A stretch of 64,000 nucleotides of DNA, taken from NCBI RefSeq assembly GCF_000002995.4, contig NW_025062477.1, positions 12,134,696-12,198,695 of the forward strand, given 5' to 3'. The translations under genes were made by a program, and so were the position numbers. This stretch comes from Brugia malayi. Lineage: Eukaryota; Nematoda; Chromadorea; Rhabditida; Onchocercidae. Shown piece after piece: positions 1 to 64,000 of this stretch. Every line of letters begins with the position of its first letter. Position 1 is the stretch's first letter. A model generated the notes under the pieces. The model was not told where the DNA came from and did no database searches. It saw only the letters and a program-made list of their open reading frames with translations.

Positions 1-661
1 CATTCGTTTTCTTTTCATTTTTTTTTTGAAAAATTCAACTAAATCATTCATTTTCTTCTTTAAGTTAAACTTCAATTTTTCATTTTTGTAAATTTCTTTT
101 AATTTTTACTTTATTTTTTAAAAAGAAAAAAAAGAGAATTTTTTCGTTTTTTTTTTTTTTTTTTTTTTTTTCAGGACAATTTATCAAATTACATATGTTA
201 TTCCGATTGAATTCACAAAATCAAAAATAAGAATAAAATGATATTATAAGGATTTAATCATTGCTTTGTTTTGTTTCCTTTTATTTATTTCCCCCTCCCC
301 TCCCCCCTACCTCTCTTTTCTTTTCTTTTTTAATTTCATTTTTGCATTTTGAAAAAGAAAAGGAAGATTCATTTTAGGATTTAAAAATATCACTTTTAAA
401 AATGAAAATAAAATGAACATAATTCTTTTCTTTCATTCTTCTTTTTTTTTCCACTTTTAATCCACCATTTAATCTTTTATATCTATATATATATACTTTT
501 TTCTTTTCATCTCAATTTCTATCTATCTTCCATCTTATTTTTTCATCCCTTCTTTCTCTTTTTTTTTTTGTAACATTTAAATGATATCATTAATCATTTT
601 GTTATCAAAATATAGCAATCAAAAATTGAAAGCTTAAAAAAAGAAAGAAAGAAAATATTAC
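1..661 (-). other. Paramyosin intron 5, partial
   Basis: This stretch follows the donor of paramyosin exon 5 on the minus strand and runs off the window edge. It is AT-rich and full of T, CT and A tracts. I see no open, conserved exon in it. Confidence 0.7.
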
Positions 662-3600
662 CTTATCCTTTTGAAGTTGATCAATTGTTGCAGTAAGTTC
701 AATTACTTCATGTTGCAGACGTTGTCGTTCACGATCAATTCTAAAATTTCAAACAATTCAAAAAATGGTTTGTTTCTTTTTTTTACTCTTGAAGAAATTT
801 CAAATTTATTTTATTAGTAATTTGTTAAAAAAAAAAAATGACTTGTTTCTACATATTAAATTTAATAATCACTATTATTTCTTTTTTATCATCATTATCA
901 TTCTTTTTTTTTGAAATGATAAATAATATAGTTAATTTTTTTTTTTTTAAAAAAAAAATTACACAAATTAATAAACATTCACGCTAATATGTAAATAATT
1001 TTTCATTAATTGAGAGAAATTATTTTTGAAATTTACTTTTTCCACATATCAAATTTAATAATCACTATTGTCTTTTACCATTGCTTTTTTTGAAATGATA
1101 AATAATATTAAATAGTTAACGAATTATTTATATAGTTTATTTATTAAATAGTTAGGTTGAAATTTGTTTAGTAACAATTACATAATTTATAAACATTAAT
1201 ACTGATATATAAATATATTTTATTTGTTTAGAGAAATCGTTTTTGAAATTTTAAAAATTCAATTTTGTTTGATGAAAATTTTCAAATTTGGTGAAAGTTT
1301 GATGAAAATTTATAAATTTTATCATATAAATAATTTGAAAAGATGAAATTTATAATTCCATCTATGTTTCCATCCATATTCATTTTTTTTATTACAATAC
1401 TAATTATTATTAATAGCCCATTGTTTTTGATTTTAATTTAGCAAAAATTTCTTTCTAATTAATTAAAGGGAAAAAATTAATTTCTAAAATATTATTTCAT
1501 TTCACTAAATTACTAGAAAAAAAGAAATACGCAATTAATTGATTAAGCAAAACAAATCATTCGTTGTAATAATTGATTTTTTATAAAAAAAATTTTTTTT
1601 CTTCTATTTTTATTTCATCTGTATGTTTCACAAATATGTAAATAACTAATATGTAAGTTTATAATCAATAGATGAAAAGATTATTAAAATAATAAATATT
1701 ATATTTGATTCCAAGTAATACTAATTAATTACTTCAATTTTCTTCCTCCATTTTCTTTCTTTTTTTTTGCAGTACTTAAAAATTAAAGCGAAGAAAAGCA
1801 ATAATATAATTAAGTTAAAATGTTAATTTTTTCATTCAATCACTTTCTATTCTTTTTTTTTTTTTTTGAGAAAAAAAATGTTTTTTTAAAAAAAAAGAAC
1901 AATAAACCAATTGTTATTTCGCATTTTTTTTTTTTACATTTTTAAAACTAATCATTAAACTAAAAGCGAAAAAAAAAGAAAAATGTAAGAAAGTTTTAAC
2001 TAAGCTAAAACTGCTAATTTCATTTCTTAGTATTATTTCATTCATTACTACAAAATTTCAACAAATAAAATCGCTTTCTCAATTTATCACACTTTCTCAT
2101 CTCTTTCATTCTTCTTCTTCTTCTTCTCCTTTGCTAATCATTATTAGCAATTATTTAGGATTTAAAAGTAAAAAGAAAATTTTTTTTTTTTTTTTTACTT
2201 TTTTAAAAGATGATTGAAAAAAAAAAAATGAATTAAATGGATTAAAAATGCTGAAATTTCTCGTATTAATCATTTTAAAAGGATGTACTTTTTCTTTTTC
2301 CTTTCTCTTTTTTTTTTTCTTTTTTTTATTTCAAAAAAAGTTTATTGAATGAAAAATTAATAAAATTTTATAAAAATTAAACAGCAAACAAACGAATAAA
2401 ACTGTTTTTTTTTTCTTTTCTTTTTCCTTTTTTTTTTTTTTTTTTTTAATAAATAAATGAAACAACAAACTTTGAATTTTTCTTTTGTAATTGTTCAATT
2501 TGTTCAGCATAATCAAGACATGCATCTTGATGTTTCTTACGTAAAATATTCATTGCATCTTCATTTTCTAATTGTGACTCTTCCAAAAGTTTACGTAACT
2601 TTTGCAATTCCGCTTCACGTTTACGATTTGATTCGATCTAAATGTTACAAATGAAAAGTAAGCCGAAAAAAAAAAAAAAAAGGATAAAGAAAAAATAAAA
2701 ATTTGTATAAGCAAAATATGTTAGCAGCCCTAAACAGATAAGTTAATAATATATTACGATGAAATATATTTTAAATAATATATCTGATAAGTTATCATGT
2801 GCCACATATTATACCTGACAAGCTATTTCATGTTAAAAGAATAAAATTAAAGAAAAAAGAAAATTTGTGTAAGCAAAATGAGTTAATAATTAATAGATTT
2901 ATACCATTTTATATTATGATAAAATATATTTTAAATTGTCTTATACCAGATAAACTATCATGTATCATATGTTACACCTGATTCTGACATCTGATAAGCT
3001 CTTTTATATCCATCATAAATTACATTTGGGAAATTATTTGTTTTATTAATCCTATATCACATCTGATGAGCTATTTTGCTTTTTATCAGCTGATAAATCA
3101 TTTCATATCACACATTATAACTGATAAATCATTTTAAATCATATTATATTTGATTTACCTGGCTATCAGTGGTACCTTCCGCATCTTCAAGTCTATCCGT
3201 TAATGCTATTAGTTGTACGCTAAGGTCAGCCCTTTCTCGTTCGATCTGAAATTGTTACATACATATAACTATATAAATAAATATTTATCTTACAATGATA
3301 AAAATTTTATTAACTTTAAAATTAAAAAAAAAAAAATTTATTAAATTATTTGATTTAACTTAATTTTATTTTTTGCAAAATCTAAACAAAATCTTTTGAT
3401 TTGTAAAGGAAAAAATTTTTTTTATATTTTATATTAATAATATATATTTTTTTGAATCTTTATTGTGATAAAAGAAGAAAAAAAAAAAAAAAAGAATTAC
3501 TCTATTTCGAAGTTCACGTTCGGATTCGAGATCTTCTTGCAGTAGACGAATCTTGTCCTAAAATAAAGAGAAAGATGAATAAATTAATTTACAAAGCTAG

Positions 3601-6061
3601 ATGATAGTAGTTAGTTTAATATGAATGCATAGATGGTAACAATTTAAAGAAAAGCGATAATAATATTAACATAAATATAATTGGAACAAATTTTTATTAG
3701 TTAAAAATAAATAAATAAATAAAAATATAATTCATCTATTTTCTAAAGAATAAAATTGTGTTGATTTAATTTAATCAATTATGGTATCGTTTTTTTTTCT
3801 TCTTTTGTTAAATGTACAAAATTTTATTCAAATTAAAATCATAAATATGATTTTATCAATTCTTTTTTATTTTATATTAACGATTTACTAATAATGTGAA
3901 ATCAATTGATTACTTGTAATCACTTCAATAATAATCAATAAAGTGTGAAACTTTTCTAAAATAAGAAAAAATGATAAATTAAGTAGAAAATTAATTCAGT
4001 AAATCATTAACTTTTCCCTTTTTTTTTGCTTCAATTTTTTATATTCAAAACATTGAAAAATCTGATTTTGTTTTGTTCGAAAGATTGAGAATTTCTCAAA
4101 GCAATACATTTAAGTAGCATAAATTATATTTTCGGTTAAAAACGAACATCAAATTAATCTGAAAGCAAACATATACTTTAATCATTTTAAGTCCTCTTGA
4201 AATGGATAAACGAAGGTTAAAATTTGTAAACAAATTACCCAGCAAAAATTTTTTGAAAATAATGATAAGTTGATGCATTTCTTATCTTTAACTTATAAAG
4301 ATCATAATTAAGTGTGAATAGGAATCGAAAATCAAATTAATTTAATTAATAAGAAAGCAAATTATCTTGCCTTTTAAAATGAGTGGTTCAATGACTAATT
4401 AAAATTATCACTTCAGTTTTTTGAACTTTATTTTGCATGTTAAGTAAAACTTGTCAGAAACATATTTGCCGGAAGGAATTTCAATGAATCTCTAATTTTA
4501 AATTTTAAACTTTCATTCTCATTAGTGATTAATATTCAAACAACAAGTGATAAAGTAATAATGTTTTGATACAGTACTTTATAATGCTTGGCTAACATAA
4601 CTAGATATGGTAGTGGCGTACACTTAAGGCTTATTTTGTTCTCAAATTATATAAAACTACAAAAATATAAATTTTGCTTTGAAAAATTGAAGAAATATTA
4701 CATATAGCACTGCCGTTTTTTTTTTTTTTTTTGCCTGGTATTAAACCTTATTTCACATCGATTACGGTAATACCGTATTCCATAACGATGGCATCGTATG
4801 ATAGCAGTACTGTATATTTCAAACTTATTTTATTCTCAAATTAATTAGCTAAGGTATGCTTGAATGAAAGATATACTTGCAGTGAATGGAAAAAAATTTA
4901 AAAAGGGAAAAAACAAAGCAAAGTATAGAAGTTGAAAAATGAATGATTTAAATTGAAGCGATTTTTTTTATTACTAATTCATTTGAAGAGAAAAACAAAA
5001 AAGTTTGAAGTTTTTTAAAAGATTTTTTCAAAGCAAGTATTTTTTTGAACAAAATAATTTTTTTTTTAAAAAAAAGTTTCTTACAAACATTTCAACTCAT
5101 CGTTTTTTTCTTTTTATTTTTCAAAATTTAACTCTTAATTCAGTTAGTTGAGGGAATAGGTATAATTATTTCTCAAAAAAAAATCTTTTCTTTTCTTGTT
5201 AATTTCATTTCCTTTCTATTCTCTTTCAATAATAAATGAACATAACATTCCTTTAATTATTAATTTATACAGGTCTTTTTTTTTATCCTTTTTAAATGAT
5301 GAAATGCAATTACTTTTGTTTAAATGAAATAATTTTGTAAAGTGTCGTTTTTTCCTCCTTTTTTAAAGATTATATTAAACTTTTCTTTATCCTATTATTG
5401 TTTCATTTTTTTTCGTTTTATTCGATCATAGCAAATAGAAAATCTAATTGAATATTTAATGTAAATTATGACGAAATTACATTCATTTCCTTCAAGATAA
5501 AAGTTTAAACTTTATATATTTGACTTTAAACTTTTGTATATGAATATTCTATTAAAATGTGTTATTTTAATTAGAGCAATAGAATATCAAACAACTGACT
5601 TCAAAATAAATTAAATTCATCATAGCATTTACCATAATTGCATCATCTATTAAACTTCAATAATTAGTTACCCTATATCAATAATGAACTTTGTTATACT
5701 ATTATTGCCACTTCTATTTAAAATTAGTGCTTATTTCCTTGCTAACTGATAACAAAATAATTAAATTTAATCATGTATCAATTTTTTAAAACTTAAAATT
5801 AAAAAAGAGGCCAGAACAGACAAAAAACTAACAAATAAACAAACAAACAAACAAACAACTAAATATAGCAATGAAATAATAAAAAAAAAAAAAAATATTA
5901 TTTGATAAGGAAAATAAAATCTAATTTACCTCCAAGCGAGTTAAACTTCCCAAATCGGCAACCGACATACTACCGAATGCTGCCGGTAAACCACCAAAAG
6001 CACTCATTGATGGACTTTTGTAAAGCGCAGCTGAAGGACTTCGATACAGTGAACCGGACAT
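662..6061 (-). CDS. unc-15: Paramyosin, N-terminal part (gene continues past left edge)
   Basis: Paramyosin is the coiled-coil core protein of invertebrate thick filaments. Five coding exons are visible on the minus strand: 5930-6061, 3501-3557, 3159-3245, 2471-2637 and 662-740. They join in frame to about 174 residues of a protein that is normally near 880. The start is fixed by the classic head: [18 protein letters not shown], followed by the non-helical serine-rich segment, with ATG at 6061. From exon 2 on ([19 protein letters not shown]) the sequence is charged heptad-repeat coiled coil. Exon 4 ends in phase 2 at donor GTTTGT and exon 5 supplies the last base of the Lys codon, which settles that boundary. 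Exon 5 ends with QLQKDK at donor GTAATA. The next exon was not found in 1-661, so the rest lies outside the window. Product call is very secure; the symbol is by orthology to C. elegans. Confidence 0.96.
2699..3140. repeat. Diverged tandem repeat, about 160 bp, rich in TGATAA
   Basis: This lies in paramyosin intron 3. Two copies start with the same block, AAATTTGTRTAAGCAAAAT, at about 2699 and 2860. Both continue through a shared ATGAAATATATTTTAAAT-like stretch and a GATAA/ATCATGT segment. A third, more decayed part with TGATAA and ATCACA words extends to about 3140. The TGATAA word content resembles the satellite at 20150-20995. Confidence 0.7.
4702..4817. other. Palindrome-rich, possibly MITE-like segment
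   Basis: In paramyosin intron 1, ATATAGCACTG (4702-4712) and CAGTACTGTATAT (4805-4817) form imperfect terminal inverted repeats. Between them sit TACGGTAATACCGTA (4763-4777) and ACGATGGCATCGT (4785-4797), both perfect inverted repeats around one base; the right terminus contains CAGTACTG. Imperfect 21-bp direct repeats flank the segment at 4629-4649 and 4823-4843. A small non-autonomous element is one reading; a decayed tandem duplication is another. Confidence 0.35.
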
Positions 6062-7349
6062 CGTTTCCGTTTCTTCTTTTCTATTTCGTCTCACTTATTA
6101 ATTTTCCCTTTAATTATTGTTAAGCTAATTATGCTATCATTTAAATTAATTTAAAGAAGAAATGGAAAACGAAAAATAGAGTGAAATTTTTTATCGAAAT
6201 GATAAATTTGATGGCAGAATTTAAGATATTTTATAAATCAGAAAAGACACACATTTGTTAGGAATTGCAGAAAAAAAAGTAAAAATAAGAAAAAAAAAAA
6301 CCTAAATAGACTGTTATGATAATATATCAGGAATAGCTTAAAACATTTAGTAATATTGTTGTTAAAGTAACAACAAGTAGAAAAGAATTACTACCGTTCA
6401 TAATTCTTACAAAAAAAAAAGAGAAAGAAAGCAACCGGAACAAATTTCAAAGAGATATGATAATGAGGAAAAGGTAGAAGAAAAATGATAAGAAGAAAAA
6501 GAGGATTGAATGGAGAGAGAGAGAGAAAAAGAAGCAATTTGATGAGTTAATTAGTTAGAGTTAAATTGTGTAATAGAAGCTTTTTTTTCTTCCTCTTTCT
6601 TTCACTTTTAGTAAATTATACAGCAAACTTTTTTTGTTTCCAATTTCTTTTTGCAAAAAAAAAAAAAAAAAAAAATTAAATAAAAATGAAATAAATGAAA
6701 AATAACGTAGGAAACGTAAACGTGAAAAACAAAAAAGATTGTAATAAAAATATAATGCACATATAAATGATTAAAATATTGTAATATTTCAAATTATTAT
6801 ATTTCACTAAACATATTATTATTATATTTTAATAAATAGATATCAAATTATTACATTTCATTAAATAAATTTAAAATGAAGATGAGAGAGAGAAAGAGAG
6901 AGGGAGAGAGGGGAAAAAAGCAACATTTAATGGAAAAAATCAAAAACATAAAGCAAATACAATTGCTGAAAAAATGCTAAATTAAAATGTCGTTTATTCA
7001 GCTAACAAACAAAACAATAGCAAAATTGTAGTTAAACTGATGAAATGAAAAAGGTGGAAAAGCATTGAAGTTAAAATAATAGATGAACTGAGGAAGAGAA
7101 TGAATGAGAAGGAGGGAAATGAATTTGATGAGAAGATATAGTATTGATAATGAAAATATGGAAGAGTTTAAGTGGTTAAAGCAGTGTGTAAAAATTTTCG
7201 AACCATTCATCAATGTAAAACTTTCAATTCCTTCTTCTTTTCCTCTTCATTTTAACTCTTTACTTAATAATAATAATTTCTCTCTCTCTCTTTATTTATT
7301 CTCATTTTCTTCTATTCCTCATATCATCTTTCGATCATAATCAGTCAGT

Positions 7350-7430
7350 CAGTCAATCTATCCATCTATCCATCTATCCATCTATCTATCTATCTATCTA
7401 CCTATCTATTTATCTATCTATCTATCTAGT
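7350..7430. repeat. TCTA tetranucleotide microsatellite
   Basis: Imperfect TCTA/TCCA repeats, preceded by CAGT repeats at about 7342. Confidence 0.9.
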
Positions 7431-7640
7431 CTAATCTAATCTGATCTAACCTCTCTTTTACTCATTTGCCTGATAATTCCTGTTTCTCAATTCATTGTTG
7501 AGACTAACATATTTGTGTGCTTCCTATAAACATATTTCATCCTACAATTCACAAATCGTATAGATCAACAAAATCAGAGCTACTAGCTTGATTAGCTTTA
7601 CTTTATGATGATGGAAAATGTTGATGATATGTTGAATGTC

Positions 7641-7656
7641 GATATATATATGTGTA

Positions 7657-7699
<43 letters not shown>

Positions 7700-7720
7700 G
7701 TGTATGTGTGAGTGTGTATA
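7641..7720. repeat. TG dinucleotide microsatellite with TATG interruptions
   Basis: A long TG run preceded by TA repeats and flanked by TATG units. It gives rise to a spurious His/Thr ORF on the minus strand. Confidence 0.92.
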
Positions 7721-9114
7721 TGATTGAAATCAGTTGAAAGAGGAGGAAGAAGAAGATGTGGGAGGTGAAAAGATATATTATTAAATGAAAAAATAAATAA
7801 AACATAATGAAGGGATAAGGTGAGAGGAGAAAGAGAGAAAAGATCTTCAGCTTGAGTTCTTAAAATGTTAGGATTATTTCATTTTATACTATATTTTTGT
7901 TTTTTTTTTTTTTTTTTTTTTTTTGTGAGACTTTAATTATTTGAGAATTTTTAGCAAAATTATTTTAACATACAAATAGACAATAGCATACATACATACA
8001 TAAACAATTATAAATTTTTTTATTTTTTATTTTGATTGGATTAAGAAAATAAAACTTTTCTTTTCTTCTCTCTCTCTCTCTCTTCCACCTTTGACTTCTT
8101 TCTTTCGTTCTCGTTCAGTTTTTTTTTTTCTTTCACTCAATCTCTCTCTCTCTCTCTCTCGTTTTGTATTTCTTTGTTTTTGTTACAGTTCTTTACGAAA
8201 AACTTTGGTAATAGCAAAACGCAAAATTTAAGAAGCATGCACAATATTTTAGTCATTGCAAATAATTTTATCTTTTACTTATTTTAATTAACATCGATCA
8301 TTAATGATTTCTTGATATTAATTTCTTTTTAATAAATTAATTTAATTAAATTTATATGGATGGGGGATGTCCATGTGTGTATATCAGTACGTATAAATAT
8401 ATATATGTCCTTTTTTTTTTCAAATTTTAAACATTTCCTAATACCCAATCTTCTTTTCTTTTTTTGAAAAAAAAAATTTACCCTATTGAAAAATTTGAAT
8501 GAGTCAGGATTTAAAAATAAATACAATAGCTAAATAACGAGAAAAGAATGAGAAAAACAAAAAAAAAAAGAAATATTTTTTTTTAATAAATATGTAAATA
8601 AAGGGATAAAAAAGAAATAAAAATCATCACATGAAATTTTCATTGTTATTTTTTTTTTCTTTTTTATCAATTCCCTCTCTCTCTCTTTCTTTTTTCTATT
8701 CATTCATTTCTAATCATTGTTATAGTTTATATTTAACAAAATTAAAATTATCCAATCAACCATTCATTCATTCATTCATTTTCATTCTTCCTCTTTTTTT
8801 TTCTCATCTGCTCTTCTACACCTCTCTCTCTCTCTCCCTTTCATCTTCTTAAAAATATACCTTTGTTTTAATCCTCCTCCAATCATTTTTGATTCATTCA
8901 TATGTAAAACATATGTCTGTGTCTGTGTATGTTTATGTTTTTGTATACACACACACATACATATATCATTCACTATAATATAAGAAGGAGTAGCATTTCT
9001 CGAAGATTATTTTCCTACTGGGAAATTCGAAAATTCCTTCAGAAAATGTAAAAAGCACCGGAAATAGTTTCTTCTCATTCTTTCCAGTCATTTGATATAC
9101 ATTTTCAATAGCAC

Positions 9115-9735
9115 AGACAACAACAACAACAATAACAATAATAGCTTTATTATTATTAATAATAATAATAATAATAAGAATATAGCCAACAAAAGTAAAA
9201 ATAATAATATCATCAGCGATAATCGGTTATCGTAAAAATAGTAGTAACTAATAACAACAATAATAATAATAAGAAGAGGAACAATAATAATAATAATAAT
9301 AATAACAATAACAATAATAATAACAATAATAATAATAATAATTAATAACAATGATATAGCCAACGAAAGCAGAAATAATGATGATAATATCATCATCATT
9401 AATCGATGATACTAAAAATAGTAGTAATCATAATAATTAATAATAATAAATGATATTAAATACCGGTAGTAACAGCAATTCATAGTAGTAATAATAATTT
9501 GAAAATAATAATAATGATAGTAATAATACTTTATAACAATAACAATTATAATAATATTTGATAACATTAATAAACAATAACAATTGATAAGAATAGTAAT
9601 TGAAAATAATGACAATTAATAATAATAAATAACGATAATAATAATGATGATTATAATGACAATAGTAACAAAAATAATGATAATAGTAATATTGCAATAT
9701 TAATAATTATTGTTATCACAATTATAATAATAACA
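9115..9735. repeat. Imperfect AAT/AAC trinucleotide block
   Basis: About 620 bases of AAT, AAC and ATG triplets with occasional interruptions. Two segments are similar and probably duplicated: about 9150-9245 and 9340-9425 share the words ATAGCCAAC, GAAAGC/AAAAGT, ATCATC and a TAAAAATAGTAGTAA end. The poly-Ile/Tyr and Leu ORFs on the minus strand are artefacts of this composition. Confidence 0.85.
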
Positions 9736-10792
9736 AAATAACGGTGGTAAAGAGGAATTGAAGGATTGAAGAAATATTCCATTGCATTCCTCCAATTTTG
9801 CTATCTTTTTATCCCTCCTTTTTTCTCTTTCCTCTTTTTAATTTTCATTCAAATATTTGCTAATTTTTTCTCTAAGATTTTCTAAAATTTAAGCAATGAT
9901 TTAAATGACAAAAAAAAGAGAAAAGAAAAAGGAAAATTTTTTGTACATTAAATTTCTTACAAAAGCTAATTACTTACATATATTCCTTATACAGTAATGA
10001 ACATAATTTAAATTTTTTTTTTCAAAATTTAAAAGTTCGTTCTTAATGTTAATAATCTGAATAGCAAATGATTAGTAATAATTTTTTTTTTGATATGCTA
10101 ATTAATTAGTGATCTTTATAAATTTGAAAAAATATGCATGAAAATAAAAGAATGAGTAAAATTATGAAGAAATAAAGGTGGGAAAAAATGCTTACAAATG
10201 AAAACTAATCAGAAAATGCTAAATAATTTTTTTAATTTTACAAAACAGACAAATTTTCTTTTCTTTTTTTTTCTTATTTACAAATCGACTTCAATGATTT
10301 GTAATGATTAACAGAGCAATTAGCTTCAATTGTTCGAAATATCCGAAGTTTATGAATTGAAACGAACAATGCAAATAATCGAACAGATCCGGTTGAATTG
10401 CAATGGAATGCTGGAATGCAATTTACAATCACAATGCAAATATATACGGAAATTTTGTAAAAAATAGCAGTTGGACATTTTTATTTAAACATTTTAAATC
10501 AATAAAATTAATGTATTAAATTTGATTTCTATTAATAATCAATTAAAGTATTAAATTTAACTTTTATTAACAATTTATTAATAATGATAAGCCATTAGAT
10601 CAGTAGTTATCCTATAGAATCAAATACTAAAAATGTAAAGAAGTCAAAAAGGAATAAAAATAAAAATTTAATATGACTGAATAATATCGATGAGATATAA
10701 ATAAATTGGTGAAAAAAAAATTTTTGGTTTTGTTTATTCATCCTTCTTCTCCTACTATTTATTTCATTGATTTCGATTATATCGGCAGTTAG

Positions 10793-10823
10793 CCGGTTAA
10801 CCGGTAAAAATTAGTCTAACCGG
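10793..10823. promoter_or_regulatory. CCGGTT/AACCGG cluster, grainyhead-like candidate
   Basis: A perfect 12-bp palindrome, CCGGTTAACCGG (10793-10804), is followed by another TAACCGG at about 10817. AACCGGTT-type words are the known preference of the Grainyhead/CP2 family. GC-rich words are rare in this spacer. The functional role is inferred only from the motif. Confidence 0.35.
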
Positions 10824-10937
10824 ATTATTGGACGAAAAAGTTGTAAATTCATTTATATTTATTTATCGGTTCATCTGTTATTTATTCCTATTATTTATTA
10901 ATTACTTCACTTGTAACAGTAGAAAAGTCCATGTGGT

Positions 10938-11030
10938 TATGTGTGTATGTATGTGACAATGTATATTGGTATGTGTGTATGTATGTGACAATGTATGTAG
11001 GTATCTGTGTATGTATGTGGTAATGTATGT
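10938..11030. repeat. 32-bp tandem repeat, three copies
   Basis: Copies start at 10941, 10973 and about 11005. Each contains TGTGTATGTATGTGRYAATG, with a few substitutions between copies. Confidence 0.85.
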
Positions 11031-11389
11031 TTATTACTTTTAATTTATGTTAATTAGTTTTTAATTGATCGATTTATTAATTCATGCAACTTAGAAATGT
11101 TTACATATCATGTTGATGATTCATCAATGTGATTTATTCATTAATTAATAACAAAGCATAAATTTTGTTTTATTTTAACAAATTTAAATTGATTATTTTT
11201 CATGTAAACATGTGTATACAATTTTGTTACAACATATCAATGAAAGAGAAAGGCAAAAAAAAAACAAATAATCGTTGTATTGTTCTTACCTTTGTAATCA
11301 TTTTATATAATATATGATTAAAATTATCAAAATTCAACGATATTCAAATGAAGAAAACACACAATGATAATAATATATTTCATGATAAT

Positions 11390-11592
11390 TATCATATCTA
11401 TAATTAAATAGAAAATATTATCATACCTATAATTAAATAGAAAATGTTATCATACCTATAATTAAATAGAAAATGTTATCATACCTATAATTAAATAGAA
11501 AATATTATCATACTTATAATTAAATAGAAAATATTATCATACCTATAATTAAATAGAAAATATTATCACATCTATAATTAAATAGAAAATAC
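11390..11592. repeat. 29-bp tandem repeat, seven copies
   Basis: The unit contains TATCATACCTATAATTAAAT followed by AGAAAATRT. Copies start near 11390, 11419, 11448, 11477, 11506, 11535 and 11564. Copies differ by only one to three bases, which suggests recent expansion. Confidence 0.93.
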
Positions 11593-12569
11593 CATCGCCT
11601 GAATTGCATCATTTAATCGTTTCATCCATTCAATTCGATCATTAAGTGAATAAATTTGTTTCGTTTAAATGTTTCTGAATTTAATATTTGTTCAAATATG
11701 CACATTCACATAAACATATATACATCACTAATAATTCAAATAATTTAATATTCAAACGTAATTTTTCCTGAAAAAAAAATAATAATTCTAATGAAAAAAT
11801 TAAATGTATTAATAGTTTTTGTTGATGGAATTTTATTTAAAATATATACAATCAATTATCATTAATCTCTTATATTTTACTTCCTCAAAATTCTATTTCT
11901 TATGACGCACCTAGCCTAATCAATGAATAAAAAAATAAAAATTATTACAAATTAATCATTACTAATCTTTTAGACATTTATAGCAAAACAATAATTCGTT
12001 ATTGTTATTATTTGTAGATAAAACGAAATAATTCTAAATCTTTCCTATTTGTTTTATAATTTAATACTTTTTTAAAAGAAATTCTTTAAAAGATTGTAAA
12101 TGATAACACAAAAAAAAAAAAAAAAACATTTAAAAAAATAATAATAATGATAATGATAATAGTAATAATAAGTGATAAATATCAACTACAATAACAATAA
12201 CGATGATAAACACTGAAAAATGGAAAAAAAAAATAAGAAATACACAGAAAATGTTAGATTAATAATAGCAAGAACAACAGTAATGATGAAAACAATACTA
12301 ACAACAATAGCAGAAATAAATATACAAGCAAATAAACAAACAAACAAGAAAACAAACAAACAAATAAAAGCATCAATAACATCGTTAATTATACAGAGGA
12401 AATAATTAGCATAGGAGAATTAAATTTTTTGTAGCAATAATATAACATACTAAATTAGTTAAAAAAAAAGGAAATTAATTAAAGAGATAAAACAGATGTT
12501 TGATATTTGTCTCATAAAAGGGGGTTTGACTATAGTCATAATAAATAAATATGGGAAAAGTAAAGAGTA

Positions 12570-12720
12570 AAGAGGGGAGGGGGAGGAGGAGGAGGAGGAG
12601 TAGAAGTAAAAGTTTAAGTAAGAGTAATTTTAGTAGTAATAATAGTAGGGGGAGGAGTGGGAGGAGGAGGTGGAGAGGATTGGATAGAAAAAAGAGAGAG
12701 AGAGAGAGAGAAGAAAGCAT
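12570..12720. repeat. GGA/AGT purine-rich tract
   Basis: GGA, GTA/AGT and GA repeats on the plus strand, with few pyrimidines apart from T in AGTAGT units. The Arg/Ser ORF over it is a composition artefact. Confidence 0.8.
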
Positions 12721-13001
12721 TTCTAATGGCCTTAAAAGCAGTAATGTAAGCAACAAAGCTAACTCGTTGGCAGTTTGTTAATAGTTGAATATTTTGTGAA
12801 GGATTTTATTTTTCTTATTTCTCTTTTTTTTTTTTTCTATTTTAACTATTCTATTTTATTACCTTTTTGACTTTTTTAGCTTTGCGATTATCTTATTTAA
12901 TTTAATTTTTTTTTATTAAATGTATAAAAATTATTATTTTTTAAATTAAAAGGAACGAAAACAAAAGGAAAAAAAGAAAGAAAAGGAAAAAAGAATAGAG
13001 A

Positions 13002-16000
13002 ATGCGTGAAATATTATCAAATGATAATAATGATTATTCGAAACATATTTTATCTGATAAAACATCATTATCAACATCAAATACACCACCTTTACAATCG
13101 ATGCTATCAACATTTGAACCATATGGTCGAAGTAATAGTACAAGTAGTATGCCAAGTATTTCTGTCACATCATTTGTCACATCAACTGGACGACATCGTC
13201 TTCTACCACAAACACCAAACGAACACATACGTCGTTCATCATCACCACGATTTCTTCCAACACCACCATTATCATTTCAATCGGTATCACCATTATTATC
13301 ATTATCATCAAAATCTACTACTAGTAGCAGTGGTACTACTACTACTACTGCATCTGATTTATCAGTTTATCAGCATTGGAATTCAGATCAGCGATCAACA
13401 ATAACTGGAAGACGTCTACCACAAACACCAATTCATAACGATTTTATTACTGATAAAAAGAATAGAGCAACAGGAAAACAACAATATTCAACAACTATTA
13501 CTACTATTAATAATGATAATAATGATGATGATGATAACGACGATAATACTGATACTAATAGTATTACTGATAATATTGTTGATAATGAATGGCCATCACC
13601 AACAGTTAATCAACGAAAATTTTCGGATTTACAGAAAGTTTCACAAATGATTGTAGTAATTCATCGTATGATACTTCATTACGATCATTACAACGATTAG
13701 CATCTTTAAAACAACAACATAAACATAAACAACAGCAGCAGCAACAACAAGGAGGAGGAAAATTTAATCAACCACAATATTCGCTAGATCATTCAAGTGG
13801 TACTTCAACTAGTACAAATGCTTATTCACAAAGCTCATCACTATCACCATCCGTTGAACAGGTTTAAAATTAAATCAACTTTAATCGACAAATATGATTT
13901 AATATTATGAAATCAAAAATAAAGGAAAAAATTTGATTTATTAAAAGTTACAAGCTAAATTGTTTTAAAAAGAGCTAAATAAGGATGAAAAAAAAAAAAA
14001 AATAATTCAATTTTCTTAGCAATTATAAAATATCTTAGAAAAGAAAAAAAAATTATAACTTTCAAAAATAAATGACAAAAATTTAATTCTAGATTCAATA
14101 GCATATTTTTGTTAAAATTATTGTATTAGTTGTATTTTGTATGTTACGTGTGCATTAAGTTTAATTTGAAGATAACTTCTTTGACAATTACCAATTTTTT
14201 ATTTTTAATTTTAGTATTAACAAATTTTTAAGAAATAAAATGAGAAAAATTTTTTATAAAATGACAAAAAAATTTATTAGTCATCTAATGTCATTTTAAC
14301 GAACAGCAGCAATTATACAATTTGATATGATTGAATAAATTTAAAATTTAAAAGTATCAAAGTTTAAACATCAAAATCTTTCATTTAGAAAAAAAAAAAT
14401 AAACTATAGATTCATTTCATAAATTTTAAATGATAAGAATTTGTTCCGCTTCATTCTTTTCAAATATATGTATTTCAATTTAAAATTCTGCTATCTTTTT
14501 AATGGAACAAAATTTTTTTTCTTCCTTCTTTCCCTCTCTCTCTCTCTCTCTCTTGTATTTACGTCAAGTATAAATTTATTAGATATATGCATTAAATATG
14601 TATAAACACAAATGACTAAATGAAATAAGTGATATTAGATTGGTTACTAAATAAATAAAGTAAATATTTCATTCTTTATTAATATATTTTGTTAGTTCCT
14701 TTTATTCAAAAAAAAAAAAGTACCAAAAATTTGACACTTTTTTTTTCCATCCAACTACTTTGATTGAAATTAAATTTCATCGCTATTCAATTTCATTACA
14801 AACTTGGTGCTACTTTTCCATCTCTTTTTTTTCTTTTCTTTTTTTACAAATTTTCAGAAACATTATGCATTTGAATTTTATATTTGTTACCATTCAATTC
14901 AATTCAAACAGAAATAATATAAAATAATCTTTCATTCATAAATTATTAAACTTAAGTGAAATTAAATTTCCATACATTTTAATACTACTAAATTACAAGT
15001 TTGATGATTATAATCGTTCGCTTCTCACGACATAATGCATACTTCATTACGCATTCAAATCTTTCTAAAACTTTTCAATAAATTTATAAATATTTTAATA
15101 AGGATATTGCATTCCTATTTCTAAGTCTTTAAACAATAAATTTAAAATGTGTTACAATTATATGCAAATATTTATTATCATTAAATATATAAAACTGTAG
15201 CAGCTGTATACTTTCAATTGATTCAAAATATTTTCATTTCTTTTTCAATTTAAAATAATTAAAACTTTTTTGTCACATATTGAGTATTTGTTATTAATGA
15301 ATAACACTTATCATAGCACATTATTTGATGAAAAAATTTTCTTAAAAATTTTAAAAGATTAACAAATTATTAAAAACGATACATTTTAATAATTTATAAT
15401 TGAAAGTTGTAAATAATAATAATAATAATAATAAAATAATAAAATAATAATAATAATAAACAAACAATTTCAATTGTTGCTTCTCTTATTTATTAACAAT
15501 ATTTTTTTTTTTCATTTTCCTCTATTGCCTTAGAAATGTTCGTTAGTAATTTTTTCCTTTCATTTTTTTTTTCTCTTTTCTCCTTCTCTTCTTTTTAATT
15601 TTAAAAAATTCGTTTGCCTAAGTTTTGAATAAATTTATCAAAATTTTATAAAATGAAAAAAAAAAAGAGAAAGGAAAAAAAAAAAAGATTCAGTATCCTA
15701 GTTTCTACTTTGCTCAAAATGTTAAAATTAGCAAAAGAAATGAAAAAAAATGATAAATTAAAAATGTCGAAAATTTAAACTATTTCACTAAATATTTCAA
15801 ATTGTTATTTTATAATCAAAAAAAAAAAAAATGATTAACATTCTAGTACACTTAACTATTCGTTTTCTTAAATCAACTTTAACATTTTTTTTTTTTTCTT
15901 TTGTAATCGTACCCATAAAATTTTAATACAATTACAAAATAAACAAAATAGATAAACAATAACAATTATTTTCAAAAAAAAATTTCACACAAATTTTTTT

Positions 16001-19000
16001 ATTTCTTAGAGAATTTTATGCAATTTTTTTTTTTTGAAATTTACATTAACAAATTTACATTTGTAATAATATTTTTAAAATAAAAAAAAAAAAAACATTT
16101 TCTCCATTTTTACATTTTTATCTTTTCTTATGTATTTCTTTTTATTATTTATTTATTTTCTTTTTTTTTGTTAATCAAAAAAATAAATTGGAAAATTAGA
16201 GTTGAATACAATAAAACAAACAGAAAAAAAAAGAAAGAAAAAAGAAAAGAAAAAAAAATAAAATAAAAAAAAAAAGCTAATCCAAATGAAATAGAAAGCA
16301 TACCAAAGGCAAAAAAGGCAAAATGTGGTCTGCTCTTAAAGCTTCCTTTTGCATACCACTTTGGGTAGGTTTAATTGATTTCGTTTTGTTTCATTTCAAA
16401 TTGCAATTTTTTTTTTTTTTCATTTTAAATTTTATTATTATTGTTGTTATTAGTATTATTACTAGTATTATTTTTGCTCATACAATAACAATAAATATTA
16501 TTGTTGTTGTTAAATTTCATTTAAAGAGAAAATAAAAATTTTGTTCACTCTTTTTTTTTTCTTTTCTTTATTTCCTTTTATATTTGTTAATATTAAATTT
16601 TAATTTTGAATTTAACACTAATTAATTATGCGTAATTGTTTTTCTTTTTTTTTAATTTGTTTCTTCTATTGTTTCCTTTTCACTGTTTTTTTTCTCTTTG
16701 CTTATTATGTAATTATTGTCTAATTACAAATTTGATTTTTATCACTAAAAATCGATAATTCATATTTGAAGCATCAAAATTGGCAAACTTTGTGCTTGCA
16801 TTGACAAATGATGATGATTGCATTTTCTTTAAAAAAAAAATAAAAAGTTTTGGAAAGGGCAAGAAAAATGATAGCAAAGTTTTAGCAGTTTAGTTCTATT
16901 AGACTGCAACACATAGCATATATATATATTTTTTTTGATTTAAAATTTTAGCTTAAAAATGTTTCTCAGTTTTTTTTATTTTCTGCAAAAATCTTCACTT
17001 TAATTCTTTTTCATGTATTAATTAAAAAGAAAACAAAACAAACAAACAAATTAATATTTTGTTTTTTTCAAAAAAAAAGAAGAAGCAATTTCATAATTGA
17101 AACAAAAAATGCATATGTTATTTAAGAAAAAAAAAAAAAAAAGGAAAAAAAAGGAAAAAGAAATTTATTTAAAAAATAAAAAAAAAAAGAAATTTATTTA
17201 AAAAACAAAAAAAAAAAAAAGGAAAAGAAAAATCTATACAAGAATGATTTGTAGTGATATAAGATGACATAATTGATAAATTATTATAAGTTATTATCAA
17301 CTACACTAATATATATTTTTATAAATAAATTTACTACTTTAACATTTATTTGTTTTTTTCCTCGAAAAATAAACAAAAAAAAATTCAAAATTTTGTGTAA
17401 AATATTTTATATGGTATAATGTCTCCCTGTGTTTCTTTCATTATGTTTTCACTCGAAAAAAAATTTATTTGCCATAATTTTATAAAATAAAAAAGTAACA
17501 ATAAATTAATCAGTCAAATTAATTATACTTTATAACATTGAAAATTTTTAAAAAGAAAGTCATTTCAAACTGTAATTTTTTTTTTCCTTTCTGTCTTTTT
17601 TTTTTAAAGTATTTCACAGAAATATTTTATTTTATTTCACTTCATTTAATATATTTCTTTTCTCTTCATTTAATAGAATGTTTTCTTAAAAAAAAATTTT
17701 GATAAAATAAAACAAAATCTATTTCTGTGCTTTTTTCTCTATCATTCTCTTTCTCTTTTTTTTTTTTTCTGAAATTTGATAGAATTATTATTTATTTTTT
17801 ATTCATTTCATATGCTTATTTTTAATTTTATTTTATAAAAGTAAAAAAAAAAAAAACCAAAATAAATATATATGCTTGTCTCTTCCTTTGCTTTTTTTTT
17901 CTTTCTTTTTTTAAGAAAACTTCAAAATTTTTAAAACTATCAAATAAATTTTTTTTTTTTTTCTTTTTTAGAACTATCAAATTTTCATTTCCTATCTTTT
18001 ATTTATTCATTGATGTATGTATGTCAATGAGAGGAAAACTTACTTAATCAGTTGATAGACGTCAATAAGAGAATTTCAAAAGCTTTCAATGAATAATTTT
18101 CATCGGGAAGAGACGAGGTGAGAGGAGTGGAAAAACAAGGCAGTATTGTAAATTTAGGAAATAATTGAATTTCTAAGCATTCAATGAGAAGCAAAACACC
18201 CACTCAAAAATGTGTCGATCAAAAATCATAAAAATTTGTCGTTTCAATTTTATTATTTCTTAAAATACAAAAAGGAATGTTATTAATTGTTTATATCAAT
18301 TTATACATTTGATTTTTAATTAATTTTTTCATTTTTTCCTTTTTTTTTTTTTTTTTTTGAATCACATTAATTAGTTTAAATAACAATTTATTATTTATAA
18401 ATGGGAAAAAAAAAGAATGAAGGATAGATTGAAAAATAAACAAAAAAAGTGTAGATAATGTATAAATGATAAGTTTATTCTCATTCGTTTTTTTTTTTTT
18501 GTTTTTTAATTTTAAAATTGAAAAAAATAAACGAATTTATTTAACAAATTTTTTCTTTGCATATTTTATATGTTCAATTGAATAATTTTTAGTTAAAATT
18601 AAGTTTATGCAAAAATAAACTTAAATGTCCCAAAAATAGATAACAAAAAAAAAAAAAAATTAAAATAAATTGAAAAAAGAGTTAAGTGGCAAAAATTTGT
18701 GTTTTTATTATAGACATTGTGCAAAAAAATTTTTCCTTCTGTCTTGTTTTTCCCTTTTTTTATTTTATTTTAGCTCTTTTCTTTCTCTCTGTTTTAGAAA
18801 AAAAGAAAAGAAAAATAATTCAAATTTATTTAAAATTTCAATTATATGAAAAAAAAAAAAAGAAAAGTAAAGAATAATAATAAAAAAAATCTAATACTGC
18901 TTTAATTTTTTGTTTAATTTTTAACTAATTAAAGATTACTCTTTGCTTTTTTTTTAAAGCTTTTCCTTCTTTTCTTTTTAAGCTCAGACATTTTTTTTTT

Positions 19001-22000
19001 GTCTGACATTTTAGTATTATTAGTAGAACAACACATTAGTCAATGATTTATTTTATGGATTTCTTTTATGATGCCATTTTTTTTTTTTTTTTTTTTAATA
19101 CCATAAAAAGTAATTTAAAAAAAAAAGAAAAAAAATTAAAGAAATGAACAAAAAAAAAAAGATTCATTTTATTTGTACAGCAAAATTCTATTTTATGTGT
19201 TAATTAAAACAACAAGTAAATTGGTTGTTTGTTTACTTTTTTCTTTATATTATTAATTATTGAAAAATCAGGTGGAAAAATTTTTGCTGTCAAATATAAT
19301 TAATTATTTTACAATATCTATTTAAAAAAATTTTTTTTTTTGCTATTGAAATATAATTGTAAATGATTAATTACTGCATTTCAATTAAATGATTAATTAT
19401 TTAATTAATTTTTTCATTTATATTTAAATAATGAAAGAAAAAAAAATCTTTTTCTTATTTTTTTTTTTCAAATTTATTTCTAAGAATTTTATTTGCTGCA
19501 CTTTTTCTTCTTTTACCTGAATTATCTTGATAACAACATATCACAAATTATTTCAAATCTATAATTTTTTCTCAACTCAATTACTATATCTTTCAATCGT
19601 ATGTTAAAAATTTTTTCGGTTCATCAATTTAATATGATTAAAATTCAAAAATTTTCTCCTTCTTATTCATGCGTGCACTTATTTAAAATTTCCATTTGAT
19701 TTATTATAAAACTTTAAAAAAAAAAAGAAAGAGAAAAAAAAGCATTCGTCAGTATTTTATTTTATTTTATTATATTTTATTTTTTTTTTTATTTATTATC
19801 ATTTAAATAACAAAATGAAATCCGTCAATTTATTTCACTTTTCTCTGTATTTTGAAATTAAAAAAAAAAAAAAATGAAAAGAAAAAAAAAATCTTTTAAT
19901 CAAAATTTATTTATTTTTAATAACAAAATAACAATCAACGCATTGAATTAATATTTAATAATATTTATTTAATCATTTACTTATATTATTATTTAAAAGT
20001 TCATAAAAATTTTAAACTATTTTACTAAGTATTTAATTAAATGGAATCCATTTCATTTCTGATAATATATGCTTAATTAGATCATTTTTTCATGTATTTA
20101 CATATGAGTTAATCACTTGTCAAATAAGTAGAGGAAAACTTAGTTAGAACATGAAATTATCAGTTATCAACTTTTGAACAGCTGATAACTTTTATCAAAC
20201 ATATCTTGATAGCTGATAAATTTTATCAAATATCTTCTGATAAACTTAATGGCTTCTGATAAACATAATAACCTTTATCAAATACTTGATAAACTTAGTA
20301 GCTGATAGCCTTTATCAAATACATGAAAACTTAATGGCTGATAACATTTATCAGATATTTTCTGATAAACTTAGTAGCTGATGATTTTTATCAAATAATT
20401 GACAAACTTAAAGGCTGATAACCTTTATCAAATACTTGGTAAACTTAGTAGCTGATAATTTTTATCAAATAATTGACAAACTTAAAGGCTGATAACCTTT
20501 ATCAAATACTTGATAAACTTAGTAGCTGATAATTTTTATCAAATAATTGACAAACTTAAAGGCTGATAACCTTTATCAAATACTTGATAAACTTAGTAGC
20601 TGATAATTTTTATCAAATAATTGACAAACTTAAAGGCTGATAACCTTTATCAAATATTTGATAAACTTAGTAGCTGATAATTTTTATCAAATAATTGACA
20701 AACTTAAAGGCTGATAACCTTTATCAAATACTTGATAAACTTAGTAGCTGATAATTTTATCAAATAATTGACAAACTTAAAGGCTGATAACCTTTATCAA
20801 ATACTTGATAAACTTAGTAGCTGATAATTTTTATCAAATAATTGACAAACTTAAAGGCTGATAACCTTTATCAAATACTTGATAAACTTAGTAGCTGATA
20901 ATTTTTATCAAATAATTGACAAACTTAAAGGCTGATAACCTTTATCAAATATTTGATAAACTTAGTAGCTGATAATTTTTATCAAATAATTTATCAACGA
21001 AATGGCTCTTTTACGTACATATGTGTGTGTGTGGGTGTGTCTGTTCTATTATTTCTTTCATTTTAAGCTTTTAAAGCAAATGAATAAGTCTTAAATCATT
21101 TATATACCTTTGCATATACATAAATAAATGTAAGAGAAAATAACAATGGCAAAAATATTTTTTCAATTTTGATTTTTCCGGAAATATAAAATTAAAAAAA
21201 AAAAAAAGCGAACAAAAGAATTAAAGATGAAAAATTCATAAAATTGAATATTAATGATAAAATAACAAAACATTACAGTGACTTTTCTTTATAATACTAA
21301 AAATAAAAAGATTTTTGAAAATTTTTAATCTGGTATTTGAAATTAAAAAAAAGGAAAAACAATTCTAAAAATATTTTAAAATGAATTTATTTGCTTCATT
21401 TATTTGTATAGTAGGATTTATATAATTCTTTTATATTTGCTATTTATTTCATCATTCATCAAACAAAAATTGAATTATTCTTACTTTAATTTAAGCTATT
21501 AAATTTATCTAATTAAAAAGTTCATTGCTATTTCGTTTTTTTTTTTTTTTATAAAATTTTTTGTAACTCAAAAGTAAACAAAAAGAAAAGCTAATTTTTA
21601 TTAGCTTAATTTTTTGTTAGCTAATTTATTTGCTATTATTTATTAATCAAATAATTTTACAAAGAATGTTTTTATTATTCATTCTTTTTTCTTTTTCTTA
21701 GAATATATTATTATCATGTTGCCATTATTATCACTGTTGTTATCATTATCATTATTACTATATTGTCACTATTATCATTATAGTATTATTATTGCTTGTA
21801 TCATCTTATTATATATCTTTATATTTTAATTTATTCGCTATTATTTATTTAATTTAATCAAAATCTATCATTTTCTCTTTTTTGATTTTGTTAGACAAAA
21901 GAATTCATTAATTTGACTAAACACAATTTTATAAACATTTGAAAAAAAAAGAATTTTTTTTTTCAAATTGTCATTTAAACTACTTAATTGCAATACATTA

Positions 22001-25000
22001 ATTCAGTATATTCAATTTTCAATAATTCCCAATTGTAATAAACCAATTTCTCACTGAAATATTTTAAAATATTGAATTTCTCATAACAATCCCAATAGTG
22101 ACAATTTAATTTTTGCTTTTTTTTTACTGCTGAAAAATTTTTTTCATCTATTAAAATTTCTAATAAATCCCAATAGTAGTAAATTAGCTTTTTTTTCTTG
22201 TTGAATACATTCTGAAATGTTAAGGAAACTTTTAATAATTCTTAAATTTTTTTTTTTTTGTTAACATATTTTAAGTTATACTGAATTTTTGTCAATTTTA
22301 AGTGTACAAAATTAATTAATTATGCTGAAAATAAAATAATATTTAAAGAAAACAAATAGAATTTCAGTTGAAATTATTTTATTTAAAAAAAATGTCAACC
22401 ATTAATCATTTGGAATATAAAAATGCTCAAAAAATAAAATAAAACACCAAAATAAAAAATATTAGAAATCAAAAACAATAGAAGAATAAAATGGATGAAA
22501 ATAAATGTAGTTGAATCAGTATACCAAGCCAATACTTCCATCTTTCAATGCTATAAAGCTAATAATTAAAATTAAACTAAAAAAAAAAAAAAAGGTTAAA
22601 CAAATTCTTTGATCTTTTCCGATGCTATGATACCAATATATTAAGTTAATACTCTTTAGCTAATACTATAAATTATCACTTTTTACTAATTAAAATGAAA
22701 AAAAGAAATTATTTGAGCATAACTAATTAAAATGATTTTAATAAATTTAGAAAATTGCAGTATTAGCTGATTCATCCCTAATTCATTAATTTGTATCTTT
22801 TGGAAATAAAATTTTTTAGCTGATGAATTTATCAATTTTTTATAATTTTTTCATTTTTTTCTTGTTTCAAAAATATTTTTTGCTTTTGTATGGTTTAAAA
22901 AAAAAAAAAAAAAAAATGCAGCAAAATATATTTTTGGATTAATTTTTTCTTCCTTTTTTCACATTAAAAAAATGAAATTTAAATATATTAGCAAATGAAA
23001 TTTTCATTGCTATATAATTTTCTTTTTAATGAAAAAGCAAAAAAAAAAGAATAAAAATATTAAAAGAAATGATGAATGAAAATTCGATTAAAAATTTAAG
23101 ATAAATCATTTTTTTTTTCCTATGCAACTGCAATGAAATCTTAAATCATATCTGTTTTAATTGTTTATTTACTTATTTTTTAATTAATTAAAATCAAAAA
23201 TTTGTTTTTTCTTTTTTTTTCTTTTTATTTGATTTAATAGTAAGTTTTACTTTATATGTGTAATAATTGATGCACTTTAATAATATTTTATTTTTCCATC
23301 GAAATGAATTAAATAAAAATTTAATACATAAAATTTTTTTTTTTAATTTAATAAAAAATATTTTTATTTTTTTTTTTTTTTGTAAAATTTCAGTTAACAA
23401 ATAATAGTGATGTAGAAGAACAAATGACACATGGAACCGATTTATCATTGTATCAACAAGGTGCTGAGACATCTACCAGTTCGGTACCAGATATTCCCAG
23501 GCGGTCTACCGTGCGAACGAGTAATTCTTGGCCAGAAAATGAGCCAAGGCCAACAGGGCTTGGCTTAATACATTGCTCATTGCAACATTTTCCAATTAGA
23601 AAACGTCTTCGTGTTTCACTTTTAAAAGCAGAAGGTTGGCTAATATTTATTATAATTTCATTATAAATTTCAATTCTAATTCTCATATTTTCTTACAATT
23701 TTATTTTTTCAAAAAATAATCTTTGCATTTTTATTTTTATCATAACACTAAAATGGATATAAAAAAAGTTTGCTGAAAATTTTAATTGAATAAATTTATT
23801 TAAGAAAAAAAAGACCTATAATTTGCTCAGATATAAATTGAATATAATTTAAGAATCATTACTATTAGCTGCATTGTTTGCTGGGCTATTTTTGCTAGGC
23901 TATTTTTGCTAGGCTCTTGGTTAGGCTAGTGATTAGATATGTTGTAAGGAATTATAATTCTTTTGATAGTAACCGTTAGAATTTTCATTTATAACATAGT
24001 TTAGAATGATTAATAATTTCACTTTTAAATTTAATTTTCAGTCAATTTTAGATTGTATATTGAATTTTGTTTCAACAAAAATTTTTTTTCTTTGTTTTAT
24101 TTCAAATAATAAATTGTTCAGTGTTTAATTTTTTTTTTAAAGTTTCTCCAAAAGAAATTTTTGAATTGGCATTTTTTTAAAACAAATTTTTTTATTACTA
24201 TTTTGAGCGAAATCAATAAATTCATTATTTTATTAAAAAAAAAAAAATGAATAAAAAGGAAAAAATTTTAATAAAACTTAATAAAATCATTATTAGTTAT
24301 TTAATAAATTTTATTTCTTGCTTACTTTTACAAAATTAAATATTAGCAATTTGTTTCGAAAAAAAAATTATGATTGCAATTCTTTTCACAAAATTTTCGA
24401 AATTTAATAAATATATTTTTAAAAAAAAAAAAAAATAAATATTATTGTCATAGCAAAATATTTTTTTATTATTTAAATATACCAAATGTAATTTATACTA
24501 ATCTAAACTGTATGCAATAAATAAATTTAATGAACAAAAAAAAAAAAAAAGGAAAAACTTCATAATTCAGTATTTTATTCTTATTTAAATTATTTATAAC
24601 CATTCTTTTCACTATTTAAATTATTTCATTTCAAACGATATTTTATCATTTCTCTTCCAATTATTTCTTAGATTTCATAAATATAATGTTATGCATTTAT
24701 TATTTGACCGGAAAATTGAAAACCGGAGAAAAAAAGAAAAAAAAACGGAAAAACACGAAGAAATATTATAGAGAAAGCAATTAGCTTAAATAAAAGCTTA
24801 AAAAAATGTAAATCATTGATTTATTAGTTTTATTATTCAATTTCAATGATTTACTTTCAAATACTATTTCAATATCATTTAATTGAATTTCAATGATTAA
24901 TTAGTAGGAAAGGATGAGAAATGCTATGTGAAAATTTTGAAATATTATAAATTTCAAATCAAATTTCCTCGTAAAAGAAAATAATAAAAAAAATATTGAA

Positions 25001-28000
25001 AAAAAAAAATAAAAATGAAATCAAAAAGATATATTTGAAAATATTTTTGCAAAATTTAGAGCTTAATAATTTAAAATAGTCGATCTGAAAATTCCTAATG
25101 ATTTTTGATTGATTAAATTTCAAATTAAATTTAATAATTTTTCATGGAATCTATAAAAGAAATGAATTATGAAATTTTTTAATACTCTAATAATAATATT
25201 CATAGATGATAAAATAGCACAGTATTAAAATTAGTGAACTAATTTAAAAATTAATTCGTTTAGCATTTAGTAATTTAAATTATCTATTGAAATGCATAAT
25301 TTTAAACTTCAATTTAACAATTTAAATTTATTTCTTCATGCATTTATAGTTTAATTAGTATATGCATGTAAAAATATATTTGTTTTTCGTCGGTAAAAAT
25401 TTCGAATAAAAAATTTATTAATTGAATTAGAATTACTTTTAAATATTTTAGAATTAATTTGTACATATATTATTAAAAGAGAAAATCCATTTCAATCATT
25501 TCAATTATTTATATCAAATCGAACAAAATTGTTAATCATTTATTGAATTAAATATTGAAATAATAAAAATAATTTTTTGAGCTGTGAAAAAAATGAATGA
25601 ATAAATTTTTTTAAAATAAAAAATGAAAGAAATGAAATACATAATTTGAATGTTTTTCATGTTTCATTTTTTTTTTATCTTTGCGAAATTTTTTAAAAAT
25701 GTCAAAAAGAATGGACAAAAAAAAAAAAAAAAAAAAGGACAACGCGCATATTTGTTTTTTAACTTTTTTGTTTAAAGGTCAAAGATTTTATGAAAATGAG
25801 CAAATTTTTTTCTCCTTCAAATTTTGAGATTAACTTTTACTTACTTTATTACTTTTCTTTTTTTTTTTTGATAAATTAGTATATGAAATTAAAGACCAAT
25901 TTTGTTGATTGAAATTTTTTTTTTCTTTCATTTCCCTTTTCAATTTAACTAATTTGTGTAATTGTTCGAGCAAACAAGCAATTGAAAAAAATCCTCAAAA
26001 TTTTTGAAAGGTATATAAACAATTATATATTTGATTTATGAAGCAAATAAATGATTATATTTTATTATGCTAATATAAATTCAATAATTGGAATTGGAAA
26101 AAAATTAAAAAAAAGAAAAGAAAACAAAAACAAAAAACAAGAAAAATGTTAAAACTAAAAATTTGTTTCATTAAATTTGTATAACATTCCATTATTATTA
26201 CTAATTGCTGATATTTTTAATTTGAAAATAATGAATTTTATAAAATTTTATTTTAAACGAAAAAAAAATTTTTCATTATTATGAAAAGATTTAATGAAAG
26301 ATAACAGATAAAAAAAATTTGTTTTGTTTCAGAAAATTAAAAATTATAATTTAATATATTTTACAATTTGAATAAATAAAATTTGCTTTATAAATTATAT
26401 GTCAAAAATTAACAATTGCAAAATTTAAACTTTTTTGCCTATTTTTTATTATATTTATTTATGCATATTATTGTTGTAATTATTGTGTATTTATTTTTAA
26501 TAGTTTTTAATTTAAAATTTTTTATTTATTGTACATCAAATTTTGATTTAAAGCATTTAAAATAGAAAATGTATATTCAACAATATTATAATATTAGCAA
26601 ATAGAAGAATATTGAAGAAAGTAATAAATATAACACTTACTGATTTTCAACTCTTAAATTTTAATTACTAGAAAAAATTGAAATTTATTTAGTGAAACTT
26701 TCAGGATTAGCAGGTAAATTGAAACCGGAATTAGAAATTCATGCTTTTTGTAAGGTATCGCTAGCACCAGGTGGCAAACCACAAAATTCAATTGTGAAAC
26801 GTGGACGTGACGTTGCGTTCAATCAGGTGGCATAAATATTTCAATAATTGTTTATTTATTTAATAATTGAAATGTTAATAACATCGCTAGCAGTAATAAG
26901 TAATATTAATGATAATAAATTGTCAATTTTAGCATTAAATATATTATTTTCATTTTAAATTTTTAAATTATTATTGTTTATTGAAGAAGTTATTTTCTTA
27001 GCATATTTAATAGATGGCAATAACTAATGATTTTAAAAAAAATCACTTTTTAAAAGTTGTTTAAAAGTTCTCTGATTATTGTTTTTTTTTTTTTCATATG
27101 AAAAATAAAAATTAAAAAAAAAAAAAAAATGAAAAAGACATAGCTCAGATGTTTTCAAATTGTAAAAGGTCAAATTCATTAAATAAATTATTTTTCTTTT
27201 TTTAAAAATAAAATTTGAATTCATTGAAAAGAATAAATTCTTTTTATGAAAATTGCAATTAACATTTATGTCAAATTGTTTCGCTCATTGATATGAAAAC
27301 ATTTTTAGTCAGAAAACGAAAAAGTCTGAAATTAATTTTTCAAAAGAAAAAAGAAAACCCTTTGTTCATTAAGCATTTCAAAAAAAAAAAAAAACTTATC
27401 GCAAATGAAAATAAATCAAAGTTCACACAAAATAAGAAAAAAAATTTGAATTAAAAATTGATACTTACAATATCGTAAATTTGTTTTCTATTTTTCTGGA
27501 TGCTTAATTATAACTAATTAAGCAAATTTTTTTTAACTTATTAAGTTAAATTGAAAAATTGATAAAAAAATTTTTTTTTCGCACTAAATCAAATTTTTAA
27601 ATTTATCTTTAATTTTTATTTATTATTTTCTTAATAACTATAATAAATAAATTCGAATGCAATTTGAAAAAATGCGACAAATTAAAATCAAAAAAAGTAA
27701 TTAAATTAGTAAATTTAATAAAAAAAAATTCAAATTATTAGTGCAAACAAACAAAAAAAAAAAAAAAAAAATGAAACAAATTAACTGCTCTTTTTTTATT
27801 TTTAATTTCTATTTTTTTCAAAATTTTGAAAAAATATTTTGTAATGATTCTCCTTTTTTTTTCTTTTTTTGCTGGTATAATGTTAAAGTATAGCAATATT
27901 GATTTTTTCTTTTTGGTTGTTTTGAAAGAATAAGCAAATATGCTAAAAAATTTTGCAAAAAAAAAAGAGAAAAAAAATTGGAATTTATTATATTAAATAA

Positions 28001-31000
28001 TTTAAAAGAGATTTTCAGGAATTTTTCTTTGACAATGTATTGGTGGATGATTTAAGCGAGAAATGTCTTGCAATAACAGTTTATCATCAATCACCGCAGA
28101 AACTTCAAAAAGATGTTATCATCGGTGATATGTATTTATCATTGAAAAGCTTAAGCGAATTACGATCTAAAAAAGAAGTAAAAATTGTGGAAGAATTAAA
28201 ATATCGCATTAATTCAAAGGTTAATTATATAAATTTTTATCTTTTCTTTAAAAAGAAGACGAAAAAATCATTTTTTTAAAAATTTAACTTTGTCGTTGTT
28301 ATTGTCAATATTATTGCTGTTGTTATCGTCGTTGCTATTGTTGTCGTTGTTATTGTCAATATTATTGCTGTTGTTATCGTCGTTGCTATTGTTGTCGTTG
28401 TTATTGTCAATATTATTGCTGTTGTTATCGTCGTTGCTATTGTTGTCGTTGTTATTGTCAATATTATTGCTGTTGTTATCGTCGTTGCTATTGTTGTCGT
28501 TGTTATTGTCAATATTATTGCTGTTTTATTGTTGTCGTTGTTATTGTCAATATTATTGCTGTTGTTATCGTCGTTGCTATTGTTTTTGTTGTAATGCTTA
28601 AATATGACAATATTGATTGATTTCATTTAGTACTTTTTATTTCTTACTTTTCTCTCAACAGATAATAAAATATTGCGGTATTGATGTTTTAATTTTTTGA
28701 AGATTTTATTTTCCAAAAATTAAAATTAAATATTGTGAGTCCCATAGTTGTTGCTATTATCATCATTTATTATTAATTAATTGCTAGATTTTTTTCTTCA
28801 TTTTTTGAAGAGATAAAGTTTAACTTAAATTTAGCTTAAATTTCAGCTCAAATTAGCATTTTTTTCCTTTTGCTTTTTAATTTTAAGAATAGCATTTTGC
28901 TGTGATTGGTAGAAAGTTTTGTTTGACTTTTTTTTTGCTTCAACTTCGTTTTAGCTAACTAACTAAATAGAAATTTCATTTATACTTAGAATAGAACAAG
29001 AAACAAACATAAAAATAAAATTTCGAAGTTTGTGTTTAAGCAAAAAAAAAAAAAAGACAAAAATTCTCTAATAAGGGAGGAAATTTTTCGTTTTTTCTGG
29101 AAGAAAAATAGGAACAAATTTTGGTTTTTGTTTTTACAGAAATTAAAGAGTTAAATTTTGAAACAAATTAAAACAAATAAATTTTTACGCTCGAAATATT
29201 TACCATCTACTAAAATATTTGTAAACAATTGTTTACAATTTTTCTTTTTTTAACGATTACTGTTGAAATAAGTGAAAATTTCTGAAATCAACGGATTATA
29301 TTTCATTTAGTCCTGTAAAATTAAACAATAAATATGTGAAGCAGAAACATTTGAACAAGAAGAAAAAATTATTTCAAAAATTTTTTTCAAATAAAAATAA
29401 AAAAAAATGAATAATAAATCACTTAGTTTACCATTGAGCAGAATTTTTTTTTTTGTCATTATAGAATAATTTCAAACAAACAAACAAACAAACAAAAGGG
29501 AAAAAAAAATAATTAAAAGTTGAAAAAAGAATTGTTGAATTTTGATCTATTTGCTGATATAAATGATAAGAAGCAAATTTTAATTTGAAATAAACAATCA
29601 AAAATCGAATTTATATAACTTCGATCTTTTCTAAAAAGAACTGAAACAAATAATTTTTTTTTTTTGCTACTTTTATTAATTTTTTTCCTATAAGAAATTT
29701 CAGAAATTAGAAGAAATTATTTGCTATGTACACCAAATTTTTTTAAATTCGTTTTAATTCAAAAATTTTTTATTTCCTTTTTAATCCGAAGTCTTTAAAT
29801 TTCTTGAAAAAAAAAAGAAAAACGAGGAATTTTTTTAAATTATTTTTTTAATTTTCTTGCTGAATATTCCTGGTTTTTTTCCCACTTATTTTTTGAACTG
29901 CAAAAATTTATCACTAAATTTAACTTATATTTTTTAATTACTGAAATTTAAAATAAACCGGAAGAAATGATTTTTAGCACTGCTTAATTTAATTGAAATA
30001 AAATGAATAATATAGTGGTAATTTAGCAAATAACAAAACTTAAAAAATTGTGAAAAAAAGGGAAAAGAATATTTGATTTCTGGATTTTATTAGAAAATTG
30101 TTGATTTGTTGAATTTACGTGTTCAAAAATTTTTAAGCAAAAAATTTTAGACTAAAAATTTTGGATTAATTTGAACGAAAAAATAAAAATTGAAATGAAT
30201 AAATAAAAAAATTTTTTTCCGAGTAAAATCACGGAATTAAGATGTTATATAATAATTAAAGATGCAATTTATTCTTTTTAATTTTATTTTCATACTTTCA
30301 TTGCTAATTATTATACACTTCGATTAATTATTTGTCAATAAGTTTTCAATTTCCAATCGTTTTTTGATTTCTGATATATTATTTTATTTTTTTTTTTATT
30401 TCTATTTCTTATCTATAAATTCAAATAGTTAACAAAAATCTGACCGAAACAGTTAAATATAAATCTTTTCAAAATTATAAAAAAAATTACGAAAATTTAG
30501 ACAATAAATAAATGTTTTCAATTTTGCAAGCAAACCAAACGTTTTGTCCAAATGGTAGCCTAAAATTAATATTAATTATACTAATTATCATATATAAATT
30601 ATAATAGCTTTTTGATTTCTGATATATCATTTCCAGTCTGTTTTTGATTTCTGATGTATTTGTTCATTTTCGCATTAAATATTTCAAAATTACTAATATT
30701 ATATTTTTTTTAATCAAACTTTTTGAATCATTTTTTGGTTTTCATACTTTGAAAAAAAAAAAAAAAATTTTCGATGACGCAAAAATAATTTTAAAAATGT
30801 CATCTGAAGAGGACAAAAAAGAAAACAAAAATATGGCAAAATTTAATAAGTGGTTTTTCATGGAAATTTAAGAAAAATTTCAATAGCATTTCATAAACTA
30901 ATTGTTCTAAGAGTGAGAAAAAAAGTAAAAAAGAAAAAAAAAAAAAAAATTGAAAAATTGAGTGAATAACGGTACGATTAAAGTATTCCAAGCATATTAA

Positions 31001-32218
31001 ATCTTCGATATATCGCATAAAAAAATTTTTATAAACTAAAATAAAATACAAAAAAAGTAGCAACGAAAAATTATTTGTTTTATTCATTTCAATAAATGAA
31101 AAATTTTTTTATCAAAATGTTTAAAAAGAGAAGATAAGACATTTGCGCATATATTTAAAACTTTTTCTCTCTTTTTTTTTAAATTAATAAATGGGTTAAA
31201 GAACCTTAAACCATTAATAAATGAAATTTTTTTTGTAAAAAATTCTATTTATTAATGATGTGATTTTGATTCTATTTTTATGCCATTCTCAATTCTATTA
31301 TAAATTAATTTCTGTAATGCTTGTCATTTTGATTTCATTTTTGAAAATAATTTTTGAAGTAATTTTCAAATTAATGAAAAGTAGGAAAAATCTTCGTTTA
31401 TTCTATAATTTTAAATTTTGCTTAAAGTATTTTCAATTCTTTGCATAATTTAATACAACCAAAAAAATTTATTTATTTTGAAAGATATCAATTGTTTTAC
31501 ATCAAAATTTGTTAATTATTATATTCATATGATGGATATATTCATTGACTGATCAATCGATCGGTTCATTCATTGATCCATTGATTATTGATTAATTGAT
31601 TGCAATATTTATCAGACTTAAATCAAAGGAAAAAACAAAAAACAAAAAATACAAACAGATCAATACTGTCATATTTTATTATTATTTTTATCATTTAATT
31701 GAGGCATTGTAAAAAAAATTTTTTTGAAAAAAAAAAAAAAAATTAAAATAAAGAATGAAGCGAAAATAAATAAACTATACCTAAAGCTAAATAAATTAAT
31801 AAATATGTATGAATTGAAATAATAAAACTTTTTTTGATATTAAGTTTAAAAAAAAAAAATTTTTTTAATTTTTAAGTTTTTTTTATTTGGTGAATGAAAT
31901 TTTAATTGTAGTTTTTTTCAGAAATTAGGAAAATTATGCATAACAACATGTCTGGAAAAAAAAGCATCTCGCTTAACGATTAATATTATCAAAGTGGAAG
32001 ATTTACCAAAAGGTGGCATTACTGGACCACCTGGTAAGTGAAATTTTAATTGCTTAAAAATAAATTAAATTTGTTATTGTTACTTTGAAAAAATATCATT
32101 TGATGGTATTATTTTAGAATTGTTGCAATTTTTTTTTTTTTTTAAATATTATTTTCCAAATTAAATTAGAAATCAGTACAGGAAAGGAAGTCTCCAATTA
32201 AAATGTCATTAAATTAAT

Positions 32219-32249
<31 letters not shown>

Positions 32250-35200
32250 AAAAAGCAAAGAATTATACTACAATTTTATATTTTTTTATTTTTATTTTAT
32301 ATTCTTTTATTCCTTATATTTTTTATTTTAAATTAAAAATTATATAATTAAAATTATTTATTTACTATATACTATTTATTATTTTGTTTCTTCTCTCAGA
32401 GATTGTTTTTGTTTTAATTAAGTTAATGACAAAAATTTATTATAAAAATACAACTTTCCAAAACTCATAGTACTACTCTCTCAATTTTAATTATTTCATT
32501 TCACTAATTTAAAAATGCAAGCGTTGAATCGCTTTTTCAATAACTAACTTTTTTTTTTTTTTTGAAAAAAAAGCTTCATTGAGTATGCTTCATTGCATTT
32601 CATTGACAAATTTTATTTTATGCTAAACTTCAATTTTTTTTTTTTTTTTTTGCTTTATCTAAAATTTCCGAAGAATGAAATTTTCTTCTGCTTCTCTCAG
32701 ATTTCAAAGGAATGAAATTCTCTTCGATTTCTCTGAGATTTCTCGAGAAATGAAATTTTTTTTTTTTCTCATTAATAACTTTACAACAAATTTCATTCAT
32801 TTCTTTAAAGTTTTGCAAGAGTTATTTCTCATTAAATATATTAACACAAATCTGATTTTTTTTTAATTTCTTTGAAAAATTTTTAGAGTATATTTTATCA
32901 TAGTTTCAAATCAAATCACATTGGGACATTTAATTTTCAATTAGCAAAAAGCCATTTACTTTTTTTTTCAAAACTTTTAACTTTAAAATTTCATAAATTA
33001 GAAAAATTCATGCTAGAAAAAAAGAGCTGAACAGGAAATTTAAACAACTCTAAATAATTTGTTTACAAAAAAAAAAAAAAAAAAGAGAAAAACAGAGAGA
33101 GAAAAAAGAAGAGAAAGAGAAATTGTTGACTAAAAAAAAAAAAAATTGAAAAGAGCAAAAATATTTACGCTATAAAAGAGAAAGTTAAAAAAAAAAGACG
33201 AAGATGAAAATATTGGAAAATAATTTTATTTAATTTTATTTTTAGCTCTAAAAGCAAATGAACCACTTCAAATTTCATTATCTTTTAATGGATATTTTTA
33301 AATTTTTCAAAAATTAAATTAAACAAATCATTTTTGAAAATCACACATCGTTGATTTTCATGTAACATTTAATTATAATAATAATAATAGTAGTATTAAT
33401 AATTTGTAAACAACATTTTTATTTAATTTTTACAAAAATTTTGCTTTTTTGCTTTTTTTTCACAAATATTTTAAATTTTTTGAATTTGCTATAATTGAAT
33501 AAATAATATGATTTTTTGAATGATTTTTGGGAAAATTCTAATAACTGTAGGTTTTTTTTTTTTAATTTTAGTTAAAAGTACCATAAAATTTTCCTGAAAT
33601 TATTATTTTTTATTGTTGAATCAATTTTTCTACAATTATAATAAGTGCAAAATTTTTAAGCTTAGCTTTTTAAATAAAAATAAAGGGACAAAAAAAAAAA
33701 AAAGCAAAAAAGCATGGATTTTATGCAGTAAATTCGATGCTTTGTTGGAAATAATTTAAAAAATAAACACAGCAATTCAATTATTTTATATGAAAATAAA
33801 ATTTAATAAATATTTCGACTGAAATTTTTTGAATTTTATTTAAAAAATTTTACTTTTATAAGTAGATAAATTGAAAAAAAAAAAAAAAAAAAGGATTTCT
33901 ACACACGAAAGTGATAATTCAAGTTTTGTTGCTAATTTGGACTAATTTTATTAGCATCGTACAAACATTTAAAAGTTATTATTATATAAATTGAAAAGGG
34001 AAAAATTAAATTTCATTAATTCTCATTAATTCTTATTACTTAAATTTTTAAATGGTTTTTTTTTAAAGGAAGCTAAAAAAAAAATCGAATAATATGGAGA
34101 AGTTTTGAGTTGCAATACAGGATGATCACTTCAGAGACAAAATGATTTAATTAAGAATTAATTTTAAGTCGGAAATTATTTAAAATTAAAATTGTCATTA
34201 CTTTTTATTATTATATTATTTATTATTATTATTGCCGTCATTATTAATAAATGTGATTTTTGTTTTTATTATTATTTGTTATTATATTATTACCATATAA
34301 ACTTATTTTATATATTTCACAGTTATACTTTTCGAATTTTTTTTTTATTAAAGAAAAGAAAAAGAAAAATCCTAAACTAAGGGAAAAGTTCTTACAAGAA
34401 ATAATATTAAGCAAATAACTTATACATTTGAAAGTTTTTCAAATTTTTAAATAAAAATTTACTTTGCTGTTATTTTTAAAATTTATTGAAATTTTCAGGA
34501 ATTTTTTTCAAATAAAGTTTTTTTTTTTATTTTATTAATAAATATATACTATTAAAAACAAAAAAGAGTAAAAACAATTTTATTTTATATTATCTTTTCT
34601 GGCTTTTTCTTCTTTTCTTAATTTATTGTTAAAATTTTTGTTTACTCTTAAAAAATTTTTAACTGAACTTTTTTAATTTAGACGTATGTATCCGTGTACT
34701 TTTAACGCAAAACAACGTGACACAAACAAAACAAAGTCGTATAATCAAAGGAACGTGTAATGCAACGTTTAAAGAAGCGATTATGTTTTTGGTAAAAACA
34801 AAATCAATTGATCTCGAGAATACCAGCATTGTTATTTCTGTTCATGATTTATCCAGGTAATATTTATGACGTACGTTATATTACGTGAAATAACATTTAT
34901 TACACGTATAACTAATCAGATTTATTTCTTTTCACTCTTTTTTTTTAAAAAAAAGATAAATATTTCTGTGATAAAATTTTAAACATAAAAATAAAAGAAG
35001 TTTGTATAGCTTAAATTATTATTTTATGTTTTAAAATTAACTTGAATTTATTCTTTTTTTTTTCTTTTTTTTTTTTTAAACTGGTAATTTAGTCGTAAGT
35101 ATAAATTAAATTTACATATATATTTTCTTATAAATTAAATTAGGAAAAAAGAAATTTTTTCACAAATTAAATTTATAGTTTTACTGCATAACGTATTATA

Positions 35201-36165
35201 TATGCATAATTAAGTAAATTTTTTGAAATTTAGAAAAATAATTTTTTATTTTTTACAGTTTCTTTCAGAATAAATACATATTGTTTTGTTAAGTGTTATT
35301 AAATTTTTATTACTGCTTTTTTTGTTAATTTATAACTTAGCACTCATTTTTATACAATTTTTTAATAGAATTATGTAAAATTTTATGTTAAAAATTTTTT
35401 TAATTAATTGTTTTAAGTAATTTCAGTATTAATCACTCTCTTAAAATTGATAGCGATAAGTAAGTATGATAATGAATTAAAACTATAAGTAAGCAAGCTA
35501 AAAAAAAAATAAATAAATAAAGACAAAAAAGTATGTTTCATTATAATATGGTATAATTTTTTTTAACCTGAAAATAAATTTAATTTATTAATAGTAAGCA
35601 TTTGAAATTTATTTTCCATTAGAATTTATATTTTTCATTTAAGTCTTTTTTTTTATTGAAAAATCACTAATTATTATAAATGAATATTATTTTTAATAAT
35701 AATTTGTTTCGATTTATTTTCGAAACTAAAAATTGCATTTGCATATGTCATTTTACGTGTTTTTTTTTTTTTTTTTTTTTTTTTCACAAAAAATTAAATC
35801 AAACATAACATTGTATAATAAAATAAACTTTAAAACAAAAAAAAAAAAAAATTATCAGTTCAAAAATAAACTTTAAAACAGAAAAACTATTATAATGAGT
35901 AAATGCAATCTTTCTTTTTCTATTTTCAAATTTAATTTATTCGAATTCATTAATTAATTTATACTTTAACTTTAGGACAATTGCTGGTGATGATTTAATT
36001 GGTTCGGTATATCTCGGTAAATTAGCAATTGATAAATCGGAACATGAACAATGGAAAAATACAATGGAACATTTAGGAAAAGAATTTAAAGGTATTCATC
36101 ATCTTAAGGCACGTGTAGAAGCGCCAAATGTTCACGTAACGGAGGCAACGTCAGATTCTGAATGA
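13002..36165 (+). CDS. Synaptotagmin-like tandem C2-domain protein
   Basis: Coding exons: 13002-13861 (with a frame switch, probably a 74-bp intron at 13561-13634), 23394-23634, 26705-26826, 28019-28219, 31922-32033, 34682-34856 and 35976-36165. They join in phase to about 608 residues. Residues 1 to about 310 are low-complexity Ser/Thr/Gln/Asn, with two LPQTP motifs (LLPQTPNEH, RRLPQTPIHN) and a Gln run. C2A follows (about 319-450, from GLIHCSLQHF), then C2B (about 452-600, from KLGKLCITTC). C2B ends with the EQWKNTMEHL segment, placed like the W-containing helix of synaptotagmin C2B. Most Ca2+-binding aspartates are absent: the C2A loop reads VYHQSPQKLQ, where Ca2+-binding C2s have VxDxD. 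Ca2+-independent membrane or protein binding is therefore inferred. No transmembrane segment or zinc finger is seen. ATG 13002 has an in-frame TAG six bases upstream. A possible poly(A) signal is AATAAA at 36282. Family is secure; the exact paralogue is not. Confidence 0.9.
13561..13634 (+). other. Probable 74-bp intron, or a frameshift, in the first C2-gene exon
   Basis: The frame open from 13002 ends shortly after 13635, while coding-like sequence resumes in another frame and runs to the donor at 13861 (NDCSNSSYDTSLRSLQRL). A GT at 13561 (AATA/GTATTA) and an AG at 13633-13634 (TTTACAG) remove 74 bases and restore one continuous frame. The alternative is one base missing in a homopolymer near 13614-13640. 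The removed segment itself reads plausibly as protein (EWPSPTVNQRKFSDLQ), so a sequence error cannot be excluded. Confidence 0.5.
16323..16364 (+). CDS. Possible alternative first exon of the C2 gene
   Basis: Inside the 9.5-kb intron 13862-23393 lies a short patch (about 16297-16370) of clearly higher G+C. It holds ATG at 16323, a 14-codon open frame (MWSALKASFCIPLW) and a donor-like GTAGGT at 16365. The exon would end in phase 0, the phase in which exon 23394 begins, so a shorter isoform lacking the low-complexity N-terminus would be in frame. There is no transcript evidence; chance is possible. Confidence 0.3.
20150..20995. repeat. TGATAA satellite: 74-bp dimers of a 37-bp unit
   Basis: Eight near-identical 74-bp units start at 20401, 20475, 20549, 20623, 20697, 20770, 20844 and 20918. 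Each is a dimer of 37-bp halves, GACAAACTTAAAGGCTGATA... and GATAAACTTAGTAGCTGATA.... Degenerate monomers extend left to about 20150. Each dimer carries about five TGATAA or TTATCA words in both orientations, so it contains both GATA-factor-like sites and short inverted repeats. It lies in the long intron of the C2 gene. Confidence 0.95.
23873..23935. repeat. 15-bp GCTAGGCTATTTTTG tandem repeat
   Basis: Three to four copies of a GGCTATTTTTGCTA-type unit in a C2-gene intron, the last copies diverged. Confidence 0.75.
28290..28590. repeat. 51-bp tandem repeat, about six copies
   Basis: Copies start at 28290, 28341, 28392, 28443 and 28494, then a shortened unit and a final copy. The unit contains TTGTCGTTGTTATTGTCAAT. 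Because 51 is a multiple of three, all frames stay open on both strands and give spurious Leu/Ser and Thr/Ile ORFs. It begins 71 bases after the donor at 28220. Confidence 0.95.
32662..32760. repeat. 38-bp tandem repeat with acceptor-like ends
   Basis: About 2.5 copies starting near 32662, 32701 and 32738, each with GAATGAAATTYTCTTC and ending CTCTSAG/ATTTC. It lies in a C2-gene intron. Confidence 0.75.
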
Positions 36166-37715
36166 AATAATTATTTTCTCATTTCAAATTCTATTTTTTG
36201 CTATTTTTTATTACCTATTTTCATTTTAATTTTTAATTTTTTTTTAAACGCTTTTTTTTTAAGTCTAACATTTATTAGTATAATAAATTCATTTTTTATC
36301 TTTGTTTTGTAAAAAGAAAAAAGCGAAAAAAAGAATTAAATTCAGTGATTTATATCACAAAATATTCGTTTTGTAAAGCTTTTGGAATGAATTAATCATT
36401 TATTATTAATTGCTTGCAAATATATAAATTTTTTTTGAAAAACATAAAGAATTATTTTTGCATTTTGCTAAGATCAGTGTACTTTTAAAAAGTTATAAAA
36501 TTAATTGCTATTAGATTTTTTCTGTTTTTTTTTTTTTTTATATTGTTTTGAGACAGTTGTTAGAGAGCAGTTAGGTTTTAATAATTAATTTTTTTTGAAA
36601 TCCAAGAAAAAAAATTAAATTTCATAAAATTCTTCATTTCACTCGTTTTTTGTAAAACAATTATAATAATTTATTGTTATAATCGAATATTTTGCTCTTT
36701 TTTTTTGTAGTTTCGATTGAATTTTTTAATGCTATTTTTGATATAATTTTAACTTTTTTTTACAAACATATCTTAAGTTTTATTCGTTGTTATTGTTTAA
36801 ATTATCAAAAATTTAAATTATCACTTCTAACAATAAAAAAAAATATAAATTTAAAAAAAAAAAAATTTATGGCAAAAAGAAAAGAAATTAAAAGATTTTT
36901 TGATTTTTAAATTTGCAGAAAAAATGTGTTAAATTGAATTGGAAAAAATGCTATTATACAATAATTTTCCTTGAAAAATTATTCTCATTTTATAAAGAAT
37001 TATTAAACAATTTATTCGTTCAATTTTAGTTGCCGAAACGATCAAAGAGGCAATTAATGAAATGAAAACTTTTTACTTTAATTTTCTTGCAATAGCTATT
37101 AATGTTTTCAGATACACTTCGTCAGGAATTTCTTTATTGAAATTATTAGCAAAATTTGCAATGTAATTCAAAATGAAAATATTAATTGAAATTGTAAACT
37201 TTAATATTATAATTTTATTCAGCAAATATACGCTAATATTTTAGATTTTAGTAGCATTAATTAGGATAAAAAAAAAAAGAAAAAAAATTGCAATAATTAC
37301 AATAATTAATTGAAAATAAATTAAATAATTTTATTATGTACAAAATAAGAAATTGTTTGCTTTGTATTATAAAATTATTTAAAGTTAATCTTTCTTCTTT
37401 CATTTTTTAACGATACAATTTGTGCCTTTAATTTAAAATAATTCATTTATGTTCGTTTATAATAATTGTTGAGTTATAATATTATCGTTTTTTTTTTTTT
37501 TATTTTTATTTTTTATTTTTTTAAAAATGAAAACAAAGTTTCTTATTTGCTTTAAATTATTTTACTGAACGAATTTTTATTTATGATTTATTTAAATTTC
37601 TCTTTGCTGTACAATCATTTGTGAATTCTGTTTTGTTTTTTGCTAAATTTTATTTTAGTATATTGAGTTTAATAAATATTTTGATGGCATCTTATTTGCA
37701 ATTTCTTTTTACAAA

Positions 37716-37841
37716 ATGCAAAATTTTAGAGTATACACATTCACGTTAGCTGACGTTAAAGGCAATACGTACGTTTACAAACATTTTGGTTCAGGGCAAT
37801 GCGTCACGTTTGTATTTTCAGAGTTTATTCAAGATTAAAAC
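37716..37841 (+). other. Possible orphan exon or small ORF
   Basis: A sharply GC-richer stretch follows AAATTTTAG (AG at 37728-37729). In one plus frame it reads VYTFTLADVKGNTYVYKHFG and continues to a TAA at 37839. The same frame also contains an ATG at 37716, giving a 41-codon ORF. The FTLADVKGNTY string faintly recalls the start of DENN-type domains, but no partner exons were found. It could equally be a conserved UTR or regulatory element, since it also holds several ACGT cores. Confidence 0.22.
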
Positions 37842-37934
37842 AAAATTTGATAATATTTTTTGTGATTCTATGTCTAATGATTTTAATGATTTATAAATAT
37901 TATAACTATTATTGTTATTATTTGTTATTATCAA

Positions 37935-38008
<74 letters not shown>

Positions 38009-40046
38009 ATTATTAATATTCTTATTATTGTCATTGGCGCTATTGTTATTACTACAGCTATTACCACTATTTTTATTATTTGTTATGTTGTCCTTAAGTG
38101 ATAATAATAATAATAATAATAATAACAATAATAACAACAATAAAATAAATTGTCCTTAAGTGTCTATCACATGTAATGGTATTAAACGCAAATTTATTAA
38201 TTTTTCATTATCATTGCTTAGATCTATAAAAAAAAAAAAACTAACAAATTTTCATTCTTAAAGTCTGTTCAATGTGATTACAAAATTTATTGATGAATTT
38301 CATACTGAATTTTTAGCTTTTAAAATAAAATTCATTTATATTTATTGAAAATAAAAAAATAAATTAGTATTAAAAATATTTTTAAAATTAGTTTTAGTAA
38401 ATTTTATACATACTTTTTTTAAATATTGCAAGTTTAATGTTTAATATATTCTTAGTGTTTTTAGAAATATTTTATGAAAAATTTCAACATTTTCTTTTGT
38501 AATTTTTTTATCTTTTTTAAATTTTCTCTTTGGTAATTTTAATTAATTTAGAAAAAAATTTGCAAGAATAGAATAAATGTGTAAATTAGTAATATTTGAA
38601 ACGCTATAAATTGATGTAAAATTTATAATAATTAAAATACAGGAAGGAATGTTTATTTTATTTCATTGGAATTTCAGATGATAACAAATTGAAAAATTTT
38701 TCATTACCAAACATTTTCTTATTTTTAGTGTACAATAATAAAAAAAAAAAAAAAAAACAAACAATCATTTATCAAACAGTTTAATTTAATTAACAGTTTA
38801 GTTTAATTTTATTACTAAAACTGCAAAATTCCATAAATTTTAACTCTCTTTCAATTACTTAGCAATTCACAAATGTTAATTAATTAATTATCATTTATCA
38901 TATCTAAATCATTGTGATATGATATTGTAGGTATATTCAAATTATTAATTAAATATATTGAAATCATGAAAGGAAAGAAATAAGCGAAGTAAATATTGTG
39001 AATGCTTTAATAAATTTAAAAAATTAAAACTTATTGATGTGATACTATTCTGATAGGAAGGAGAGAGAGAGGGAGAGGGAGAGAGGGAAAGAAGGCAGAA
39101 GAGAGAGAGCAAAAAACTGATAACATATGATAGACCTTCATTAAGGCCTGTGATATTTGTTTAATTTAATACTTGTTTACCAAAAAAAAGTAGTTGAAAT
39201 GCAATCAGTTAATCTTATATTCTTAATATTTTCAATAATTAAATCAAAATTTTCAAGCGCAAATGTATTTCAATTGAAATGCTTCAATTATAATTATTTC
39301 ATATAAAATCATGAATTACTTTATGCAAATCAGAAATAAAAAAAAAAAAATTTTAAAGAATAACATAACTTTTTGCTTGTTGTATTAATAAATGCCTAAT
39401 ATTAATATTTAACTTTTATAAATTGTAACAAAATTAACAAAACATAAGTAATAAACAATTAAAAAAAGAAGAAAGTTAGGAAAAAAGAAAAAACAAAAGA
39501 AAAATAAGAAGGAATTAAACTTTTTTCCTCTTTTTTTTTTTTTTGTCTTGACAGATTTATTATTTTTTATTAAAAAATTCGATCATTTCTCTTCTTCTCT
39601 TGGTATTACTTTAATTTTTCGAACTTTTTGCTTCAACTATTTTTTCTTTTATTTTTTCTGTTTTCAGTAATTTTCAGTAATAATGCAAAAAAGTAAATAT
39701 CATTTTTTGTTTATTTGTTTGTTTGTTTTTTTTGTTAAAAAATAGTATTTTATTCAAATTTATCGCTTTAATTCTTTTTTTGTATTGCATATGTATGTGT
39801 GAAATAAACAAATAAATATAAATGAGTAAGATATTTAGACATGAGCATATGGACATACGCTTACACGGATTACACGGACAAACACGCACGCATTACACGC
39901 ATGCATGCAGAAGTAGCACTCTTATTATTTTACAATGGAAGTAATTATTTGAAATCTAATAACAATAATAATAATAATAGCAATAAAATAATAATTGAAT
40001 GTTTAACAAAAAGCTTTTAAGTTGTTTTAAGCCATAAAAGGAAATT

Positions 40047-40225
40047 TATTGGATGGGCGGAACAGTGCGAGATCGGATGAGATGGAGAAAGAAAATTGGG
40101 CGCAATTGTGATGAACCATCATTTCTAATAATAGCATTGTAATCTTGAAAATTCTTTTCCGCTTCTTTCCTTGCAAGGAAAACGATTAAATTTGGATGTG
40201 CGGAATGGGATTGAATGGGACAAAT
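40047..40225. promoter_or_regulatory. Unassigned GC-richer island upstream of the olfactomedin gene
   Basis: Within spacer of about 20% G+C this segment is visibly richer and contains an imperfect 12-bp direct repeat, GGATGGGCGGAA (40051-40062) and GGATGTGCGGAA (40194-40205). A third TTCCGC word occurs near 40158. Short frames are open on both strands, so coding cannot be argued. It sits about 500 bp before the next gene start, so a promoter element is a reasonable guess. Confidence 0.3.
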
Positions 40226-40447
40226 TTTTAAAATGAATGTAAATTGTCTTTCATTTGAGTTATTGGAAAAAAGGAAATCATTTGCTTAATATTTAATTAA
40301 TCTTTTCTTATTTCATTTCTTTCATTTTTCTTTCTTCTTTTTTCTTTTCATTTAGTATTCAAAAATATTCTTTCAATCAATTTTGAATCATTTAAGTAAT
40401 TTATGTTATTTGAACAAATTTGAAGCTTTTTTTTCATATTTATTGCA

Positions 40448-40485
<38 letters not shown>

Positions 40486-40728
40486 ACTTTTTGTCATACA
40501 AATATCTTTTTACTTATAATTTTTATAAAAAAATCATGAAAAATTCAGGAAAAAAATATTTATGAAAGAAAAAGAAATAAATTAAGTGGAAAAAGAGAAG
40601 AGAAAGAAAAAAAAAATTGTCTTAAAATTCTTGAAAAAAGTATAATTTTAGAAATTAAATGTGAACTAAATTGTAATTATTTAAATATTTTGAATAAATT
40701 ATTGCAATTATTTTAGCTTATTTCTTCG

Positions 40729-43700
40729 ATGTACGACAATAAGCAATTATTATTCATCCGTTTGCTAATCATTTTTCTTGCTACAATTATAGTTCTTGAA
40801 ACAATAATTATTGGAATTTTACTACTACAACCGGTAGATATTTTCCTTTCTTTTTTTCAATTTAATTCAATTATTTCTTTTTCCAAACAATTAAAAAAGA
40901 TATTCCAAAAAAAAAAGGAAAAAAGAGATTTTAAGAATTTTTAAAATTTCAGTCATCAAAATTAATTAATCAACAAAATGATACATGCGAAATGATGATA
41001 AATCGTGCGCGATATCGACGAGAAATACGAAATGTTGAAGATAGTGATAAATGGAAATTCACAGATTTATCATTATCACCGTCATTATCACCATCTGCAC
41101 TGTATCTCCCAATTTATGCACAAATTTCGGTTATTTTTATAATCGAAAAAAAAAAAAAAAACACCTCTTCTAATTTAAAATTTGAATTTTCACTTGAAAA
41201 TTTCACCTTATTTTGCTTAAACCTTTTTTTGAAAAAAAAAAAAAAAAAAAGAATATCTGAGAATTGATGAAATACGAAATTAGAATCATTTAAAAACTTT
41301 AATATCATAAATATATGTTCATAACATTAAAATTTTTAAATTTAGGCATAAGTAATACCTTGTTTTAAGTTTGATATTTTTATACAATAACTTTTCCATG
41401 AATAATGTGTTAAACTAAGAACATTAATAATTATTTTATGCATTATTTTCCTCGAATTAATTATATTAAATATTAATATTGAAATTTTAGGATAAATCAT
41501 TGAAAGTTATTTGTGAGGAACATAGCAAACGACGTATGAAACACAAATGGAAGCATACAAAAATCTTTACGAATTATAGTAACAAACCGAGAAGCTCGAA
41601 TAAACGAGGTTATATTTAGAAAAACTTAAAAGCTTTCCTTATCATCTCGTAAGTGTCTTTTAAGTAAATCCTACTCGTAAGTGAATCCTGCTGCAAATGA
41701 ATTTTGAGCTAAATAAATTTAGTGGTAAGTAATTTCTGTTAGAAATCACAAAAACAAAAATTCTATCACAAATAAATGCTACCGTAAATGAATCCTGTTT
41801 CCGTCACAAATAAATCTGTCGCAGAAGCTTTGTCGTTACTGAATTCCATTATAAGTAAATGCAGTTATATATGAATCTTCTTTAAAAAGAAATGAAAAAG
41901 AAACATGTTTCATGCTTTAAATTAACTTTTATTTATATAATCCGGAATGTTCTCATCGTTATATTTGTCTGCAATTTAATCCGAAATCCGGATGATTGTT
42001 TTCCTATACGCATTATTAGTTCCTGCAGAATCAAGAAACATCCCATTGCATATATTTTAGTTTCCTTTACTTTCTTTTTTTCTTCCATATCATCAATAAA
42101 CTGCTTTGAATTTAGCTTTGAATTTTGCATGCGTCAAATACGTCTGATTCTTCGAATAATTATTTTATAAAATCCTAAATTAAAAATCCTAAATTAAAAT
42201 TAAAATTAAAGTTTTAACTAACAAAACGAAATATGCTAAAAAGCAGAAAGTATTCAGTAACTTGCAAATATATTCAGCTTTTCTTCAATTGCAATTGTCT
42301 TTTCTTTTACTCTCAATCTCTGTCACAATGGTAATACATGCATTTCTCGGAATTTTCTCAACATCTAATATAACATCTTATAAATAAGCTTAACAATTGT
42401 ACAGCTAATTTTCCAAGTTAATTGTCATTTTTTTTTTCTTTTTTTGCTTCAACTTAAATGACTATTTATGGTTAAAATAAGTAAATACACTTTTACGGTT
42501 ATTTTTAGATTTGAAAGAGAAGGAAAAGAATATTTTAGAAAAATGGGAATTGTTATTCATTGTATTTTTTCCAGGATGTGGTATGATTAGTTCAATTTCT
42601 CAACCACATATTTTGGCTCGGCGTTTGAATAGAATTGGTGGCATTGTTCGACATGGCACACGTTGGTTTCAGGTTAAAATCATTTCACACTTTTCAAATT
42701 TCATCTTTTATTGTGAATATTTTACAGTATGATTGGGCTTACACAGTATAATTATGGTATAATTAAGCCCAACTATTTTACAGTATAATTAAGCCTAATT
42801 AGCTATTTTACAGTATGATTATGCTTATTTGTTTTTTTTTATTCATAAAAGTTCATTAATTAATTAATTATTAATGCAAAATATTTTTGGCATTTCTACT
42901 ACAATGTAAAATTTTCTTCTAATACGATACTCAAAAGTCTAATTAATTACAACAGTATTAAATAATAATTCTAATTATATATGAATAGATTAATCTCAAA
43001 GCTTAATTAATCAGTAAAAAAAATTGGAGTAATTACAAAATTAAATATTGGAAGTCTCACATAGCATTGTTCAACATGAAAATAGTTGTAGTTAAAAAAA
43101 CAAAAAAAAGCTAAAAAATAAGTTAAATTATAAATTTGTAAATTATTCAAATGAAGTGGCAAATGAATGCAGTTGTGTTATTTTAAAACTTTAAATGAAT
43201 TTGCCTTATAATATAACGCAGATAAATATTTATCATTTATGCTATTTAAATATATTTTAATCATATTTAAACAAAAAAAAAAAATTTCTGCTAATTTCAA
43301 TGTTGCAATTAACTTTTTTTCGCTTAATTCTTATTTTTCTTATAAAATTTAATATGAATTTTAGACTGAATATTCGCTTGGATATAATGTTTTTGAATAT
43401 TATAATCTAACTGATTTACGATTTTCGCATCCGTCCGCGATACATTCTCTGGATTCGGCGCAATTTGATGGCACAGACAATGCCGCATGTTATGGAAATA
43501 ATTTTATTTATTACGCATCAGCAACATCTCGCATTTATTCATATCAAATTAATGAAAAACGTTCAAAAAGTGTAGCAATTGATGCTGTAAAGGTTTGCTT
43601 CAAATTTTTTAAATTATATTTATAATATTAGAAAAATTAATAGATATAAAAAAAAAAATGGATAACATACAAATTTTGCAAATTAATATTTTTCACATCT

Positions 43701-44932
43701 ACAAATGTTTGTTAACAGTTTATCAACAGCGACAATTTGAATTTTCTTGAAATTTGAAAATTTGAAAATTTTGAAGTTTTTTTTTTAAAAAAAGACGACG
43801 AAAATTAAATTTGAATAACACAATACATATTTGTATTCATTTATTAATATGTGATTCTGGCAAAAATTAGTGCAAATGTTGTTCGCCTGAAATTTGCTCT
43901 TATGTCAAATTTTTGATATCAAATCTAACAAAGTAATATTACCGTAGTAAAATTAGTAGATTTTAAAACGGATAGAAATATCTTTGATTTTATGCAAATT
44001 TCTCCATATGTTTCAGTGAATAATGATTGACTTTTACAAATTGTCATAATAATCATGAAAATTCTCAGTCATTTAGTCATCGTTATCTCACATAAAATCC
44101 GGAATTGACCACTGACCATCTGGGATAATGAGATTATGCCTCATGTTTAACTTGAAATATTTTGATATCTTTGATTGGTGACATGAAAACTCTTCTTCTG
44201 AAAAAGGAAGAAGGGAAGGCATTAAAATTACAAATTTACTAGTAATTCTTATCATTTAGTCAACAAATTATTCATTTTTCTCCATCCAAAAGATCTGATA
44301 TACATATATATTTAATCTCGGCTTGTAGACGATATTTCCTCATTCCATTTGATTAATTCGCTCAGTTCAATCGTGTTCATATCAAATAACAATAAAATTA
44401 AACTTGATTAAAATACTAAAAAAAAAAAAGAAAAAAAAACGATATGAGAATAAATTTTTACTAAATTAAAAAACTTTTAACTAATAAATCCTATTGAAAA
44501 AAAAAAATTCTTTTTTCAACTTTTCAGACTCCAATCTATAAATTTTCACATTCATATTTGGATTTGGAAAATGATGGTAATCATTTATGGATTTTATATC
44601 ATTCAATTTCCAATGGTACACTAAAAGCTTCGTTACGTGATTGCATAACATTAATTGAACATAAATCATGGATGTTAAATTTTTTAAATACAAAAACTAT
44701 TGTTAATGCATTTATTGCATGTGATTATTTGTATACAATAAGTCAGAATGTTACATCGAATATTTTAAATGTTATTTATGATTTTAGCACTGACAAATTC
44801 CTTCACAAAATGCCAGAAGTAGGTAGTTGGAAACGATTTGGTGTACCATCAAATGTACAGTATGACCATGTGACAAAAACAATTAATATTTTTGATAATG
44901 GTATTATTTACAGTATTACAGTACGAATGTAA
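40729..44932 (+). CDS. Type II membrane olfactomedin-domain protein (colmedin/UNC-122-like)
   Basis: Six exons: 40729-40833, 40953-41129, 41491-41608, 42575-42672, 43365-43592 and 44528-44932. They join in frame to 376 residues. Residues about 8-34 are one long hydrophobic segment (LLIIFLATIIVLETIIIGIL), which suggests a signal anchor with the C-terminus outside. A basic stalk follows, with an RARYRR furin-like site and many Ser-Pro. The olfactomedin domain runs from GCGMI (about 134) to the end. Its usual landmarks are present: NAFIACDYLYTIS, HLWILYHS, and the terminal YDHVTKTINIFDNGIIYSI. NLT, NGT and NVT are potential N-glycosylation sites. No collagen Gly-X-Y repeat is seen, unlike C. elegans UNC-122 and gliomedin, so close orthology is unsure. 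ATG follows an acceptor-like TTTTAG (40715-40716) by 12 bases, which suggests trans-splicing. An in-frame upstream acceptor for exon 4 exists at 42507-42508. Confidence 0.9.
41609..41885. repeat. Diverged minisatellite with donor-like GTAAGT words
   Basis: Directly after the donor of olfactomedin exon 3, a loosely repeated unit like GTAAGTGAATCCTGCT recurs many times with heavy divergence (GTAAATGAATCCTG, GTAAGTAATT, ATAAGTAAAT). Several copies look like good 5' splice sites. Confidence 0.55.
42715..42835. repeat. TTTTACAGTATAATTAAGCC repeat
   Basis: Three to four copies in the intron after olfactomedin exon 4, at about 42719, 42740 (partial), 42776 and 42811. Most contain TTTTACAG, which looks like a splice acceptor. 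Confidence 0.75.
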
Positions 44933-45054
44933 TAAACAAAGGAAAAGAAAAATGATTAGAGATCAAATAATTAATTAATTATTCATTTAGAGATAGCGTT
45001 TAATTAATTATAAATGCATACGTAATAATTGTGCATCAATATATATATATATAT

Positions 45055-45345
45055 TATCATAGTATTTAAGTAAAAAATATATTATATTTATATACACCTA
45101 GTATTCAATAAATTATTTAAAAACTATTTAGTACTTAGTAAATAACAAAAATATACTTAAAAATATATTTATAATAGTATTTAAGTAAAAAATATATCAT
45201 ATTTACATATACTACTCAATATTTAATAAACTATAGAAGTATTATTATGAAAGTAATATATATATATATATATTTCATAATAGTATTTTAATAAAAAATT
45301 TCTCATACTTTTGCATTCAGTATTTAATAAATTATAAAAGTATAC
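45055..45345. repeat. Tandem repeat of about 110 bp, three copies
   Basis: Copies begin with ATAGTATTTAAGTAAAAAAT at about 45058 and 45173, with a more diverged third copy at about 45282. Each is followed by an AATATTTAATAAA-like word. It lies just downstream of the olfactomedin stop and could supply alternative AATAAA signals (for example 45107). Confidence 0.7.
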
Positions 45346-48300
45346 GCAACACTTATATAAATAATAAAAAAATGGAAAGTATGTATTACTTATATATAAT
45401 ACTTAAATATCAAATGGAAATTATACATTGCAAACCTTAGGTTGTTAGCCCTCAATATTTTAAGTATTATATATAAGTACCAATAGTATTATATATTGGT
45501 ATTTGTTTCAATAGTACTATATATTAATGTTATTTTTTTTTTTTCTATTTACTATACATACTTTAAATACTTAATCTTTAACTTTTTTTTTTTTTTTTTT
45601 TTTTGCAGACGAATAGAGTATATACTTTAAATATTATTTTGCTTTTAATTCTTTTTCATCAATTATATACAATTTCTATATGTAACCATTCTTTTTATTT
45701 TCTAATTTTGTGAGGTGTATACAAAATATGAATGTATCTGTTGTTTTTAATGAATTAATATTTTTCATAATTTTAATAATTTATTGGAATAAAATTTGAT
45801 GATCTCAGAACTTTTTCATTTGTTTAATAAACAAAAATTCTTAGAAATTATAATATTTTCATAACAAACAAAATTTAAATTTTTAAATTGAAACCACTAA
45901 TGACTGATAATTTTATCAATTTTGCTACTGAATTATTGTTAAAACTTTAATAATTAAGTTTTCTTTAAAGTTTATTTTTTATTTTTTTTTTGTTGCGATG
46001 TGATCAAATCGTGGATGACCAGCACCAGCAAATGCATACTAAATAATCAATTAAGTAAACATTGAATATTTTGCTTTTAATTTTCTTTTCTTTTCCTTTT
46101 TTTTATAACCAAACATAGCATTTATATTAAAAATTTGATGTTTTTTTTAATTTAAAAAATATGTGAAATGAAAAAGATATTAGAATGTTGAAGAAAATAC
46201 AAAATGAAAAAACATTTGTTTTTTACAAATAAATATAAATTTTATTGGAAAAAAAAAATGAAATAATCTAATAATGTAAATATTTAGAAATAATAATTAT
46301 TAAGTATATTTGTTATTATAAAAAAAAAAAAATGCTTCAGAACAACAAAAGATAAATTACTAAATATAGAAATTCCTACAATAAAGATTATTTCACTTTG
46401 AAATATTTCTCAGTACAAATGATTTATCACAAAAGAAAACAAAAACAAAAACAAAAACAAAACATATATGTTCGTAATAAATGCTTTAATGTCAATCCAA
46501 TGAATCATTTTTTATTTAATTCTCTCATTTTTGTTTTCAGTAACTATGTTTTTACTAATTATTAAAATATCTTAAATCAAATAATAATTTCGATTTAATA
46601 TTTAATATGTTATATTGTCTAAATATCTTATTATCTAACTAAAAGTAATAAAATTTAGATTTATTAGGAATTTATGCAACAAAGATTATTTTTTTTTTTT
46701 AATAAATATTTCTAAATATAAATGTTTCATCGTAAAAAAAGCGAATGAAAATGAAACATTGAACAATGATTACAAATAAAATAAATATAAAATGTGAAAA
46801 AAAAAAAAAATGCTTATGAAACATAAAGTAAACATAAAATACGTAATGGATATAAAATTATAAAATGAATGGGAAATAAAAAAAGATTATAAATTTTTAA
46901 AAAAAAAATAAAATAAAATAAATGAATAAATATATAATACGGAATGAATACAAAGTATACAATAAATATGAAACATAAAATGAAGGTAAAAGTAAATAAA
47001 AATTATAAAATATATATACAAAACAAATTCAAACAAATTATTTATAATAAATTGTTCAAAAAATTATTTAATTTTGATATTAAAAAATGGCAAATTATTT
47101 AATTTAATATTTAATAATTTAATTTTTATGAGCTCATCGTTTTATAATTTATCTAATTTTGAGTGATCTTTTTCACTTTTTACTACATTTCACATTCTTC
47201 TCATTCATAAAATGAAAAAAAAAAAAAAAAAAAGAAGGAAGAAAGCATTGAGCTATATTTTTATATTCAACTATTTCCATAAAATTTCTGATTCATTGAT
47301 ATTAATCAATGTGCTTCAAAAAACAAACACCAAAAGAAGCGCTTTTGTATTCTAACCACAGTCTACAATTTACGCCACTGTCAAATTTTTGTCAAAATTT
47401 TTTTTTCTCTATGAAAATACAAAATAATATCGTATCTAGTAATTAGCTTCTAATTCTAATATATTCTGTTAATTATTCCTATAATCTTAATTAATTACTA
47501 AAATTATTATTATAAATATTTTAGTTGTTCTTGTCAAAAAATACTTTCAATATTTCATACATTTGCATCATAAAATTAATTTTATCAATTAATCGTTTCT
47601 TACAATAATTTGTATATTTGATTTTTTTTTTTTTAAATAATATTATGTGTTAATGGAGAAATGATTAATTCTATTAATGAATGAATGAATTAATTTATTA
47701 CTTTTTTCTTCAAAATCATTTCAAATTATTCTTACTCTAACTTTTATCCAACATTTCATTCATTTATTTCACTAAATGATCAATTATTTTGCCAATAATA
47801 AAGAGAATAAAAAAAAAATAAAATCGTTGCGATCTGTGATATTCCATTCAAATTTCCAAATGATTTGTTCGAATTATCACTTATCACTACAAAATGTTTT
47901 TATGATTAGATAAGAATGATTTAATTTTGTCATAAATTTTGTTTGCATTTATTATAATTTAAAAATGAAAATTTATCTAATTAAAACATGAAAAAATGAA
48001 AAAAAAAATGATCAAATTTTATAGTTCAATTAGGAAAAATTTATAAAATTCGAGCAAAATTTTTGCAAAGCAATTTATAATTTCAAATAAATCTTTTTTT
48101 TTTTTCCTTTGAATGAATAATTACTAATTTTTTTTTCAGTTTACAAATTACACCTTTAAGCTTCAAATTTTTATTTTATTTAATCAATTTCAAATTAAAC
48201 AAAAGACAAAAAAATGAAAAGGTCCTTCGATAAATCTAAATTAATTAATTTATTCAAATTAAATTGAACTAAGAAAATAATCACTGATAATAGAATTATA

Positions 48301-49249
48301 TTTATATCATTTTTATTATTAATGCAATAAAACAAAATAAATTTTCCATCGTTTTTGATATTAATTGTCATTTTTTTTTTTTTTTTTTTTGTACTATTGT
48401 CAAATCATTTTTCTCTTATTGATTTGCATTCATTTTTAAATTGGATTATTTTATTTTTTTTCATTTATTAAAAATCAGAAATTCAGAAATGCACAATCAT
48501 ATTTGAATTCAATAATTGCTTCCATTAAGCTTTAATGCTATTGAAATTAAAAAAAAAAATCATTAAATGATTTTTTTTTTAATGGTTTAATGATTTGAAT
48601 GTATTACTGTCCCAACAAAAAAATTTATAAATGCTTTTGTCATTCTTTTTTTTTTTTTTTTTTTGAATTGTAGATGATATTTTGATTAAAAATAACTAAA
48701 AACAATCAACAATTCCTTAATTCATCTTTTTTTTTTTTACTTTTTATTTTAAATTATTGCTGTAAATTAATTACTATTTTCATTGCTACATTAAATAAAA
48801 ACAATTTATGTAAATAATTTGTTTGCACTTAAGCGATATGAACACTTAATTAAAACAAATTAATCATTTTTTTGTCACAAAATTGTAATTTCAATACGGC
48901 GATTAAATTTTATTTTATTTTTTTTCTAAAAGTGAAACAGAAAAAAAAGGAAAAAACTGTGAAAAATTGTCCCAAATTCACAAAATTACGATGTAATTAC
49001 TAAATTAATTTTTCTTTTTTTTATTTCTTTTATAAGAATAGAAAAAAAAAAAGGATAAAATGAGAGAAAATTTATTGTTTTACATTAATGAATCAATCAC
49101 ATTTCAAGTAACACTTTTTTGAATCATAGAAAAACAAAATTTTTTTGCCATTCACTGTCTCTCTTCATTTAAATGTGAACTTTCCATTCTAATGTGTCAA
49201 TCAATTAAGCCGCGCGCGGTTGACATGTATATATTTCAATAAATTTCAT

Positions 49250-49405
49250 TTATTATTATTACTATTATTATTATTATTATCTTTATTATAATTATAATAA
49301 TTATTTTTATTATTATTTAATATTATTATTATTTTAATTATTATTATTATTTATTATTATTATCATTGTTATTGCTACATTATTATCATTATTACTAATT
49401 CTTGT
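49250..49405. repeat. ATT trinucleotide tract
   Basis: Imperfect ATT repeats with TTA variants. Confidence 0.85.
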
Positions 49406-50354
49406 TATTAATTATTCTTACTGATTATTATTTTTTGGATTACCAACTGATTATTGTGTCTGTCCAACTACTATTTTCAACTACTGTTTGTATTTCGATT
49501 AACCGATTACTGCTTTTATTCGACCATACAATTTATTCATTCATTCTTACATTCTTTTTCTTTAATTTCTATGTATTATTTCCATGTTATTTAGCTATAA
49601 TTTGATAGTAATCTTTTCGATATTTTTCTTTAAATGTTAAATTTCAATAATAAAATCATTTCTTTTTAGTTTATATTTACGATTTGCTCAATGATTACAT
49701 CGATGTAAACAATTTATTTTAGACAAAGATATAACAAGTTTTTTTTTAAATTCTTTTTTCATTTCTATTTTGTATTTAAAGAAGAATGAAGTATTGGTAA
49801 TTAACATTAATCATTTGTCACCATTTCTTCCTTCCTTTTTTTTTCCTCCTCTTCCTTGTAAAATGATAATTATTCTGGTGACAAATTACAAGCAACAAAA
49901 AAAGACAAAAATTTCTATTCCTTTTCTTTTTATTTTCTCACAAAATAGTGTTAAAAAAAAATTTGTCATTTTAATTTTAATAGATACTATACAATCAACT
50001 ATCTAATCAAATAATAAAAATAAGAAATATTTTAGTTTTTTCATAATAACTTTCTAACACTTCGTTATAAATTTTTATTTTACTATTATTATTATTAATA
50101 TGGAGAGGATTTAAACTGAAATATAATATTATAAAATGAAATATATAAAAGAATTAAATTTAAAATACAAATGTATATGTGATAATCTAATTGATAAGAA
50201 TATATTATATAAAAAGCTTTCCTAAAACGAATGCTATTTTTAATTTTTTCCTTTTTTTTATATCAACAATGTATTTATGGCTAATTTAGTTTTCCAACAT
50301 ACTTTCTACTAAATTCATTCCTTTACTTTTCATTCAAATACCAAATGAATGTTA

Positions 50355-50430
50355 TGAGAGGAAGAGAGAGAGAGACAGAGAGAGGGGCAGAGGGAGAGGG
50401 ACAGAGAGAGAGGGGGAGAGGGACGAGTAA
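50355..50430. repeat. GA-rich microsatellite
   Basis: GA and GGGA repeats, nearly pure purine on the plus strand. Confidence 0.9.
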
Positions 50431-50504
50431 ACTGATTTTCTGGAGAATTCTGGAAAAGAAAAGAATAAATCGATAATATAGCATTAGAAATAATCGACAT
50501 AGCG

Positions 50505-50590
50505 CATACACAAATACACGCATAAACACACACACATACACAGACATACACACACATACACACACACAAACATACATACCCATACACAAT
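50505..50590. repeat. CA-rich microsatellite
   Basis: ACACAC and ACATAC units followed by the C-rich CCCCCAACCGCC stretch. Confidence 0.9.
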
Positions 50591-50635
50591 TATACAAACC
50601 CCCAACCGCCAACCACTAACCGCGCTAATATTGTC

Positions 50636-51000
50636 GTCGTTATCATTATCACTATCACTATTACTATTATTACTATCACTATCGTTGTTGCTATCACCCT
50701 TATCATCACTATCATTATTATCACATCACTGTTAGTATAAGTCACAGTCATTGTCTTCATCACTGTCAGTCACTATCATTGTCACGGCTACTATCACCAT
50801 CACTATCACTATGACTTTGACTATGACTGTCACTACCCCTATCATCAACATTATCACCATCGTTACTGTTACTATCAGCATCACTATCGCTATCACTGCC
50901 ACTATCACCATCATTATCGCTACTACCACTATCACTATCACTTTCGCTATCACTATTAGTATCATTATCACCATTACCACACTATCACTATCTTTAACCA
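50636..51000. repeat. TATCAC hexanucleotide repeat block
   Basis: About 360 bases of ATCACT, TATCAT and ACTGTC units. It produces poly-Thr/Ile and poly-Val/Ile ORFs on opposite strands that are not real. Confidence 0.92.
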
Positions 51001-51459
51001 AATCATTATCACTTTTCTTTTATCATGAATTACACTCCACCTTATATTTTAGCTTTTTGACGAAGCTTATTTACAAAGAAATTTAAACTTCGTACTATCG
51101 TACTAAATGAATTAATTTTGGTTGTAGAGTTTTGCTTTTTTATTTATTTCAGTTAGTAAATGTATGGATTACTTTACTTTTTTTTTCAAAATGTATGGTT
51201 TGAATTTAAATTACAGTTCTATTCCCGCTCTTATTTTCAGTTTAAAAACTAAGAAAAAAAAGAAAAAAAAAAACCTTTTTTTTAGAACAGTGACAAATTA
51301 CATTTGTATAATTTATGAGACATTCAATTCGAAAAAAAAGAAATTTTGAAATAATGTGATTAAAGCTCTTGAAACAAAGAAGTTCTTGTTATTGAGTTAG
51401 TTGACAAATGAATGATTTTACTTTTTCAAAATTTATGCTTAATTAAAATTACATTACAG

Positions 51460-52215
51460 TGGTAATGATGATAATGTAATGATGATGATGATAATGTGGT
51501 GATAATGATGATAACGATGATGATAACGATGGTGATGGTGATGATGATGATAATGATAATGTAATGATGATGGTGGTGATGATGATGATGATGTTAACAG
51601 TGATGATGATGATGATGATGATAATGTGGTGATAATGATGATAACAATGATGATAACGATGGTGATGATGATGATGATAATGATAATGTAATGATGATGG
51701 TGGTGATGATGATGATGATGATAACAGTGATGATGATGATGATAATGTGGTGATAATGATGATAACAATGATGATAACGATGGTGATGATGATAATGTAA
51801 TGATGATGGTGGTGATGATGACGATGATAACAGTGATGATGATGATGATGATGATAATGTGGTGATAATGATGGTAACAATGATGATAACGATGCTGATG
51901 ATGATGATGATAATGTAATGATGATAGTGGTGATGATAATGATAATGTGGTGATGTTGATGGTGATGACGATGATAAAAATGATGATAACGCTGATGATG
52001 ATAATGATGTAATGATGATGATAATGGTGGTAACAATAATGATGGTAATGATGATGGCGATGATGACATGATGGTAATGTGATGAAGGTGATAATGTTGA
52101 TAAAAGTGATGATAGTGCAGTAATATGATGATAACGGTGATAATAATGATAATGGTGATAACGATGTCGATGATAACAGTGATGACAATGATGACAACGA
52201 TGACGGTGATAATGA
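51460..52215. repeat. GAT trinucleotide block with 110-130 bp higher-order unit
   Basis: About 750 bases of GATGAT, GATAAT and GATGGT. A GTGGTGATAATGATG landmark recurs at 51496, 51626, 51747 and 51859, so the array has a longer unit of 130, 121 and 112 bases. The His/Ser-rich ORFs on the minus strand are artefacts. Confidence 0.93.
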
Positions 52216-52982
52216 GATGATTAATATATTACTTTAATCTATACTGGAAGATAACTTGTTCCAGAATGAATTAACAATGAAATGGATAATATTTGGGAAT
52301 GTTTTTCCGTCGATTAATATATTGACGTAACGGTCATATGGTTTGCATCATTATCACTAACATCGGGAGGATTATTACGCTGAACAGCATTGATAAGCTT
52401 ATCAACAATCTTTCTGATAAGTAATTATTGATCTCTTTTTATGATCATAATAATTCGTGATGTTTATGTACATTAATGTCTTTGTTTTTATCATATCATC
52501 TTCAGTATTGCTCTATTTTTAATTATTTGTCTGTTTATCAGTTAGCTATTCTGCTTATACATTTATTTGTTTGGTTGATTATTTTCTTACTTCATTATTT
52601 AGTAATTTAGTTATTTAGTATATTTATTCCTACCGTTGTAGGCATATTAATTTTCCCATTATTTCTTAAATTACCCTGCAAACTTATTTATTCATTATTT
52701 ATTTATTCATAAAATTTCCATTCATCTACACTTTAACCATTTTATTATTTCATGCTGTTCAGTTATTTTATTTTTAATTAGAAATTTATTACATTTTTGA
52801 CTTATTGAAGAATTCGCGCAATCCAAGAAAAAAATTCCATTCATTTTTTCTCATTTTTTATTTCATATTAACCATTTTAATTATAAGTATTTCGGTATAT
52901 TCATATTATTTGTTCCGTCTCTGTCAATGATTTATACTAGTAATTTTCATTTAGGATTTTTCATTTCGATCATTTGTAAGCA

Positions 52983-55900
52983 ATGATATTGAATAATGCT
53001 GAAAATTGGAAGCAGACAGCGATGGAAGGAGACAGAGATGCAACAAAAGTTTGTAATTTACGAGAACGACCATTATTAATACGAGTTAATGGAATATTAT
53101 ATGATATAGCATTATTTGCTTCAAAACATCCTGGTGGACAAAAGGTTTATTATTATTTTATTTTTCTCTTCTTTTTTTCTTTGCTTTCAATTTTAAGATA
53201 TTTTAAATATAAAAAATTTCAATTTTTTTTTTTTTTTTTGTTATTTTTTAATGATAATTTCATCAAGTAATAAATCATTTTACCTACTGAAATGACTTAA
53301 ATTTAAATAGTTAGCTATGTAAAGCACTGAAAACAGGAATGCTGTATGGTGTTATTTGAGACTATGATATTATTATTATTAAATTTTACATCTACTTTTA
53401 GATAATGAAATTATAGAATCAAATATTTTAGTAAAGTTACTCTAAGTTGCTCGAATAATATATCATACCCGAAGCGATATGATATATTGGTGAAAAAATA
53501 ATTTTTTATGTTGCTTTCAAACATTTTATCAAAGAAAAATAATCAGGGATAAGTGGGAATATATTGGGAGAAAAGAGGAAGAGTAGGAAATTAACATAGT
53601 GGTATAATTATAATTTCAGGTATTGATAATAAACATTCTAAAGATTGATAGAATATGTTTATGATATTTATTCTATAAGTGTTTAATTAACATAGTGATA
53701 CGATTATAATTTCAGGTAATATATTTCTAAAGATTGATAGAATATATTTGTGTAATTCATTCTCTAATATAATGATAGCAAATTTTTATGATATTTTGTT
53801 TTAGGTACTTAAACATTTAGCAGGTGAAAATGTTGATGAATATATGAATGGTACTAAGCGTATCCTTGGGGTTAAACATGCACATTCAGCTGCTGCATAT
53901 CGAATGCTTCAAAAATATTCCGTTGATAATTGCTATGAGGTTTGTTGTATTTTGATCGTAACTTATTTGTTATATGTAATACTTTTCATACGAAATATTT
54001 CAATAAACAATAAATATTTGTTTTTCGTAATACTAAATAATTTTTAGATATGTAATTTTGATTATTTTCTTGTAAATAATCCGTAAATAACGAATAACTT
54101 TTGTCTTAATAATAATAATATCGCAATTTTTTTTCTTTGTTGTTGTTATGTTCAAATTATAAGCTATAATTGAAAGTAATCAACGAAAGGATGAGCATTT
54201 GTCTTTTTACTAATATATAAAATGATAATTTATTGATGATGAAAATCAAACAAAATAAGGGAAAACTTGAATAAAAAATATATTGCCAGATTCGTTTAAT
54301 GAAGATTTTATCACTGCAGATTATCATTTTAAATTATAATAAGTAGTAACTATTATTTAAAGTTCATTCTGTTGAAAATTTCTATGCCTCTCCCATATTA
54401 ATAGAAATCTTTAAATTTCACATATTAGAAATTCTGAATCTGATTATTTTTTTCTCGTAATGTTTAACTAGTTTGGTTTGTTTCCAAAGATATTCCAATC
54501 TGAAATTTGAATATTTCTCGATAAGTGGTCACAAGTTGATAATTGTATTTGATGTTTCAAATTCATAATGTTCACTTTTTGAAGGGAGACGATGAATTAT
54601 TATCTGATAAGCCAATTTTAAGTAAAGTGGGCTATTTGGGTGATCGATACTGGACGTGGATTCATCAACCATACGATGGAACACTTCGATTATTTGAATC
54701 AGATATTTTGGAAAATATGACTAGGACAAGTTGGTGGGTGGTACCACTTGTTTGGTTACCTTTGGTGATTATCTTTACACTACGCGCTTTTTCAATGATT
54801 TTCCAGGACTATGGTGATTTTTATTGTCAGTCTCAAATTATATTTGTTTTTTGAATGTCGACACTTTTTCTTGAATGTTTGTTTAGGTTTTAGTTGTTAA
54901 AAAAAAAGAAAAACTAATGTTTACATTAAATGAAATTAATGTGAAATATTTTTCTCTATTTTACTTTATATAAATAATACTTTATACGAAGATATAACCA
55001 GCTCGTGTTTTGATCATGCAACTTTACTCAAAATGAGATTTTAAGAAATTTGATGTGCTGGATAATATATAATAGCTTGATATTATAATTTTTATAAATT
55101 TCCGTTTTTTTTTTTTTTTTGATCGTATTTCTCTACAGGATTTCTGTACGGCCTCATTATTTGGACGTTCCTTTTTACATTAGGTGTTCTTGCATGGACT
55201 CTTCTGGAATATCTTCTTCATCGTTTTGCATTTCACTGGAAGCCTAATCCAGAATCACGCATTCAAATCATTTTGCATTTCCTATTACATGGTTTGCATC
55301 ATAAAGTTAGACTTTCGATTAGTTTTTGGAATTTTTTTTTCGAATTATTTTCATGCGCGATTTTCATTTCCAATTATTATTTAGTTTTCCTTTTCTTTCT
55401 CCTCTCTTTTTTTCCTTTTCCTTTTTTGTAAATGTTATTCCTACATACTATTACAGTAGTGATCACATTTGAAAATTTTCCTTTAAAATTTTTTATATAT
55501 TCCGATGATGCGAAAGTCTTTAAGTACATATACTTTTTGTTTTATTAGTCTTATTAACTCTAACATTTTTCATTGGAGCGATGAATTTAAATATAAAGTG
55601 ACAAATAATTCCTAATATTAGGTAAAGAATTTAATCCATTTATAAGCAAACTTTTTTCAGACACCAATGGATGGTGATCGTTTGGTTTTTCCACCTGTGC
55701 CGGCAGCTCCAATTGTTGCATTTTTTTATTATTTATATACTTCATTACTACCATACGACTTGTTTTGTTGTTTTGGAGCTGGTAAATTGTTTGGTTATAT
55801 CATTTACGATTGTTCACATTATTATTTTCATCATGCCGATCCATTACCAGGAACAAATCTACACTTTCGAAAAGTCTATCATAATAATCATCATTTCAAG

Positions 55901-56291
55901 CATTTCGATTTGGGTATATTTTTTTTCTTTAATCTTTTGTTGTTTTGTAATCTTTACTTGCTCTCTTTTAATCCAAAATACTTTTTCCTTTTCTTATTAA
56001 AAAATAATTTTAATTTGATAACATAAATTAATTCGACAATATAATTCAATAACTGGTCGAACTACAAAACGCAAAATAATCAATGTAAAAAGAACTCTTG
56101 CTTTGATTTAATCTTATATGCACAGTAAAAAATAAAACAATTTTTTCCGGAATCTCATTCCATTTTTCCATTTAAAACTAATAGTATTATCGGGGAAAAC
56201 TTCATTATTATTATTATTTTTTCTAGCTTTTGGTATATCGACTGTTTTATGGGATTATGTTTTTAATACAGTTGGTGCAGGTCCACTATGA
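52983..56291 (+). CDS. fath-1: Fatty acid 2-hydroxylase
   Basis: This enzyme 2-hydroxylates fatty acids destined for sphingolipids, at the ER membrane. Six exons: 52983-53144, 53805-53939, 54585-54813, 55139-55305, 55661-55913 and 56227-56291. They join in frame to 336 residues. Residues about 27-90 are a cytochrome b5 domain with the haem motif HPGG (49-52) and a second His in HAHSAAAY. The hydroxylase part has two hydrophobic stretches (WWVVPLVWLPLVIIF; GLIIWTFLFTLGVLAW) and the metal-binding His motifs LEYLLHRFAFH, LHGLHHK, DCSHYYFHH and YHNNHHFKHFD. The RLVFPPVPA segment is also typical. Length fits the family (about 310-370). Met-14 is an alternative start. Exon 3 uses a weak acceptor (TTTTTGAAG). 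AATAAA at 56695 is a possible poly(A) signal. Identity is secure; the symbol follows C. elegans. Confidence 0.96.
53591..53765. repeat. 96-bp tandem duplication carrying a splice acceptor look-alike
   Basis: Two copies start at 53591 and 53687 with TTAACATAGTGRTA. Each contains ATTATAATTTCAG/GTA and then TTCTAAAGATTGATAGAATA. The real exon 2 acceptor (TTTTAG/GTACTT) is only 40 bases further on. Confidence 0.85.
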
Positions 56292-57408
56292 TCAATTTTC
56301 ATTATTTCGTATTAAAAGTTGAACTTCTATTCATTCGGGTATTATTTTTCTATTTCTTTTTTAATATGGAAACAAAGTGTTTTCATATTTTGCTTACTAT
56401 TCATATACATATCTAACTTTATCTCCTGAATTACTGTTCTAATGTAATTAATGTACTGCTTTATAATTAATTAATTACATTAATTTATAGGAAAAAAAGT
56501 TTTTTTTTTTTCATTCCTTTGAAATTATCATGTGAATTACATTCTTATTAAATATTCCTGTAAATTATATTAACATGTAATTAATGTGATATTTTATAAC
56601 TAAATTGTATGCTAAAATGTGTTATAGCGTTTACTTTGTAGCAGTACTACTCGTAAGGTAAATATATAGAGATTTCTTTCATTTAGAATTTGTAAATAAA
56701 ATCAAAAGATCTGATTTTTGTTTTTTTGAATAGCGAGGAATAATTTAATAAAAATATTCTCGATTAGTTGTAGTTTACTTTCTTTCCTTTCCTTCTTTTT
56801 TTTTTTTTTTATTAAATTTTTAGAATTTATATTTCCTGTTTCCATGATTTTCATCCAGTCATTTCGATTTCAATATTACTTTTAATTACTTGGATTTCAA
56901 TATCATTTTGATGATAACTTAATCTATTAAAAGATAGATTTCCATTAAAAAGATTTTTTTTTCTTTTTTTCCATTGAAAGATAGGTATTAGGTATTTTTT
57001 TTTCAAGTCTATAAATTGATATCTATTAAATAAATGCTCTTTGTCCTGATATTTTATCGAAATAAGTGGAAAATATGTTGTAATACATTGTGCCAAATTG
57101 TTCAATAAAGCATATTTTGTTCAAGAATTATCTCAAACATAGCAATGATAGTGTTGTGATAAAAAAAGAATTACATTGCTATTAGAAATTCAATACAATT
57201 TCTACCGATTAATATTTAAAGTTATGTTTCTTTTGATTTGTTAGATAAGTTTTAGTTTATTAATGGAATAAAATGCATAAAATTGACCATGATAATTTTA
57301 CCAGTCGTACTAGAAATGATAAAAATGGAGCAATCCATTTCTAGGATTTGATAATCAATTACTACTAACCCCATAATTGTAATTAGATTTCATTTATTTC
57401 TTTGAAAT
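56292..57408. other. 3'UTR and spacer before the NOP10 cluster
   Basis: No gene is recognised in about 1.1 kb after the hydroxylase stop. It is AT-rich with a T tract near 56798 and a Lys/Asn-rich minus-strand ORF (56851-57105) of no recognisable family. Confidence 0.55.
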
Positions 57409-57819
57409 ATGTCGAAAGAAATTATGTAAGTGAGGATTTATTGACTTGAATTACTCAGCAAGGATTTACTAATTATTAAAAAATTCACTGAATAAGATGA
57501 AGCAAAAGACATTCTTGCTATCTTACTTCTTTTTTGACTTCATCCCATATTTAATAATTTATGGTGACACCAAAAAAAAAGACATAACCGGTTTATTACT
57601 GACTTCTTTCCAAGTTTATTACTGAAGATCATTCCATCTACAAACTATAACAAGAAATACGGATTTTGCGCATCTGGAAATGTCAATTAGGAAGAGATCG
57701 TTGATAACATTAGCAAACACATTGGGATCGATAATTTTCGTAAAGCGACTTTCATTCATCAGGGGGTCGCATTTATTGCTTTTGGGATTGTGACGTTGTG
57801 GAGTTACTGTGATTTGTAA
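57409..57819 (+). CDS. Putative 40-residue membrane micropeptide, first gene of the NOP10 cluster
   Basis: Two exons are proposed: 57409-57425 (MSKEI plus two bases) and 57714-57819. The donor is a perfect GTAAGTGAG and the acceptor is ACATTAG. They join in phase as a 40-residue protein: MSKEIIKHIGIDNFRKATF followed by a hydrophobic segment, HQGVAFIAFGIVTLW, ending SYCDL. The layout is a short amphipathic or basic head with one membrane segment near the C-terminus. I do not recognise the family. Support comes from the much higher G+C of 57660-57819, the clean splice frame, and the stop lying just 90 bases before the NOP10 acceptor. Against it are the very small size and a weak acceptor; another frame of exon 2 is also open for about 57 codons. 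Confidence 0.45.
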
Positions 57820-57910
57820 ACTGGCGGAACTGCGAGATGTTATAAAGGTGATTCATTAATTTTTACAACTTCAAATTGATACATATAGTTATACTAAGTT
57901 GATTTTGTAG
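57820..57910 (+). promoter_or_regulatory. Intercistronic spacer and NOP10 trans-splice acceptor
   Basis: The gap from the upstream stop to GATTTTGTAG (AG at 57909-57910) is 90 bases plus the acceptor, close to the roughly 100 bases typical of nematode operons. NOP10 ATG follows 13 bases after the AG. Spliced-leader (SL2-like) processing is inferred. Confidence 0.45.
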
Positions 57911-57923
57911 ATATTTGGTTGTA

Positions 57924-59163
57924 ATGTATTTGAAGTTTTATCTGGACGAAGAAGGCAATCGAGTTTATACTCTTAAAGTAAGTCATTTCATATTTGTCAC
58001 TCATTGGTATGCATATCAAAAGATTCAATTATCACACGAAATGGATTGACTGACAAGTTAGCATTGATTTAAGTTCTTTCTGAAAAACATCAAAAATGTT
58101 GGATGTTAGTATTAAGCTTAAATGTCATAATGAAAGTTCGGCGTTCATAAATTTGATATTGTTTTGAGTGATGGTCAGGAATGATTTCGATTATCATAAC
58201 TCGGATGAATAATGTTGCGTAAGTCACCAGTTGTTTTAGTTGTTATTTAGATCCGTGAAAAAAAAAAAAAATTCTTAGACATTTAAACTACTTAGATTGA
58301 TGAGGCAGCGAATAAGTCGCAAGATTATTGTGATCAAAATTTATGACCATGTTTTTTCTAGAAACGATTTAAATGGTTATGCTCTTAGTTTAACTTTAAA
58401 AAAAAGTTTAAAAGTGACTATGCTTTTAGTCATGATGTTTGTATTGTGATTGCCAATGAAAATTTTACTTTACAGCATCATATAGGCATATCGGTTTCCT
58501 TCGAGAATCATTAATAATTGTACCTTATATTTAATAATGATGCTTAGATGGGATATTCCTTGGCTGTTAAGGTGTGATAGTAATATTAAGTAGCATCATT
58601 AATAGTGGCAGTTTCTCAAAACTAATAGGTCACAGTCTTCATTTCGCTAAGTTTATCTAATCTTTTCTTTCTCTTACCCTCTGTTCTGGCTGATCGTGAG
58701 AGCATAGTTTTGAATCAGTTTTGACAATCATTGTCTTTGAGATTTTAGAGTTTTCTCTTTGGGGATAGATAAGTTAATTAAGATATTAGCTGAATAATGA
58801 ATTAGCTTAAAATGGATGGCATCCTTTCATCCCTCTACATTTAGGTAGACAAAGGTCTCAATTTCTTAAATTTACCATTCCTTTCATGTAGTTATTAGGA
58901 TGCCGACAATGCTTGGAAAAGGAGAGAAGAAAAAAAAAAAAAAAAAAACCATTAGTTTTATATTTCTGAGTTGTTGAAATTTCTTGGTAGTTAAGGAAAA
59001 TATAATTTAAATATTGTTTTAGGGTATAGATCCACAAGGCCGACAAACGCAAAGTGCTCATCCAGCTCGTTTTTCACCTGAAGATAAGAATTCGAAATAC
59101 AGAATAATTATTAAAAAGCGTTTTAATATTTTGCCTACAATGCAGCCAAAACCAGTTTATTAA
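57924..59163 (+). CDS. nop-10: H/ACA ribonucleoprotein subunit NOP10
   Basis: NOP10 is a core protein of H/ACA snoRNPs, which make pseudouridines in rRNA and snRNA in the nucleolus and Cajal bodies; in vertebrates it is also part of telomerase RNP. Two exons, 57924-57977 and 59023-59163, join in phase 0 to 64 residues, exactly the family size. The head [18 protein letters not shown] and the stretch [20 protein letters not shown] are diagnostic, followed by KKRF and a QPKP tail. The zinc-ribbon cysteines of archaeal Nop10 are missing, as in other eukaryotes. The acceptor of exon 2 is ATTGTTTTAG and the donor is GTAAGT. The single 1045-bp intron is less AT-biased than other introns here. It is the middle gene of a tight three-gene plus-strand cluster. 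Confidence 0.97.
57978..59022 (+). other. NOP10 intron, compositionally atypical
   Basis: This 1045-bp intron has fewer homopolymers and visibly more G+C than other introns in the window. Introns of snoRNP-protein genes sometimes host snoRNAs, but I found no convincing pair of C (RTGATGA) and D (CTGA) boxes at proper spacing. H/ACA folding could not be judged by eye. Confidence 0.4.
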
Positions 59164-59210
59164 TTCTGAAAATAAAAACGTGAGGTGTGGTTGCAAGTAC
59201 AGATTTTATT
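59164..59210 (+). promoter_or_regulatory. Short intercistronic spacer with trans-splice acceptor
   Basis: NOP10 stops at 59163. TTGCAAGTACAG ends at 59202, and the next ATG is at 59211. The 39-base gap up to and including the acceptor is too short for an independent promoter, so co-transcription and trans-splicing are likely. Confidence 0.65.
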
Positions 59211-60038
59211 ATGTTAGTTTGGGAATGGCGACGGAAATGGCGACAATATATTCGTAATAGGCGACCACCATCACGTTTAACATATCAACAGTTGACAAAG
59301 AGGTTAGTACAGTATTCCTGCTTTGGAAGGAGGAATGAAAAGAGAAGGTGTTATTTGAGTAATAATGATATATTTGAAAATTTAACATTCTAGACTATTT
59401 TCCTTTTGTTCCTTTTTCGTTGAATCATGTGTTATATTCAGGGCTTTATGAGATTAGTGAGCTCTTTTCGTCCTAAAAATTTGTGATATTGTGATCATCA
59501 AGCAGTTGTGTTTTAATTATAAAAACAATGCCTAATTATTCGCATTGCTAATAACCATTCATTTTCTATATTATTGCGCTCTCTGTGCCTGATTCACTGA
59601 GATCTAATACTCTGTTTTTTTATTTGGTACTGAATAGAAATTTCAAGCACTTATGCATTCTGTTGCTTTGGACAACGGCTAAATATTATAAACATTTTCT
59701 CCTATCCAGGTATTGGGTTACAGTGGGAAAAAATGTAAGTTGAAAAGAGTGTTAAGTAGGAATGGGATCCGAGTGTTCTACAAAATATCTTGATTTGTTA
59801 AGATTTTTTTTTTAATTTCAATGATTTTTTTTTTCGTTTCAGGTATACAAGAGTGTCATTCGTTCTTTTCGTTGTAGGATGGCATGCCATTGGTTTTGTA
59901 ATATGGAAAAAAGTAGAGAAATTGAAGAAAGATGATCCGCAAGAAAAAGGTTTACTAAGTGAAATATCCCAAAAAGGTTTCATGGACTTCACAGAAGAGG
60001 AAAAAGAGGATATTGATTTTGAAAATAGTGATAAATGA
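59211..60038 (+). CDS. Small single-pass membrane protein downstream of NOP10
   Basis: Two exons, 59211-59302 and 59843-60038, join in phase 2 (AG plus G gives Arg) to 95 residues. The N-terminal 35 residues are strongly basic (MLVWEWRRKWRQYIRNRRPP). Residues about 34-52 are hydrophobic (VSFVLFVVGWHAIGFVIW), then a KK-rich stop-transfer and an acidic tail (EEEKEDIDFENSD). ATG 59211 is chosen because the AG at 59202 excludes the earlier in-frame ATG at 59187. The layout resembles small mitochondrial inner-membrane assembly factors, but that is only a resemblance of layout and I do not recognise the family. A candidate AATAAA is at 60700. The acceptor CGTTTCAG and donor GTTAGT are good, and the open second exon supports a real gene. 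Confidence 0.78.
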
Positions 60039-60934
60039 GAACGGTGATGATTCCATTAAGAACATTGACCTACCTTTATTGCCGTACATTATTAAAATGA
60101 GATTACACAAATACCTGGGTTGCTAGAAGTCAATATCACTTTTCATCCTCTTGTGTCCTTTCTTCTACTCTTCTTGTACGTCTCCACTCTATCTGTATGC
60201 CCTTTTCGTTTTCTTTAATTTGATTTTCAGCGCTCGGTTTCAATATTGTTACGTTGCTATTTTTGCTTGTGAATGAAAGTTTAGAAAAATTTTTAAAATT
60301 CCGATGTTATCACATTAATGGAAATTTTGTAAATCTTACTCTCTTCCTTTATCGATGAACTTTAAACCCAGTCCTCATAGTTCACACAAAACAAACGCAA
60401 ACCTCAAATCGCTCATATCATTTCATGGCTTACCTATCATTTTTTTGAATTTTTTATATTGAAATAGTACATTACAGTAATAGATGTTTAATTATAACTC
60501 ATTGTTATTTATGAATGCTTTTATCTTTGGGAAACTTTCCTAGTTGAAATTGCAAATGTAGATGCAGTTTTCCTCTGTAAGTAACTTTATGCTAGCATCA
60601 TAGAAAAATAAGTAAAGAGTACCAGTCTCTTGTTATGAATGATAAATATATAAAATGTAGAAAAATTTTTAATGTATCAACAGCATATAGAAATAACAGA
60701 ATAAAAATGAAAACACGAATGCAGCATTTCGTTGGCGAAAGGTGTGATAAGCAATGTAAAACATTAATAGTTATAAGTGGATGAAGCGTAACAAGGAAGG
60801 AACATATTTTAAGTTGTTGAAAATTGAGAAAAAACTTTGATTAGCAACCGAAAAGAAGCGTTGAAATTAAAACTACTTTGCTAATTGAGAAGAAACAATG
60901 TTACTGAAAAAAAGAAGGAGCCATCTGACTATTA
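60039..60934. other. Convergent 3' region between the cluster and eEF1A
   Basis: The last cluster gene and eEF1A converge here. No exon is recognised. A plus-strand AATAAA at 60700-60705 could end the cluster transcript; no canonical AATAAA on the minus strand was seen for eEF1A within this stretch. Confidence 0.6.

Positions 60935-64000
<3,066 letters not shown>

Follow-up and report, generated by a model that had tools for sequence, protein, structure and literature searches.

Introduction

Two kinds of nematode operon offer the closest comparison for the locus described here. The SL1-type operons of Caenorhabditis are described as having no intercistronic space (Williams et al. 1999, as cited in a passage of PMC9258526). 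Those published for Brugia malayi have wide spacers, with medians of 915 nt for new, 906.5 nt for validated and 1362 nt for annotated operons, and true operonic ORFs in this species typically exceed 100 residues (PMC7704054). The operon genes examined in B. malayi and Ascaris carry SL1-like leaders, 98% of them canonical SL1, and the sections of that report dealing with leaders record no SL2-like leader in this lineage (PMC1657053).

The window analysed here is a stretch of 64,000 nt with a G+C content of 22%, located on a 13.95-Mb contig of B. malayi. The genome searched comprises 86.8 Mb in 139 contigs, and the loci examined fall in part on five chromosome-size contigs of 13.5 to 24.9 Mb. 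An initial annotation of the window had proposed a three-gene operon, in which NOP10 would be bracketed by a 40-residue and a 95-residue single-pass protein encoded on the same strand. Spacing, adjacency in relatives and a public protein, P0001, speak for the operon as far as NOP10 and the 95-residue gene (hereafter gene 3) are concerned; the trio is not established, its 40-residue cistron being unsupported. With a probability of roughly 0.7, we consider NOP10 and gene 3 to be the last two cistrons of a filarial operon that is resolved by SL1 trans-splicing.

Results

NOP10 and gene 3

The two genes and the spacer between them are made up as follows:

57924..57977, + strand: NOP10 exon 1, from the ATG; 18-residue translation, then GTAAGT
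59023..59163, + strand: NOP10 exon 2, to the stop; acceptor TTTTAG ending at 59022
59164..59202, + strand: spacer from the NOP10 stop to the gene 3 acceptor, 39 nt; AATAAA at 59171-59176, G/U-rich, AG at 59201-59202
59211..59302, + strand: gene 3 exon 1, encoding an Arg/Trp-rich N-terminus
59303-59842, + strand: gene 3 intron, 540 nt, absent from P0001
59843..60038, + strand: gene 3 exon 2, encoding the membrane helix and an acidic tail, to the stop

The identity of NOP10 is borne out. Once its single intron of 1,045 nt is removed, the gene gives a complete product of 64 residues that covers the whole Nop10p domain (PF04135, positions 1-52 of the 52 of the profile) at 81.6 bits, well over the curated cut-off of 27.2. 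At E up to 0.001, the genome has no match to this family other than exon 2, which scores 55.3 bits. The central gene of the locus thus encodes an ordinary NOP10 (NOLA-3, an H/ACA snoRNP protein), in which we saw no unusual feature, and the passages on NOP10 in PMC2442092 and PMC8942280 make no mention of the neighbours of its gene.

Gene 3 is a real, conserved and unnamed gene for a small single-pass membrane protein. The initial annotation was right to place such a protein 3′ of NOP10 on the same strand: the gene consists of two exons, its relatives occur in seven named species, and its splice junction is confirmed by P0001, an identical database protein that runs uninterrupted over the intron. 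Of the 11 candidates in the protein search, nine had an E of 10 or less. These are P0001, identical over all 95 residues, seven proteins of named species (Onchocerca volvulus, Loa loa, Elaeophora elaphi, Litomosoides sigmodontis, Setaria digitata, Thelazia callipaeda and Dirofilaria immitis) and the fragment P0008. The relatives in the seven named nematodes are 57-81% identical to the query; eight of the nine matches show 57-100% identity over 68-100% of its length, and the one in D. immitis 76% identity over 42%. Residues W4 to R17 are invariant across nine aligned sequences, which include that of the window and the identical P0001. A profile search of 534 candidates added two fragments and nothing further. 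Thelazia and Setaria both fall within Spirurina, where we take the other five carriers to belong as well. No named relative outside Spirurina was found by the word-based protein search, and on the sequences at hand the gene 3 product seems so far to be known from Spirurina only.

The protein is less of a newcomer than the word "unrecognised", first applied to it, implied. The databases already have it for Loa loa, Litomosoides and Setaria, labelled hypothetical, unnamed or uncharacterised, and it is hidden within the NOP10 models of Onchocerca, Elaeophora, Dirofilaria and Thelazia; the claim stands in that it has no name. No second copy of gene 3 was found in the genome, where it is present once, with its intron. 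A 25-nt micro-exon noticed by eye in this intron was dropped: it shifts the frame and is absent from P0001.

What kind of protein does gene 3 encode? Residues 1-34 carry a charge of +10 and residues 62-95 one of -8, and there is one hydrophobic stretch, or helix, at about 35-53. This arrangement of a basic N-terminus, one helix and an acidic tail is that of small single-pass mitochondrial inner-membrane proteins, among which are assembly factors of the respiratory complexes. The charge pattern leads us to guess that the gene 3 product is most likely a protein of this class. Its targeting to mitochondria is weakly based, however, because the amphipathicity of the N-terminal helix does not stand out from that of shuffled sequences, of which 2,490 in 10,000 reach its value. 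Furthermore, and in contrast to the resemblance in plan, we obtained no significant match to Pfam (best E 0.14) or to the PDB sequences (best E 1.4, a ribosomal protein). An AlphaFold model of P0001, built on a 10-sequence alignment, predicts helices at 4-23, 30-69 and 71-92 with a mean pLDDT of 70.9 and a pTM of 0.31, and a PDB fold search with this model of modest confidence gave no match at E up to 10.

The spacer between the two genes

The distance from the NOP10 stop to the gene 3 acceptor had been given as 38 nt; it is 39 nt, and the gap is indeed very short. Location on the same strand at very short spacing is a mark of nematode operons, and the pair displays it. The AATAAA of the spacer ends 26 nt before the acceptor. 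Because poly(A) signals in B. malayi lie 10-20 nt ahead of the cleavage site (PMC7704054), cleavage of NOP10 is predicted about 6-16 nt before the gene 3 acceptor. This acceptor is weak: AGTACAG agrees with TTTTCAG at 4 of 7 places, and so do 26% of all AGs scored in the window (2,274 in total). Only 40% of the 20-nt tract is pyrimidine.

Gene order in relatives and the P0001 protein

NOP10 and gene 3 share a single public protein model in four of the seven named species (O. volvulus, E. elaphi, T. callipaeda and D. immitis), which places them next to each other in those genomes. The models concerned are P0002 (Onchocerca), P0004, P0007 and P0009; adjacency was judged by these fused models, with Loa, Litomosoides and Setaria outside the comparison. 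The gene order expected of a nematode operon is therefore found in at least four other species. The fusions themselves look like gene-prediction errors, judging from their sequences: the joins vary by species, and three of the four (all but T. callipaeda) lose the end of NOP10. Wrong fusion of operonic genes is a recognised annotation fault, according to the portion of PMC7986045 devoted to it. The public NOP10 models of these four nematodes thus appear doubtfully fused to the downstream membrane protein. Among the literature matches listed, taken by their titles and the starts of their abstracts, none names the NOP10-gene 3 cluster.

P0001 has 103 residues, eight of which precede the 95-residue start. 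These extra residues correspond to the frame of the window from 59187, a GTG read as start inside the spacer. This start lies 16 nt upstream of the exon boundary formed by the acceptor, and at least 16 of the 39 nt of the spacer are retained. Since the 540-nt intron is absent and the sole genome copy carries that intron, the source of P0001 is most likely RNA, cis-spliced but not trans-spliced. The sequence strongly suggests an RNA that retained part of the spacer; it implies RNA from 59187 through the gene 3 splice junction and, as P0001 opens with translated spacer, some transcripts would begin upstream of the acceptor. P0001 would thus support transcription from 59187 or farther upstream, and carries no implication of an extension into the NOP10 reading frame. 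Its source tag, "lgn", presumably denotes an assembly of public reads. The P0001 cluster comprises 8 member sequences, spread over 25 contigs of up to 2,981 nt.

The segment upstream of NOP10

Three features are at issue 5′ of NOP10:

57409..57425, + strand: proposed first exon of the 40-residue gene (unsupported); ATG, 17 nt, good-looking donor AT/GTAAGT
57714..57819, + strand: proposed last exon of the 40-residue gene; otherwise within a NOP10 leader exon that ends at 57847, or within a promoter region
57848..57910, + strand: possible cis intron (or outron/spacer) to the NOP10 acceptor, 63 nt; AG/GTGATT ... TTTTGTAG

Region 57640-57850 is more likely a leader exon or the promoter of NOP10 than a separate 40-residue cistron. 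Our first choice, held with a confidence somewhat short of even, is that 57640-57847 forms the 5′ leader exon of NOP10, joined to it through a cis intron at 57848-57910, which leaves no cistron where the initial annotation had put one. The AG/GTGATT and TTTTGTAG flank an AT-rich stretch of short-intron size. Moreover, AGGTRA is rare, with 14 occurrences on the + strand of the 64,000-nt window and only one between 57000 and 60100; taken together, this AGGTGA (at 57846) and the NOP10 acceptor at 57910 would delimit the 63-nt intron. The Onchocerca model, as far as back-translation allows us to judge, would join the homologous region to NOP10 at the same acceptor. On the other hand, this reading was found after the fact, the donor implied in Onchocerca lies at another place, and the Onchocerca model is itself a doubtful fusion. 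The remaining weight for 57640-57850 goes to promoter or other noncoding sequence.

An operon of three cistrons, consisting of the 40-residue single-pass protein, NOP10 and the 95-residue protein, seems unlikely to us, and a first gene of 40 residues is not established. The region of its last exon is GC-rich (0.40 over 57691-57816 versus 0.22 for the window) and open for 42 codons, the proposed frame encodes a hydrophobic stretch, and a TATAAA at 57841 is a possible poly(A) signal of this gene. The coding score of the frame, 9.8 bits, exceeds the 95th percentile (0.4) of 644 stop-free noncoding windows while staying under their maximum of 12.6. However, the exon shows no preference for this frame. 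Indeed, a frame with six stops scores 15.3 there, whereas in the known exons scored (NOP10 exon 2 and both exons of gene 3) the true frame was the best of six in all three. Shuffling the exon left an open frame in 686 of 5,000 cases, 431 of which scored at least as high. The Onchocerca model P0002 opens with a related stretch, but this fits two frames about equally: 7 of 12 residues are alike to the 40-residue frame (hand count) and 8 of 12 to an overlapping frame (as inferred by back-translation), and the stretch common to both frames scores 3.6 in the former versus 3.3 in the latter. The acceptor at 57713 is poor, with 3 of 7 consensus bases, and is the only one to yield 40 residues among the 18 AGs able to follow exon 57409-57425. 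A homology search of the peptide was equally unfavourable: no homologue was found among proteins, where no candidate shared three words, nor any match in Pfam, for which a close variant was scanned, or in PDB. False operons often hold an ORF fragment of 30-60 residues (PMC7704054). The gap of 90 nt reported before NOP10 exists only given the 40-residue gene; the leader exon puts the 63-nt cis intron in its place.

We find improbable, to a higher degree, an ultra-compact operon in which NOP10 would stand between two lineage-specific membrane microproteins, with poly(A) and SL1 acceptor signals close to each other at each junction. If true, the competition between 3′ cleavage and trans-splicing would fix the ratio of ribosome modification and two mitochondrial-membrane proteins.

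Two candidates for the identity of the first gene were not retained. The overlapping frame (ATG at 57680, 37 residues) reaches 15.1 bits against Ost4, for which the Pfam cut-off is 25, and the genome has two clear Ost4 matches elsewhere (50.4 and 50.2 bits), located on different chromosome-size contigs (L013:1501-1599 and L014:1501-1599). The likeness of the 40-residue frame to TOM6 (PF15184) was one seen by eye; Pfam gave no match for the peptide variant, and PF15184 had no match in the genome, at the control loci as elsewhere.

Neighbouring genes

The nearest gene upstream on the same strand is the following:

52980..56291, + strand: probable fatty-acid 2-hydroxylase gene (FA2H/fath-1 type); outer limits of open frames, not exact exon ends

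Two of its six scanned frames matched Pfam, one to Cyt-b5 (PF00173, 21.1 bits) and one to FA_hydroxylase (PF04116, 25.4 bits), each under its cut-off (23.7 and 31 bits, respectively) with the frames scanned apart. The two domains occur in the expected order, cytochrome b5 and then hydroxylase, on separate open frames. The other four frames, the last included, gave no Pfam match and were assigned by eye. From the stop at 56291 it is 1.1 kb to 57409 and 1.6 kb to the NOP10 acceptor. Because 1.6 kb is an ordinary distance within filarial operons and the strand is the same, the FA2H gene, absent from the cluster as first drawn, may be the cistron with which the unit begins. In C. elegans, nola-3 is presumably C25A1.6, a neighbour of fath-1. 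The latter is C25A1.5 in the part of PMC3660743 that names it, and synteny of FA2H and NOP10 conserved with C. elegans is only a lead.

On the other side, a convergent eEF1A gene has its stop at 60935, 0.9 kb from the end of gene 3, and each of its four scanned frames matched an elongation-factor family over the cut-off. The gaps in the cluster had been called far below every other intergenic distance; the comparison was made here with the FA2H (1.1-1.6 kb) and eEF1A (0.9 kb) neighbours, both of which lie at greater distances. Just upstream of the FA2H gene, 50323-52233 is a long low-complexity region with Ser/His/Ile- or Thr/Ile-rich open frames on both strands, and the + strand carries at 43365-44932 a gene with an olfactomedin domain, one frame of which matches PF02191 at 56.9 bits. 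No RNA gene reached the gathering threshold in the window; three weak RNA-family matches fall within 56200-60800, all under their gathering scores.

Discussion

For NOP10 and the 95-residue gene, an operon is probably the best reading, on the strength of their adjacency in at least four species and of the spacer sequence carried by P0001. We propose that a single transcript would cross both genes. The 3′ end of NOP10 would be formed downstream of the AATAAA at 59171, and trans-splicing of the spliced leader SL1 to the AG at 59202 would release the gene 3 message. About 6-16 nt would then separate cleavage from trans-splicing, a closeness similar to that in the Caenorhabditis SL1-type operons. 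The SL1 leader is found in 303 exact copies in the genome, versus none for the reversed control. It forms tandem arrays on contigs C18 and C65 of this genome (G000), where many of the listed copies are about 454 or 630 nt apart.

Could gene 3 instead be independent, with a promoter of its own inside the last exon or the intron of NOP10? The weakness of its acceptor would suit such an arrangement, and so would the start of P0001, which implies transcription only from 59187 or farther upstream. But the spacer is 39 nt long and the promoter would have to sit within NOP10 itself, and we regard this explanation as quite improbable. A single fused protein, or a bicistronic message without trans-splice resolution, is the least credible of all, for although fused models exist in four species and P0001 keeps spacer sequence, the frames are here parted by a stop and 47 nt, and the irregular joins and lost NOP10 ends of those models point to the annotation fault mentioned above.

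If NOP10 and gene 3 do belong to one operon, the locus represents, in an unusually tight form, a type of gene arrangement that roundworms are known to have, and its compactness would set it apart from the widely spaced operons published for this group of parasites. It would also offer a natural setting in which to ask how 3′ cleavage and SL1 trans-splicing divide some 30 nt between them, the leader sections of PMC1657053 reporting no SL2-like leaders for this lineage. The conserved 95-residue family, hidden by fused models in four species, points to an apparent annotation fault that can be easily checked.

The comparison with published B. malayi operons gives both likenesses and a clear difference. 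The NOP10-gene 3 pair shares with them its location on the same strand and its RNA-processing gene content, and the downstream genes of those operons receive SL1 and their polycistronic RNA is recoverable, according to PMC7704054 and the operon sections of PMC1657053. Their spacers, in contrast, are far longer than 39 nt, although PMC7704054 does not state that they were measured from stop to acceptor. Furthermore, a size filter could miss an operon such as this one, because both of its ORFs are under 100 residues. In the SL1-type operons of Caenorhabditis, the cistrons are adjacent on the same strand, and the upstream 3′ end and the downstream acceptor nearly coincide, as we propose here. The genes of those operons touch, in the account cited from Williams et al., whereas here 39 nt separate the stop from the acceptor, with cleavage predicted just ahead of a putative SL1 site at 59202. 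In conclusion, the NOP10-gene 3 pair is closer to an SL1-type operon than to the usual filarial kind, its spacer of 39 nt standing against medians of 906.5 to 1362 nt.
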